Shown here in pieces: positions 1 through 56,236 of a stretch of DNA of 56,236 nt. The translations under genes were made by a program, and so were the position numbers. The notes below the pieces were generated by a model. That model saw only the letters and a program-made list of their open reading frames with translations, did no database searches and was not told the origin of the DNA. The first letter of the stretch is position 1, and each line of letters opens with the position of its first letter. Source of the DNA: Thiomargarita sp. (GTDB taxonomy: Bacteria > Pseudomonadota > Gammaproteobacteria > Beggiatoales > Beggiatoaceae); assembly GCA_020721005.1 (NCBI GenBank), contig DYNP01000011.1:1-56236 (forward strand). Direction: 5' to 3'.

Positions 1-710
1 ACCGCACTGTAACCAAAGGCTTCTACGGTGATGGTCAAGTTACTACCATCAGGGGTTTTATCTACGATATTACCACCAACGGTAATTTCTTCCCCAGCGT
101 CGGTCTGTTGATCATTGGCAGTCACGCACAAAGTGCAATCTCGGCGCTCCACACCATCCCAGACACCAAAGTTGACTGATGACTCCTTGTTAGCGATTAA
201 ATCGAAAACGTACTGCTCAAATGTCCCTATCTCTTCGGCTTTAATGGGAGCAGTTTGCCAAAACTCTACCCCAGTCCAGACGGTGTATTTACCCGCAGGT
301 AATCCAGTTAAACGATAACGCCCTTCTATGTCGGTGCGAGTGATATAAAGGCCACCTTTACCGGCATTGGCTAAGGTGTTATTGCGAACATAGATAGTTT
401 CCGCAGGGAAACCTTTCTCGCCAGCATCTTGAACACCGTTACCATTCAAGTCGTTAAATTTCACGCCTGAAATGACTCCTGTTCCGGTGGTTGGTATGGC
501 AGGTTTAGTAGGAACCACTACTGTCCCTAAAGATTGCATATTTCCTGCTAGGCCCATGGTAGGCAAAGCACTTCCCAATGCCACGCCGACAAACAACCCG
601 ACCTTGGTCCATTGAGCCAGCGATTCTCGCCAGCCTTTCTTCTGGGATAATTCCCGTAAAGTGCCTCCACTGTTACTCGAGGCGTGTTTATTATAAGTTG
701 AACAAGACAT
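1..710 (-). CDS. Exported SdrD B-like domain surface protein, 5' part only (runs off window start)
   Basis: The frame is open on the minus strand from position 710 to the window edge, about 236 codons without a stop, so the 3' end is missing. Residues about 35-56 form a hydrophobic segment after a basic N-region, consistent with a signal peptide or anchor. From about residue 75 the protein reads GVKFNDLNGNGVQDAGEKG, the calcium-loop motif that opens SdrD B-like repeats of large adhesins and S-layer-like proteins, followed by GRYRLTGLPAGKYTV. Two in-frame ATGs exist (716 and 710). AAGGAG lies only one base before 716 but seven before 710, so 710 is preferred. Role in adhesion or sheath formation is inferred from the family. 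Confidence 0.75.
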   Translation of the reverse strand, partial: MSCSTYNKHASSNSGGTLRELSQKKGWRESLAQWTKVGLFVGVALGSALPTMGLAGNMQSLGTVVVPTKPAIPTTGTGVISGVKFNDLNGNGVQDAGEKGFPAETIYVRNNTLANAGKGGLYITRTDIEGRYRLTGLPAGKYTVWTGVEFWQTAPIKAEEIGTFEQYVFDLIANKESSVNFGVWDGVERRDCTLCVTANDQQTDAGEEITVGGNIVDKTPDGSNLTITVEAFGYSA

Positions 711-1052
711 GTTCATGCTCCTTAAATTAGTTAAATACAATTGTGGTCATTGAGTGGCAGGGAATCAGCCTGATAAAATTATATCCTCCTTAATGTAGTA
801 ATTAAATGGGGGTTGGGTTTTGGATCGTCTTCTACTTCCTCCTATAAAAAAGAGGGTTTGAGAATGATTTCTTTTACCCTGAAAAAAGAAAATCGTACGT
901 GAAAAATTTTCAGTTTTCAGACCTAAAGGAACTTGACGGGTTAATTTTGTTAAATTGAATAGACTAAAGGTATTAAATTTAAGATAAGCGGAACATTTTG
1001 TTCAAAAAAAGGGGGATTTTTGGGGGGAAGAAAAAATGGGGGGAATTTTAGA

Positions 1053-1080
1053 AATTAGCACTGAGGAAGTAGTGCTAATT
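1053..1080. terminator. Perfect 10-bp stem-loop, terminator-like
   Basis: AATTAGCACT and AGTGCTAATT pair perfectly around an 8-base loop. There is no clear run of T on either side and no gene ends here, so its role is uncertain. It may be part of the surrounding repeat cluster. Confidence 0.4.
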
Positions 1081-1100
1081 GTAGGACGATAATTGTAGGA

Positions 1101-1126
1101 CGCAATAGCTTTAGCGTATTGCGCGC
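1101..1126. repeat. GGCGCAAT-family palindrome, diverged copy
   Basis: CGCAATAGCTTTAGCGTATTGCG is an imperfect palindrome matching the two better copies at 34338-34366 and 34464-34490. It is an intergenic short palindromic repeat. Confidence 0.7.
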
Positions 1127-1153
1127 GATATTAGACTTTTTGTAAGATACGTT

Positions 1154-1244
1154 GGAGTGGAGGCTTTAGCCGGCCAGCAGTCGGCACTTGCAATTTGTGT
1201 ATGTGGGGTGATGTTTACGGCTGGCCGGCTAAAGCCTCCACTCC
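1154..1244. repeat. 91-bp palindromic element, copy 1
   Basis: Arms of 25 bp (1154-1178 and 1220-1244) are perfect inverted repeats beginning GGAGTGGAGGCTTTAGCCGG. The 41-base core contains CTTGCAATTTGTGTATGTGG and is not palindromic, so orientation can be read. The same core appears reverse-complemented in the copies at 9985, 5654 and 56077. It looks like a REP- or MITE-type non-autonomous element, or a structured RNA unit. Confidence 0.85.
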
Positions 1245-1322
1245 AATCTACCGGCTAAGGCCTCAACTCCAACTTACCGGTTAAAGCCTCCACTCCAATC
1301 TACCGGCTAAGGCCTCGACTCC
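1245..1322. repeat. Three tandem 26-bp units derived from the element arm
   Basis: Three consecutive 26-bp units of the form AATCTACCGGCTAAGGCCTC plus AACTCC follow copy 1 directly. Each is one arm of the 91-bp element plus a short linker, so the arm itself has been amplified. Confidence 0.8.
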
Positions 1323-1412
1323 AACTTACCTTCTAGATCCTATACTCTAAAAGGGATTTTCCTTTTATTTTTTCCCATCTCATCTTTATCGCATCATTTA
1401 CTTTTGCAAGAG
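1323..1412. repeat. Element tail with right-end sequence TTTACTTTTGCAAGAG
   Basis: The segment from TACCTTCTAG through CTATACTCTAAA, a T-rich stretch and ATCTTTATCGCATCATTTAC to TTTTGCAAGAG also follows the repeat clusters at 5885-5950 and, truncated, at 10078-10112. It appears to be the right end of a larger composite repeat. Confidence 0.65.
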
Positions 1413-1491
1413 GTCTATTAATTGATGTGTTACTGCATGGTCTACGAGAACTTTTTTTATGCTGCGTTCAGCTATATCTGATTTTGATGGG

Positions 1492-2106
1492 TTATTTTCC
1501 TAAAATAGTGATTAGGACTCCTAATAATTCTTCTAAATCTGAAGGGACTCTAAATAAATTTAGGTCTTGAGTAATTTGTTTTGCGGTCCGTTCTAAAATT
1601 CCAAATCGCCAAATTTCACCTGTGGAAACAGCACCATATAGATGAGTGCTGGTGCTGTCTGTCCATTGATCTAAAGCAATCAATTCAACGGCTAATTGCA
1701 TAAAACCTCTTTCTAAATCGCTGTTTTTTGCTTCGATGACCAGGAGGTTTTGTTGAGATTGTAGGTAATAATCTAATGTTCCTCGCAATTGATTGCTGAT
1801 ATTCAGTGGAAATTCGACTTTGATTTTAGCTTGGGTGTAGTCTATCAATTCTAATAAAATGGGGGCAATTAAAAATTCCCGTTTTGCGGTTTCATTTGTT
1901 AGGCTAATGTGGGGAAGATTTCGGGTAAGCCGCACCTTCAGTGTCATGAAATTATTGTTGAGTGGTTCAAGAGGATGTGGCAGTGTTATTTGTTGTTTAC
2001 TGAATGAAAAACCAAAATATGCCAAGATATCTTCTTGATAATCGACCAGTTTGAAATAGTCTGAGAAACTGTAGATTGTATTTTCGACCAAAAGCGGGGG
2101 TTTCAT
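1492..2106 (-). CDS. PD-(D/E)XK nuclease-like protein of unknown role
   Basis: The 204-residue protein has no signal or membrane segment. Around residues 108-130 it reads LRGTLDYYLQSQQNLLVIEA followed by KNSDLERG, the D...(I/V)EAK pattern of the PD-(D/E)XK fold, with D, E and K in catalytic spacing. Similar small orphan proteins are common in filamentous bacteria and are usually unannotated. It stands alone, flanked by repeat clusters, and is transcribed in the same direction as argG upstream. Whether it cleaves nucleic acid is not known. Confidence 0.6.
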   Translation of the reverse strand: MKPPLLVENTIYSFSDYFKLVDYQEDILAYFGFSFSKQQITLPHPLEPLNNNFMTLKVRLTRNLPHISLTNETAKREFLIAPILLELIDYTQAKIKVEFPLNISNQLRGTLDYYLQSQQNLLVIEAKNSDLERGFMQLAVELIALDQWTDSTSTHLYGAVSTGEIWRFGILERTAKQITQDLNLFRVPSDLEELLGVLITILGK

Positions 2107-2160
2107 TCAGTGCGCCAGTTGATTGGTGAGAAATGGTTGAATGGATTTTTTGATAGGCCA

Positions 2161-2187
2161 ACTCCAACCCGTTGGTTAAGTTGGAGT
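2161..2187. repeat. Degenerate arm-like inverted repeat
   Basis: ACTCCAAC and GTTGGAGT face each other across 11 bases between argG and the nuclease-like gene. The sequence resembles worn arms of the GGAGTGG repeat family and could also act as a weak terminator for argG. Confidence 0.35.
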
Positions 2188-2274
2188 GGGGCGCATTGCT
2201 TTGCTCTATCGGTTATAAATAGGGGTCGACTAAGCGTTAGGGACTTATGCCTTAGCCAGATACTGAGCGGGAAT

Positions 2275-3486
2275 TTATGTTTTTAAACGGGCAGCAATTC
2301 TCATTCTCAAGGCATTGAGTTTGATGAAGCCTTCAGCGTCTTGTTGGTGGTAAGCACCTCCATCTTCTTCAAAGGTGGCAATGCGAGGGTCAAAGAGGCT
2401 GTGGGTGGGAGATTGGCGTCCGGTGATGATGACATTGCCTTTGTACAGTTTGACGCGGACTTTGCCGTTGACTGTGGTTTGTGAACTGTCGATCAGTTGT
2501 TGTAGGAGTTGTCGTTCGGGACTCCACCAGTAGCCATTGTAAACGAGACTGGCATAGCGGGGCATGAGTTCGTCTTTCAGGTGGGCGACTTCTCGGTCCA
2601 TGGTCAGCGATTCCATGGCTCGATGGGCTTTGAGTAAAATGGTGCCGCCCGGGGTTTCGTAACAGCCACGGGATTTCATACCAACGTAGCGGTTTTCAAC
2701 CAGATCGAGTCGCCCTATCCCATGTTCCCCGCCCAGTTTGTTGAGTTGAGTGAGCACTTGTGCAGGGGTCATGGTTTGTCCGTTAATGGCAGTGATATCG
2801 CCTTTGGTAAATTCCAGTTCAAGTTCGATGGGTCGGTCTGGGGCTTGTTCCGGGGAGGTTGTCCAGCGCCACATGTTTTCTTCTGGGGCTTGCCAGGGGT
2901 CTTCTAGGTTCATTCCCTCATATGAAATATGCAGGAGATTGGCATCCATGGAATAGGGGGATTGTTGTCCCTTTTTGAGCATGTCGACGGGAATGTCATG
3001 TTGTTGGGCATAGGCAAGTAGTTTTTCTCGGGAGGTAAGGTCCCATTCTCGCCAGGGGGCAATGATTTTAATATCTGGTTTGAGGGCATAGGCACCGAGT
3101 TCAAAGCGCACTTGGTCATTTCCCTTTCCTGTGGCGCCGTGGGCAATGGCATCGGCGCCAGTGGCTATGGCAATATCGACTAAGTGTTTGGCGATGAGGG
3201 GACGGGCAATGGAGGTGCCCAGTAAATATTCCCCTTCATATACGGTATTGGCACGGAAAAGGGGGAAGACATACTCCCGTACAAATTCTTCTCGCAGGTC
3301 TCGAATGATGATTTCTCGCACGCCTAATTTTTGGGCTTTCAAACGGGCGGGTTCTAATTCTTCGCCTTGACCAATGTCAGCAGTGAAAGTGACGACTTCG
3401 CATTGGTATTTGTCTTGTAGCCATTTGAGAATGATTGAGGTGTCTAACCCTCCAGAGTAAGCTAATACTACTTTTTTGACAGACAT
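2275..3486 (-). CDS. argG: Argininosuccinate synthase
   Basis: ArgG joins citrulline and aspartate with ATP to give argininosuccinate, the penultimate step of arginine synthesis, in the cytosol. The 403-residue length fits the short bacterial subfamily. The ATP pyrophosphatase loop SGGLDTS is at residues 11-17, and the substrate-binding [14 protein letters not shown] segment is near residues 116-129. The C-terminal [13 protein letters not shown] region is intact. The start ATG gives the usual [16 protein letters not shown] beginning. argH is not in the window. The gene stands alone between a nuclease-like gene and a CZB gene on the same strand. Confidence 0.97.
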
Positions 3487-3621
3487 AGTGATTCCTAAGT
3501 GGTCAATTTTTAGTGTTGGGAGGTAAAATGGGTATTGATAAAGATCAGATAAATGAATGAGTTATTGGGGACCTGTTGGGAGGAAAGGTCCACAGTGAAA
3601 TACGGGATAGAGAGAGTTGAG

Positions 3622-3987
3622 TTATTTTTCTTTGCCAACGACGGTATCATGCCAAGCGATGATGTTTTGCACGAGTTGTTGAGAGATGTGTTCAAAATGA
3701 CTGCCATATTCCAGTGAGGAAAGGGCTCGTTGTTGGTGTCCTTGTTGGGCAAGTTCGATGATTTTATCAGCTTCTTGATGGAGTTGGCCGTGGTAATCTA
3801 CGACTAAATAGTAATGATCGTATTCTTTTAATTCTTCGGCATTGGTAATTAGCCATTTGCCCAATTCACATTGTTCTAATCCTAAGTTAGAAAAATTTTT
3901 TCCAGTTTGAACGGCTTCATGCAAGCGTTTTTTCCAGGCGGTGTGTTTGACGATGGCCATGTAAATGTGATTGGCAATTTTACTCAT
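3622..3987 (-). CDS. Stand-alone CZB (chemoreceptor zinc-binding) domain protein
   Basis: The 121-residue protein is little more than a CZB domain. The domain opens with HTAWK (His15), has the hallmark CELGKW (Cys40) and carries downstream His residues at 66, 70 and 97-100, giving the 3-His/1-Cys zinc ligand set. CZB domains normally sit on chemoreceptors and diguanylate cyclases and sense zinc or hypochlorite-type oxidants. Here no partner domain is attached, so it may regulate a partner protein or serve as a soluble sensor. It is followed on the same strand by argG, with a 135-bp gap. Confidence 0.8.
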   Translation of the reverse strand: MSKIANHIYMAIVKHTAWKKRLHEAVQTGKNFSNLGLEQCELGKWLITNAEELKEYDHYYLVVDYHGQLHQEADKIIELAQQGHQQRALSSLEYGSHFEHISQQLVQNIIAWHDTVVGKEK

Positions 3988-4067
3988 GAGAACTTGGCCT
4001 CTTTGGCAAGTGGGGAGTGATTGGAGGATAAATTCATTGGCAGGACAATGGGAAGTTAGCAGTTAGG

Positions 4068-5108
4068 TTATTGGAGAAGGGAGGCTAGGTTGGTGGAGTT
4101 GGGATGTTCTACATAACCTTTTTCAGTTACAATCACATCGATCAGTTCAGCGGGGGTGATGTCAAATGCAGGGTTCCAGGCTTTGATTCCCATAGGGGCT
4201 ATGGGGTGTCCATGGAGTTGAGTCACTTCATGGGGAGAACGTTCTTCAATGATGATGGAATTGCCGCTGGCAAGTGTACTGTCGAAGGTAGTGGTGGGGG
4301 CAACGACCATCATTTTTACGTGATGGTAACGCGCTAAGACCGCCAGGCTGTAAGTCCCAATTTTATTGGCAACATCACCGTTTGCGGTAATTCGATCGGC
4401 ACCCACAATGATCCAATCAATTAGACCGTTGCGCATGAGCATGGCGGCGGCACTGTCCGCGATTAAAACACAGGGGATGCCCTCCTCTTTTAATTCCCAA
4501 GCGGTGAGTCTGGCGCCTTGCAACCAAGGTCGGGTTTCGTCAGCATAAACCTGTTGCAGTTTACCATGGGCAAAAGCAGTGCGAATTACCCCCAAAGCAG
4601 TCCCATAACCACCTGTAGCCAGAGCACCGGCATTGCAATGAGTCAGCACTCGACAAGGGTTAGGAAGTAAATTTGCGCCAAGTTCGCCCATGCGATAGTT
4701 GGCTTGAATATCTTCCTCATGAATAAGACGGGCTTCCGCCAACAGTTCAGGCACTGGATTGCCGGTAATTTGGGGAAAAAGGGCCCGCATGCGATTAATT
4801 GCATAGGTAAGATTGACGGCAGTGGGTCTGGCTTTTGAGAGAGTGTGCAGATCGGTTTCAATGTGAGCCATCCAGTCAGTGGGTCGTTGTACGTAAGCTG
4901 ATCGAGCAGCGAGAACCACTCCATAGGCTGCAGTGATACCGATAGCAGGGGCACCACGTACTACCATATCTTGGATAGCTTTGGTGACTTCTTGTACGGT
5001 TTGCAGTTTGAGAATTTCTTGGCGTAAAGGCAGTTGTCGTTGATCCAAAAGGTGTAGGCAGTCATGTTGCCAATCCACAGCTCGAATGGTGTCGGGTAGG
5101 TGTTTCAT
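4068..5108 (-). CDS. mtnA: Methylthioribose-1-phosphate isomerase
   Basis: MtnA isomerises 5-methylthioribose 1-phosphate to methylthioribulose 1-phosphate in the methionine salvage pathway. The 346-residue protein has RGAPAIGITAAYG (51-63), the catalytic cysteine motif THCNAGALATGGYGT (Cys158) and the catalytic aspartate motif VGADRITANGDVANK (Asp238), matching the family Cys/Asp pair. The paralogous eIF2B-like proteins lack this Cys-Asp combination. No other salvage gene is adjacent, so the downstream enzymes must be encoded elsewhere. Its upstream side abuts the large repeat insertion. Confidence 0.95.
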   Translation of the reverse strand: MKHLPDTIRAVDWQHDCLHLLDQRQLPLRQEILKLQTVQEVTKAIQDMVVRGAPAIGITAAYGVVLAARSAYVQRPTDWMAHIETDLHTLSKARPTAVNLTYAINRMRALFPQITGNPVPELLAEARLIHEEDIQANYRMGELGANLLPNPCRVLTHCNAGALATGGYGTALGVIRTAFAHGKLQQVYADETRPWLQGARLTAWELKEEGIPCVLIADSAAAMLMRNGLIDWIIVGADRITANGDVANKIGTYSLAVLARYHHVKMMVVAPTTTFDSTLASGNSIIIEERSPHEVTQLHGHPIAPMGIKAWNPAFDITPAELIDVIVTEKGYVEHPNSTNLASLLQ

Positions 5109-5153
5109 GATTTTCTAAAGGTGAAAGAGAGGAGAGTATTTTTAGGGGGTGCT

Positions 5154-5218
5154 GCATTTCCGATCGCGTTGTTGAGCCTCTTGAGAATTGGCTTTACAAC
5201 CACTGGTCACGTCTATAG
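5154..5218 (-). pseudogene. Duplicated 3'-end fragment of the neighbouring membrane-protein gene
   Basis: These 65 bases match 5948-6012, the 3' end of the gene at 5936-6460, with 5 differences. Read on the minus strand the fragment encodes ...SQEAQQRDRKCSTP and then a stop. The intact gene instead ends ...EAQQRDWKCKSK, with its last codons supplied by repeat sequence. The fragment may therefore preserve the ancestral end of that gene. It has no start and is not expected to be expressed as a protein. Confidence 0.75.
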
Positions 5219-5292
5219 TAGATCTCTTGCAAAAGTATGCGATAATGAAAACGATCATGAAAAAATGAGAGTTGCCCCTCAGTTAAGAGACG

Positions 5293-5684
5293 TTGGAGTG
5301 GAGGCTTTAGCCGGTCAGCCGTAGGTCCTTGGAGTGGAGGCTTTAGCCGGCCAGCGGCAGGCCCTTGGAATGGAGGCTTTAGCCGGCCAGCGGCAGGCCC
5401 TTGGAATGGAGGCTTTAGCCGGCCAGCGGTAGGTCCTTGGAATGGAGGCTTTAGCCGGCCAGCGGCAGGCCCTTGGAATGGAGGCTTTAGCCGGCCAGCG
5501 GCAGGCCCTTGGAATGGAGGCTTTAGCCGGTCAGCGGTAGGTCCTTGGAATGGAGGCTTTAGCCGGTCAGCGGTAGGTCCTTGGACTAGAGGTTTAGCCG
5601 GTCAGTGGTAGGTCCTTGGACTAGAGGCTTTAGCCGGCCAGCGGTAGGTCCTTGGAGTGGAGGTTTAGCCGGTCAGTGGTAGGC
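5293..5684. repeat. 36-bp tandem array, 11 units
   Basis: Units start at 5293, 5329, 5365, 5401, 5437, 5473, 5509, 5545, 5581, 5616 and 5652. Unit 9 is 35 bp and unit 11 runs into the core of a 91-bp element. The unit is TTGGAATGGAGGCTTTAGCC followed by GGCCAGCGGCAGGCCC, with a recurrent variant ending GGTAGGTCC. There are no spacers between units, so this is not a CRISPR array. Two minus-strand frames stay open through most units but have no start codon. Confidence 0.92.
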
Positions 5685-5743
5685 ATTACCCCATATACAC
5701 AAATTGCAAGGGCCGACCGCTTACCGGCTAAAGCCTCTACCCC
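5654..5743. repeat. 91-bp palindromic element family, copy 2 (90 bp)
   Basis: Unit 11 of the array grades into a full element: left arm GGAGTGGAGGTTTAGCCGG, core with CATATACACAAATTGCAAGG, right arm CCGGCTAAAGCCTCTACCCC. Core orientation is opposite to copy 1 at 1154 and the same as copies 3 and 4. Confidence 0.8.
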
Positions 5744-5898
5744 AACGTATCATCTAAACCTCCACTCCAATGTATCATCTAAACCTCCACTCCGGCTAAA
5801 GCCTCTAATCCAGGATCCGACCGCTTACCGGCTAAAGCCTCCACTCCAATGTATCATCTAAACCTCCACTCCGGCTAAAGTCTCCACTCCAACGGAGA
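5744..5898. repeat. Inverted arm repeats after the 36-bp array
   Basis: Several copies of CCGGCTAAAGCCTCCACTCC-type arms, partly degenerate and separated by AATGTATCATCTAAACCTCC, point opposite to the 36-bp units. The block from GGATCCGACCGCTTACCGGC onward repeats part of element copy 2. Together with the array this forms a very large potential hairpin. Confidence 0.75.
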
Positions 5899-5935
5899 TT
5901 TCCCTTTTGTTTTTTCGTATTTCATCTTTATCGCA

Positions 5936-6460
5936 TCATTTACTTTTGCATTTCCAATCGCGTTGTTGAGCCTCTTGAGGATTGGCTTCACAACCACTGG
6001 TCACTTCTATGGTTAAGGTAGAGCTATCTCCGGCTAAAAGGCGCATAACCTGTGGACAAAGAACTTTGGCTGGGATATTCCAATAACCTTGATGTTTTTC
6101 GCTGTAACGGGGTTCACAGCTTTTCTTTTGAGTATTGACTGTGATATAGTAACCCGCCTTTTCTTTGTAGAAACCATTGCGTTTGTCAAATAACTTGGGA
6201 TTTGGAGTGTTCAAAAAAGTTTGTAGGTCGGAAGTGGATTTGGAAACTGGACCAGTTAGCCAAGAGGTCCACTGCTCAGCACCCTGGGCAATACCAAAGA
6301 ACATACTGCCGGCTTTTTCTGGATTTAGGTACCAAAGTATGAAGTATAGACCTATGATCACCAGCCAAATGTGAGTCAATTTGAAGGAGTGAATGGTTTC
6401 AAAAAAGCGCAAACCTTTTCGAGATGAATTGCTATTTGGCGTGTTATGATGAGCCGACAT
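5936..6460 (-). CDS. Small single-pass membrane protein of unknown function
   Basis: The 174-residue protein is not recognised. A short polar N-terminus is followed by one transmembrane helix at about residues 29-46. The remaining ~125 residues would face the periplasm and contain cysteines near residues 114, 134 and 156-170, possibly disulfide-bonded. The last residues (KSK and the stop) come from repeat sequence TTTACTTTTGCA, so the C-terminus appears to have been altered by the insertion downstream. A second copy of the gene end lies at 5154-5218. It diverges from rpmB across an 81-bp gap. Confidence 0.6.
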   Translation of the reverse strand: MSAHHNTPNSNSSRKGLRFFETIHSFKLTHIWLVIIGLYFILWYLNPEKAGSMFFGIAQGAEQWTSWLTGPVSKSTSDLQTFLNTPNPKLFDKRNGFYKEKAGYYITVNTQKKSCEPRYSEKHQGYWNIPAKVLCPQVMRLLAGDSSTLTIEVTSGCEANPQEAQQRDWKCKSK

Positions 6461-6541
6461 GTTTTTTGCAGTTAATCGGTTGACTGAATAGTCATTTTTT
6501 GTTAAAAATGGCCCCTTCTATAGTGAATCAAAGGATAAGTT

Positions 6542-6760
6542 ATGTCAAGAGTATGTGCAGTGACTGGCAAACGCCCCATGACCGGACATCGGGTTTCCCA
6601 TGCCAATAATAAAACCAAACGGCGTTTTCTGCCCAATTTGCATGTTCATCGCTTTTGGTTGGCTCAAGAAAAACGCTGGGTCAAACTTAGGGTAAGCAGT
6701 CAGGGAATGCGTTTGATTGACAAGCATGGAATTGAGGAAGTACTTGCAAAAATCTGCTGA
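6542..6760 (+). CDS. rpmB: 50S ribosomal protein L28
   Basis: The 72-residue basic protein begins [28 protein letters not shown] (first 20 residues diagnostic), the L28 signature, and ends with the usual [18 protein letters not shown] lies 6-7 bases before the ATG. L28 binds 23S rRNA in the large subunit. In many gammaproteobacteria rpmG (L33) follows immediately. Here the next gene is a convergent cyclase, so rpmG is not linked. Confidence 0.96.
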
Positions 6761-6792
6761 TTGGCCAAACAGTTCACAATCCTAAGCTCAAT

Positions 6793-7896
6793 TTAAAATA
6801 AGTTATCCTTCTGTAAGATCGAGTCCACACAATAAACCGTCATTTCTTGACTTTTGCCCTTGAACTTGATGGGCAATAAGGGATGAGCTTGAACTTTATC
6901 TGAACAATGCTGGTGAGTATTGGGGCCAATGAGGACCTCTCCAGGTTGGGCATGACTGCAAATGCGGGAAGCTACATTAATGGTATCTCCGATAGCAGTA
7001 TATTGATAATGCCATTGTGCTCCTACATTGCCCACTAAAGCCGTGCCCGTATTGATCCCCACTCCAAAGTGAATAGGGGGATAACGGTTATTTTCCTCTT
7101 TCTGGTAAATTTTAGCCATAACTTGCATGGTTAACCCGGCCTGAACAGCTCGGTACGCGTGATCGAGTTGTTCATTGGGGGCATTGAAAATAGCCATGAC
7201 AGCGTCCCCCATGTAGTTGACAATCACCCCTCCGAACTCGGCAATTGCGGTGGACGCAATATCCAAACACACATGCAACATTTCAATAGTTTCTGCGGGA
7301 GTTAATTTTTCACTGATACTGGTATAATTGCGTAAATCTGCAAACAAAGCCGTAATCTCCCGCACTTCCCCGCCCAATTTTGGCAGAATCCGATTCTCCA
7401 TAAGGGCAGTACCCACTTCTCGAGGTACATACCGCTGTAAAATAAACTCCAAACGCTGATTGGTCTGATCCAATTCATGTTTTAAGAGACTCAACTCATT
7501 GCGTTGCTGAGTCAAAGTTTGCTGAATGTAAGTCCACTCTGAGGTATCTGACAAAATAACCAACAACAAAGGGAACTGTAAAAGGGGTTCTTCGGGCAGG
7601 TAACGCAGAATACTGACATTGACATAATAAGTCTCTCCCTCGGGAGAATAACGATTGAGATTTTCTAACTGAAAATGGGGGAGGTCCTCATTCAAAACCT
7701 CCTGTAAAATATCCTCACATCCCATCAACTCTGGCACCAAATCCAACAAAGAAAGCGGTCCCTTTGACTCATCCTCCTTGCACAACAAATCAGTTTTACC
7801 TCCCTGATCATGGACAATCCACTGATCATCCACTAACACATAACTGGTTTTTTGTTCATTCAATAATAAAGTAAGCAGTTGACAATTCATAGTCAT
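6793..7896 (-). CDS. Class III adenylate/guanylate cyclase, soluble, with N-terminal sensor-like region
   Basis: The 367-residue protein has an N-terminal region (about 1-120) that resembles a PAS-like sensor fold but is not clearly assignable, a short coiled coil (120-155), then a class III cyclase homology domain (175-360). The two metal-binding aspartates are Asp187 (LFADLRNYT) and Asp231 (NYMGDAVMA). AIGDTINVASR (301-311) carries the purine-contacting Asp and the transition-state Asn and Arg, so the enzyme should be active. cAMP is the likely product, by family habit. The gene is convergent with rpmB and divergent from pcnB. Confidence 0.9.
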   Translation of the reverse strand: MTMNCQLLTLLLNEQKTSYVLVDDQWIVHDQGGKTDLLCKEDESKGPLSLLDLVPELMGCEDILQEVLNEDLPHFQLENLNRYSPEGETYYVNVSILRYLPEEPLLQFPLLLVILSDTSEWTYIQQTLTQQRNELSLLKHELDQTNQRLEFILQRYVPREVGTALMENRILPKLGGEVREITALFADLRNYTSISEKLTPAETIEMLHVCLDIASTAIAEFGGVIVNYMGDAVMAIFNAPNEQLDHAYRAVQAGLTMQVMAKIYQKEENNRYPPIHFGVGINTGTALVGNVGAQWHYQYTAIGDTINVASRICSHAQPGEVLIGPNTHQHCSDKVQAHPLLPIKFKGKSQEMTVYCVDSILQKDNLF

Positions 7897-8146
7897 CCCT
7901 GTGAAAGTTTAAGCCCTATAGTTTAACATTAATTCTAAATCAATAAATTCAAAGCACCCTGGGAGTACAAACTTTACTCTGTGCCAATCAAAACTGACCC
8001 TCCATCCCACCTCACCTATTTCGAGGGTTTTGCAAAAGTCCCATTTCGATGTTCTACCGGATAACCACCTTTTCCCTGACTATGAATACCACGATCCAAA
8101 CCTTCCTGGCCGTCTCTCCAGTGGGTATAAAACAGGTAACCCGTTC

Positions 8147-9436
8147 ATGCCAACCTCCCTACTGTTGACCCCAGCACGAATTCCTCGTCCCCAGCATTCC
8201 TTATCCCGAAAAAACCTCAGTCCATCTGCCCTCTATGTGTTATATCAACTGCATCGAGCCGGCTATCAAGCCTATCTGGTGGGAGGAGGAGTACGCGATG
8301 TACTGTTACAACACACCCCCAAAGACTTTGATGTCGTCACCAATGCCCGCCCCGAACAAATCAAAGACCTATTCCCTCGACAATGCCGACTCATCGGACG
8401 ACGCTTTGTCCTTGCCCATGTTCATTGTAATGACGAAATCATTGAAGTCTCCACCTTTCGCTCCCACTTTGACGAACAAGGAGAACGCATCATTAAAGAA
8501 GGCATGATCATACGAGATAACGTCTATGGTCAAACCGTCGATGAAGATGCTTCTCGCCGTGATTTCACCGTCAATGCTCTTTACTATGACATCAGCGACT
8601 TCTCCCTACTCGACTATGCCAATGGTCTCCAAGACCTCCAAGACAAACGCATCCGACTCATTGGAGAACCGGAATTACGCTATCAAGAAGATCCCGTGCG
8701 CATGCTTCGTGCCCTTCGATTTGCAGCCAAACTCAACTTCTCCTTAGACCATTCCACTGCCGATCCCATTCCCCACCTCAGTCATCTTCTGGCCCACATT
8801 CCCCCGGCCAGACTCTATGAAGAAACCCTCAAACTATTTCTCAGTGGACATGCTGTTAGCAGTTTCAAACTCTTACAACAATACCCCCTATTCAAACAAC
8901 TGTTCCCTTACACCGAATCCTGCTTTGAAAAAACGGAAGACCTGCAACTGATCCAACAAGCCCTTGAAAACACAGACCAACGCATTCTAGCCCAAAAACC
9001 CGTTGCCCCCGCCTTTCTACTCGCCGTTTTACTCTGGCCCCCTCTAATGTCCCGCATTCCTGAAAAATTGGCCAAAGGTATTCCCCCCCAAGAAACCCTA
9101 TTAGAAACCGGTTACCAACTCCTCATACAACAAAACCGTCACGTCTCAATTCCCAAGCGGATTTATGTGCTCATGCAAGAAATCTGGCTGCTACAAACCC
9201 GCCTGATCAAACTTCATAAGAATAAAAAAGCCCTGAAACTCACCCAACACCCCCGATTCCGGGCTGCCTACGATTTTCTACTGCTGCGTTCCACAATTGA
9301 CGACAGCTTACAACCCACTGCAGACTGGTGGAAACTCTACCAAGACGGTGACGCTGAAACCCGCACCACCTTGACTAAAACCACCTCTCGTCAACAACGT
9401 CGTCGATCTCCCAAAACTGATGCCACGCCTCCCTAA
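8147..9436 (+). CDS. pcnB: Poly(A) polymerase I
   Basis: PcnB adds 3' poly(A) tails that mark RNAs for decay. The nucleotidyltransferase head has AYLVGGGVRDVLL and PKDFDVVTNA with the catalytic aspartates, then LIGRRFVLAHV and RRDFTVNALYYD. The tail is basic and helical. The ATG at 8147 places IPRPQHSLSRKNLSPSAL close to the E. coli start region and gives about 429 residues. A TTG at 8030 would add 39 residues, but its GAGGG is only two bases away, so it is less likely. The stop overlaps folK by 17 bp, implying translational coupling. Confidence 0.94.
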   Translation: MPTSLLLTPARIPRPQHSLSRKNLSPSALYVLYQLHRAGYQAYLVGGGVRDVLLQHTPKDFDVVTNARPEQIKDLFPRQCRLIGRRFVLAHVHCNDEIIEVSTFRSHFDEQGERIIKEGMIIRDNVYGQTVDEDASRRDFTVNALYYDISDFSLLDYANGLQDLQDKRIRLIGEPELRYQEDPVRMLRALRFAAKLNFSLDHSTADPIPHLSHLLAHIPPARLYEETLKLFLSGHAVSSFKLLQQYPLFKQLFPYTESCFEKTEDLQLIQQALENTDQRILAQKPVAPAFLLAVLLWPPLMSRIPEKLAKGIPPQETLLETGYQLLIQQNRHVSIPKRIYVLMQEIWLLQTRLIKLHKNKKALKLTQHPRFRAAYDFLLLRSTIDDSLQPTADWWKLYQDGDAETRTTLTKTTSRQQRRRSPKTDATPP

Positions 9437-9962
9437 CCCTATACTAAAAGATTCTGTTCCCGCTTACATTGGTCTCGGCAGCAACCTCCACCATCCCATT
9501 CAACAAATCCAACAAGCTTTGCACCGACTTGCCGACCTGCCTCACACCCAACTCCACTGCCACTCCTCACCTTACCAAAGCCAACCTTTAGGGAACTTGG
9601 ACCAACCAGACTACATCAATGCCTGTGCCGTTTTACACACCCAACTCTCTCCCTATCAACTGCTGGCACAACTCCAACTCATTGAAAATCAACAAGGTCG
9701 TCAACGCACTGCCGAAAAATGGGCCGCCCGCACCCTGGATCTCGATCTCCTTTTGTACGCCCAATTCACCATTCAAACTGCCCAATTAACTTTACCGCAT
9801 CCTGGTCTATACACTCGACACTTTGTCCTATATCCCTTGTATGAATGCCAACCAGAACTGATATTGCCCAATGGCCAGCCCCTTCGCACCTGGTTAACCA
9901 CTGTATCCCATGATGGATTGACACGACTCAACAGAGTGGAGGCTTTAGCCGGTAAGCCGTAG
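9420..9962 (+). CDS. folK: HPPK (2-amino-4-hydroxy-6-hydroxymethyldihydropteridine pyrophosphokinase) with repeat-derived C-terminus
   Basis: FolK transfers pyrophosphate from ATP to the pterin in folate synthesis. The 180-residue protein shows AYIGLGSNLHHP near the start and the signature KWAARTLDLDLLLY, with the metal-binding D-L-D. It overlaps pcnB, a common gammaproteobacterial pair. The last eight codons, VEALAGKP and the stop TAG, are encoded by the arm of the interspersed GGAGTGGAGGCTTTAGCCGG repeat, so an element has replaced or extended the original C-terminus. The catalytic core is upstream and should be unaffected. Confidence 0.93.
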   Translation: MPRLPNPILKDSVPAYIGLGSNLHHPIQQIQQALHRLADLPHTQLHCHSSPYQSQPLGNLDQPDYINACAVLHTQLSPYQLLAQLQLIENQQGRQRTAEKWAARTLDLDLLLYAQFTIQTAQLTLPHPGLYTRHFVLYPLYECQPELILPNGQPLRTWLTTVSHDGLTRLNRVEALAGKP

Positions 9963-10026
9963 GCATCACCCCACACGACTCAATGGAGTGGAGGCTTTAG
10001 CCGGTAAGCCGTAGGCATCACCCCAC
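9923..10026. repeat. 52-bp tandem duplication overlapping the folK end
   Basis: ACGACTCAACAGAGTGGAGG and what follows up to CACCCCAC is repeated from 9975 as ACGACTCAATGGAGTGGAGG, a 52-bp period. The first copy encodes the folK C-terminus. The second begins a complete 91-bp element. Confidence 0.85.
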
Positions 10027-10075
10027 ATACACAAATTGCAAGGGCCGACTGCTGGCCGGCTAAAGCCTCCACTCC
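9985..10075. repeat. 91-bp palindromic element, copy 3
   Basis: Arms 9985-10004 and 10056-10075 are perfect 20-bp inverted repeats. The core, reverse-complemented, matches copy 1 at nearly every position. A tail fragment (TACCTTCTAGAGACTATACT, then AAAGGAGACTTTCCTTTT) follows to about 10112 and runs up to the stop codon of the next, leftward gene. Confidence 0.88.
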
Positions 10076-10121
10076 AACCTACCTTCTAGAGACTATACTC
10101 TAAAGGAGACTTTCCTTTTGG

Positions 10122-13100
10122 CTATGTAGGATGCATTCCCCGATCACAACGCTGCAAATAAATATCTGCCACTTTATCCAATGGATTCCGACTTAAACAC
10201 CTGGCAAATAACTCAGAAGCCTTTGAAAACTCACCATTCTCATAACAATCCAAAGCTTGAGCAAATAACGCTTGAGTTGCCAACTTACCTGACTTAGATT
10301 CCGGAAAATCTGCCTCAAAAACCTCGTAAACCGTCACCAACTCAGTTTTCCCTTTCACCTTCACCTGATCAATCCTACGAATAGCATAACGGTGCGGATC
10401 TTGTAAGCGGGAATAAGTGTGATGGCTGATCAGCAAAGAAACTTCATAATTTTTAGTTAAGCCCTCGATTCGAGAAGCCAAATTAACGGCATCACTGATC
10501 ACCGTCCCATCCATTCTATGATGTCCCCCTACAGTTCCCAACATCAACGAGCCGCTGTTGATACCAATCCCAATCTGAATAGGCAATTCCTGTTGTTGTT
10601 CCCGACGTTGATTATATTCCCCCAATCGCTGTAACATGCTCACTCCTGCTGCCAGAGCCTGATCCACTTCCCCACTGAATAAAGCCATGATCGCATCTCC
10701 AATATATTTATCGATAAAACCATGGTTCTCAATAATCACTGGCTCCATATAACTTAGATAAGTGTTAATAAACTTAAAGTTATCTTCAGGAGTCATGGTC
10801 TCAGACAAAGTGGTAAACGCTCGAATATCTGAAAAGAGAATGGACATTTCCTGCTGCACTTGATCACCCAATTTAACATCCACAATGCTTTCCTTATTCA
10901 GGAATTGTAGAAATTGTCGAGGCACAAAACGACCATAAGCAATATTAAGATGGGCCAATTCCAAGTGAGTTTTGATACGTGCCATCAATTCATTTTTGGA
11001 CACCGGTTTGGTCAAGTAATCATTGGCCCCGGAACTTAAACCTTCCACCAAATCAGATACTTGATTTTTGGCAGTCAACATCAAAATGGGTAACTCATTG
11101 GCTGGAAAACGTTCCCTAACTTTTCGACAAACTTCATACCCAGTCATTTTTGGCATCATGATATCCAAGAGAATTAAATCAGGTTGATAACCTTCTTCAA
11201 ACATTTGCAAGGCTTCTAACCCATTGGTAGCCTTGGTAATCACATACTTTGCCAAAGACAGGTGATTGATTAAAACTTGTAAGTTGACCAATTCATCATC
11301 CACAATCAAAATTTTAAATCCATGAGCTTGAGAATTGGGTATGGCTACATTCACTTCTGGAGATAACTTATTGATCAATAAATCTCCTTGCACGCTGGAT
11401 TCTGGGACGATAAGAGGAACTGTCGACAATATCTGATGGGATTCCCGATAGGCAATGGGCAGGGTAAAAGTGAATTGAGAACCCACTCCTTCTGTAGATT
11501 CTACCCAAATTTCTCCTCCATGCAATTCAACTAATTTTTTAGTAACTGCAAGGCCCAAACCTGTCCCTCCATACACTCGAGCTGTGGAACCATCGGCTTG
11601 TTCAAAAGATTCAAAAATGCGGCTTTGCTTATCTTGGGGAATGCCAATACCAGTGTCTTTTACCGTGATCACCAACCAATCCCCTGGTTTGGGAACTTGG
11701 GTGGGAAGTAAAGGATGTTTTTGAACATCCATCAGACTGGCTGTGACTTCTACCCTTCCTGATTCAGTGAATTTGACGGCATTGCTGATAAGGTTGTGGA
11801 GAATTTGTTGAAGGCGATTCTCATCAGCTAGAGCAGGGGGAAAATCGGGAGCAACTTGATTCTCAAAAGTTAAGCCCTTTTGATCGATCAGGGGGCGGCT
11901 GAGGGCAAAGACCACTTCTACCACTTCTCGAATACCAATGGGACGAGTTTGTAACTCAATGTTTTTATGGCGTAATTTGGAGAAATCTAAGATGTTATTG
12001 ACCAAATTGGCAAGTCGGCGGCCACTGACTACAATCATGATGAGATTGGCACAGGTTTCTTTGGGCAAATTCCCAGTGGCTCCATCAATTAGGGAATCTG
12101 CAATACCAATGATCCCATTTAAAGGGGTACGAAGTTCATGAGAAGTGTTGGCTAAAAATTCATTTTTCAGTTGGTCAAGGCGTCGCAAATCGGCATTTTT
12201 GGCTTCTAAAGTTTGAAAAGATTCTTTAAGTTGTCTGGCCATGCTGTTGAAAGATTTGGCTAATTCTCCCAATTCATCGGAACGGTTGGTGGGTAGAGAC
12301 TGATTCCAATCTCCTCCCGCTAACTTTTTGGCGGCTTCATTCAAGCGCAAAATGGGATGGACAATCCAACGTGAGGTGAAAATGCCAAATAAGGTGGCAA
12401 GAATAAGGGCGATTAAACTCAGGAGAATGGTTAAGCGAGTGTTGGCATCAATTTCAGCCATAAAGTCAGCTTGGGGCACGACCACCACAATTAACCAATC
12501 CAGTTGAAATTGATTGGCAAAAGGTTTGACATGCACCAGTTGAGTTTCGCCCTGCAGATCAAAGTGTATTTCTTTACCTTCTTGAATGGGAGAAAAATCT
12601 CCAAACCTTTTTTTCAATTGTTCAGCAGTGGCTTTGATCACTTTGTCTTCAACATCAAAAACGGCCAATCGATTGTGATTTTCATCAAAAGAGGGATAAG
12701 GAAAGGAGCCTCCCACCAACAGTCCGGAACGTTCCATAATGAAGGTTTTACCAGTTTGTCCCACCTGAATGCTTTGTAAAAATTCGCTGATACGAGACAA
12801 GGTGAAATCGGCGCCCAACACTCCTTGAATTTGAGGAGGATTTGCAGTATTTTGCGTGTAATAAGGATAGACAAAACTCATTCCCAATTGCTCAGTTCCA
12901 GTCAAGCCAATGAATTGGTAAATATCGGACCAGATAGAATGACCTGCTCGCACTGCAGTTTGATACCAGGGACGTAAACGAGGATCATATTTTTGAGGAT
13001 TATTGAGATTAGTGGGATGACCTTCTTGATCCAGAGTGTATTCAGCCATCAAATCGTGCGTGCTGAAGTCCTTAATATTGTAGGCTAAAGAGTCATCTTC

Positions 13101-13493
13101 CAAACGTTGCAAAGCAATGTAATCTCCCTTTTCATTGCCACAGTAGATATAACTCAGTGAATCAAACAGTTGACTTTGTCGAAACAAATGCGGTAACCAA
13201 CTGTGGAGATCAAATAAATTCAGTTGTTCATTGCTAACCGCATCGGCATTGATTTCAACAACTAAGGAGGGAATTTCTAAATAACTGTGAATATACTGCT
13301 GAATCCGATCGGTGATCTCCTGATGTAACTGAGTCACCAAATCATGCACTGCTTCTTGTCCATTCCGATAAGACAGGTAACCGGTAACCCCCACGGCCAC
13401 AATGATCTGCACCATGAAGGGCACAATTAAGACCACCCGGATGTGTAATTTACCTGACAATTTAGAGAGAAAGTTATTAAAGTACTTAAACAT
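10122..13493 (-). CDS. Membrane hybrid histidine kinase-receiver-class III cyclase
   Basis: The 1123-residue protein chains sensory and cyclase modules. Order: TM1 (about 19-40), a periplasmic dCache-type sensor (45-340, with YDPRLRPWYQ and GVLGADFTL), TM2 (353-374), HAMP (375-425), HisKA with SHELRTP (His452), HATPase with DTGIGIP and GGTGLGLAV (545-680), a receiver (727-845, phospho-acceptor Asp777, Lys829) and a cyclase domain (880-1062). The cyclase metal ligands are Asp889 (LFSDIRAFT) and Asp933 (YIGDAIMAL). A TPR-like segment ends the protein (1077-1115). It likely couples an extracellular small-molecule signal to cyclic nucleotide production. Its stop lies beside a repeat tail. Confidence 0.92.
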   Translation of the reverse strand: MFKYFNNFLSKLSGKLHIRVVLIVPFMVQIIVAVGVTGYLSYRNGQEAVHDLVTQLHQEITDRIQQYIHSYLEIPSLVVEINADAVSNEQLNLFDLHSWLPHLFRQSQLFDSLSYIYCGNEKGDYIALQRLEDDSLAYNIKDFSTHDLMAEYTLDQEGHPTNLNNPQKYDPRLRPWYQTAVRAGHSIWSDIYQFIGLTGTEQLGMSFVYPYYTQNTANPPQIQGVLGADFTLSRISEFLQSIQVGQTGKTFIMERSGLLVGGSFPYPSFDENHNRLAVFDVEDKVIKATAEQLKKRFGDFSPIQEGKEIHFDLQGETQLVHVKPFANQFQLDWLIVVVVPQADFMAEIDANTRLTILLSLIALILATLFGIFTSRWIVHPILRLNEAAKKLAGGDWNQSLPTNRSDELGELAKSFNSMARQLKESFQTLEAKNADLRRLDQLKNEFLANTSHELRTPLNGIIGIADSLIDGATGNLPKETCANLIMIVVSGRRLANLVNNILDFSKLRHKNIELQTRPIGIREVVEVVFALSRPLIDQKGLTFENQVAPDFPPALADENRLQQILHNLISNAVKFTESGRVEVTASLMDVQKHPLLPTQVPKPGDWLVITVKDTGIGIPQDKQSRIFESFEQADGSTARVYGGTGLGLAVTKKLVELHGGEIWVESTEGVGSQFTFTLPIAYRESHQILSTVPLIVPESSVQGDLLINKLSPEVNVAIPNSQAHGFKILIVDDELVNLQVLINHLSLAKYVITKATNGLEALQMFEEGYQPDLILLDIMMPKMTGYEVCRKVRERFPANELPILMLTAKNQVSDLVEGLSSGANDYLTKPVSKNELMARIKTHLELAHLNIAYGRFVPRQFLQFLNKESIVDVKLGDQVQQEMSILFSDIRAFTTLSETMTPEDNFKFINTYLSYMEPVIIENHGFIDKYIGDAIMALFSGEVDQALAAGVSMLQRLGEYNQRREQQQELPIQIGIGINSGSLMLGTVGGHHRMDGTVISDAVNLASRIEGLTKNYEVSLLISHHTYSRLQDPHRYAIRRIDQVKVKGKTELVTVYEVFEADFPESKSGKLATQALFAQALDCYENGEFSKASELFARCLSRNPLDKVADIYLQRCDRGMHPT

Positions 13494-14028
13494 TATCCAT
13501 TCTTGTGCAAAAAAGGGGGGATGACAGAATGTCTATTTAAACCACCGTAAATCTATGAGGCTTCAATGCTACCATATCTCTGGAAATTGTCACTAATAAA
13601 AGATGAGGACGAACAGTACCTCCCAAATAGGGAAGGATAACCGTTCAAATTAAGGTCAACCTTTTAAGGTAAAAGCATACTGTTCTACTTAGTATTTTTC
13701 CTATGCAAAATCAGCATTTTCCCTAATGCAAAATTCATATTTATCTTTTACACTACATTTGCTCACACAGGAATTAGAATCAAACCTCATTTCTTGAAAC
13801 TCACCTCCCCTAAATCAAGATGGTAATTGGCGAGAGTTGAGCAACCTCCGGAATTTTCCCATAAAACGATAAAAACTGAGTGTGATTAGGATAGCCAATA
13901 ATAAGAAAGTATCAGGATAACTGGAAACATCTAATTTTTCCCGCTGAGGCATGGAAAGTTATCTTTGGAAAAGGAATTCCCTTCTATTTTTTCTGACCGA
14001 CCGACCCCACTGGACTGGTCCTTGTAAC
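13494..14028. other. Intergenic spacer with one possible small ORF
   Basis: The segment is AT-rich and carries the presumed promoter of the leftward kinase-cyclase gene. Apart from the 45-codon frame at 13815-13952, no coding frame, RNA gene or repeat is evident. Confidence 0.6.
13815..13952 (-). CDS. Possible 45-residue membrane protein with basic tail
   Basis: The frame starts at ATG 13952 and stops at 13815. Residues about 14-29 (DTFLLLAILITLSFYRF) are a hydrophobic helix followed by a very basic end (GKFRRLLNSRQ), the layout of a small tail-anchored protein or of a C-terminal sorting segment left over from a larger protein. No good ribosome-binding site is seen, and an in-frame stop lies three codons upstream. 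It follows the MscK-like gene on the same strand by 77 bp. No family is recognised. Confidence 0.25.
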   Translation of the reverse strand: MPQREKLDVSSYPDTFLLLAILITLSFYRFMGKFRRLLNSRQLPS

Positions 14029-17000
14029 TTACTTCCTCTCTATCTCAGACTTCATTCCCCCTTCTTTTAACTGATTCTCCTCCGAAACTTCCGAAGGCTC
14101 TAGCCGCACTGCCGATTTCACATAAACATCTTGTTGCGGATAAGGAATCTTAATTCCATGCGCCTGCAACCGTTTCCAAATCACATTCATCAACTGACCC
14201 CGAATCGGCACTATTCCAGACACACTCAAATCAATATAATAATCCACCCGCAAACTCACCGCAGAATCAGCAAATTCCCAAATAACCACTTGATAAGCAG
14301 GATCTTTAACAATATTAGGCACTTCCTGAATTGCTCCAGTGATCACTGCCAACGCCTCATCCAAATCAGTCTCATAACTCACATTGATATAAACTGTAGT
14401 ACGCTTAAACTGATTAGTATGCGTCCAATTCGTAAATGCTTGAGAAATAAAATCAGCATTGGGAATAATCACTTCATCATAATCAAAAGTGCGTAAAGTT
14501 AGAGAACGAATGCCAATTTCACTGACAATTCCCTCATACTTTCCCCCCACACTGATCAAATCACCCGTGCGCAAAGGTCGCTCGATCAACAACAAAATGC
14601 CACTGATGAAATTATTCACAATATTCTGCAATCCAAACCCAATTCCCACTCCCAATGCCCCCGCAAAAATAGTCAGCGTCGTCAAATCAATGCCAACTAT
14701 TCGCAAACTCACAAACAACCCCACCAAGACCACAGTATATTGAGTAAAAACTGACAGACTGTGGCGCACTCCCAAATCAATCACCCCGATATAAATCCAA
14801 CGATAAGTCACCTGACGACACCATCGACCAAACCAAAACACTCCCCACAATGTTAAAGCAAACAACACCAACTTACCCAAACTGATATCGGAGCTTCCCA
14901 AAGTGAATAATGAATAAGTCAAAACCTTCTCCACAGTTTCCCGCATCGCCACATCCCCAGCCGTTTTCTCAGCCGGCAACCACCCACTCAACCACAAAAA
15001 AATCACCGTGGCCACCCCAATCAACACAATACCCAGCAACTTATGCAATAAGGGAATAATATCCTGCGTCCACAACAAACCATAACGACTGTGCTTGAGA
15101 GCAAAATTCTTCAACCAAATAATACCATCACTCAAAATACCCTGTGCAATCAACAAACCAGTCAACACCAACACAAACCAACTGGACTGTTCCCCCACTC
15201 GCCAACCCAAATTTAAATAACCCACCACCCCTAACAAGGCAACCATCAAAATTGACAAGGGAAATAACAAAGTGATCAGCTGAATAACCAAAAACCAATA
15301 ACTTTTTACCCGATCTTCCAAAAAATCCAAGAAAATTCTACGAATTCGAATCACTGGCCACACCACCAATGACAATAATAACATAAACAAACTGTCCATT
15401 AACTGCTGAATATTCAAGGAAATATTTAAATCAAACTTCTCATAATTGATATGGACCCACGTGGTCATCAGGGTAAACACACTCATAATTATCACCGTCC
15501 AACAAATCTGCACATACACCTTGGAACGATTGGGAGTTTTCAACGCTTTATCTGACAATAACAACCAAGCCAGATTAATCAATAATTTGGCCCCCAAACC
15601 CGTAAATATCAGACTCAATACCAACATCATACTGGAATCAGCCGGCTTTGCCAACCCCATGAATAATAACAAAGTACCTGACAGTGCAATCCACAACCCA
15701 CTCAAATGCAACAACTTTAACCCCACCAAGATTCCATTGGCCAAAAAACTGCGCACCTCAATCCCATTCAAGCGCTCAAACAACAGAATTAACTGACCTC
15801 GCACCCAAACAAATAAACCCAACCATAACAAAGTCAATAGACTGATTAACAACCAATTTCTACTCGACAATTGCCGGGCAGTCTGCTGAAGATCAAACCA
15901 AGTAAACTGTAACTGTTGCAAAAATTGATAAGGCAGGTTTTTAACCTCATTCAACAAATTCTGCCATTCAGTCACCTCTTTCGGCAAATTTCTCGCACTG
16001 AACAACATTTCTCGCTGATAATCGCTGTACACCTTTTCCCCTTGTAACAAGGACAACTGCCCCTTTTCCAACAACTGCTGTAAAATTTGCGCCCTATTTT
16101 TCAACAAATGATTCGCCTCAGTAATACTATTATCTTCGGTTAAAAAACTCTTACCTCGCTTCTGAATAATATCCTGCTGCTGCTTTAACACCTCCAACTT
16201 ATTCTTCAACAACATCTGCAAACCAACAAATTCCTTAATCACTCCCTGAATAATTTTCAATTTGCCAGGATGTAACTGCGTCGCATTTTGCTTGGCAATC
16301 TCCAACTGTTGAATTTGATCCTGTAAATGAGTCAACTTCAACTCATAAATAACCTGTTGAATTTGCGCCTCTATTTCCTGAGCCTGAGCCTCCAATAAAG
16401 AACGCTGACTTTGATCCTCTAACCCTTCCAACTGTTGGCGAACCTCGGTTAAGCGCGACAAATAAGGTGCAGTTCGGGACTGAATTAAACCCTCCAAATC
16501 CTGTTTTTTACGTAACTGCGCCACTTTTTGTACCGCATCATGCCAAGTGGTAACCACTGTTTGGGACTGACGAGACAATTCTACCCGTTGTTTTAAAATA
16601 CCCAAATATTGCTCTTCCAAATCCAACAACTTTTTTTGCAATGTGATTTTATTTTCTATTTCCGCAATTTGCCGACTTTGAGAAATTCTCTGCTCAGCAT
16701 TGTCGGCGCTGGGTGGATATTTACGCAATCCGTCCAAACTTTCCCGTAAGGCCTTCAAATTACTGCGCTGTCTCTCCACATTGCCTTCTGTATTTTGGCG
16801 TTCCAAACGCAAATTGTCCACTTCCACATTGATGCCCTCTTTTTCCAAAGTCACCTTTTCAAAAAGTTCAAGCAATTGACTGGTTTGCAAAGATTCTAAG
16901 TTGGCAATTTGATTGGGCAAATCTCTTTGATTAGCCTGCAAAACTTCCTGTTTACGCTTTAAGGTATTTTGCGCTTCTTGAATAATTCTCTGCCGCTCTA

Positions 17001-17700
17001 AACTGGGTTTAGTCCAATACAGTCCCTGTAATTTATCGTTCCAATCAGTCATCAATTTCAAATGTCGCTCTGCCAGTTCAATGCGCTTTTTAAGCAGATC
17101 TAACAATTGACTTTGTAAATTGACTTGACTGGTTTGTAAACTGATATTATTTTCTAGAGCACTCACTGCAACTGTCAAATCTGTTGCAGCCTGCTCAGAC
17201 AACTTTTCTTCCCCATCGCGTTGATTGATTTCAGACAGTTTTTTCTGCAATTGTTGCAGATAATGAGTTTGACTTTTTAAGTCAGTCTCAACAGTTTTTT
17301 GGTCCACGCGTAACCCTTCTAAAAAGGCCATGGCTTCTGCCCGTTGATCCTCAATATTTTCCAACATTTCAATGCTGACTTCATCGGCAGTTTTAAATTT
17401 GAGAATTTCATTTTTAAAGGTAGAATCTTGTTTCTGAAATAAAGATCGTGCCTCTTCCAATTCAGTTTGCATTTTCTTGATACGTTGCTGTAAGTTCACA
17501 ATTGTTTGTGAAATGGCCACGCTGGATTGCATGGGATTAAAGGAATCATTGGGATCGTTTTCGGAAAGAATTTTGAGAGAGGTTTCCTCAATTGGTGGAT
17601 TGGAAATTTTTTGAGGCTCGACTGGATCGATCTCTTGAGAATATAAGGTAGTACTGGTTAGCAAATGAATTGCGATGACAAACAGAGGCAATAGTTTCAT
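14029..17700 (-). CDS. Large MscK/KefA-type mechanosensitive channel
   Basis: About 1223 residues from ATG 17700, the start that gives a clean signal peptide (MKLLPLFVIAIHLL...). TTG 17742 or GTG 17739 would add 13-14 residues, and none has a convincing Shine-Dalgarno. A periplasmic coiled-coil region covers about residues 55-560. Around eleven hydrophobic segments follow (610-1000). The MscS pore and vestibule start near residue 1014 with GALGVGIGFGLQNIVNNFIS, then IERPLRTGDLISVGGKYEG and DYDEVIIPNADF. The channel opens under membrane tension to release solutes during hypo-osmotic shock. The length fits MscK rather than MscS. Confidence 0.92.
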   Translation of the reverse strand: MKLLPLFVIAIHLLTSTTLYSQEIDPVEPQKISNPPIEETSLKILSENDPNDSFNPMQSSVAISQTIVNLQQRIKKMQTELEEARSLFQKQDSTFKNEILKFKTADEVSIEMLENIEDQRAEAMAFLEGLRVDQKTVETDLKSQTHYLQQLQKKLSEINQRDGEEKLSEQAATDLTVAVSALENNISLQTSQVNLQSQLLDLLKKRIELAERHLKLMTDWNDKLQGLYWTKPSLERQRIIQEAQNTLKRKQEVLQANQRDLPNQIANLESLQTSQLLELFEKVTLEKEGINVEVDNLRLERQNTEGNVERQRSNLKALRESLDGLRKYPPSADNAEQRISQSRQIAEIENKITLQKKLLDLEEQYLGILKQRVELSRQSQTVVTTWHDAVQKVAQLRKKQDLEGLIQSRTAPYLSRLTEVRQQLEGLEDQSQRSLLEAQAQEIEAQIQQVIYELKLTHLQDQIQQLEIAKQNATQLHPGKLKIIQGVIKEFVGLQMLLKNKLEVLKQQQDIIQKRGKSFLTEDNSITEANHLLKNRAQILQQLLEKGQLSLLQGEKVYSDYQREMLFSARNLPKEVTEWQNLLNEVKNLPYQFLQQLQFTWFDLQQTARQLSSRNWLLISLLTLLWLGLFVWVRGQLILLFERLNGIEVRSFLANGILVGLKLLHLSGLWIALSGTLLLFMGLAKPADSSMMLVLSLIFTGLGAKLLINLAWLLLSDKALKTPNRSKVYVQICWTVIIMSVFTLMTTWVHINYEKFDLNISLNIQQLMDSLFMLLLSLVVWPVIRIRRIFLDFLEDRVKSYWFLVIQLITLLFPLSILMVALLGVVGYLNLGWRVGEQSSWFVLVLTGLLIAQGILSDGIIWLKNFALKHSRYGLLWTQDIIPLLHKLLGIVLIGVATVIFLWLSGWLPAEKTAGDVAMRETVEKVLTYSLFTLGSSDISLGKLVLFALTLWGVFWFGRWCRQVTYRWIYIGVIDLGVRHSLSVFTQYTVVLVGLFVSLRIVGIDLTTLTIFAGALGVGIGFGLQNIVNNFISGILLLIERPLRTGDLISVGGKYEGIVSEIGIRSLTLRTFDYDEVIIPNADFISQAFTNWTHTNQFKRTTVYINVSYETDLDEALAVITGAIQEVPNIVKDPAYQVVIWEFADSAVSLRVDYYIDLSVSGIVPIRGQLMNVIWKRLQAHGIKIPYPQQDVYVKSAVRLEPSEVSEENQLKEGGMKSEIERK

Positions 17701-17798
17701 GAGGGGTTGGGCACTGGAAAGAGAAAGAGGGAATTTCACCAAAAAGAAGGTGGAGTTGAACTGCTGAGAAAATATTGAAGGGAGTGTTGAATATTTGG

Positions 17799-17830
17799 GG
17801 AGCCCCCGATTTTTAAAAATCGGAGGTTCC
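17799..17830 (-). terminator. Stem-loop between CAP/HYDIN gene and mscK-like gene
   Basis: CCGATTTTTAAAAATCGG forms a perfect 9-bp core, extended by G/C-rich flanks (GGAACCT and GGGCTCC with mismatches). It sits 15 bases after the stop of the leftward gene ending at 17845. It lacks a T-run, so it may be a processing or protective hairpin rather than an intrinsic terminator. Confidence 0.5.
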
Positions 17831-17844
17831 GTTAAATGACTCGA

Positions 17845-20826
17845 TTACAATGACTTATCTTCAGTAATCAAAATTTCAATTTCATGATCATGAAAATATA
17901 AGAGACCCGTATCTAACAATTGATAACCAAAGGTGACGCAAACCAATCCTGGCGCATTGAATTGGGAATTGACAATAAGGTCTAGGGTCATAGATTCAGT
18001 CAATTCTGCCTGTTTAAAGGCTTGTAAACTGTCAATTTCCCCATTCCATTCCACAAAATCTTTGGCTCGGGTGTTGAAATTGTGACTGCGATTGTTATCG
18101 TTGCCACATTCTTCTCCCCAAGGACAATGCCAATCGGTTTGTTCCGAGGTTGAGTTTTGAGGTACTTCGGTCATCATGTAATAGAGACCATCTTCGCGAC
18201 GACCACTGCAGACTTGAGAAGTTGGGGAATAAAATCCAACGGCAAAGAAATCAGCCATTTTTCCAACTTGTTCTTTGGGAATGGTCAGTTGACCTTGAAT
18301 GGTGGTTGCTTGATCCAAACTGATATTGGCAGAATCAGCAAATTCTCCCGCTTCACCTTGTGCATCGTGAATGGCAATGCCACCTGCAAAGCTGATATTG
18401 GGAGCGTCGACCAATTCTCCCTGTGCATTGAGGGCTGAAGCGTTGCCTAAAGTTGGATAAGTCACTTCTGGAGTTGGAGGAGTAGCACCTTCTTTACCAG
18501 TGCCCACTAACAATACTTTATCGGGACTGGTGTCGGCACTGGAAACAATGTTTAATTGGGCCTGGCGATCTTCAAGTTGGGTGGGACTAAAGTCCAATTC
18601 AACATCACAACTGGCTTCTGCTTTCAAACTGTTGCCACAAGTGGTGGTGAAAGAGAATTCTGTAGCATGTTCCCCAACTAAGTCAAATTCCAGATCGGTG
18701 ATTGTGTCAGTGCCCACGTTTTCAAGAGTCAGTTTCTTTTTGGCACTGGTTTCTCCAACAGCTTGTTTTTTAAAATCAATTTCACTGGCACTTAATTTGA
18801 GCGTGACTGCAACGCCTTGACCTGTTAGACTGACTGACTGGGGATTGGTTTGGGTCGCAGAAGTCACTGTGAGTTGAGCAGTGCGGTCTCCAATTGCTCC
18901 AGGTTTGAAAGTCAGATCAATTTGGCAACTTTCTCCAGCTGGCAGGGTTTTTTTGCAGGTGTTGTTGGCTAGGCTAAACTCTTTTTTATGTTCGCCGTCT
19001 ACGGTTACCTTGATGCTGGCTTCCACTTCTCCATTGTTGGTCACGGTGACAGTTTGTGGTAAACTGGTGGTTTTAAGTCCTTGATTATTAAACTCAATGG
19101 CTTGGGTGGAAAGAGTGAGACTGGTTTCAGGAGTGCTGGTTTGAGGAGTGGCAGTTTCATCAATGGGTTGCCCTTCAGTCTCATCGACTGCTGGTTCCTC
19201 GGGACTGTCTTCAGTCGATGCTTTTCCACTGAGTGGGACAGTGATAGGGGTTGCAAGTTCAGCTACCCAGATGGTCAGCTCAGCGTTAAAATCGCCTTCT
19301 GAGGAGGGCGCAAAGGCCACAGCAATGTCACAACTTTCATCAACACCCAGGGAAAAGTCGCAGTTGCTTTCATAGGTAAATTCTCCTGTTAAGTCTTCAA
19401 TGAGCAGGTCAGTTAACGTGGTCTCACCGGTATTGGTTAAGGTAACCACGTCTTCATAAATGTCATCAACCAAGACATCACCGAAGTTAAGAACTTTAGG
19501 AGTGTAGTCCAGAAAGCTGTTGGCAGAGTCAGTTTCGTTGGGATCAACTTCTTCGGTAATGGGAACAGTTTCCGGGATTTTGGAATCAGTTTCTTCTTCT
19601 CCAGCATTCAAGGACACTGTAAATTGACCGCCATTGAAACTGAAAACGGCTTGTTGTCCAGATTTGCCTTTGATATCTAACTGGACAGTGTTGGAATCGA
19701 TAAATGCCATTTCCACAGTCATTCCCGCATCATAACGGGCTTCAAAGTTTTCAACAGTCTCTACGATTTGAGGAGGAACATAAACTGCCAAAGTTTGCTC
19801 TTGGTCATCAATGGTCAAGGTTTCATTGTCTTGATTTAGGGTGTAAATGGGCATGCCCAAGTCCCGGGTGGTGAATTCCCAGTTTAAGGTTTGAGCGCCT
19901 TGCTCACTGGAATAATCAACTTCTACCCGGTAAGTGGTGTTCCAATCTAAGCGAGATAATGGGAATAGGGCAAATTGCAATTCTGTAAATTGCCCATTGG
20001 GATCGCCGGCTTTGTCCAATAAACGCGTGGGTTGAATGGCGGCACGGTCATCAGTCTTGTAAATTTCAAAACGGTCGATGGTAACTGCAGTATAACTTAG
20101 AGGGTTGAATTGCAGTGAAATAGGATAACCTGATACAGAGTAGTCAGGTAAAGGGTCAGGGGATTCTTCAAAAAAAGCGGGGGGAATGTTTTTGGCGTCT
20201 GCAGTTGGCCAGTGGACCAGCAATGGATTGTTGCCAGCCACTTGATTTTTTTCGGCGTCAAACAGCTCGGCTGCAATCTTGATGTCCGGGGCACAAACTT
20301 GTTGATAATATTGTCCCGTTTCGTTAAACTCTTCACCTGCACACAGACTCTGGAGTCCCTGCGTACTCATGTTATAAACATAGGTATGATAGTCTCCCTC
20401 TTTAGCGGTTCCGATCCCAATTTCATCTTTGTAAAAGTCCAGAAAACCAAAGCGGTGGTAGATGGCACTCATTAGGTCATCAATGGACTCAGAAGAAGTG
20501 CTGTCCGGCTTGGTTGAAGAGGATACGTTTTCAGAAACGACCAGGCTCTTATACCCAACTGCGGAGCTCCGATCTTCCGGATCAACTCCGGTAAAATGAG
20601 GTAAATTCGCCTGCTCTTGATGACCTCCAGCTTGATTGGCGGCCAAGTAAAGGGCATGATTTTGTGCGGACTCCTCTAAAAGAGCATTTTTTTGATAAGG
20701 AGACATATCCGCTTGATCTCGCAACTGGTTTAAGTAGCGATAGGCTTGCTCGTCCGCCCAAACTGTGCTGCTCAGTCCCAAAAAGATCGGGAGAATTAGC
20801 CACTTGAAATATTTATCTACACTCAT
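17845..20826 (-). CDS. Secreted CAP-domain protein with HYDIN-like (choice-of-anchor D) repeats
   Basis: The 993-residue protein has a signal peptide cleaved near Ala24. A CAP/SCP-like domain spans about 27-155, with NHALYLA (His57), Glu99 and YHRFGFLDFYKDEIGIG (His124). After Ig-like linkers come three ASPM-SPD-2-HYDIN-like beta domains (about 440-780), each with LNFGDVLVDD- or IDFKKQAVGET-type openings, a TLTNTGETTLTDL-type strand and a conserved C....C pair. The ~210-residue C-terminus is unassigned. The protein is probably exported to the cell surface or medium. CAP function in bacteria is mostly unknown. The gene diverges from the degP-like protease. Confidence 0.82.
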   Translation of the reverse strand: MSVDKYFKWLILPIFLGLSSTVWADEQAYRYLNQLRDQADMSPYQKNALLEESAQNHALYLAANQAGGHQEQANLPHFTGVDPEDRSSAVGYKSLVVSENVSSSTKPDSTSSESIDDLMSAIYHRFGFLDFYKDEIGIGTAKEGDYHTYVYNMSTQGLQSLCAGEEFNETGQYYQQVCAPDIKIAAELFDAEKNQVAGNNPLLVHWPTADAKNIPPAFFEESPDPLPDYSVSGYPISLQFNPLSYTAVTIDRFEIYKTDDRAAIQPTRLLDKAGDPNGQFTELQFALFPLSRLDWNTTYRVEVDYSSEQGAQTLNWEFTTRDLGMPIYTLNQDNETLTIDDQEQTLAVYVPPQIVETVENFEARYDAGMTVEMAFIDSNTVQLDIKGKSGQQAVFSFNGGQFTVSLNAGEEETDSKIPETVPITEEVDPNETDSANSFLDYTPKVLNFGDVLVDDIYEDVVTLTNTGETTLTDLLIEDLTGEFTYESNCDFSLGVDESCDIAVAFAPSSEGDFNAELTIWVAELATPITVPLSGKASTEDSPEEPAVDETEGQPIDETATPQTSTPETSLTLSTQAIEFNNQGLKTTSLPQTVTVTNNGEVEASIKVTVDGEHKKEFSLANNTCKKTLPAGESCQIDLTFKPGAIGDRTAQLTVTSATQTNPQSVSLTGQGVAVTLKLSASEIDFKKQAVGETSAKKKLTLENVGTDTITDLEFDLVGEHATEFSFTTTCGNSLKAEASCDVELDFSPTQLEDRQAQLNIVSSADTSPDKVLLVGTGKEGATPPTPEVTYPTLGNASALNAQGELVDAPNISFAGGIAIHDAQGEAGEFADSANISLDQATTIQGQLTIPKEQVGKMADFFAVGFYSPTSQVCSGRREDGLYYMMTEVPQNSTSEQTDWHCPWGEECGNDNNRSHNFNTRAKDFVEWNGEIDSLQAFKQAELTESMTLDLIVNSQFNAPGLVCVTFGYQLLDTGLLYFHDHEIEILITEDKSL

Positions 20827-21115
20827 AATTTAAGTACCTTTTGTAATGAAGGAGAGGGGTTGAAATCATAATTGGATTTTTATACCCCGAATTGACGAAT
20901 TTCTAAAGCCACATTATTCACTGCATAGGGTAATCGCAATTCCATCCCCTGTAAATAGTCAATTGCATTTTTTATTCAGTTAGGGAATGTAAAATAATGA
21001 TTTTGTCCCTATTTTAACAGGGTTCATTTCAACTGCAACTCTAGCCTTTTTCACCTCCCTAAGTTTGGGAATAAAAATCCACTGACCTTACTTTCTAAAC
21101 TCTTTTAGGAACACT

Positions 21116-22522
21116 ATGACAATCAATCCTTCACCTCGCAAAAAGGGTTTGTTGAAGCCTTTCCACCAATTTTCCCTGCTGTGTCTACTCTTTATCAGTC
21201 TCGGCTGCACTCAGGAAACTTCCTTCGCCCAGCATCCAATGCCTAAGCCGGAATGGACGCCAGTGGCTTTGCCCTCAGTAGTTGAGGGACAACCGCTGCC
21301 CAGTTTAGCCCCCATGTTGGCTAAAACCACTCCTGCTGTAGTGAATATTGCCAGCGCACGGACGGAAGTTGTGAATAACCCCTTATTCAGTGACCCATTT
21401 TTCCGTCATTTCTTCAATATCACTCCAGCTGAGCGTAAAACTCAAAGTCGGGGTTCTGGGGTTATTATAGATGCCAAAAATGGTTATGTCATCACCAATT
21501 ACCACGTTATTGAAGCAGCTACAGAAATCATGATTACCTTGCAGGATGGTCGGGAATTGAAAGCTAAAGTGATTGGGAATGATCCGGAAACCGATGTTGC
21601 GCTGATGCAAATTCCCTCCGAACAATTGAGTGCTTTGCCCTTGGCAAATTCTGAGGAATTGAGAGTAGGCGATTTTGTAGTGGCGATTGGGAATCCCTTT
21701 GGTTTGGGACAAACAGTCACTTCAGGCATTGTCAGTGCTCTGGGACGCACTGGCTTGGGAATTGAAGGTTATGAAGATTTCATTCAAACCGATGCCTCAA
21801 TTAATCCGGGCAATTCTGGCGGAGCTCTCGTCAATTTACGTGGAGAACTTGTGGGTATGAATACCGCGATTATTGCACCAGGAGGTGGGAATGTGGGCAT
21901 TGGATTCGCCATTCCCTCCAATATGGTGCGCTCAATTGTACAACATCTTATTGAGTTTGGCGAAGTTAAGCGTGGCATTTTAGGGATTAAAGTACAAGAC
22001 CTCACTCCAGATTTGGTGTCCGCCTTTGGTTTACAGGACAGTAAAGGTGCTCTAATCAGCGAAGTGGATAAAAAATCTCCCGCTGAAGCTGCAGGTTTAC
22101 AAAGTGGAGATATTATTTTAGCCCTTAACAATCAACCGGTTAACCGATCCAGTGATGTGCGTAACAAACTTGGATTGTTGAGAATTGGGGAACAAGTGAC
22201 TTTAACCGTGTTTCGCAAGGGCAAAAAATTAGAGTTCAAAGCTGTTATTGCAGGATTGGTCAGCTTATCGGGTGCAGAAGTCAATCCGTATTTGGAGGGA
22301 GTGAATTTGGTTGAAACCGATGAAGGAGTGCGTTTGGAACAGGTGCAGAAAGACAGTGTGGCTTGGCAAATTGGCTTGCGACCCAAAGATATTATCATTG
22401 GATTGGGTCGACAAAAAGTTACTAATTTCAAAGATTTGCAGAATTTATTGCAAGATCGACCGCCTCCATTTTCTCTAATTCTTCAACGGGATAAATCAAT
22501 TATTACGTTGATGGTGCGTTGA
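21116..22522 (+). CDS. DegP/DegQ-type periplasmic serine protease, probable lipoprotein
   Basis: The 468-residue HtrA-family protease has the triad His130 (VITNYHVIEAA), Asp160 (DPETDVALMQI) and Ser234 (NPGNSGGALVN), followed by two PDZ domains (about 285-375 and 390-465). The N-terminal hydrophobic stretch ends in FISLGC with Cys31, a plausible lipobox, so the enzyme may be membrane-tethered rather than free as in E. coli DegP. AGGAA lies five bases before the ATG. It likely degrades or refolds envelope proteins under stress. It is convergent with the next lipoprotein gene across a shared hairpin. Confidence 0.94.
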   Translation: MTINPSPRKKGLLKPFHQFSLLCLLFISLGCTQETSFAQHPMPKPEWTPVALPSVVEGQPLPSLAPMLAKTTPAVVNIASARTEVVNNPLFSDPFFRHFFNITPAERKTQSRGSGVIIDAKNGYVITNYHVIEAATEIMITLQDGRELKAKVIGNDPETDVALMQIPSEQLSALPLANSEELRVGDFVVAIGNPFGLGQTVTSGIVSALGRTGLGIEGYEDFIQTDASINPGNSGGALVNLRGELVGMNTAIIAPGGGNVGIGFAIPSNMVRSIVQHLIEFGEVKRGILGIKVQDLTPDLVSAFGLQDSKGALISEVDKKSPAEAAGLQSGDIILALNNQPVNRSSDVRNKLGLLRIGEQVTLTVFRKGKKLEFKAVIAGLVSLSGAEVNPYLEGVNLVETDEGVRLEQVQKDSVAWQIGLRPKDIIIGLGRQKVTNFKDLQNLLQDRPPPFSLILQRDKSIITLMVR

Positions 22523-22530
22523 TTTTTATT

Positions 22531-22580
22531 CCCCACTGAAGACTGGTCAGTTTTAGTGATTCTCCTGATCTTTAGTGGGG
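22531..22580. terminator. Bidirectional stem-loop between convergent genes
   Basis: CCCCACTGAAGA pairs with TCTTTAGTGGGG (one G-T pair) over 12 bp. It lies between the stops of the rightward protease (22522) and the leftward lipoprotein (22616), with T- and A-rich flanks suitable for termination in both directions. Confidence 0.65.
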
Positions 22581-22615
22581 TATCTAATTAAAAAACAATT
22601 AGTCTCTCGTCGAAT

Positions 22616-23491
22616 TTAAGGGCTACGACAAACTGCCTCAGAAAACACAGCATAGGGAAGGGGAGATTGAGCTTGTTTGCTGCAACTGAAATCGCACAAT
22701 TCATCAAAGGCATTAAAATTCAGTCGTGGGTCACCTGACATCTGAACATGGTTGTATGCTCTAACTATATACATACCAGAGTTATCTATTCCACAATCAC
22801 TAAAACTTTGTCCTATACAAGCGTCCGTGTATAGGGAATATAGGTTTTCACAATCTTCTATTTCGGCAGTACCAGTCTGGGGGAGTCTTTGTCCTTGCAC
22901 GGTTACCTGTCCATTTTCATAGATTGCCATAATCCTATACCCTTCATTCCGACCCAGTTGGAGCATGATTTTATTGCCCTGTTGTTGGGGAGGCGGCAGT
23001 TGCTCATGTTCTAAGTAGGCATCAAATTCTTCCGAAATTACATAATTACTTCCTTCAAAGGTGATGAAACGGTAGGTAGAATGAGGGGTGCCACTGCCTC
23101 CTGAATTCCCACTGAACAATATCACGTTTTTACCATCAATATTAAATTTCCCATTTAAAGATAATAACATAGCATCTTCATCCTTATAAACCAATTGATT
23201 GTCAAGCATGATCGTTCTATCATAATCCTCAGTTGTGACAACCCGTAAGGTTCCTTGGCTAATGTCCAAACTATCCAAATAGTCCAATTTTGGTAAAGTC
23301 ACCAGAGGGTTAGGAGTTGGGTTGGAAGTAGTTGCGGTAATCGGTGGTGCTGTTGGGGCGACAGGAATGGCATTTGCCGGAGGGGAATTTGTAGAACCTT
23401 GGGCAACATTGGGTATTGGGTTGGGAGTTCCACAAGCGGTTAAAGTCAAATTGATCACTGATATCCAGAACATCAGGATAAAAAATCGCAT
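22616..23491 (-). CDS. Lipoprotein of unknown function
   Basis: The 291-residue protein begins with a lipoprotein signal ending LTACG (Cys20), then a Pro/Thr/Asn-rich linker to about residue 65. The mature part shows no recognised family: YLDSLDISQGTLRVVTTEDY opens a beta-rich region. The C-terminal ~80 residues contain eight cysteines (ENLYSLYTDACIGQSFSDCG, then DELCDFSC and AVCRSP), suggesting a disulfide-stabilised small domain. It is probably anchored in the outer membrane facing the periplasm. The TRAP binding-protein gene lies upstream on the same strand, 49 bp away. Confidence 0.7.
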   Translation of the reverse strand: MRFFILMFWISVINLTLTACGTPNPIPNVAQGSTNSPPANAIPVAPTAPPITATTSNPTPNPLVTLPKLDYLDSLDISQGTLRVVTTEDYDRTIMLDNQLVYKDEDAMLLSLNGKFNIDGKNVILFSGNSGGSGTPHSTYRFITFEGSNYVISEEFDAYLEHEQLPPPQQQGNKIMLQLGRNEGYRIMAIYENGQVTVQGQRLPQTGTAEIEDCENLYSLYTDACIGQSFSDCGIDNSGMYIVRAYNHVQMSGDPRLNFNAFDELCDFSCSKQAQSPLPYAVFSEAVCRSP

Positions 23492-23540
23492 AAGATATTC
23501 TCCAAGTTTTCAGAAAAAACAAGGTGGTTCTCGTTCGTCA

Positions 23541-24665
23541 TTATTGAGATAATGCCTGATGATAAGCTTCGTCAGCAATGGCATCCCATGAGGCATTTTG
23601 GGCTTGGAAGGCTCGGAAAGCTTCATAGATTTCTTTGAAGATGGGGTCTTGGGCTGCAGTTTCTGCCAGAGTTTCTTGGGTCAAACGATGGAGTTCTTGT
23701 AGTACTTCATCAGGGAAGGGTAAAATTTCAATTTGAGACTGTTGTTTAAGTTTTTGCAGGGTTTGCATATTTTGTACTTCAAATTTAGTGTACATCCATT
23801 GGTTGAGGGCTTGGGCGCTGATTTCAACAATGCGTTGTAAGTCTTTGGGTAGGGATTCCCAAGCGGATTTGTTGATGATCAGTTCTAATACTGTGCCAGG
23901 TTCGTGCCAACCTGGATAGTAATAGTAGCGGGCAATTTGGTGTAAACCGAGTCGCTCATCGTGAAACGGACCTACCCATTCGGTGGCATCGATAACTCCT
24001 CTTTCCAAAGCACTGTAGACTTCTCCTCCTGCCAGTAATATGGGACTGCCTCCCGCCTTGGCCAGCACTTTTCCTCCCAAGCCAGGGATTCTCATTTTTA
24101 GACCTTGTAAATCCTGCACGGTGTTAATGCGTTTGTTAAACCAGCCGCCCATTTGTACGCCACTATTACCAGCGGGAAAGGGAACGAGGTTAAAGGGTTG
24201 GTAAATTTTTCGCCACAGTTCCAATCCACCTCCCTCATATAGCCAGGCATTTACCCCTTTGGCAGTCATGCCGAAGGGAACTGCGCTCATGAATTGGGCA
24301 GCCGGAATTTTTCCCGCCCAGTAGTAGGCTGAACCGTGGCCCATTTGAATGGTGCCGGCGGAAACCGCATCAAAAACTTGTAGGGCTGGGATCAGTTCTT
24401 TTTCCGCAAAGACGGTGATTTTTAGACGGTCTTGGCTCATGAGGGCGATATTTTCTGCAAACAGTTGGGCGCCTTCCTGAAAAATTGGAAAGTTGGGGGG
24501 CCAGGTGGTGACCATTTTCCAAGCAAATTTGGGAAGAGAACTGTGGGCAGAATTACTTTCAGCAGGGGGGAGGGGAGAATTGGAATTATTAGAATCGGAG
24601 GAAGGAGAGCAGGCAGCGAGGAGAGTGATGAGGCTGCCTGCGATGAGAAGGCGCATTACGTACAT
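23541..24665 (-). CDS. DctP-type TRAP transporter solute-binding lipoprotein (orphan)
   Basis: About 374 residues from ATG 24665, which has AAGGAAA ten bases upstream and directly precedes a lipoprotein signal ending LLAAC (Cys19). A start at 24710 is possible but puts 15 extra residues before the signal. The mature protein fits the DctP/TakP family: FAWKMVTTWPPNFPIFQEGA, MGHGSAYYWAGKIPA, GLKMRIPGLGGKV (organic-acid-binding Arg) and ALERGVIDATEWVGP. Such proteins deliver carboxylic or keto acids to a DctQM permease. No permease genes are adjacent, so the membrane partner must be elsewhere. Confidence 0.9.
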   Translation of the reverse strand: MYVMRLLIAGSLITLLAACSPSSDSNNSNSPLPPAESNSAHSSLPKFAWKMVTTWPPNFPIFQEGAQLFAENIALMSQDRLKITVFAEKELIPALQVFDAVSAGTIQMGHGSAYYWAGKIPAAQFMSAVPFGMTAKGVNAWLYEGGGLELWRKIYQPFNLVPFPAGNSGVQMGGWFNKRINTVQDLQGLKMRIPGLGGKVLAKAGGSPILLAGGEVYSALERGVIDATEWVGPFHDERLGLHQIARYYYYPGWHEPGTVLELIINKSAWESLPKDLQRIVEISAQALNQWMYTKFEVQNMQTLQKLKQQSQIEILPFPDEVLQELHRLTQETLAETAAQDPIFKEIYEAFRAFQAQNASWDAIADEAYHQALSQ

Positions 24666-24825
24666 GGTTGGAGTTTCCTTGGGTAGAATAAGGGATCGGG
24701 AGCCTGTCAAATACCCCTTTATTGTAAACTGTTGAGGGTGGGTTTGTCACGCGTCCCAAATTCACTTATTAATACTCAAGGTTATGAGGCGTTTTAAGTC
24801 AGCAACGCTTCAAAGAGGGTACAAA

Positions 24826-25572
24826 TTATTCGCGTTCTCCCATGAAAGCCCCAAACAGGTGTAACAGGCTGACAAATAGGTTAAAAATGCTGACATACAA
24901 AGTCACTGTTGCCATGATATAATTGGTTTCTTGTCCATGCACCAATTCGCTGGTTTGATACAGAATCAGTCCAGACATGAGTAGCACAAACATGGCAGAG
25001 ACAGCCAGGGATAGACCGGGCAATTGAAAGACAATGGCGCCAATGCCTGCCAAAAATGCGACCAGAATGCCTACAAATAAAAAGTTGCCCATGAAGCTAA
25101 AGTCTTTGCGGCTGACCAAGGCATATCCGGACAAACCCAGGAAAATCACAGCGGTTGAGCCAAAGGCCATCATGATCAGTTGAGCACCGTTGCTAAAAAT
25201 GGTCAGGTAAGTAGTCAATATGGGTCCCAATGTGAACCCCATAAAACCCGTTAGGGCAAATATGGCCAGCAGTCCCCAAGCGCTGTTGCGAAGTAAGTTT
25301 GTCACAAAAAACAGTCCAAAATAGGCTACTAGGATGATTAGCCAATGAATGCGGGGCATCTCGATGACCATAGCCACCCCTGCCATAATCGCGCTGAAGA
25401 ACAGAGTCATAGACAGCAACAAGTAAGTGTTACGGATCAGTTTATTCACTTCCACGGCAGAGGGTTGATAAGCCGTTTCCTCAGAAAAAGCAGGGGAAGC
25501 ACTGCTGTTACGACTGTCTAGAGCCGCCACTTTAGCGGTCGAACTTTGGTTGATATTGTCAAATAAGCCCAT
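24826..25572 (-). CDS. Bax inhibitor-1 / YccA family membrane protein
   Basis: The 248-residue protein has a ~40-residue cytosolic N-terminus and seven hydrophobic helices. LGLSGYALVSRKDFSFMGNF and SGLILYQTSELVHGQETNYI match the BI-1 family (UPF0005), whose conserved aspartate/glutamate pairs near the C-terminus form a proton- and calcium-sensitive leak pathway. In bacteria YccA and relatives interact with the FtsH protease. The specific role here is inferred. It is monocistronic with its own promoter region upstream. Confidence 0.9.
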   Translation of the reverse strand: MGLFDNINQSSTAKVAALDSRNSSASPAFSEETAYQPSAVEVNKLIRNTYLLLSMTLFFSAIMAGVAMVIEMPRIHWLIILVAYFGLFFVTNLLRNSAWGLLAIFALTGFMGFTLGPILTTYLTIFSNGAQLIMMAFGSTAVIFLGLSGYALVSRKDFSFMGNFLFVGILVAFLAGIGAIVFQLPGLSLAVSAMFVLLMSGLILYQTSELVHGQETNYIMATVTLYVSIFNLFVSLLHLFGAFMGERE

Positions 25573-25849
25573 AAACCTTAACCTCCTAAATTGAGTATTT
25601 CATACGTCTTGAAACACCGCCTCCTGTTCAACAGCATAACATATTGACAGAAGTGCGTCGATAACATAATCCTTCATAAATCCACCCTGTCCTCCCTCTG
25701 AAAGGAAATCCGATCTCTATCTCTTTGCAGGAGAAGAACCCAAGTGGTTCCTCAATACTCATTTTATAATGGCAATTGCCAAAATAATCAAGTACTTTTA
25801 ATTAGTATAACCTACTTAATTTATTAAATAATTACTCTGAAAAACCAAG

Positions 25850-27739
25850 ATGTCACTCATTTACCTAGACAATGTCAGCATAGCTTTTGGCCATTTGGCT
25901 CTCCTGGATAACATTAATTTGCGCTTAGAAAAGGGAGAGCGCGTAGCTCTCATCGGCCGCAATGGGGAGGGTAAATCCACCCTATTGCAAATTCTCAGCG
26001 GAGAACTCGTCCCTGATCAAGGGAGGATCGAACGGGCCAGTCACTGTACCGTATCCCGCCTTTCTCAGCATCACCAAATACTGCCAGAACAAACTATTTT
26101 TCATGCCGTAGCTTCGCCATTGGGACATATCGCCCAATTGATGGAGACTTATTATCAACTCACTCAACAGCTCACTAATATCCACACTGAACAACTGGTT
26201 ACTCAGTTAGAAACCGTCCAAAACCAATTGGAAGCCCAGGAAGGATGGCGCTTAGAGCAACGCGTTGAAACTTTACTGTCCCGCCTGCATTTGCCGGCTG
26301 ACCGCATCGTATCTACCTTATCTGGAGGATGGCAACGCCGTGTGGCCTTGGCTCAAGCATTGGTGGTTGAGCCTGATCTATTGCTCCTTGATGAGCCCAC
26401 CAATCACTTGGATATTGAGACCATTACTTGGCTGGAAGAAGTGTTGCTGGAATTTAAAGGGGGACTGTTATTTATCAGTCATGATCGGCGCTTCATGCAA
26501 AAAATAGCCACCCAAATCTTGGAACTGGATCGGGGACAGTTGACTCAATACCCGGGAGATTATGCCTCTTACTTGAATGCTAAACAAGCCAGTTTAGAAG
26601 TGGAAGCGCAACAAAATGCCTTATTTGACAAACGCCTGGCTCAAGAAGAAGTGTGGATTCGGCAGGGAATTAAAGCAAGACGAACCCGGAATGAAGGTCG
26701 CGTTCGGGCCCTGGAACAACTGCGATTTCTCCGCGGTCAACGTCGGGAACAGATGGGGAATCTGCGCCTGCAAATTGACAAAACAGAGCCTTCGGGCAAA
26801 TTGGTAATTCAGGCTGAGCAAATCAGTTACAGCTATCCTCCTCAAACTTTGATCAATAATTTTTCCACCGTGATCATGCGCAAAGATCGAGTGGGAATTA
26901 TTGGTCCCAATGGAGCTGGCAAAAGTACTTTGCTTAAATTGCTGCTGGGAGAATTGCAACCCAGCAGTGGCACAATAACGCATGGCAGCCACTTAGAAAT
27001 TGCTTACTTTGATCAATTGCGCAGTCAATTGAATCCGGCACAGACTCTGATTGAAACCGTAGGGCAGGGTCAAGATTTTGTCACCCTCAACGGTCAAAAG
27101 AAACATGTGATCAGCTACTTAGCTGATTTTCTCTTCCCTGCTGCTCGTGTTCATTCTCCAGTCAGTTCTCTATCGGGTGGAGAACGTAATCGTTTGTTAT
27201 TAGCCCGTTTGTTCAGTCGTCCCACCAATGTACTGGTATTGGATGAGCCCACCAATGATCTTGATATCGAATCTTTGGAATTGCTGGAAGAATTGTTGAT
27301 GCAATATGAAGGGACTTTACTGTTGGTGACTCATGATCGCTATTTTTTGGATAACGTGGTGACTTCCACTTTAGTTTTTGAGGGGAATGGTAAAATTCAG
27401 GAATATGTGGGAGGATATGAGGATTGGTTGCGCCAAAAATCGGAGGTCAATCAAGTAGTTAAGGCACCACCTCCAGTCAAAATTGCGGTAGATAAATCCT
27501 CTCCGCGTCAAAAATCTCGCAAATTGAGTTATCATGAGCAGCGGGAATTGAGTCAATTACCCAATCAAATTGAGAAGTTGGAGGCTGAGTTGCAGAAGTT
27601 ACAAATTTTGATCGGCCAAGGCAGTTTTTATCAAGGAGAGAGTGATCAGATTACTGGAACTTTGAATCATATTAAGGAATTGGAAAATAATTTGCAGATT
27701 CTTTATCAGCGTTGGGAGAGTTTAGAGGAAGGAAATTAG
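25850..27739 (+). CDS. uup: ABC-F ATPase Uup
   Basis: The 629-residue protein has two ABC domains without membrane segments. Walker A motifs are GRNGEGKST (about 36-44, with Glu where Ala is usual) and GPNGAGKST. Signature motifs are LSGGWQRR and LSGGERNR, and Walker B motifs LLLLDEPTNHLDIET and VLVLDEPTNDLDIES. The linker EEVWIRQGIKARRTRNEGRV is characteristic of Uup. The C-terminal coiled coil (about 550-629) is the DNA- or ribosome-binding arm. ABC-F proteins act on the ribosome, and Uup loss raises precise excision of transposons, which is of interest in a repeat-rich genome. Confidence 0.95.
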   Translation: MSLIYLDNVSIAFGHLALLDNINLRLEKGERVALIGRNGEGKSTLLQILSGELVPDQGRIERASHCTVSRLSQHHQILPEQTIFHAVASPLGHIAQLMETYYQLTQQLTNIHTEQLVTQLETVQNQLEAQEGWRLEQRVETLLSRLHLPADRIVSTLSGGWQRRVALAQALVVEPDLLLLDEPTNHLDIETITWLEEVLLEFKGGLLFISHDRRFMQKIATQILELDRGQLTQYPGDYASYLNAKQASLEVEAQQNALFDKRLAQEEVWIRQGIKARRTRNEGRVRALEQLRFLRGQRREQMGNLRLQIDKTEPSGKLVIQAEQISYSYPPQTLINNFSTVIMRKDRVGIIGPNGAGKSTLLKLLLGELQPSSGTITHGSHLEIAYFDQLRSQLNPAQTLIETVGQGQDFVTLNGQKKHVISYLADFLFPAARVHSPVSSLSGGERNRLLLARLFSRPTNVLVLDEPTNDLDIESLELLEELLMQYEGTLLLVTHDRYFLDNVVTSTLVFEGNGKIQEYVGGYEDWLRQKSEVNQVVKAPPPVKIAVDKSSPRQKSRKLSYHEQRELSQLPNQIEKLEAELQKLQILIGQGSFYQGESDQITGTLNHIKELENNLQILYQRWESLEEGN

Positions 27740-27744
27740 TAGCA

Positions 27745-27759
27745 GACCGCTGCGCGGTC
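27745..27759. terminator. Short GC-rich hairpin after uup
   Basis: GACCGC and GCGGTC pair around TGC, six bases after the uup stop. The gene on the other side is convergent. There is no strong T-run. Confidence 0.35.
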
Positions 27760-27823
27760 AAGTAATTGCCAACCCTACCAATTTTATTCTCACACTGATT
27801 GTGGGAACGAGGGTTAAGGGCAG

Positions 27824-28981
27824 TCATTGGCGAGGAGTGGAAGTGAATCCCAAACAGTTTTCAACAGTCCAGTTGCGAGCTAAACCCATGACTTTAAAGA
27901 GTTCTCCCATTTCGTTGGGCAACAGTAATTTCTTAACTTGTTGGGCAGCCCGCAAATAGTCGACACTGGAGACTGGAGCACAGTGGGCAAGGAGGTCCAA
28001 CAATCCACAGTTGACTAGAAAGTGAGCCTGTTGAGTGTAGCCCATGATTTCCCAGCCTGTGGCTTGTCCCGCTTGAGCTAAGGCGCCAAAGTCGACATGG
28101 GCGGTAATGTCTTGCAGTCCCACCCATTGTAAAGGGTTGGTATGGGCTTGGTGTTGGTAATGGCACATCAAGGTCCCTTCACTTCTTTGAGGATGATAGT
28201 ATTCTTGGGTTGGGAATCCATAGTCCAAGATTAGAAGTAGGCCTTCAGTCAAATGTTCAGCCCAGGTTTGTAGCCAGCCAGTTAACCATAGGTTGACTTC
28301 TGATTGGTAACCTTCGGGTAATTCTGCTGGCAATTGGTTAAAAAATTCTTGTAACTGGGGATTGGTTGTGGGATAATATTGCCAGTTGAATTGGTCATTT
28401 TGATAGCCAACGTGGGTTTCCAGCCAAGTGGATTGGTGTCGACAGAAACGGTGCACCGGCATGGCATCCAACACTTCATTGGCCAGAATGATTCCTTTGA
28501 GTGGTTGAGAGGGCAGGGTGGATAGCCAAACGATTTTTTGCAACAGCGGAAGGGGTAAGTTGTTTTGTAAATAAAGTTGTTGGTGATGACGCAAGCCGGC
28601 GCTGATTTCTAAAATAAAATAGTGTTGAGGTAAGGTGTTGAGTGTTGCCAAGGTGGTTAGGATTTCAGCCGCCAAGCGCCCGGTGCCAGCACCCACTTCT
28701 ATAATCACTGCTTCGTTGCCTATGCTGGACAATACTTGTTGACATTGTTGGGCAAGACAGCGGGAAAATAGGGGAGAAATTTCTGGGGCTGTGATAAAGT
28801 CACCTGGATTCCCGATTTTAGGGGCTAAGGTGTCATAATAACCCAAATTGGGCGTATATAGAGCAGCGTGCATAAAATCCACAAAGGGCATGGCACCCCC
28901 GGCGGTTTGGATGTGTTGTATAATCCAAGTTGTTAACTTTTTGCCGTGAGCCAAGTCTTCTGAGGAGGGTGAAATGTGCAT
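27824..28981 (-). CDS. MidA/NDUFAF7-family SAM-dependent methyltransferase (DUF185)
   Basis: About 385 residues from ATG 28981; ATG 28993 and TTG 29011 are alternatives and none has a strong Shine-Dalgarno. Motif I is IIEVGAGTGRLAAEI. Also present are FMHAALYTPNLGYYD near the N-terminus, GDFITAPEISPLFS and ILANEVLDAMPVHRF, all typical of the family. The mitochondrial member methylates an arginine of a complex I subunit. The bacterial substrate is not established. The gene diverges from folM with about 30 bp between start codons, so the two share one promoter region. Confidence 0.9.
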   Translation of the reverse strand: MHISPSSEDLAHGKKLTTWIIQHIQTAGGAMPFVDFMHAALYTPNLGYYDTLAPKIGNPGDFITAPEISPLFSRCLAQQCQQVLSSIGNEAVIIEVGAGTGRLAAEILTTLATLNTLPQHYFILEISAGLRHHQQLYLQNNLPLPLLQKIVWLSTLPSQPLKGIILANEVLDAMPVHRFCRHQSTWLETHVGYQNDQFNWQYYPTTNPQLQEFFNQLPAELPEGYQSEVNLWLTGWLQTWAEHLTEGLLLILDYGFPTQEYYHPQRSEGTLMCHYQHQAHTNPLQWVGLQDITAHVDFGALAQAGQATGWEIMGYTQQAHFLVNCGLLDLLAHCAPVSSVDYLRAAQQVKKLLLPNEMGELFKVMGLARNWTVENCLGFTSTPRQ

Positions 28982-29010
28982 TGAGATTTCCATTAAGAAG
29001 GACAGTAACA

Positions 29011-29754
29011 ATGAAAAATAAACATTCTAAAGTGGCTTTGATTACCGGGGGTAGTCGGAGAATTGGAGCTGCAATTGCCAGACAGTTGCATGTTATGGGG
29101 ATGCAGTTGGTTATCCATTATCGACATTCTGAGACTGCAGCTCATGCTTTACAGGCAGAATTGCATTCCCAACGTTCTCATTCCGTTTTATTATTGCAGG
29201 CAGATTTGCGCCATTTTTCTAAATTAACTTATATTATACAACAGGTTATAGAATATTATGGGCGTTTGGATGTGCTGATCAATAATGCTTCTTCTTTCTA
29301 TCCTTCTCCTATTGGACAAGTGCAAGAGAACGATTGGGAGGAGTTATTGGATACGAATTTAAAGGCCCCATTTTTCTTATGTCAGGCTGCTGCCCCTCAT
29401 CTGATTGAGACTCAGGGTTGTATCATTAATTTGGCAGATATTTATGGGGAACGGCCGTTAAAATCTTATGCAGTTTATAGTATCGCTAAAGCAGGAATAG
29501 TCATGTTGACCAAGAGTTTGGCGCGGGAATTGGCGCCTCAAGTCAGGGTGAATGCCATAGCTCCAGGGGCTATTTTGTGGCCGGAACATACTCAGGATGA
29601 AGTGACTAAGCAACGGGTTATTTCGCAGGTGGCCTTGAAACGTTCTGGAGAGGCTGAAGATATTGCCAAGGCAGTTTGGTTTTTGATCCAAGAGGCTCCC
29701 TATGTGACAGGTCAGATCTTGACCATAGATGGAGGTCGTCTTTTGAACAATTAA
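29011..29754 (+). CDS. folM: Pteridine reductase (short-chain dehydrogenase, FolM/PTR1-like)
   Basis: The 247-residue SDR starts at ATG 29011 with AAGGA seven bases upstream. The NADPH loop is TGGSRRIGAA, with two arginines typical of pteridine reductases. It also has NNASSFYPSPIG, the catalytic YSIAKAG and VRNAIAPGAILWP-like NAIAPGAILWPE. These enzymes reduce dihydrobiopterin or dihydrofolate-type pterins. The symbol rests on subfamily resemblance. The longer frame from 28930 is not needed because MKNKHSKVALITGG is the normal beginning. Confidence 0.85.
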   Translation: MKNKHSKVALITGGSRRIGAAIARQLHVMGMQLVIHYRHSETAAHALQAELHSQRSHSVLLLQADLRHFSKLTYIIQQVIEYYGRLDVLINNASSFYPSPIGQVQENDWEELLDTNLKAPFFLCQAAAPHLIETQGCIINLADIYGERPLKSYAVYSIAKAGIVMLTKSLARELAPQVRVNAIAPGAILWPEHTQDEVTKQRVISQVALKRSGEAEDIAKAVWFLIQEAPYVTGQILTIDGGRLLNN

Positions 29755-29778
29755 GTCTATTGTTCAGTGAAAATGGAA

Positions 29779-29812
29779 AGACCTGACGGATTTTATAAAA
29801 TCCGTCAGGTCT
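29779..29812. terminator. Perfect 34-bp palindrome after folM
   Basis: The sequence starts AGACCTGACGGATTTTA and continues with its exact reverse complement, giving a 17-bp perfect inverted repeat without a loop. It sits 25 bases after the folM stop. There is no T-run. It could be a terminator, a transcript-stabilising hairpin or a binding site. Confidence 0.6.
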
Positions 29813-29878
29813 AAATAATGAGGTTATATAGAGGGGATTCCCAATTTGTTCTTTTAAGGAAGGGAATAAGGGGAATGG

Positions 29879-30595
29879 TTAGAAGACCAGGTCTTGTTTG
29901 GCCACTTGTTCCAATTTCACTTGTTCTAACAAGGAGGCTCTTTGTTCCCGCAGTGATTTGTCTTGGGGTTGCTTGTCAATGAGTTGAGAGAGGGTGCCAA
30001 TGGCGTCATACCAAAGGCCTGCTTCTGCAAACAAGAAGGTTTTTTCTTGTTCGGTGGCTGTTTTGAGTTGTTGGGACAAGGTGGCTGGGAATCCATCTGT
30101 TTTGAGCATGAGCGTGCCCCCGGAAACCAGGTTGCTGGAAGGCTGTTTGGGATCAACTTCAATGGAGACTGACCATTCGTATTCTACATCAGGTTTCAGG
30201 GTCACTTGATGATCGCCCAAATCCAGTCCCTGAATGCCTTGATTGGCTGGGCTGATCATAGTTTCCAACAGGGGTTTGGTGCCCAAAGCAATATCGGCAT
30301 AGACCAAAGTGAGTTTGACTGGTTTGTCTGTTTTTTCGGAAACTGACCAGTATAAGGCGGGTTGAGGGTCTAGGGTGTACCCGGTACTTTCGGGGGCTAA
30401 AACGGTCAGGTGGATTGAACCGCCTTCAGATCCACGGCTTCCTCCCCCAACTCGTCGAGTTGGTGCTCCCGAGACCATAGGTTTAAATACGGGTTTGGCT
30501 TTGGTTTCTTCATCAGCCTGGGCCATTGGATTAAATAATAAGGGTAAACCGAGCAAGGTGGTTAAGGTGATGCCGAGTAATACTTGACGTTTCAT
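29879..30595 (-). CDS. DUF928-family exported protein
   Basis: The 238-residue protein starts at ATG 30595 (AAAGGAAA eight bases upstream) and has a signal peptide ending near ...PMAQADEE. A frame from 30694 would add 33 non-signal residues and is rejected. APTRRVGGGSRG, LTVLAPESTGYTLDPQPALYWSVS and the central beta-sandwich match DUF928, a family found mostly in filamentous cyanobacteria and large sulfur bacteria, often near CHASE2 sensor genes. The end is helical (LSQQLKTATEQEKTFLFAEA). Function unknown. A CHASE2-cyclase gene lies 1.5 kb upstream across the acquired block. Confidence 0.85.
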   Translation of the reverse strand: MKRQVLLGITLTTLLGLPLLFNPMAQADEETKAKPVFKPMVSGAPTRRVGGGSRGSEGGSIHLTVLAPESTGYTLDPQPALYWSVSEKTDKPVKLTLVYADIALGTKPLLETMISPANQGIQGLDLGDHQVTLKPDVEYEWSVSIEVDPKQPSSNLVSGGTLMLKTDGFPATLSQQLKTATEQEKTFLFAEAGLWYDAIGTLSQLIDKQPQDKSLREQRASLLEQVKLEQVAKQDLVF

Positions 30596-30731
30596 AGAGT
30601 ATTTCCTTTCAGGTAGAAGATAAGAGCAATTGGTGAGTGGAGTGTTGATATTTTGTTGTGATAGCTGCTGTTTTATGAAGCTTTGCGAATCCAAAACTCG
30701 CTGGCGTTCAAACTGATGTTACACACATACT

Positions 30732-31146
30732 TCAAATTATTTCGGTTATTTTTTCATAAAGCATCGGCAAACTATTTTGCCTTAACCTAAATTTTGTTCC
30801 ATGATTATGTCCAGTTCTCGCATCGAAATCAACCAGTACTTGCCCTTGTTCCAAAGCGTTCAAAAACCCTTCAAAGCTGAATTTCTGCAACATGAGAACT
30901 TTATTATAATGGTAATATTCTTCCTTTGTCCTTTTTTACATCTGCTTGCACATAAAAGGTATTCAGTAATTTAGTTCCTGCCTTGTGTTTCAAATCATAA
31001 AAACCCCAGTATGGTTGAGGTTCAAGTTCGTTTAAATCAATTCTGTTTTTTATCATTTTTAAGCAACTTTCATGTAATCGAATGAAATTAATACCTTTCT
31101 TTTGGGTCCTATCAATTTGGACAACCCCCCCCCATATTAGTTCTTT
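30732..31146 (-). pseudogene. Truncated, frameshifted MvaI/BcnI-like restriction endonuclease remnant
   Basis: Directly after the methyltransferase stop, and in its frame, the minus strand reads KELIWGGVVQIDRTQKKGIN, INFIRLHESCLKMIKNRIDL and PYWGFYDLKHKAGTK ending at a stop near 30915. A one-base shift in AAAGGAAGAA restores a second frame: EEYYHYNKVLMLQKFSFEGF and FDARTGHNHGTKFRLRQNSL to a stop at 30732. The pair resembles the C-terminal half of MvaI/BcnI-type enzymes, recalled from the family pattern HxHGTxFR. The N-terminal half, which carries the D...ExK active site, is absent. A run of nine G lies at 31125-31133. The gene is dead. Confidence 0.65.
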
Positions 31147-31917
31147 TTAAAGTAAAGTTTTCTGTTTAATATTTGTTAATTCTGATTGAGTTCTATCTCT
31201 ATTTATTCTTTTTTCCGCTAATTCGCAATAATCTGGCGAAATATCAATTCCTATATACTTTCTATCGTTTGCCAAAGCCACAACCGCTGTTGTCCCGCTA
31301 CCCATGAAAGGGTCTAAAACTATTTCGCCTGTTGTTGATGATATAATTCTATCAATCAACGCAACCGGAAACGGTGCAGGATGTTCGTTTTTCATTTCTT
31401 GTCCAAATTCCCAAACATCGCCATAAGCATTTGTTTTTGGCGCAAGTTTAAATTCAGGTTTTGGAATTAAATAAATAACTTCATAAGTTGGTAAAAAATA
31501 ACCGGGATTAAAATTAATGCCACCTTTTCTTCGCCAAATAATGATTTGTCTTACAGGCAAATGTCCGACAATGTCTTGTCTATCTTGAAGCAATCCGTTT
31601 TGCACTCGCCACTTATGATTGTAAAAAATTGCACCGTCATTTTTTAAAACACGATACATTTCATTTAAACATTCCTTTTGCCACTCAACATATTCATTGT
31701 GAGGCATATCATCATCGTAATGAGAGTATCCATTAACTAATGCAGCATTTTTCCATTTCCCGCCACGAGCATCTTTCATTCCATTTCCCGTTGAATTTTT
31801 TAAGTTATAAGGTGGTGATGTTACAACTAAATCAATTGTTTCAGATGGAATTTGTTTCATTATTTCAACGGCACTTCCATTGATTATTTTGTTTACAAAA
31901 TCGTCTGGATATTTCAT
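31147..31917 (-). CDS. DNA methyltransferase, N4-cytosine/N6-adenine type, probably now orphan
   Basis: The 256-residue protein is a beta-class amino-methyltransferase: catalytic motif IV VTSPPYN (residues 32-38) precedes the SAM motif DPFMGSGTT (202-210), and YIGIDISPDYCELAEKRI ends the fold. SPPY favours N4-cytosine methylation but does not exclude adenine. The gene is clearly more AT-rich than its neighbours and sits beside a decayed restriction gene and an attC-like hairpin, all signs of horizontal arrival. If the remnant is MvaI-like, the target could be CCWGG-like, which is inference. It is complete and could still methylate. Confidence 0.9.
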   Translation of the reverse strand: MKYPDDFVNKIINGSAVEIMKQIPSETIDLVVTSPPYNLKNSTGNGMKDARGGKWKNAALVNGYSHYDDDMPHNEYVEWQKECLNEMYRVLKNDGAIFYNHKWRVQNGLLQDRQDIVGHLPVRQIIIWRRKGGINFNPGYFLPTYEVIYLIPKPEFKLAPKTNAYGDVWEFGQEMKNEHPAPFPVALIDRIISSTTGEIVLDPFMGSGTTAVVALANDRKYIGIDISPDYCELAEKRINRDRTQSELTNIKQKTLL

Positions 31918-31975
31918 TCTAAATCTTTTTCTGCAAAGTTAACCATTTTTCGATTATTCCGTTTTTTTAAGTTGC

Positions 31976-32073
31976 GTGTAACGAAAACGTGCAACCGCAG
32001 TTTTGGCTTTTTTTCGTGCGCAAGCCAGAACATTGGAAAAAAAAGCCAAAATTGCGGTTGCACGATGTTATGG
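31976..32073. other. attC-like long imperfect hairpin
   Basis: Arms 31988-32015 (CGTGCAACCGCAGTTTTGGC and T-run) and 32036-32064 are inverted repeats with one mismatch and one extra base, around a 20-base loop. They are bounded by TAAC (31979-31982) and GTTA (32067-32070), which also pair after an unpaired spacer. R-box-like TAAC/GTTA ends, an unpaired central spacer and a long stem are features of integron attC sites. The outer boxes do not match the strict RYYYAAC/GTTRRRY consensus, and no integrase is present. Confidence 0.45.
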
Positions 32074-32116
32074 CTCCCTTATTTTTGTTTTATAGTCAGT
32101 TATTACCCCTTTTTTT

Positions 32117-34093
32117 TCAAAAAGAATGTTCTGAATCATGGCGGGCTTTGGCAAGTCGCCCGGCCACGCTGTAAATGGTTACTTTGCTTTGTTTGCCTTT
32201 GAGTAAGACTTCTCCCACTCGATTGACTTGGAATTCGGGGAGGGCATGTTCTAAGGTGGGTTGTCCAACCAGAATGCGGCAAATGCTGTCAATTTCAACA
32301 TTTTTGTCATAACTTTCCAGTCGGGAGGCAGTGTTAACCGTGTCACCAATGACTGCATATTCTTGACGTTCTATTCCTCCCAAACTGCCAACCACCAGGG
32401 GACCGGTAAAGATGCCGATTCTCATACGTATGGTGGGTTTGCCTTTGGCCTGCCATTGTCGGCAAAGCAGGTCCATTTTTTCTCGCATGGCTAAGGCACA
32501 GCGGACCGCGTTAGTGGCGTCTTGGCTGATGGCTTCTGGAGTTATACTTGGTATGGGTACTCCAAATACTGCCATGACAGCATCCCCTATGAATTTATTG
32601 ACTTGGCCATTGTGATCTTCTTCAATGGTGTTGACCATTAATTCCATGTATTCATTGAGCCAGTCCATTAAGGCTTGGGGTTCGGTGTTTTCTGAAACGG
32701 TGGTAAAGCCTTGTAAGTCAGTAAACAGGACAGTGGCTGTGATGCGTTGTGAAACCAGTCTGCCTTCACTTAAATATTGGTCTCGAGCTTTCCAAATGGC
32801 TTCAGCCACGTCTTTGGAAACGTGTTTTGAGAACAGTTGCATGAGAATGGCACGATGTTGTTTATCTTGATTAGACAGGTGTGCCAGCATGAGCAAAAAG
32901 GTGATGCTCCAGCCCAAACTGGGGGCTGCCACCGGTATCCAAATATTTTCAGCAAAGGCAAGATAGCCTAAGAAGGAGAGTATCAGCAATCCACTGAGTG
33001 TGGACAGAGTGAAGCGCCACAGGGAACGGGCCCACAGGCAGACAAAGGCACTCAGGAGACTCCAAATCCAAATCCAGATGATTTCTTGTTGTTCCGTCCA
33101 GGTTTGTACAGGTTGAAGTTTACCCGTGGCCATGTTCAATATTTGGCTGATGATGTAGGCGTGAATGATGGCGCCAGGTAAACGTTGTTCTCCTCTCAAC
33201 CACAGTCCAAAGGGAGTGTATAAGAAGTCTGGGGTGGCTTCGGCATTGACTCCAATGATGAGAATTTTCCCTTTGAGTTTTTCTAAGGTGGTGGGTTGTT
33301 GTCTCAGAATTTGGGTAATGCTGAAAGATTGGAAGTAGGTGGGAGCGCCGGGATAAGTCAACATGAATTGAAGACCCCCGGTGTCTTGATTGACGTAACC
33401 CCCAAAATCAGGGTCTAAGGGAACAATGCTGCTGTGACCCAATTTGACTGCCGAAGGGTTGTCGGGATCTCCTTCAGGATAAATTTGTTGTTGTTCGAGG
33501 TAGTGAAGGGCTTGTTTGAGGCCAAAAAATTCTTCGACATTGCCTTCTTCATCGGCCACATAGAGTAATCCCCGCCGAATAACTCCGCCTTTATCCGGAG
33601 GAATGTCATTGAAACCGGCTCGACCTTCTTCTTTTAGGGAAGGAGGTGGATTGACTTTGACTCCTCGCTCATCTCGATACTTGTAGATGCCAAAGATGTT
33701 GTCGTGGTTTTTTAGGAGTTGATTCAGGCGTTCATAATGGCTACCACCCTCTAAAGGTACTGGCAGATCGCGGTAAATATCCAGTCCAATAGAGTAAGGG
33801 TGCTGGGCCAAGAGGATTTCAAACAGTTGGACCAGTTCCTTGTCACCCAAGGGCCATCCCCATTGCCGCTGATCTTCGTCATTGGCTAGGATCATCACGA
33901 TCCGGTTGTCAATGGAGGTGCTGATTGAGTGACTCCACAGCAACATGTCGTAAGCGGACAGTTCCAGTCCTTGAAGTATCCCCGTAGTTCTAAGTCCCAA
34001 AATGGCCAAAAATACGCCATTTCCAATAAGCAGGGCCACGAGTAGGCCGGAACGGGAAAATGCCAAGAGCTGTCTTTTCAATACGCTCAACAT
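32117..34093 (-). CDS. CHASE2-domain transmembrane class III adenylate cyclase
   Basis: The 658-residue protein has TM1 (about 14-34), an extracytoplasmic CHASE2 sensor (about 35-320, with SAYDMLLW, LDIYRDLP and GVNAEATPDFLYTPFG), three closely spaced helices (about 345-412) and a C-terminal cyclase domain (450-650). Metal ligands are Asp459 (LFTDLQGFT) and Asp504 (FIGDAVMAV). VIGDTVNTASRLES supplies the catalytic Asn and Arg. A hydrophilic stretch NPPPSLKEEGRAG near residue 145-160 looks like an insertion in CHASE2. The enzyme probably makes cAMP in response to an unknown external cue. Its stop lies 44 bp from the attC-like hairpin. Confidence 0.92.
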   Translation of the reverse strand: MLSVLKRQLLAFSRSGLLVALLIGNGVFLAILGLRTTGILQGLELSAYDMLLWSHSISTSIDNRIVMILANDEDQRQWGWPLGDKELVQLFEILLAQHPYSIGLDIYRDLPVPLEGGSHYERLNQLLKNHDNIFGIYKYRDERGVKVNPPPSLKEEGRAGFNDIPPDKGGVIRRGLLYVADEEGNVEEFFGLKQALHYLEQQQIYPEGDPDNPSAVKLGHSSIVPLDPDFGGYVNQDTGGLQFMLTYPGAPTYFQSFSITQILRQQPTTLEKLKGKILIIGVNAEATPDFLYTPFGLWLRGEQRLPGAIIHAYIISQILNMATGKLQPVQTWTEQQEIIWIWIWSLLSAFVCLWARSLWRFTLSTLSGLLILSFLGYLAFAENIWIPVAAPSLGWSITFLLMLAHLSNQDKQHRAILMQLFSKHVSKDVAEAIWKARDQYLSEGRLVSQRITATVLFTDLQGFTTVSENTEPQALMDWLNEYMELMVNTIEEDHNGQVNKFIGDAVMAVFGVPIPSITPEAISQDATNAVRCALAMREKMDLLCRQWQAKGKPTIRMRIGIFTGPLVVGSLGGIERQEYAVIGDTVNTASRLESYDKNVEIDSICRILVGQPTLEHALPEFQVNRVGEVLLKGKQSKVTIYSVAGRLAKARHDSEHSF

Positions 34094-34243
34094 AATGAAG
34101 GCTTATCTGAGATAGATAAGGGTTGTTCTAAGTATAGTTGACAATAATTGGTTTGTCTATGGACCAAAAGGATTAATCTTGATGTGTTAATGGACATAGG
34201 TAACGAACCATAAAATGATCAAATGGTACCGGTTGAAAAAAAG

Positions 34244-34267
34244 TAATATAGTAATATAGTAATATAG
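34244..34267. repeat. 8-bp microsatellite TAATATAG x3
   Basis: Three exact tandem copies of TAATATAG start at 34244, 34252 and 34260, immediately before the first copy of the 64-bp direct repeat. A single related TAATATAGG follows that copy at 34331. Confidence 0.85.
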
Positions 34268-34420
34268 TATTGCGCCGTATGAAAACACAATAGACCAGGC
34301 AACTCTTCCCATCCTTGATTTTGTGATGAGTAATATAGGGCGCAATGGCGTTAGCGTATTGCGCCGTATGAAAACACGATAGACCAGGCAACTCTTCCCA
34401 TCCTTGATTTTGTGATGGGT
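34268..34420. repeat. 64-bp direct repeat, two copies 89 bp apart
   Basis: TATTGCGCCGTATGAAAACA through CCAGGCAACTCTTCCCATCC to TTTTGTGATG occurs at 34268-34331 and 34357-34420 with two differences. Each copy begins with half of the GGCGCAAT palindrome, so the palindrome may have recombined to create the duplication. Confidence 0.85.
34338..34366. repeat. GGCGCAAT-family palindrome
   Basis: GGGCGCAATGGCG, TTA and GCGTATTGCGCC form an almost perfect 12-13 bp inverted repeat. It is the same family as 1101-1126 and 34464-34490. Confidence 0.8.
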
Positions 34421-34463
34421 GAATGAGATAGAGAGAGTGACTGTAAATTTGGGACCAACATGC

Positions 34464-34490
34464 GGCGCAATACGCTCACGCTATTGCGCC
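34464..34490. repeat. GGCGCAAT-family palindrome, inverted copy
   Basis: GGCGCAATACGC and GCTATTGCGCC pair around TCAC. It is the reverse-complement version of the unit at 34338. Confidence 0.8.
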
Positions 34491-34583
34491 CTATATTATG
34501 CCTTTTTGTAGTTCATTAGCTATATACTTATTAAGGGGTCAAAAATTTAGCATATTGTTTATGAGTTTTTTCAGGGAGTGGGC

Positions 34584-34624
34584 AAAAAAAAAGTGAAGGA
34601 AGGCGCAGAGCCCCGCTTCACTTC
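34584..34624 (-). terminator. Rho-independent terminator after tRNA-Leu
   Basis: Read leftward, AGTGAAG and CTTCACT pair around a G/C-rich inner stem (CGGGGCTCTGCGCC) and are followed by nine T. It closes the tpiA-secG-tRNA transcription unit and is the clearest intrinsic terminator in the window. Confidence 0.88.
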
Positions 34625-34635
34625 TCCTGATAAAT

Positions 34636-34720
34636 TGGTACCGATGGCCAGACTCGAACTGGCACAGCTCGCGCCACCGCCCCCTCAAGACGGCGTGTCT
34701 ACCAATTCCACCACATCGGC
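34636..34720 (-). tRNA. tRNA-Leu(GAG)
   Basis: The 85-base gene reads GCCGATGTGGTGGAATTGG at its 5' end and closes with TTCGAGTC in the T-arm and encoded CCA. The acceptor stem GCCGATG/CATCGGT has a G-T first pair, as in E. coli leuU. The anticodon loop TTGAGGG gives GAG, reading CUY leucine codons. The long variable arm (GGTGGCGCGAGCTGTGCC region) is class II. Location downstream of secG matches the E. coli secG-leuU order. Confidence 0.95.
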
Positions 34721-34804
34721 AACTATAATGGGCAAATTATGACCTAGTTTTAGAGAGTTGTCAACTTGTTTTTGTTCCAATCCGGTATCGTTCGCTAAAA
34801 AATA

Positions 34805-35317
34805 TTACTGTGAAGGCGTTGGTTCAGGTGCGACCGGAGGTTCTGCTGGGGGAGTAGTTTGAACTGGAGGAATAACAGTTCCCTCTGAAGGCAGTGATTG
34901 GCTCGTCCCTTGAGTAGGTGGTGAAACAGGTTTAGGCGCGGTGGAATCAGGGGAGGCTTTCTGCACCGGCGGTAAATCAGAGATGGGAGGCAAATCGGTT
35001 GGAGGAGGAGTTTGAGCAGGAGCTATTTCCTCTTTCTTGGTAGGAAGAGAGAGGGGCAAATTGTCCATAACACTGCTTTTTTCCAAACGTTGTCCAACAA
35101 AATAGGCCAAGGTTAAACTGGTCAAGAAGAATAGGGCGGCTAAAATGGCAGTGATGCGAGATAAAAAATTGCCTGAGCCTTGTGCCCCAAATACGGTGGC
35201 TGAAGCGCCACTGCCAAAGGCTGCTCCAGCATCAGCGCCCTTTCCATGTTGAATGAGTACAAACCCAATCAGGGCAATACATACCAATACGTGAAAAACT
35301 ATTAAGATTTCATGCAT
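34805..35317 (-). CDS. secG: SecG protein-export subunit with proline-rich C-terminal extension
   Basis: SecG is the small SecYEG translocon subunit. Two helices (about 3-22 and 52-71) flank the conserved cytosolic loop GFVLIQHGKGADAGAAFGSG and SATVFGAQGSGNFL. SecG is usually 75-115 residues; here it is 170, because residues about 85-170 form a Pro/Thr/Ser-rich tail (APAQTPPPTDLPPISDLPPV) facing the cytosol or periplasm. The tail resembles those seen in some gammaproteobacteria but is long. tpiA lies four bases upstream, so they are co-transcribed and end at the tRNA terminator. Confidence 0.93.
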   Translation of the reverse strand: MHEILIVFHVLVCIALIGFVLIQHGKGADAGAAFGSGASATVFGAQGSGNFLSRITAILAALFFLTSLTLAYFVGQRLEKSSVMDNLPLSLPTKKEEIAPAQTPPPTDLPPISDLPPVQKASPDSTAPKPVSPPTQGTSQSLPSEGTVIPPVQTTPPAEPPVAPEPTPSQ

Positions 35318-35321
35318 AATG

Positions 35322-36077
35322 TCAGGACTTCGCCGCTTGGCAAATGGTGATAAATTCTTCGGCTTTCAATGCCGCGCCCCCAATTAAACCGCCGTCAATA
35401 TCTGGCATGGCAAACAGTTCTGCGGCATTGCTGCCTTTCACACTTCCGCCATATAAAATTTGTACTTTTTGGGCAATATCCGCGTCATATCGAGCCAGTT
35501 GTTGACGAATGAAGGCGTGCATTTCTTGAGCTTGTTGAGGACTGGCAGTTTTACCAGTGCCAATGGCCCAGACGGGTTCATAGGCAATTACGCCTTTATT
35601 GAAGGACCCAATTCCAGTCAATTTCAACACTGCTTCCAATTGACGTCCAACCACTTGTTCAGTTTGGTTGGCTTCCCGCTCTTCCAGCAATTCTCCTACA
35701 CATAGGATAGGAATCATGCCCGCTTTTTGAGTGGCTACCCATTTTTTGGCAATGAGATCGTCAGTTTCTCCATAAATATGACGGCGTTCTGAGTGGCCAA
35801 TAATCACATATTTGCAGCGAAAATCTGCCAACATGCCAGTGGCAATTTCTCCCGTAAACGCACCAGGCGCCTCATGAGAGACATTTTGTGCTCCCCAAGT
35901 GATAGACGTATTACCTAAAGAGGAGCTGACTTGAAACAAATAGACAAAGGGGGGACAAACTCCCACCTCTGCTGATGGCACTGTAGGAATGGCTTGCTTA
36001 ATTCCTTCCAACAAAGATTGAATACTGGCGATAGAGCCATTCATTTTCCAATTGCCGACGACTAATGGTTGACGCAT
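35322..36077 (-). CDS. tpiA: Triosephosphate isomerase
   Basis: TpiA interconverts dihydroxyacetone phosphate and glyceraldehyde 3-phosphate in glycolysis and the Calvin cycle. From ATG 36077 it is 251 residues, the normal length; an in-frame start at 36113 adds 12 residues without homology. Active-site Lys is in NWKMNG, His in IIGHSERR and Glu in AYEPVWAIGTGK. The phosphate-gripper loop GGSVKGSNA and GGLIGGAAL are intact. AAGGGG precedes the start. Confidence 0.97.
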   Translation of the reverse strand: MRQPLVVGNWKMNGSIASIQSLLEGIKQAIPTVPSAEVGVCPPFVYLFQVSSSLGNTSITWGAQNVSHEAPGAFTGEIATGMLADFRCKYVIIGHSERRHIYGETDDLIAKKWVATQKAGMIPILCVGELLEEREANQTEQVVGRQLEAVLKLTGIGSFNKGVIAYEPVWAIGTGKTASPQQAQEMHAFIRQQLARYDADIAQKVQILYGGSVKGSNAAELFAMPDIDGGLIGGAALKAEEFITICQAAKS

Positions 36078-36134
36078 CCTGTTCCCCTTAATTAAATAAC
36101 AGTAGTGTAACAATGAGTTGTTGAAAATGCAAAT

Positions 36135-36821
36135 TTAACGACGCAAGATAGCCCACCACCGCCAGAAATTGAGTAAGCTGGCAAGTGAACTGGCAATGTA
36201 GGTTAAGGCACAAGCGGTTAAAATGGTTCGCGCGGCTTGTTGATCCGCTTTAGATAGCAGTTGAATTTGTCCCAACAAGGGTAAGGCGCGCTTAAAACTG
36301 GCGTCCCATTCCACGGGTAAGGTTAAAATGTGTACGATAACAGAAGTGCCTAAGGTCAGCAATCCGCCTAAAATCATCAGTATACCCACACTTGGAATGC
36401 GCAGAAAAATAGTGACGATGGGGGTCAAAACCAATAGGGCGGCGCCAATTTTTTCCGCTTTTTCCGCAAAGCTGACCCACTTCATCCGCCTTGAAAAAGG
36501 TGGATACTGAATATGGTCTTGAATGGCATGTCCCACTTCATGGGAGGCAACCACCCAGGCAGTCAGAGTTCTACTCTGCCAATAAGGTTGGCTCAGGCGC
36601 ACAGCCTTTTTGGCCGGATCATAATGATCCCCGAACTCAGTTATCTCTAGCTTTACTGAGTTTAATCGGAGTCTATTGAGTAGATTTTGGGCAAATTCAT
36701 TTCCAGTATAAGGCAAATCCGCTCTCTCTTGATGGTAGCGATGCAAGGTACGCCTGGCCCACCATTGAGGGGCAAATAGTAAGAGGATAAATAATATCAC
36801 TAAAACAATCAATATGATCAT
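36135..36821 (-). CDS. YugP-type membrane zinc metallopeptidase (DUF2265)
   Basis: The 228-residue protein has an N-terminal helix (about 2-16), a zinc-binding HExxH motif in VVASHEVGHAIQDH and two to three further helices (about 125-165 and 200-220). TGNEFAQNLLNRL and DHYDPAKKAVRLSQPYWQSR match the putative neutral zinc metallopeptidase family PF04298. The substrate is unknown, with membrane-protein quality control often suggested. It lies upstream of tpiA on the same strand, 57 bp away. Confidence 0.88.
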   Translation of the reverse strand: MIILIVLVILFILLLFAPQWWARRTLHRYHQERADLPYTGNEFAQNLLNRLRLNSVKLEITEFGDHYDPAKKAVRLSQPYWQSRTLTAWVVASHEVGHAIQDHIQYPPFSRRMKWVSFAEKAEKIGAALLVLTPIVTIFLRIPSVGILMILGGLLTLGTSVIVHILTLPVEWDASFKRALPLLGQIQLLSKADQQAARTILTACALTYIASSLASLLNFWRWWAILRR

Positions 36822-37165
36822 AATTAAGCTTCCATAAAAAATGAACAGTAAATTTTTAGGGCGTATTTTTCAGCCACGGCAAAATTTGGGTTAACCATGA
36901 TCCAAAAACCACAGAATAGTGTAAAATTCAGATGCTCACCTTACACAACATCAAGGGGGTTGATAGGGAAAAATCCTATTTATCCCTTACTTTTTTCCGG
37001 AATGAGCCATACTGTCCTACCTTTCCTAACTCAACACACAAATTGATTTTTAACCTTGCCGGAAGGCGAGTTAAACCCACTCATTTCCCAATCTTTAACT
37101 GGTGGGTAGAAAACTGCCACCCCACAAAATTCACTCAACTCGTCAAATAATACTTAAGGGGAGAA
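36822..37165. other. Intergenic spacer, divergent promoters
   Basis: It separates the leftward peptidase from the rightward nuclease-like gene. A 72-codon frame at 36932-37150 has no ribosome-binding site or recognisable features and is not called. Nothing else is evident. Confidence 0.5.
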
Positions 37166-38209
37166 TTGACCTTGGAAAATAAATTGTTTAACCGTTTATT
37201 TACCCATTCCACCTACAACTTGGAGGAATTTACCACAGAGGTGCTGGCAGGAGTCTTGCGTTCCGATCAAACCCTGTTAGATAATTTCGTCAACAAAGTC
37301 CTAAAAATTGAAGGCCGCAATTTCAATGTAGAAACCCAACAAAGTCACCTGAATATTCAACCGGATATGGTGTTTTCTAACAAGGAAATCCTCTGTTTCC
37401 TACAAAGTAAAGTCGATAGTTTTGTAGAGACCGCCCAGCTTGAAAAGTTAAAAAATGCCTTGAATGTTCAATCTGAATCCTACGACGTTTATTTGAGATA
37501 TTGTACCAAACAGTATGCCCATAAGTCAATCAAGGGTATTAACTTCGATCAATTCCGTTGGGAGGACATTTTCCTCTTTTTGCAGACTACCTATTCGAGC
37601 AACCCCCTTGTCAAGGAATTTCTCTATTTTCTTGAGGATAAAGATATGAACCGTGTCGAAGAGCTGAACGCTGGGGATTTGACTGCCATGGCCACCTTCT
37701 CGCAAACCATAAAAAAAATGGATGCCTGCCTCAATTCAGTCGCTGCTGAATTCACCGAACTCTTTGACGCTCCTACCATTGGCGCTCCCAAACAAACTCG
37801 AGAACGTCTGCAGGACTTGATCAAATATGAGCAATATCACATGACCAAAGCCCCCTTGCTTCACGGTGGCGAAGGCGAATTTGGCTGGTCAGATGTGCGT
37901 ATTTGCCTATCCTACCATGAAACCAAGGCTCACCTGCTGGTTTGGTATTGGTGCGGTCGCACTCACTCCCAATATGAACTGTTCAAAAAGCTATTCAAAC
38001 AACATCAACGCCTATTTGAAAACACCACTGACTTCTTGGTCCAAGACAAACCCGATTGGTTTGTCATTGCTTTCAAAAAACCCTTAGCCGAATTTGAGAA
38101 ACAACCCAAACCCCTACAAGCCGTTCACAACTGGTTTGTAGAACAAATGCGTACCCTCAAACAATTCTCCGAGAAAACACCCGAATTGGATTGGAACTTG
38201 CCTCGATAA
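37166..38209 (+). CDS. PD-(D/E)XK nuclease-superfamily-like protein with QXK variant
   Basis: About 347 residues starting at TTG 37166, supported by AAGGGGAG seven bases upstream. The N-terminal part (residues about 15-100) has the layout of PDDEXK-like proteins: FTTEVLAGVLRSD, then PDMVFSNKEILCFLQSKVDS, where the usual (I/V)E(N/A)K is LQSK, with Gln in the second acidic position. QLEKLKNAL follows. The C-terminal half (about 200-347) has no known domain. It may be an inactive or modified defence nuclease. It stands alone upstream of alaC. Confidence 0.6.
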   Translation: MTLENKLFNRLFTHSTYNLEEFTTEVLAGVLRSDQTLLDNFVNKVLKIEGRNFNVETQQSHLNIQPDMVFSNKEILCFLQSKVDSFVETAQLEKLKNALNVQSESYDVYLRYCTKQYAHKSIKGINFDQFRWEDIFLFLQTTYSSNPLVKEFLYFLEDKDMNRVEELNAGDLTAMATFSQTIKKMDACLNSVAAEFTELFDAPTIGAPKQTRERLQDLIKYEQYHMTKAPLLHGGEGEFGWSDVRICLSYHETKAHLLVWYWCGRTHSQYELFKKLFKQHQRLFENTTDFLVQDKPDWFVIAFKKPLAEFEKQPKPLQAVHNWFVEQMRTLKQFSEKTPELDWNLPR

Positions 38210-38342
38210 ATCTCCCCTCAAACCATTAACCCATTTCAGAAAATCCCAAGACTGGTCGCCCTTCTAAGGACTTCCAGTCTTCTCAATTTCAGAACGCCCA
38301 AGATTGACAACTCCCAAATTATAGACAACAAGGACTGCTCAC

Positions 38343-39521
38343 TTGAACTCCGAATTTCCACGCATCAAACGCCTCCCCCAATATGTGTTTAGCATCGTCA
38401 CCGAACTCAAAGCCCAAGCTCGGGCAAGAGGAGAGGATATTATCGACTTTGGCATGGGCAACCCCGATCAACCCACCCCCAAACACATTGTTGACAAACT
38501 GATTGAAGTCGCCCAACGCAAAGACACCCATCGCTACTCAGCCTCCAAAGGCATTCCCCGACTAAGACGCGCCATGGCCAACTGGTATGCGCGTCGCTAC
38601 AACGTCACCCTAGACCCTGAAAAAGAAGTCATTGTCACCATCGGTTCCAAAGAGGGACTCTCCCATCTTGCCCTAGCCACAGTCGAACCCGGTGACTCTG
38701 TACTCGTGCCCAATCCTGCCTATCCCATTCATCCCTATGGCTTTGTCATCGCTGGAGCTGACATTCGACACATTCCCCTAATGCCTGGCATCGACTTCTT
38801 CTCAGAACTCTCCAAGGCAATCACAGACTCTTGGCCGCGGCCCAAAATGCTCGTTCTCAACTTTCCAGGTAACCCCACTGCCCAATGTGTGGAACTCGAC
38901 TTTTTTGAAAAAGTAGTTGCCATCGCGCGCGAACACCAAATCTGGGTCATCCACGATTTAGCCTATGCTGACCTGGTCTTTGATGGCTATGTAGCTCCCT
39001 CCATCTTACAAGTCCCAGGCGCTAAAGATCTGGCTGTAGAATCATTCTCCCTCTCCAAAAGTTACAACATGCCGGGGTGGAGAGTAGGCTTTATGTCAGG
39101 CAATGCCACCCTCATTTCCGCCCTAACTCGCATGAAATCCTATCTCGACTACGGTACATTTACCCCCATTCAAGTGGCTGCCATTACTGCTTTGGAAGAT
39201 TCCCAAGATTGCGTACGAGAAATTCGAGACATGTATTGGGAACGAAGAGATGTATTATGTGAAGGTCTCAGTAGTCTGGGTTGGAAAGTCGAAAAACCCA
39301 AAGCCACCATGTTCCTGTGGGCTCCCATTCCCGAACCCTATAAAGCCATGGGTTCCCTGGAATTTTGCAAAAAACTGATCAAAGAGGCCAAAGTAGCCGT
39401 TTCCCCTGGCATTGGCTTTGGCAGTTACGGTGATGAGTACGTGCGTTTTGCCCTCATTGAAAACCCACATCGAATTCGACAAGCTCTGCGAGGAATTCGG
39501 GACCTGCTTCGTAAAATCTAA
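38343..39521 (+). CDS. alaC: Glutamate-pyruvate (alanine) aminotransferase AlaC
   Basis: The 392-residue class I/II PLP aminotransferase aligns well with E. coli Ala[76 protein letters not shown] and [15 protein letters not shown], with the PLP lysine at Lys239. It makes alanine from pyruvate and glutamate. The start is TTG 38343 with AAGGA about eight bases upstream. hom follows, an arrangement seen in other gammaproteobacteria, although a 211-bp gap with a hairpin separates them here. Confidence 0.95.
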
Positions 39522-39573
39522 TTCCCTGATTTACAGGAAAATTGAGCCACCTCTTATCTCAAGTGAGGCAAGG

Positions 39574-39597
39574 TGGGCAATGCACAAAAATTGCCCA
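39574..39597 (+). terminator. Stem-loop between alaC and hom
   Basis: TGGGCAAT and ATTGCCCA form an 8-bp perfect stem with an 8-base loop, 52 bases after alaC stops. There is no long T-run. It may attenuate rather than end read-through into hom. Confidence 0.45.
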
Positions 39598-39732
39598 TCC
39601 TAACTGACTGACCCCCCTGACTTTAAAGAAAATTATTTTACCTCTTGCGACCTGACAGGTTTGAATTTGCATGATTGAAAAGGGGGGAGAAAACGTAAAA
39701 TTTTAAAAATCTTAACCATTAAAGGAGAAAAC

Positions 39733-41073
39733 ATGTTAAATCCCATCAAAGTTGGAATCTTAGGTCTCGGTACAGTGGGGGGAGGCACTGTCCACATTTT
39801 ACAACACAATGCCGAAGAAATTGCTCGCCGTGCAGGGCGAGGTATTGTGGTCAGTCATGCCTGTGCCAAGGAATTGAATAAAACTCATCCTTACAATACC
39901 GACTCCATACAACTCACTTCACAATTGGCTGAAGTGGTTAATCAACCCGAAGTGGATATCATCATTGAATTACTCGGTGGGACCACGGTGGCTAGGGAAT
40001 TGACTTTACAAGCCATTGCCAATGGCAAACACGTGGTCACAGCCAATAAAGCCCTCATTGCCAAACATGGCAATGAAATCTTTGCCGCGGCTGAAAAACA
40101 AGGGGTGATGGTTGCTTTTGAAGCCAGTGTTGGAGGTGGAATTCCCATCATCAAGGCTTTGCGAGAAGGGTTGGCGGCCAATAAAATCAAATGGGTAGCT
40201 GGCATCATTAACGGCACCAGCAATTTCATTTTGACCGAAATGCGCAATAAGGGCCGAGAATTTTCCGATGTGCTAAAGGAAGCACAGACTTTAGGCTATG
40301 CCGAACAAGATCCCACTTTTGATATTGAAGGCATTGATGCTGCTCATAAATTGACCATTCTTGCTTCCCTCAGTTTTGGTATTCCCTTGCAATTTGAGAA
40401 GGCCTATACCGAAGGCATCACCAAAATCACTGCGGAAGATGTGGGCTATGCCGATGAATTGGGTTATCGCATCAAGTTATTGGGTATTGCCAAACGCATT
40501 CAAAAAACCACTGCCCAAGGGGTGGAGGAAGGCATAGAAGTGCGTGTCCATCCCACCTTTGTACCCAGACGTCACCTGCTGGCTAATGTGGAGGGCGTAA
40601 TGAATGCCGTACTGGTGCAATCGGATATGTTGGGACAATCACTATATTACGGAGCAGGCGCCGGTGCCCTGGCCACTGGTTCCGCCATCGTAGCTGATTT
40701 GGTTGACATTGTGCGCGCTTTAACCACTGATTCTGGCAATCGAGTGCCGCACTTAGCCTTCCAACCCAGTGGCCTATCGGATTTACCCATTCTCCCCATT
40801 TCAGAAATCAACAGCGCCTATTACCTGCGCATGACTGCCTTAGATCGGGTGGGGGTGTTGGCCCAAGTGGCCGGTATTCTCAGTCAAAATGGCATCAGCA
40901 TTGAGGCAATCCGCCAAAAAGAACCTACTGCGGGCAATGCAAGGGTCTCTATTGTGCTGGTGACCCATAAAGTGGCGGAAAAACAAGCAGATAAAGCCAT
41001 TGCTGCCATTGAACAGTTGGAAGGTATCAGTGGCCAAGTGATGCGCATTCGTCTGGAAAGTTTAGAAGGTTAA
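39733..41073 (+). CDS. hom: Homoserine dehydrogenase
   Basis: Hom reduces aspartate semialdehyde to homoserine, feeding threonine and methionine synthesis. The 446-residue protein has the nucleotide-binding VGILGLGTVGGG (residues 7-18), ATANKALIAKHG-like VTANKALIAKHG, VGGGIPIIKALREG and the catalytic EGIDAAHKLTILASLSFG. The C-terminal ACT domain (about 350-440, DRVGVLAQVAGILSQNGISI) suggests feedback control by threonine. AGGAG lies six bases before the ATG. It is not fused to aspartokinase, and thrC does not follow. Confidence 0.97.
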   Translation: MLNPIKVGILGLGTVGGGTVHILQHNAEEIARRAGRGIVVSHACAKELNKTHPYNTDSIQLTSQLAEVVNQPEVDIIIELLGGTTVARELTLQAIANGKHVVTANKALIAKHGNEIFAAAEKQGVMVAFEASVGGGIPIIKALREGLAANKIKWVAGIINGTSNFILTEMRNKGREFSDVLKEAQTLGYAEQDPTFDIEGIDAAHKLTILASLSFGIPLQFEKAYTEGITKITAEDVGYADELGYRIKLLGIAKRIQKTTAQGVEEGIEVRVHPTFVPRRHLLANVEGVMNAVLVQSDMLGQSLYYGAGAGALATGSAIVADLVDIVRALTTDSGNRVPHLAFQPSGLSDLPILPISEINSAYYLRMTALDRVGVLAQVAGILSQNGISIEAIRQKEPTAGNARVSIVLVTHKVAEKQADKAIAAIEQLEGISGQVMRIRLESLEG

Positions 41074-41078
41074 AAACG

Positions 41079-41120
41079 CCCATTCCCACTTGATCACCAA
41101 ATTAAATGATCGGGAATGGG
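41079..41120. terminator. Bidirectional stem-loop between hom and the DUF2058 gene
   Basis: CCCATTCCC and GGGAATGGG form a 9-bp stem, with an inner GATC...GATC pairing. The structure covers the last codons of the leftward gene and the 3' flank of hom, and is suited to convergent transcription. Confidence 0.6.
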
Positions 41121-41672
41121 AGGTGACAACTCTGGGTCACCAGAATCAAGATGCCTTGTCAGGGGCACGGGAACATGAAAACACACCAATAATTCCGGAG
41201 CCCGATCCTGGATTTTTTGGACAATGTTGGCGGGGACCAAATGATAACGTTCATCCAGCACCGTGATGGCCAATTGACCCAAAGCCAACTGTTGGCGTTG
41301 GTCCCGGGTGACCCTGACCGTTTTGATATAACGATGTTCAACAAAATGATAACCAGAATCTGCCTCTGGATCATTGACAAAGTAACATTCGATCAACTGG
41401 CGAATCTGCACCAATTGTTCTCGTTGTTGTCGCTCCAACTCTCGCTGTTGATTTAAAATTTTAGCCTTGGCAATTTCCTCTTCACGAGCCTTAGCAGCCA
41501 AATAGGCGGCCGATTCTGGATCAACGACCTCTGCCACCCCCTGCTTCTGATTCCTCCGTTTCTGCTTTTGAACTTGATGAGTTTTAGACTTAACTTCACT
41601 GTCAACTGCTTTTGCCTGGTCCTGAGTCACCAAACCTTTTTTAAGTAATTGATCACGCAGCGAATTGCTCAT
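41094..41672 (-). CDS. YaiL-family DUF2058 protein
   Basis: The 192-residue protein begins SNSLRDQLLKKGLVTQDQAK, followed by a lysine-rich segment (KTHQVQKQKRRNQKQ) and a long charged helix (about 55-95), then a folded C-terminus with YHFVEHRYIKTVRVT and LGQLAITVLDERYHLVPA. This is the gammaproteobacterial DUF2058 (YaiL) architecture, usually described as a nucleoprotein or polynucleotide-associated protein with unknown activity. It diverges from thiE and is convergent with hom. Confidence 0.9.
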   Translation of the reverse strand: MSNSLRDQLLKKGLVTQDQAKAVDSEVKSKTHQVQKQKRRNQKQGVAEVVDPESAAYLAAKAREEEIAKAKILNQQRELERQQREQLVQIRQLIECYFVNDPEADSGYHFVEHRYIKTVRVTRDQRQQLALGQLAITVLDERYHLVPANIVQKIQDRAPELLVCFHVPVPLTRHLDSGDPELSPPIPDHLIW

Positions 41673-41801
41673 AATAGGTCCTTTAAAATTGTTTAACTAT
41701 TCTCTTTCCATCATGTCAATAAGACAGTGAGGAAAACCAATAAACTGCTTGCATAAGTTCGCGTTGATTGATGACACCCCCTATTTTTCAGGATAATTGT
41801 T

Positions 41802-42425
41802 ATGTCAACACATATTAAGGGATTATATGCCATTGCAGATACCGCATTGATTCCCCCCCATCACCTGATTGACGCCGTGGAACAAGCCATACAGGGAGGG
41901 GCTCGTCTCATCCAATATCGAGACAAGTCCAAAGATTTCAACCTGCGTTATCAGCAAGCCCTTGCCCTGCAAGCCACTTGCCAGCGTTACCAAGTCCCTT
42001 TGATCATCAATGATGATATGCAATTGGCTCAACAAGTTCAAGCCGCGGGTGTGCATCTGGGTCGGGACGATGTCACAATTGAAATTGCCAGGGCCAAATT
42101 GGGTCACACGGCAATTATCGGCATTTCTTGTTACAATCAACTGTCTTTGGCAATGGCGGCAGTTGATAACGGCGCATCTTATGTGGCGTTTGGACGGTTT
42201 TTCCCTTCTCAAACCAAACCAGAAGCAGTACATGCTTCTTTGGAATTACTGCAACAAGCCCATCGTCAACTGACTTGTCCCATTGTTGCCATTGGAGGCA
42301 TTACCCCTGACAATGCCACACCATTATTACAAGCCGGTGCCGACAGTTTGGCCGTGATTCAAGGACTGTTTGGCCACTCCAATATCCGCTTGGCTGCTTA
42401 TAACTACGCCAGTTTATTTAATTGA
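41802..42425 (+). CDS. thiE: Thiamine-phosphate synthase
   Basis: ThiE couples the thiazole phosphate and pyrimidine pyrophosphate to give thiamine phosphate. The 207-residue TIM barrel has [34 protein letters not shown] followed by [28 protein letters not shown] and [11 protein letters not shown], all active-site loops. AGGA lies eight bases before the ATG. No TPP riboswitch (thi-box) is recognisable in the 129-bp leader. hemL follows after ten bases, a conserved gammaproteobacterial pair. Confidence 0.96.
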
Positions 42426-42435
42426 GGACTTATTT

Positions 42436-43722
42436 ATGACCACTTCTTCCTACTTTGCAGAAGCCCAACAGTATATCCCAGGGGGGGTCAATTCCCCAGT
42501 CCGTGCTTTTAAGGGAGTTGGAGGAGACCCCGTTTTTATACAACGAGCTGCCGGAGCTTACTTTTATGACCCAGAAGATCGAGCGTATATCGACTACGTG
42601 GGCTCTTGGGGATGTATGATTGTTGGGCATGCCCATCCCACGGTGATCGAAGCCGTACAAAAAGCGGCCACTCGGGGCTTAAGCTTTGGCGCCCCCACAT
42701 TGCTGGAGACTCAGTTGGCGAAGCGCATCTGTGAACTGATACCCTCCATAGATCTGGTGCGAATGGTCAATTCGGGAACAGAAGCGACGATGAGTGCCAT
42801 TCGTTTGGCAAGAGGTTATACAGGGCGCGATAAAATTGTGAAATTTACGGGCTGTTACCATGGCCATGCGGATTCCCTGTTGGTAAAAGCGGGTTCCGGC
42901 GTGCTAACTTTGGGCCTGCCTAACAGTCCCGGCGTGCCGGCAGTCTTGGCTCAGCACACCTTAAGTTTAAATTATAATGACTTGGCGCAGGTGAGGGCAG
43001 TATTTTCAGAGATGGGAGAGCAGATTGCAGCCATCATCGTGGAACCTGTGGCAGGGAATATGAACTGTGTACCCCCCTTGCCCGATTTTTTACCCGGATT
43101 ACGAACTATTTGTGATGAATATGGGACGGTATTAATTTTTGACGAGGTGATGACTGGATTTCGCGTCGCTTTGGGGGGAGCGCAGTCCTATTACCAGGTC
43201 ACTCCTGATTTGACCACCCTGGGTAAAGTGATTGGGGGAGGCATGCCAGTGGGCGCCTTCGGGGGTAAACGATCGATCATGGAATATTGTGCACCTTTGG
43301 GACCGGTGTATCAAGCGGGGACCCTGTCTGGAAATCCTATCGCTATGACGGCTGGTTTGGCGACTTTGTCAGTGCTCAGTGATCCCCATTTCTTTGTGGA
43401 ATTGAGCGTCAAAACTGATAATTTTGTCAAAGATTTAATGGCCTTAGGCAAATCCGCGGGAATTCCCCTGTTGGGAACCTCAGTGGGTGGAATGTTTGGA
43501 TTATTTTTTACTGAGGCTCACACAGTTGAAAATTTTGAACAAGTCAGTCAATGTAATGTGGAGCGTTTCAAACGCTTCTTTCACGGCATGCTGCAACGAG
43601 GAGTTTATTTAGCCCCTTCAGCATTTGAAGCCGGTTTTATGTCTGCAGCCCATGATGCACAAGTGATTGAATTGACTTTACAAGCTGCCGAAGCGGCCTT
43701 GGCTGAATTGTGGCTGGAGTAG
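42436..43722 (+). CDS. hemL: Glutamate-1-semialdehyde 2,1-aminomutase
   Basis: HemL converts glutamate 1-semialdehyde to 5-aminolevulinate in C5-pathway heme synthesis. From ATG 42436 (GAGGA upstream) it has 428 residues, the family norm; an earlier frame start at 42370 inside thiE is rejected. Landmarks are [60 protein letters not shown] and the PLP lysine in [14 protein letters not shown]. The final codons and stop (TGGCTGGAGTAG) fall in a copy of the interspersed GGAGT-GAGGCTTTAGCCGG repeat, so a repeat now terminates the gene. Confidence 0.97.
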
Positions 43723-43829
43723 AGGCTTTAGCCGGTGGAGTCGAGGCTTTAGCCGGTTTGGAGTCTAGCCGGTTTGGAGTCTGTCTAGGCTTTAGCCGGC
43801 AAGGTAGCTGGAGTCAAGGTTTTAGATTG
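43714..43829. repeat. Degenerate arm-repeat cluster at the hemL end
   Basis: At least four partial arms of the 91-bp element family occur (GGAGTAGAGGCTTTAGCCGG, GGAGTCGAGGCTTTAGCCGG and shortened TTTGGAGTCTAGCCGG forms). No complete element or core is present. The first arm overlaps the hemL stop codon. Confidence 0.75.
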
Positions 43830-43876
43830 TCATAACCTGCGCAGAGAACAACTGGGCGGGTCTCTCTCTGTCCACG

Positions 43877-44446
43877 TTACTGAGCTTTGAGTAAAATACT
43901 TTCAATACCATTTTCTCTCAACGTGGTTCGAGTTTGGTTTAATGCCTCCAGATCGGTAAAGGGACCCACTTGTACCCGATACCAATTGTCTGCACCGCTG
44001 GTTGCTGCCGCTTCCACCTTGGCAGGAATGTTCAGATTGGTCGTCAAATGGTTCTTAAGTCCCTCGGCCTGTCGTTTTTCTCGAAAGGAACCGGTTTGTA
44101 ACAAGTAAGTGCCGGGCACCGTCACCGGCAAATCATCCTTGGTGGAGGGCGGGACTTTAACTTCAGCCTTGGGTAATAGGTCATAAAATTCAAAGCGTTC
44201 CGTTTTTTCTGCCCCGGCACTGCCCTTTTCCGGGGCAGTTGGTAATTGCACCAGTGGCGATTGAGTCCCAGGTGAACTGGGGGCTAAAGTGGTGACTGGG
44301 GGCTGAGTTGAGGATTGAGTGACCAAGGGCGCCAATTCCCGTAAATAAATTAAAAAGGAGATAAACATTCCAATGAGAATTCCTGCCAGTAACCAGGTCC
44401 AACGGGGTGGACAGCGCGGAGGGGGTTGAATTCGTCGAGCGGGCAT
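43877..44446 (-). CDS. SPOR-domain (FtsN-like) membrane protein
   Basis: The 189-residue bitopic protein has a basic proline-rich N-terminus (MPARRIQPPPRCPPRWTW), one helix (about 18-36), a linker with EFYDLLPKAEVKVPP and a C-terminal SPOR domain (about 110-186: GTYLLQTGSFREKRQAEGLK and WYRVQVGPFTDLEALNQTR). SPOR binds denuded septal peptidoglycan. The argS-SPOR order and the FYDLLPKAEV linker are typical of gammaproteobacterial FtsN-like proteins. Its ATG directly follows the argS stop (TAAATG), so they are coupled. Confidence 0.9.
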   Translation of the reverse strand: MPARRIQPPPRCPPRWTWLLAGILIGMFISFLIYLRELAPLVTQSSTQPPVTTLAPSSPGTQSPLVQLPTAPEKGSAGAEKTERFEFYDLLPKAEVKVPPSTKDDLPVTVPGTYLLQTGSFREKRQAEGLKNHLTTNLNIPAKVEAAATSGADNWYRVQVGPFTDLEALNQTRTTLRENGIESILLKAQ

Positions 44447-46252
44447 TTACATTTCCTCAGGAGCAGTAACTCCAATCAAGGTTAGACCGTTGTATAATAC
44501 TTGTTGAGTGGCTGCCGTTAAACTCAGGCGAGCATTGCGTAACGGCATCTCTTCTACTAAGATGCGATGTTCCTCGTAGAAAGAATGAAATTGTTGTGCC
44601 AAGTCACGCAAGTAATGGGCAATTTGATGGGGTTCATAAGCGCATGCCGCACTGGCAATTACTTCTGGATAGCGGGTGAGGAGTATGAGTAAGCTGCGTT
44701 CTTGAGGAGTTGCCAGTGTTTGCAGGTAGGCAAGGTTGTGTTCCCATTGTCCTCCTTGTTCCTGAAGGCGTCGAAACACTTTGATTGTGCGAGCATATCC
44801 ATATTGGATATAATAGATCGGGTTGTCTAAGGTGTGAGACTTGGCCAATTCCAAATCAAAGTTAAGATGTTGTTCACAACGCCGTTGCACATAGAAGAAC
44901 CGAGCTGCGTCGTTACCCACTTCTTCTCGCAGGGAACGCAAGGTTACAAATTCACCGCTGCGGGTGGACATTTGCAAGCGTTCTTTGCCTCGGTATAAAG
45001 TGGCAAATTGAACCAGGAGCACGCTGAGCCGTTGGGGATCTGCGCCCAGGGCTGCCAACACGGCTTTGATGCGGGGAATGTAGCCATGATGGTCGGCGCC
45101 CCAAATATTGATGACATGGTCAAAACCGCGTTGTAATTTTTCCCAATGATAGGCGATATCGGTGGCAAAATAGGTCATTTGACCGTTTTCTCTTCTTAGG
45201 ACTCGATCTTTTTCATCATCATATAAGCTGGAGCGGAACCATAAGGCGCCTTCTTTTTGATAAGCCAAACCTTGTTGAGTTAGTTTCTCAAGCAATGCTT
45301 CTGCAGCCGGGACGAGTTGGCTTTCTGGAAACCATTGGTCGTAATGCACTCCAAATTCTTGTAAGTCCCGACGAATGTCTTCTAAAATTACAGTCAATCC
45401 CAGTTCAAATACGGTGCGATAAGCGGCGGCACCCAATAAGGTTTGACAGCGTTGAATCAAGGTATCAATAAAACTGTCAGGAGAATTGTGTTCCTCAGTT
45501 TCAGTGAGCCCCGCAAATAGTTGATCACTGGGATGTCGGAAAGCGTCTCGATGTTCCCGATGCAAAGTGGCAGCGATGTCCCAAACATAATCTCCCTGAT
45601 AGACTTTGGTGGGAAAACGCAGCGTTTCTCCACACAGTTCTAGGTAACGCAGCCAAACACTCAGGGCTAAAATGTCCATTTGGCGCCCAGAATCATTGAT
45701 ATAATATTCACAGGCCACTTGATAACCCGCCACTTCTAATAGGCGGGCTAAACTGGCGCCATAAGCGGCACCTCGCCCATGTCCAACGTGTAAGGGACCT
45801 GTGGGATTGGCTGACACAAATTCGATTAAAACGGATTTGCCATTGCCAAGACTGTGGCGACCATAACGTTCTTTGTCAACCAAAATAGTTTCTAAAACTC
45901 TATGATAAGCTACAGGTTTCAGGTAAATATTGATAAAGCCTGGACCTGCCATTTTAATGGCCTGCACCCATTCATTCTCTGGTGGCAACCGGGCTATAAT
46001 TTCCTTGGCCAACTGTTGAGGGGCTTGTTTTAACAATTTACCCAGGATCATGGCCACATTACAGGCAAAATCCCCATGTTGTGGATCACGGGTCCGTTCA
46101 ATCTGAAATTCTAAAACCGTTTCACGGTCTTCACTTCCTTGATGAGTCATAACAAGTAACAATTTATCTCCTTTGGAGCAAATATGACTATCCGAAAGGG
46201 GAGGTAATTGTATCAAAGCTTGCATAAAAAGTTGTTGTAGATGGTATTTCAA
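44447..46252 (-). CDS. argS: Arginyl-tRNA synthetase
   Basis: ArgS charges tRNA-Arg. The 601-residue class I enzyme has an N-terminal tRNA D-loop-binding domain (about 1-110), the HIGH motif as HVGHGRGAAYG, a KMSKS region degenerated to ERLQMSTRSG as common in ArgS, and a C-terminal anticodon-binding DALR domain (about 480-601). The start is TTG 46252, because GAGGA lies about six bases upstream and MKYHLQQLFMQALIQL is the normal family beginning; ATG 46225 has no ribosome-binding site. It is co-transcribed with the SPOR gene. Confidence 0.95.
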   Translation of the reverse strand: MKYHLQQLFMQALIQLPPLSDSHICSKGDKLLLVMTHQGSEDRETVLEFQIERTRDPQHGDFACNVAMILGKLLKQAPQQLAKEIIARLPPENEWVQAIKMAGPGFINIYLKPVAYHRVLETILVDKERYGRHSLGNGKSVLIEFVSANPTGPLHVGHGRGAAYGASLARLLEVAGYQVACEYYINDSGRQMDILALSVWLRYLELCGETLRFPTKVYQGDYVWDIAATLHREHRDAFRHPSDQLFAGLTETEEHNSPDSFIDTLIQRCQTLLGAAAYRTVFELGLTVILEDIRRDLQEFGVHYDQWFPESQLVPAAEALLEKLTQQGLAYQKEGALWFRSSLYDDEKDRVLRRENGQMTYFATDIAYHWEKLQRGFDHVINIWGADHHGYIPRIKAVLAALGADPQRLSVLLVQFATLYRGKERLQMSTRSGEFVTLRSLREEVGNDAARFFYVQRRCEQHLNFDLELAKSHTLDNPIYYIQYGYARTIKVFRRLQEQGGQWEHNLAYLQTLATPQERSLLILLTRYPEVIASAACAYEPHQIAHYLRDLAQQFHSFYEEHRILVEEMPLRNARLSLTAATQQVLYNGLTLIGVTAPEEM

Positions 46253-46411
46253 AACTATCCTCTGTAACCTAAATTAAATAAAATAACTGTGGGTGAGTTA
46301 ACTTCTTCAAACACGATCTCTTCCTTGGATTATGGCGCAAAAAACACGCCTAACCTATCAACTGACAATCCAATCTCTATAGATAATCAACACCAAACAG
46401 GAAATAAACAT

Positions 46412-47710
46412 ATGAAACTCTGGTTTAGCCTAATTTTCATAATATTACTTAGTTTTATAGCAGCCTACCAATTTGTAGAATCCCCTCCTCCACAAACTTT
46501 TACCATTGCCACCGGTCGAGAAGGAGGCGCTTATCACCGCTTTGCCTTACAATACCAACAACAGTTAGCCAAAGAAGGGGTTAACATAGAAGTACAACCC
46601 ACGGCAGGTTCAGTAGCCGCTCTAAAACTGTTGCAAGCTGGGGAAGTCGCCATTGCTTTGGTACAAGGAGGTACAGCCTCAGAAATTGACTCTATAGAAG
46701 GATTAGAATCGTTAGCCTGCTTATTTTACGAACCCGTTTGGCTCTTTCATCGTCGAGGATATCCTCTAAACTATCTATCTGATTTGCGTGGACAACGAGT
46801 CAATATTGGAGAACTGGGCAGTGGCACTCGTCCCTTAGCCCTACAATTGTTGAAAGACAATGGCATCACAGCTGAAAATACCACTTTTATTGAAGTATCT
46901 CATAAAGAAGGGGCTCAACAACTTAAAGACGGAAAAATCGAAGCAGCATTCTTCGTCATGTCCCCCTCTTCGGAATTAATACTTGAACTTGTGCGTCATC
47001 CGGAACTGGAACTCCTCACATTCAAACGTCACCTTGCCTACACGCACCGCTACTCCTATCTGGCCAGTCTCAAACTGGGGGAAGGTATGTTTGACCTGGA
47101 ACACAACATCCCTGCCCAAGATAAAACCCTGTTGTCCACTACGGCCAGCTTGGTAACCCACAGTGACCTGCACCCAGACATGATTCGGTTGCTCTTGAGA
47201 GAAGCTATTAAGATTCACGGTCCAGGGGGATTTTTAGAACACAAGGGCGACTTTCCCAATGAAAAATATGTAGAATTACCCATGAATTCGATCGCCAGTC
47301 AATACCTACAATATGGACCTTCATGGCTGGAATCCCTGTTCCCCTTCTGGTTGGCCTCCAAATTGGAACGTCTGAAAATCATGCTGATCCCCATCATCTT
47401 CCTCCTAATTCCTCTCCTAAAAGGAATCATTCCCCTCTACAACTGGCAAATCCGTTACAAAGTATTTCGCTGGTATGGGGAACTGCGAAAAATTGAACAA
47501 GAAATTCCCCAAATCCATGAGCCCCAACGTATAGAACAAGAAATCAAACAACTCAAAAATCTACAACATGAATTAATTGAAGTGGTCTCAGTCCCTCTCT
47601 CATTCATGTGGGAACTCTATTTGCTTCGTATGCACATCACCTTCCTCCTGGAACGACTTGAAGAACACCTCATTCTCCTCAAAAAAGGAGGGGAGATAGA
47701 AGGCAGTTAG
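46412..47710 (+). CDS. TAXI-family solute-binding protein with C-terminal membrane anchor
   Basis: About 432 residues from ATG 46412, where AGGAA precedes and a signal or anchor helix (KLWFSLIFIILLSFIAA) begins at once; a GTG at 46289 would add 41 polar residues before the signal. The binding domain (about 30-290) has FTIATGREGGAYHRFALQYQ, VQPTAGSVAALKLLQAGEVA and LGSGTRPLALQLL, the TRAP-TAXI/NMT1-like pattern. A helix (about 305-325) and a charged coiled-coil tail (330-432) follow. No TAXI permease gene is adjacent. The ligand is unknown. Confidence 0.87.
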   Translation: MKLWFSLIFIILLSFIAAYQFVESPPPQTFTIATGREGGAYHRFALQYQQQLAKEGVNIEVQPTAGSVAALKLLQAGEVAIALVQGGTASEIDSIEGLESLACLFYEPVWLFHRRGYPLNYLSDLRGQRVNIGELGSGTRPLALQLLKDNGITAENTTFIEVSHKEGAQQLKDGKIEAAFFVMSPSSELILELVRHPELELLTFKRHLAYTHRYSYLASLKLGEGMFDLEHNIPAQDKTLLSTTASLVTHSDLHPDMIRLLLREAIKIHGPGGFLEHKGDFPNEKYVELPMNSIASQYLQYGPSWLESLFPFWLASKLERLKIMLIPIIFLLIPLLKGIIPLYNWQIRYKVFRWYGELRKIEQEIPQIHEPQRIEQEIKQLKNLQHELIEVVSVPLSFMWELYLLRMHITFLLERLEEHLILLKKGGEIEGS

Positions 47711-47887
47711 CCCTTTGCTCTTCTTGGCAAGTTCTACCTGGGAATGTCGATCCCTCAAGCTCAGCTTGGTGAAAAACTTCAAAATAAAACTTTCAACCCA
47801 GCTGACTTGGGGAGCGGAAAAATTATCCCAACTGACCCTATCCACCAACCAATTACCTCTCATCCCACGATTTTAGGAACCTTGCAC

Positions 47888-48712
47888 ATGAAAAATCAAA
47901 CCATCACTTTCATTGGGGGCGGCAACATGGCCAGCAGCCTCATTGGTGGCCTCATTGAAACTGGTCTCTCTGCCTCCCAAATACGAGTCGTTGATCCCTA
48001 TCCCACTCCCCTAGCCACTCGTTTTCCCATTCAACACTATCACCAATTGGACTTAGCTATTGCAGGAAGCACAGTTGTTGTCTTTGCGGTCAAACCTCAA
48101 ACCTTACCCGAAGTGGCCAAATCCCTGATTAATCAGACCTTTGATCCCATTCCCCTGTTCATCAGCATTGCCGCCGGAATTCGTTTAAAAGACATTGCCC
48201 GCTGGTTAGGCGAAGATAGACCGCTCCCCATTGTCCGAGTCATGCCCAACACCCCCGCCTTGGTCAAAAGCAGTGCTTCTGCCCTATTTGCCGGTCCCTA
48301 TGTTGACCATGAACAACGAGAATTGGCCGAAAACATTCTCCGAGCCGTGGGAATTACCCTCTGGTTGGATCATGAAGATCTCATGGATGCAGTCACTGCC
48401 CTGTCTGGCAGCGGACCTGCCTACCTGTTTCTGCTCATGGAAATATTAGAAACAGCCGGAGTGGAATTGGGACTACCTCGGGAAACTGCTCGCTTACTCA
48501 CCTTACAAACTGCCTTTGGCGCCGCCAAACTGGCCTTAGAAAGCCAAGAAGATGCCGCCACTCTGCGAGCCAGAGTTACCTCAAAAGGTGGAACTACAGA
48601 ACAAGCTATCGCCACCCTAGAAAATGGCGGCCTTCAAACCCTGTTTAGCCAAGCCCTCCAAGCTGCCCGACAACGTGCCACTCAACTTGCCCAACAATTT
48701 GGAGAACACTAA
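47888..48712 (+). CDS. proC: Pyrroline-5-carboxylate reductase
   Basis: ProC makes proline from pyrroline-5-carboxylate with NAD(P)H. From ATG 47888 it is 274 residues, the normal length; the frame extends up to 47744 but those 48 residues lack homology. Landmarks are ITFIGGGNMASSLIGGL (Rossmann), FAVKPQTL, ISIAAGI, VRVMPNTPALV and the signature DAVTALSGSGPAYLFLLMEI plus SKGGTTEQAIATLE. yggT follows two bases after the stop, a widespread pairing. Confidence 0.96.
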   Translation: MKNQTITFIGGGNMASSLIGGLIETGLSASQIRVVDPYPTPLATRFPIQHYHQLDLAIAGSTVVVFAVKPQTLPEVAKSLINQTFDPIPLFISIAAGIRLKDIARWLGEDRPLPIVRVMPNTPALVKSSASALFAGPYVDHEQRELAENILRAVGITLWLDHEDLMDAVTALSGSGPAYLFLLMEILETAGVELGLPRETARLLTLQTAFGAAKLALESQEDAATLRARVTSKGGTTEQAIATLENGGLQTLFSQALQAARQRATQLAQQFGEH

Positions 48713-48714
48713 AC

Positions 48715-49290
48715 ATGGTTGCCCCCATTTGGCCAGCTTTGGCTTTCCTGATCAGTGTGACTTTTGGGACCTATATTATCTTGGTCATGTTACGATTTTT
48801 GCTACAACTGACCCAAGTCACTATTCGTCATGACCAAGTTGTGCGTTTTCTATGGAAAATCACTGACCCCCCTTTGATCATTCTCTACAACTTCATCCCA
48901 GGCTGGAAAAATATCGATTTTGCTGCTGGGCTTCTCATGGTCATGCTGGAAATGGTTGAATTAACTCTCACCAACTGGCTCTATGGACAACCCCAAATTG
49001 CTTTATTGGGACTGTTCCTGATCGCCTTAGCTAACCTCTTCATTTTAATCTTCAACATTTACACTTTCACCATCATTATCCAATCTATTCTCAGTTGGAT
49101 CATGCCCTATGATCTTTACCGAACTCCGCTTGGCAGCCTACTTTATTACTTCAATGAGCCTCTATTGCGATTCGCACGCCGCAGAATTCCCCCTGTCTCT
49201 GGGATTGACATCTCTCCATGGATTATTGTCGTTATCCTACAAATACTTTCCATACTGTTGGGAGAAACTTTAAGAGGACTTGCCTATTAG
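48715..49290 (+). CDS. YggT-family integral membrane protein
   Basis: The 191-residue protein has two YggT repeats, each with a pair of hydrophobic helices (about 10-30, 60-85, 95-125 and 160-185). VRFLWKITDPPLIILYNFIP and YYFNEPLLRFARRRIPPVSG are the two copies of the conserved T/EP(L/I)...(R/K)...(I/P)P motif. YggT is linked to osmotic shock tolerance and septum placement in different bacteria. It is translationally close to proC. Confidence 0.92.
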   Translation: MVAPIWPALAFLISVTFGTYIILVMLRFLLQLTQVTIRHDQVVRFLWKITDPPLIILYNFIPGWKNIDFAAGLLMVMLEMVELTLTNWLYGQPQIALLGLFLIALANLFILIFNIYTFTIIIQSILSWIMPYDLYRTPLGSLLYYFNEPLLRFARRRIPPVSGIDISPWIIVVILQILSILLGETLRGLAY

Positions 49291-49412
49291 TCATTTCTAC
49301 GCGATAACAAACTGGAGAAGAGCATCCCAAGCCCTTGCTTTCAACCTCGCCGGTTGGTTAAAGTCGAGCCTCCTCTCCTGGTTACCGCGTAAAATCAAAC
49401 CTTTCATTCTCT

Positions 49413-51488
49413 TTATTCAAATACCTCTCGTTGCACTCCCCACAATCCCTGCACAACGGCTGGCCAATTCTCAGACTTCAATTCCAAGAATGCTTCAGCA
49501 TACTCAACTCCCAAATACAATCCTCGATATTTAGCCATTCCCACACAAGCTTTTAGATAATCACAATATTGTAAAGGCAATTGGTAACAATTGATGGCTC
49601 GTTGCTTAACTGCAAACACTTCACTCACATCCACCACCCAATTGGCCGGGATCGGTGCCCAACTTTCGTAAATCAACAATCGTTCCCGACAGCCCAATGC
49701 CTGCCACGCTTCCAATACCGACAAACTGATGCTAACGTGATCTCGATGATAATCCAATACTGAGGGAATCAATAACCAATCTGCTTGATATTCCTCCAAT
49801 AAATTCAACATCCGTTCCTTAACATCTACATTATGTTGGTAATTCCCATCTGGATATTCCCAAAATACCACGTCTTCTATGCCCAACACATGCAAAGCTG
49901 CCAAAGATTCCTGTTTTCGATGAGTGATCACGGTTGCGATCTGAGTATCCACAGTCTCCTCATCCACTTGAGCACCAGATTCAGTCAACGGTTGTTTAGT
50001 CCCCAAATAGCCCTCTGGATCGCCAGCGCCTCCATCGGTCACAATAACCACTTTCACCGTCCCAGCACATTGCCGCCACAAGTTCAAGGTACCTCCACAT
50101 CCTAAAGTCTCATCATCAGGATGAGGCGCTATCATCAACACCTTAGCTTGTGTGGGTAACGTTAAAGATTTTGGCAAGGGACATAACGGCTTGTTTTGCA
50201 ACTGTTGTTGCCAGTTATTAAAATCCAATGGGGCAACACAAGGAAATACCGCTTTACCAGGTTTCTCACCCCCTTTGGCAAAGGGAACGCCGGGCACACG
50301 ACCCTCATACATAGCCAAATAGGCATTGGCGACTTGGGGAACGGTGACCCAATCCTTTCCCCATTGGCGAGCTTGCGATGACCAATGGTCTCGAAGTGCG
50401 GGTTGGGTCAATAATTGACATAAAGCAGTTTGCAATGCCAATTCATCTTCAGCGGGAATCAGCCACGCTCCACTGCCCACCACTTCCGGAACTCCTCCTA
50501 CAGCAGTACATAAACTGGGCACAGCTAAGGACACCGCTTCTAAATTGGCTAACCCAAACGATTCAGTACTGGACGTGCTGACATAAAAGTCACAAGCGGC
50601 ATAATACAGTCCCATATCTTCACTGATTGCAAATGACAAGCGCTCACCCATGCCCAATTCTATTGCCAATTGTTGTAAGGGCGCCCGGTCTCCCTCACCG
50701 ATGAGCGAGAGTTGCCAGCGATGATTCCCAGGTAATCGAGCACAGGCTTTGATCAGGTTGGGAAATTGTTTCAAAGGAGCAAATCGCCCCACGGCAATGA
50801 TGTAAGTAACCTTCATATCCCAACCCAACAATTGACGAGCCTGCGCTTTGGAATATAGGGACAAGATGGGTTTAGGATGGTAAACAAAATACCAGTGAGC
50901 TGGAATGGGGTAAACAGCCAGATCCCGAGCCAATTGCATCAGTCCCAGATGAGTGGGAACCAATACCCAATGTGCTTTACTCAATACTTTGGCTTCCCAG
51001 TTGCGCAGCCATTGCCGAGTCCCAGTGCCCAAACGAGCCCCATCACAGTGAAAAGCTTCTGCATAACAACCAAATCCATGCTCTGAAATTCCCCAACGCG
51101 CAATGTGTCCCAAGCGCAAGGTAGCATACCAACGGATTCGGGCAAATGCACGATAGCCAGCTGCGATGATGGGATCATGACAGTGGACATGGGAATAGCG
51201 TCCTTGGACCATGACTTTTGCCGCCAAACGGCCCATGTTCAAGCGTTCCAAAATTCCCCATAACAGTGGTGATAATTCTGTATTTTTGAACCACCTTCCC
51301 AATAGCCGGGTCAAGAGTTTATGGATGAGACGCAACGTGTTGAGACTGCGAGTGCCAACTTCCGTTTGACAAAGGTAATATACGGGAATCCCACGATGTT
51401 GAAATTCAACCAATAAGGGCGCCAAACTTTTGCCCAGCCCATACCGTTTGTCAGCCTCATTTTCCCGGGTGACCATTAAAATTTTCAT
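49413..51488 (-). CDS. Fusion of GT4 glycosyltransferase and PIG-L/LmbE deacetylase
   Basis: The 691-residue protein joins two enzymes. Residues 1-395 form a GT-B glycosyltransferase, family 4-like: IIAVGRFAPLKQFPNLIKAC, and the EX7E motif in STESFGLANLEAVSLAVPS (Glu309, Glu317). Residues about 447-691 form a PIG-L-type zinc deacetylase: MIAPHPDDETLGCGGTL (455-460 PHPDDE) and the zinc HxxDH in DYHRDHVS (581-584). Such enzymes act in tandem on N-acetylglucosamine-containing glycans or thiols. The substrate here is unknown; an envelope glycan is most likely. It is monocistronic and convergent with yggT. Confidence 0.9.
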   Translation of the reverse strand: MKILMVTRENEADKRYGLGKSLAPLLVEFQHRGIPVYYLCQTEVGTRSLNTLRLIHKLLTRLLGRWFKNTELSPLLWGILERLNMGRLAAKVMVQGRYSHVHCHDPIIAAGYRAFARIRWYATLRLGHIARWGISEHGFGCYAEAFHCDGARLGTGTRQWLRNWEAKVLSKAHWVLVPTHLGLMQLARDLAVYPIPAHWYFVYHPKPILSLYSKAQARQLLGWDMKVTYIIAVGRFAPLKQFPNLIKACARLPGNHRWQLSLIGEGDRAPLQQLAIELGMGERLSFAISEDMGLYYAACDFYVSTSSTESFGLANLEAVSLAVPSLCTAVGGVPEVVGSGAWLIPAEDELALQTALCQLLTQPALRDHWSSQARQWGKDWVTVPQVANAYLAMYEGRVPGVPFAKGGEKPGKAVFPCVAPLDFNNWQQQLQNKPLCPLPKSLTLPTQAKVLMIAPHPDDETLGCGGTLNLWRQCAGTVKVVIVTDGGAGDPEGYLGTKQPLTESGAQVDEETVDTQIATVITHRKQESLAALHVLGIEDVVFWEYPDGNYQHNVDVKERMLNLLEEYQADWLLIPSVLDYHRDHVSISLSVLEAWQALGCRERLLIYESWAPIPANWVVDVSEVFAVKQRAINCYQLPLQYCDYLKACVGMAKYRGLYLGVEYAEAFLELKSENWPAVVQGLWGVQREVFE

Positions 51489-51662
51489 GATGAAGGTAAT
51501 ACCAATGAATGGGGGTAAAAATTAAACTTCAGTTCCTATAATTATTCAATTTTTAAATCAGGTAAAGCGAGCAACATCAAAAAGATGTTTTCTCCACTCC
51601 ATATTCCTCGTCAAATCACTCACCTTAAGCGATAACCCTGTTATGGTGGTCAATTTGTAAGT

Positions 51663-51686
51663 AGGAGTATGACGCATCATGCTCCT
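51663..51686. terminator. Short stem-loop in the spacer downstream of the MFS gene
   Basis: AGGAGTATG pairs with CATGCTCCT (one G-T pair) around ACGCAT, 72 bases beyond the leftward MFS stop. The same spacer also holds a 17-bp tandem repeat, TGTATCTCAAGTAAAAT/TGTATCTCAAGTGAAAT (51719-51755). Confidence 0.4.
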
Positions 51687-51757
51687 GCTGGGTTGAATCA
51701 GGTGAAACTATAAACCACTGTATCTCAAGTAAAATTTGTATCTCAAGTGAAATAAAT

Positions 51758-52921
51758 CTATTCCAAACGCAAGTTTTCATGTTTAATCCCTTTCCAACTG
51801 ATCAGTATTCCCAAAGCACAACATAAGGCTGCCCAGCCAAAGGTAAAATCTGCCCCCAAGTTGTCCCAAGTGTAACCGCTGAGTAAACTGCCCACTGCAC
51901 TGCCAGCGCCAAAACTGAGACTGCTGTATAGGGCTTGAGCCCGCCCTTGATGATGCATGAAATAGTGACGAATGAATTGCATAGCCACTCCATGGTACAT
52001 GCCAAAACTTGCAGCATGTAACAGTTGAGCCAAAACCAGTAAACTGGTCCATTCCACACCATAACCAATCAGCAGCCATCGAAAACTGGAGAGTACAAAG
52101 CTGAGCAGTAACAGGTGTTGCAGGGAAAAATGGAGGAATAAACGGTGCAGAATCAAAAAAACGCCGACTTCTGCAATGACTCCTAAGGCCCAAAATGAGC
52201 CGATAAAAGTTCGGCTATATCCTTGTCCCTCCAGGTAAATGCTGTAAAATGTATAGTAGGGACCATGGCTGGCTTGCATGAGGAAACAGGCGATGAATAA
52301 GGCAATTACTGATGGATTTTTGAAAGTTTGCCAAAAGGGAGTTATTTGAGTTGTTTTTTCAGGGGTGGAAGCTTCTGGTACGAGTAAACTGCTGATGGCC
52401 ATGCTAACAAATAATATCACCATCAAACTGGGTAAAAATAGGACTGAAACGAGTTGAAATAACCAACCAAAAAGGGTGACGGTGCTGATAAAACCAACAG
52501 AGCCCCATAACCGAATGTGAGTGTAACGGTGGGCTTGAGCGCCTAGGTGAGCCAAAGTGTTGGCTTCAAATTGCGGCAAGGCAGCACTCCAGAAGAAGTT
52601 AAAACAACTCATGACTAAAGCCAACCAACCATAACTGTGTCCGATCAAGGTACCTAGAAAAAAGAGGAGTGCCAGGAAGGAATTGAGTCTTACGAACAGT
52701 ATGTGTCGCCCGGAGCATTCCATCATGTTTGCCCAAATCATGGGTGCCAATAGGCGACTGACCATGATGATTGCCATCAATTCTCCGATGGCTTGAGCGT
52801 CAAATCCTCTGGCATCTAGGTAGAGAGTCCAGTAGGGCATCAGGGCGCCCAGGGCGGCAAAATAGCAGAAGTAAAAGGCGGAAAGTCGCCAGTAATAAGG
52901 CACATTGAAAAAGTCAGACAT
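51758..52921 (-). CDS. MFS transporter, HcaT/PPP-like family
   Basis: The 387-residue protein has twelve hydrophobic segments. [40 protein letters not shown] and [17 protein letters not shown]-like [17 protein letters not shown] match the phenylpropionate-permease-like MFS subfamily (HcaT), found widely in gammaproteobacteria with undefined substrates. Its ATG overlaps the aroC stop region by 8 bases, indicating co-translation with aroC, though a functional link is not evident. Confidence 0.88.
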
Positions 52922-54011
52922 GGGCAGGAATGAGCGGGGTAACAGAGTGCACTCCCTGATTTTGAGCCCGATGTCGTAAAATGTGATCCATAAGGACTAA
53001 GGCCAACATGGCTTCTGCAATTGGAGTGGCTCGAATGCCCACACAGGGGTCATGACGACCGGTGGTGATGACTTCAATGGCTTGACCGGTCAGGTCAACA
53101 CTGCGGGCTGGTAGGCGCAGGCTGGAAGTGGGTTTGAGGGTCAGGTGGGCAATGAGGTCTTGACCGGTGGAAATGCCGCCGAGAATGCCCCCAGCATGGT
53201 TGCTGAGAAAACCTTGGGGACTCATTTCATCCCGATGTTCCGTTCCCTTTTGTGTTGCACAGGCGATTCCATCCCCAATTTCAACCGCTTTGACCGCATT
53301 GATGCTCATCAAAGCATGGGCAATTTCGGCATCCAAACGGTCAAAAATGGGCTCTCCTAGACCCACGGGGACTTGAGTGGCAGTCACGGTAACTTTAGCC
53401 CCAATGGAATTGCCTTCTTTGCGCAAATCATCCATGTATTGTTCCAAATCTCCAATTTGAGAGGCATCTGGCCAGAAGAAGGGATTGCGGTTGATTTCTG
53501 CCCAATCAAAGTGTTTGGGAATATAAGGTCCCAGTTGGGATAAGTAACCACGAATCTGTATACTATAATGAATATTAAGATATTTTTTGGCAATGCCCCC
53601 AGCTGCCACTCGAACTGCTGTTTCTCGAGCGGAGGAACGTCCACCACCTCGATAATCGCGCCCGCCATATTTTTGTTGGTAAGTGTAATCGGCATGGCCG
53701 GGTCGAAATTGGTCCTTAATTTTTGAATAATCTTTGGAACGTTGATCGGTATTCTCAATCAATAAGGCAATGGGACAACCGGTGGTTTGTCCTTCAAATA
53801 CTCCAGAGAGAATTTTAACTTCATCCGCTTCCCGTCTTTGAGTAGTGTGTCGAGAAGTGCCTGGTTTGCGTCGATCAAGATCGAGTTGTAAGTCTTCTGG
53901 GTCCAAAGGCATTCCGGGGGGGCAGCCGTCGACGATACCTCCAATAGCGGGACCGTGACTTTCTCCAAAGGTGGTGAGAGTGAATAGTTTTCCAAATGTG
54001 TTGCCAGACAT
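52914..54011 (-). CDS. aroC: Chorismate synthase
   Basis: AroC converts EPSP to chorismate with reduced FMN, the last shikimate step. From ATG 54011 it is 365 residues, the normal length; a frame from 54110 adds 33 unrelated residues. Landmarks are [77 protein letters not shown] and [14 protein letters not shown]. The MFS transporter overlaps its stop. Confidence 0.97.
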
Positions 54012-54211
54012 ACTTTGCGTGACCAGTAAGGGACCGTGAATAATTACACTCAAAAGGAGAGGATTCTCTACCCAATTGGACAGAGAGTTCTGCAACCTTG
54101 AGAGGTTCAAGAGACTTGGGTTTGGAAAAAATTCCCTTCAGATGATGCCCAGTTGGACATTGGAAGCAGTCAATGGCTGAAGGGGTCAATGTGATGGAAA
54201 ACAGCTGAAAA

Positions 54212-55291
54212 TCAGCGTCTTCTGAATGGCGAGGGAGATTTTTCTTGCAACAGATGGGGTACTAATTTGGCTGCAGGAACGTAACCGGGAATGAGTTCCC
54301 CGGTTGACAACACCAAGGCTGGAGTGCCATTGACGCCAATTTTGCTGCCCAGTTCGAATTGAGCTTGCACTGGATTTGAGCAGGTTGCTTCGGGAATTTC
54401 TTTGCCGGCTTTGGCATCGGTCATGGCCTGTTGTTGGTCTTTGGCACACCAGACTGAAACCATTTTTTTGAAGGTGGGTGATTTTTGACCTGCTCTGGGA
54501 AATGCAAGGTAGCGGACCTTAATTCCCGCAGCATTGAGGTCTTTGACTTCATTGTGGAATTTTGAGCAGTAGGGGCAATCAACGTCGGTAAACACATTCA
54601 GCACCGCTTTGGTCTCAGTGGTGGGAGCAAAGACGACCATGTCTTTTTCATCTACACTATTCAGAATGGCGACGCGTTGTTGATTGCGTTTATTTTCAGT
54701 TAAATTGTCACCATTTTGGGCGTCTCGTAAATCTCCCATGAGAATATAACGTCCATCTTCACTGATGTACAGGATTTCTGCATCAATGGTGGCCTCGAAT
54801 AGTCCAGCGATGGGGGTTTTGGTGACTACAATTTTTTCCAAGGGAGCATTGATCAGTTTTTTTAAAGTGTTGGTAACTGCACTGGGAACAGTCTGGGAAG
54901 GTTCTTCCACTGTGGAACTTGGATCGGAAACGTCTTCTTCCATGGCAGTGATAAAGTTCATCAGTTCGGCAACTTCGGAAGCTGTCATCTGTTTGATGGT
55001 ACGAGATATTTTTTCAGTGGAGGGCGCTGTCTCATCTGCAGTTTCATCAATTTCAGCGTTGAAACGTTCTCCCATATTGGTGATGAAATGCATGAGTTCA
55101 GCAATTTCTTTGGGACTCATTTTGTTGAGGGTATTTAAGATCTGTTGTTTAGAGTCGCTAGTTGGAGGGGGTGCTGAGGTTTCTGTAGAGGGAATTGCAG
55201 TTTCTTTAGGAGGAAAGGTTTCTTGTGTAGGTCCTTCCGCCAAGAGACTGGTGGCAGTTAACAGTAGGCTAAGTAAGAGGTAAATTCGCAT
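54212..55291 (-). CDS. DsbC-like periplasmic disulfide isomerase with N-terminal repeat extension
   Basis: The 359-residue protein has a signal peptide ending near Ala18. Residues about 140-215 are the DsbC dimerisation domain (VTKTPIAGLFEATIDAEILY) and 225-352 the thioredoxin fold with FTDVDCPYCSKFH (Cys239, Cys242), the second pair CAKDQ...ATCSNP and the cis-Pro loop GVNGTPALVL. E. coli DsbC is 236 residues; the ~120 extra residues lie before the dimer domain and contain two copies of a 23-residue helix (51-73 and 95-117) with the core EIAELMHFIT / EVAELMNFIT. It should isomerise wrong disulfides. The repeat is unexplained. Confidence 0.9.
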   Translation of the reverse strand: MRIYLLLSLLLTATSLLAEGPTQETFPPKETAIPSTETSAPPPTSDSKQQILNTLNKMSPKEIAELMHFITNMGERFNAEIDETADETAPSTEKISRTIKQMTASEVAELMNFITAMEEDVSDPSSTVEEPSQTVPSAVTNTLKKLINAPLEKIVVTKTPIAGLFEATIDAEILYISEDGRYILMGDLRDAQNGDNLTENKRNQQRVAILNSVDEKDMVVFAPTTETKAVLNVFTDVDCPYCSKFHNEVKDLNAAGIKVRYLAFPRAGQKSPTFKKMVSVWCAKDQQQAMTDAKAGKEIPEATCSNPVQAQFELGSKIGVNGTPALVLSTGELIPGYVPAAKLVPHLLQEKSPSPFRRR

Positions 55292-55389
55292 AATTGAAGT
55301 CCTTTATGGGTTTGGGGACCACCCCTAATCAAGAGGTAACTGGTTCTCCTCTCCTTTTTTCAAGGAGGAATTGGGGATGGTCAATATAT

Positions 55390-55872
55390 TTAGTCGCGAA
55401 AATTAATAAATTGGAGGGGTAAACCCAGTTGTTGTTCGCGTAATAAGCCAATGATTTGTTGTAGGTCATCTCGTTTTTTGCCAGTGACTCGAATTTGTTC
55501 TCCTTGCACACTGGCCTGTACTTTTATTTTGGAATCTTTGATCAATTTGGTAACTTTTTTGGCCATTTCCTTATCCAACCCTTGTTTGATGGTTAAGGTA
55601 AGACGAGCTCTGCGGTTTTGAATCTCAGGTTGCCCGGCTTCAAAGGCAATAATGTCAATGCCTCGTTTGGCTAATTTTTTATAGAGGACATCAAGAATTT
55701 GTTGAATCTGAAATTCAGTTTGGGCATGTAGAGTCAAACTTTGTTCAGTTTTTTCGACTTGGGCATCAGCATCTTTAAAATCAAAACGGGTTGAGATTTC
55801 TCGGTTGGTTTGGTCAATGGCATTGCCAAGTTCGTGTTGATCAATTTCGGAAACGATATCAAAGGAAGGCAT
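55390..55872 (-). CDS. YajQ-family nucleotide-binding protein
   Basis: The 160-residue protein begins PSFDIVSEIDQHELGNAIDQ and contains STRFDFKDADAQVEKTEQSL and ITGKKRDDLQQ-like VTGKKRDDLQQIIGLLREQQ, ending LPLQFINFRD, the conserved YajQ (DUF520) landmarks. YajQ proteins bind nucleotides, and a Xanthomonas member binds c-di-GMP to control virulence genes. Whether that applies here is unknown. The gene is monocistronic, upstream of the dsbC-like gene by 98 bp. Confidence 0.95.
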   Translation of the reverse strand: MPSFDIVSEIDQHELGNAIDQTNREISTRFDFKDADAQVEKTEQSLTLHAQTEFQIQQILDVLYKKLAKRGIDIIAFEAGQPEIQNRRARLTLTIKQGLDKEMAKKVTKLIKDSKIKVQASVQGEQIRVTGKKRDDLQQIIGLLREQQLGLPLQFINFRD

Positions 55873-56022
55873 AAGTGCGGTTACCCATCAGGTTTGGCAT
55901 GGTCTTTAGGGCATGTTTGGTTCAGTGGTCCCTCAATGTTTGAAACTCTGTCCTTAGAATTGTTGTTGCTGATTTGTGGGTTTAGAGTCAATAGGTCAGG
56001 TAGGCATGTTTTTATGCTGTAA

Positions 56023-56074
56023 TTGGAGTGGAGGCTTTAGCCGGTATGTTGGAGTGGAGGCTTTAGCCGGTACG
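56023..56074. repeat. Two 26-bp arm units
   Basis: TTGGAGTGGAGGCTTTAGCC followed by GGTATG and then GGTACG repeats at 56023 and 56049 with a 26-bp period, leading into element copy 4. The same period, in the opposite orientation, is seen at 1245-1322. Confidence 0.85.
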
Positions 56075-56076
56075 TT

Positions 56077-56167
56077 GGAGTGGAGGCTTTAGCCGGTCAG
56101 CCGTAGGCATCATCCCACATACATGAATTGTAAGGACCGACCACTGACCGGCTAAAGCCTCCAGTCC
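56077..56167. repeat. 91-bp palindromic element, copy 4
   Basis: Arms GGAGTGGAGGCTTTAGCCGG and CCGGCTAAAGCCTCCAGTCC flank a core with CATCCCACATACATGAATTG. It is exactly 91 bp, in the same orientation as copies 2 and 3. Confidence 0.87.
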
Positions 56168-56236
56168 AATGTACCTTCACAAATTGTAAGGACCGACCAC
56201 TGACCGGCTAAAGCCTCCAGTCCAATGTACCTTCAC
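56125..56236. repeat. 56-bp tandem repeat at the window edge
   Basis: The right half of copy 4 plus GTACCTTCAC (from GAATTGTAAGGACCGACCAC) is repeated from 56181 with a 56-bp period. The array may continue outside the window. Confidence 0.85.

Follow-up and report, generated by a model that had tools for sequence, protein, structure and literature searches.

A minisatellite-bearing IS5-type MITE family in a Thiomargarita genome and a truncated copy lying between two copies of a gene's 3′ end

Judged by its ends, the segment at positions 5220-5950 (minus strand) of the window, the whole 56,236-nucleotide stretch of Thiomargarita sp. DNA that we analyzed, is a right-truncated, non-coding copy of a high-copy IS5-type MITE family, these bounds being the best that matches to the family ends provide. 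It lies between two copies of a piece of a small membrane protein gene, an arrangement that the initial annotation had read as an insertion with a 65-bp target duplication. We consider it most probable (roughly 0.7) that the MITE inserted normally and that a local duplication by template switching then gave the order flank, truncated element, flank, and on this reading the apparently exotic 65-bp target duplication is explained by a family with ordinary 3-bp duplications and by a rearrangement that came afterwards.

The 19-nt end motif of the family, allowing up to two mismatches, occurs at 225 places (118 + 107) in the 4.05-Mb genome, and the same motif read backwards, which served as a control, at 0 places in the same genome, so these occurrences are not due to chance. 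Members were sampled from about the first 100 of the 225 motif places and from 40 and 42 end-sequence matches, and they therefore represent a part of the family, at loci chosen by end-motif matches. Of 70 raw end pairs, six were set aside because they were no longer than 150 bp or lay in the window; the remaining 64 facing-end pairs from the fetched loci, of which a few are questionable with 4 edits at an end, together with two members in the window make up the 66 that were examined. Their median length is 323.5 bp, with a range of 196-1094 whose upper value comes from a doubtful pair, 54 of the 66 combine one end A (TAGACCTCTTGCAAAAGTAAATGATGCGAT...) with one end B (TAGACCTCTTGCAAAAGTATGCGATCATG...), and all 66 contain matches to the core GGAGTGGAGGCTTTAGCCGG, from 1 to 18 each. 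TRF detected a tandem array in 50/66 members, in some with only about 2 copies, and its period was often 26, 36 or 43-45. The 36-bp array of the window thus belongs to the element, as had been suspected when the element was first said to have carried the repeats in. The second window member spans 1133-1416 (strand unassigned), has a degenerate left end (AGACTTTTTG) and carries ATT on both sides (1130-1132 and 1417-1419), its bounds and the ATT having been set by eye; the recurrence of the right end initially noted at 1372-1420 lies at 1399-1417 and is part of this member.

Three duplicated gene copies (L028:545-818, L028:3396-3785 and L206:1224-1761) harbor one shared insertion. Their left flanks are identical at 299/300 positions between two copies, with the third nearly identical in the alignment, and their right flanks at 278/300 and 285/300, and the elements measure 274, 390 and 538 bp. 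Since the insertion is shared and the lengths are unequal, the arrays seem, from these alignments, to grow or shrink in place. The core repeat itself is present in 1228 copies in the window's genome and in 1523 copies in G007, a genome of another genus of the same family, and it is absent from the 34 other genomes searched. The 19-nt end motif was not found in G007, and so the core repeat may predate the ends. The G007 loci that we read consist of simple hairpins of 57-91 bp and arrays, with no common outer ends recognized. Within the window, a core hairpin without family ends lies at 9921-10077, inside the 3′ end of a reading frame of 180 aa that resembles folK and whose protein ends in ..NRVEALAGKP; a 52-bp piece made of gene and core is tandemly duplicated there. 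Further core arrays, in which no family ends are recognizable, were seen at 56023-56236 and 43715-43782. Phage and plasmid records gave no match.

Read on the minus strand, the window element consists of a cut end A, inverted cores, arrays and a complete end B, i.e., on the plus strand, of end B, the 36-bp array, a centre, the inverted cores and end A. End B is matched at 5219-5243 and 5252-5301 (96 and 98% identity) and end A at 5950-5884 (95.5% over 67 nt). The array (5293-5683, plus strand) comprises 10.9 copies of a unit containing the core, with 93% matches, and is complementary to the inverted cores (5716-5892, minus strand), which, by core matches and RNA folding, form the other arm of a predicted hairpin. 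The gene-strand RNA of the element has a predicted fold of -374 kcal/mol, compared to -250.7 (sd 6.41) for 20 shuffles, and no Rfam family matched window positions 900-6500 at the gathering threshold.

The facing inverted ends described initially are present, as TAGATCTCTTGCAAAAGTA on the left (5219-5237) and TACTTTTGCA on the right (5941-5950, plus strand), and they differ in completeness. The left terminal inverted repeat on the end B side, AGATCTCTTGCAAAAGT (5220-5236, plus strand), is intact and is preceded by AGT (5217-5219), which, from the sequence and the family rule given below, is the left half of an expected 3-bp ANT target duplication. The right end breaks off at TTTTGCA, without the family's final 8 bases (AGAGGTCT) and without the right target duplication: no matching AGT adjoins the element, the right repeat copy having GGT at 6011-6013, and the right partner would have been lost together with the truncated end. 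Beyond TTTTGCA the sequence continues as TGCATTTCC...: here the gene piece that precedes the insertion point is present once more, and this second copy passes unbroken into the gene for a 174-aa protein. The bases TGCA (5947-5950) belong both to the element, at its end, and to the duplicated gene piece, at its start, and constitute a microhomology at the junction.

An element of this family has the form AGACC...GGTCT and is accompanied by a 3-bp ANT duplication. Among the 58 members in which neither end departs by more than 3 edits, identical 3-bp flanks were found in 43 (AAT in 23, ATT in 18 and AGT in 2) and non-identical ones in 15, and shuffling the pairing of the flanks of these members gave a mean of 19.7 identical pairs and a maximum of 29 in 2000. 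A TA duplication, as in IS630-like elements, was rejected, since the next base outside is equal on both sides, giving ANT. An ANT duplication is the mark of ISL2, a subgroup within IS5. The layout of the window at first sight resembles a true 65-bp target-site duplication made by a transposase, as initially proposed; we give this practically no credence, given the identical 3-bp ANT flanks of 43/58 members, the truncated right end of the window copy, and the fact that the sole long flanking repeat among the 64 complete members (L217, described below) is a pre-existing repeat that shows the usual AAT. The right end being cut and fused, via TGCA, to a copied flank, the 65 bp would stem from an event different from, or later than, the insertion.

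An exact scan of named genomes, from which records of the window's own genome may be missing, located the 19-nt end in at least 99 stretches; of the 80 matches listed, 33 are from Psychrobacter, and the other carriers among them include many cyanobacteria, with two matches from Candidatus Halobeggiatoa sp. HSG11. A genome of the same family as the window's (G033) is that of HSG11, two of its contigs being identical in every letter over 1.6 kb. Eleven complete elements of 915-916 bp have the same ends, at least 10 of them in Psychrobacter, and identical ANT flanks were seen by eye in 7 of the 11. In one complete IS, two frames match HTH_Tnp_4 and DDE_Tnp_4 above the cut-offs, with NCBIfam IS5_4 below its cut-off. 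Profile searches of the window's genome gave 0 matches to DDE_Tnp_4 and 0 to HTH_Tnp_4, and a 110-aa transposase query matched nothing there, compared to 68 matches in another genome (G021). The search for full IS elements with these ends, which the initial annotation had recommended, was thus successful in other genomes and found no autonomous partner in the window's own, a draft assembly that may miss a collapsed multi-copy IS. An autonomous partner in the same genome is not strictly required for a MITE. As in MITEs derived from IS5 elements, the terminal repeats are common to an autonomous IS, the target duplication is short and fixed (at the level of the family), and the members are short and high in copy number; the original designation as a non-autonomous mobile element is supported. 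A REPIN moved by a RAYT was also considered and rejected: three Y1_Tnp matches were found in the window's genome and G007, and their three loci of ~3.3 kb contain no core at up to 5 mismatches.

The gene at this site encodes the 174-aa protein mentioned above and is now an open reading frame at 5936-6460 (minus strand), whose KSK codons and stop are contributed by the element; its product had no Pfam match at E 0.001. The next gene on the same strand (4068-5108, an open reading frame of 346 aa) is presumably a methylthioribose-1-phosphate isomerase gene, and the element, together with one copy of the gene piece, is located between the two. Alignment of the direct repeat, 5153-5219 versus 5947-6013, gave 62/67 identical positions, in agreement with the 65-bp piece first reported (5154-5218 and 5948-6012, 5 differences). 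By this alignment and translation, the copy at 5947-6013 (minus strand) is the live one and forms the present 3′ end of the gene, and that at 5153-5219 (minus strand), which is continuous with the downstream DNA and reads TIDVTSGCKANSQEAQQRDRKCSTP followed by a stop, would be a relic of the old 3′ end. The ending of the gene has changed as initially described, from ..KCSTP in the downstream copy to ..KCKSK in the live gene, the KSK and the stop being encoded by the end of the element.

Four of the five differences between the gene pieces alter an amino acid (E/D, E/K, P/S and W/R), so that one of the copies looks unconstrained. At the site where the live copy has W and the downstream copy R, one of three orthologues (from G007) has W, the other two have F and none has R, which suggests that the downstream copy is the relic. 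Both C157 and C171, which are invariant in the 4 aligned sequences, lie inside the duplicated piece, and so insertion alone would have removed both from the protein. The three orthologues came from a search of 56 other genomes, none of the same genus, so that the ancestral locus, with its empty site, was not seen. Neither finding that the initial annotation had expected to speak against an insertion was obtained, as 0/3 orthologues end in KSK and other elements with these termini abound (225 ends in the genome); the ancestral STP-type ending that it had hoped for was likewise found in 0/3. The five differences also bear on the assembly, since the window's genome is a draft of 133 contigs in which some family ends lie near contig ends, and one may envisage an artefact that joined an occupied to an empty allele. 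This strikes us as very improbable: differences at 5/67 positions, with 4 amino-acid changes, are too many for the alleles of one strain, and the layout recurs at two other loci.

This recurrence emerged from a test of single ends, in which we asked, for 66 entries, whether the 35 nt outside each end recur beyond the element; some of the entries are ends of complete members or chance matches, others repeat one another because their loci overlap, and one was unscorable. The 35-nt flank recurred at 30-35/35 positions in 5 entries, representing 3 loci, and at 21/35 or fewer in the other 60 scorable entries. These loci, the window (L006), C11:86k (L161) and C44:157k (L008), each have a truncated element between two flank copies, one of which directly adjoins the intact end. 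L161 is a mirror image of the window, its right end being intact and its left end cut in the core, and it has flank copies on both sides and one further repetition. At L008 (1501-2185), a complete element is followed by two 200-bp units, each made of a cut element and 43 bp of flank and 96.5-98.25% identical, which directly demonstrates tandem duplication after a normal insertion. The elements of L161 and L008 are cut deep within, and that of the window is short by only 8 bases. Further duplications of flank plus element were observed at L025, L266 and L274, those of L025 (6589-7300) being 192-bp units of core and non-element DNA, at least 3 in tandem. At L024, 48 bp of flank are copied without touching the intact end, and at L169 (1032-1287) an insert that contains short palindromes (TGGAGTGCAAACCTTGGTTTGCAC) lies between two copies of a 28-bp flank, with a family member adjoining.

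In the control, 128 flanks of complete members, a score above 22 was obtained only in L168, whose flank is itself core, and in L217. At L217 (1203-1745) the element lies within an older repeat of the CCTCCTTACTAAGGAGGGGAGTGAAATAAG type and is bordered left and right by AAT; it has a 53-bp flanking repeat and a neighboring unit that, by eye, resembles an empty site. Such a landing lends some plausibility to the idea that the 65-bp piece of the window was duplicated in tandem first and that the element inserted at the junction later. Under this order of events the right end should be intact and a 3-bp duplication present, and the window has neither; the order also demands that the truncation stop by chance at the very TGCA that starts the repeat; we regard it as quite improbable.

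More economical would be a one-ended insertion, in which the left end was joined at AGT and the trimmed right end annealed to the intact strand at the TGCA located 65 bp away, priming copying past the insertion point. A single event would then suffice for flank, truncated element and flank, and it would fit an intact end at a family-type ANT site, a trimmed end at a microhomology, the absence of the right duplication and a flank copy that extends exactly to the insertion point. We nevertheless hold it to be unlikely, as the unit of L008 stands beside a complete element at the same site and needs a duplication after normal insertion, and as much of the element is missing from L161 and L008. Because L008 has units duplicated after a normal insertion, template switching is favored for the window as well, against which stands a junction match of only 4 bases. 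By sequence alone, a template switch, a duplication followed by excision, and a one-ended insertion are not separable.

We infer the following sequence of steps, including the precise route of repair. An IS5-type MITE (AGACCTCTTGCAAAAGT...ACTTTTGCAAGAGGTCT), with asymmetric subterminal ends A and B and a palindromic core with a minisatellite, would have inserted at AGT in the 3′ part of the small membrane protein gene and disrupted it, the intact left end suggesting that the usual 3-bp duplication was made. Synthesis or repair at the long hairpin would then have used the TGCA match to switch template, leaving TTTTGCA close to the element's right end and resuming at TGCATTTCC, which lies 65 bp ahead of the insertion site, and copying would have run on through an unoccupied copy of the gene; alternatively, a tandem duplication of flank and element may later have lost the complete element. 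The second flank copy would have become the gene's new 3′ end, with the KSK codons and the stop taken from the element, and the switch would have given the gene back its two invariant cysteines and exchanged STP for KSK.

A broader proposal, which we put forward tentatively and regard as doubtful, is that long-hairpin MITEs repeatedly trigger microhomology switches that duplicate host DNA, and that in the window a switch onto the empty sister chromosome rescued the cut gene and gave it a new C-terminal tag. As the copied flanks of L161 and L008 are located at or just beyond the end of the neighboring reading frame, such a rescue would not be general and would apply to the window only. If true, it would show how a cell keeps a gene after a mobile element has landed in it. 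The recurring flank duplications provide a natural set for the study of template switching at long hairpins, and the family adds a high-copy, minisatellite-bearing MITE, for which no transposase was found, in a relative of Beggiatoa.

Among known systems, the Psychrobacter elements of 915-916 bp resemble the MITE in their terminal repeat and ANT flanks, the comparison being one of ends, and they carry a two-frame IS5-type transposase, of which searches of the window's genome turned up none. In Candidatus Thiomargarita nelsonii, MITEs are abundant, some of them forming hairpins and interrupting genes, but they are reported to have other ends, with direct repeats of 10 bp and inverted repeats of 19 bp, or TATA ends, and the word 'tandem' is absent from the main text of that report (PMC4853749). 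Pieces of the core or end sequences were not found in the literature searched, which consisted of open-licence papers. A close parallel is BrickBuilt, a MITE of Porphyromonas gingivalis which reportedly has trapped a 23-nt tandem repeat of variable copy number, has a differing leader and tail and IS5-type ends (GAGACCTTCGCA and similar, compared with ISNme1 GAGACCTTTGCAAAA), and is present in 19 copies, always intergenic, with a duplication length that is inconsistent in the few copies with both ends (PMC4596501). Both are MITEs with IS5-type ends and a tandem repeat inside, and the likeness drawn here is one of layout. Unlike BrickBuilt, the window family has 225 ends, cores inverted in both arms and a regular 3-bp ANT duplication, and of the 132 element sides checked, 8 are entered by a reading frame of at least 90 codons. 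BrickBuilt thus makes MITEs with IS5-type ends and a minisatellite a known kind, and what is new here is an added family and an informative rearrangement.
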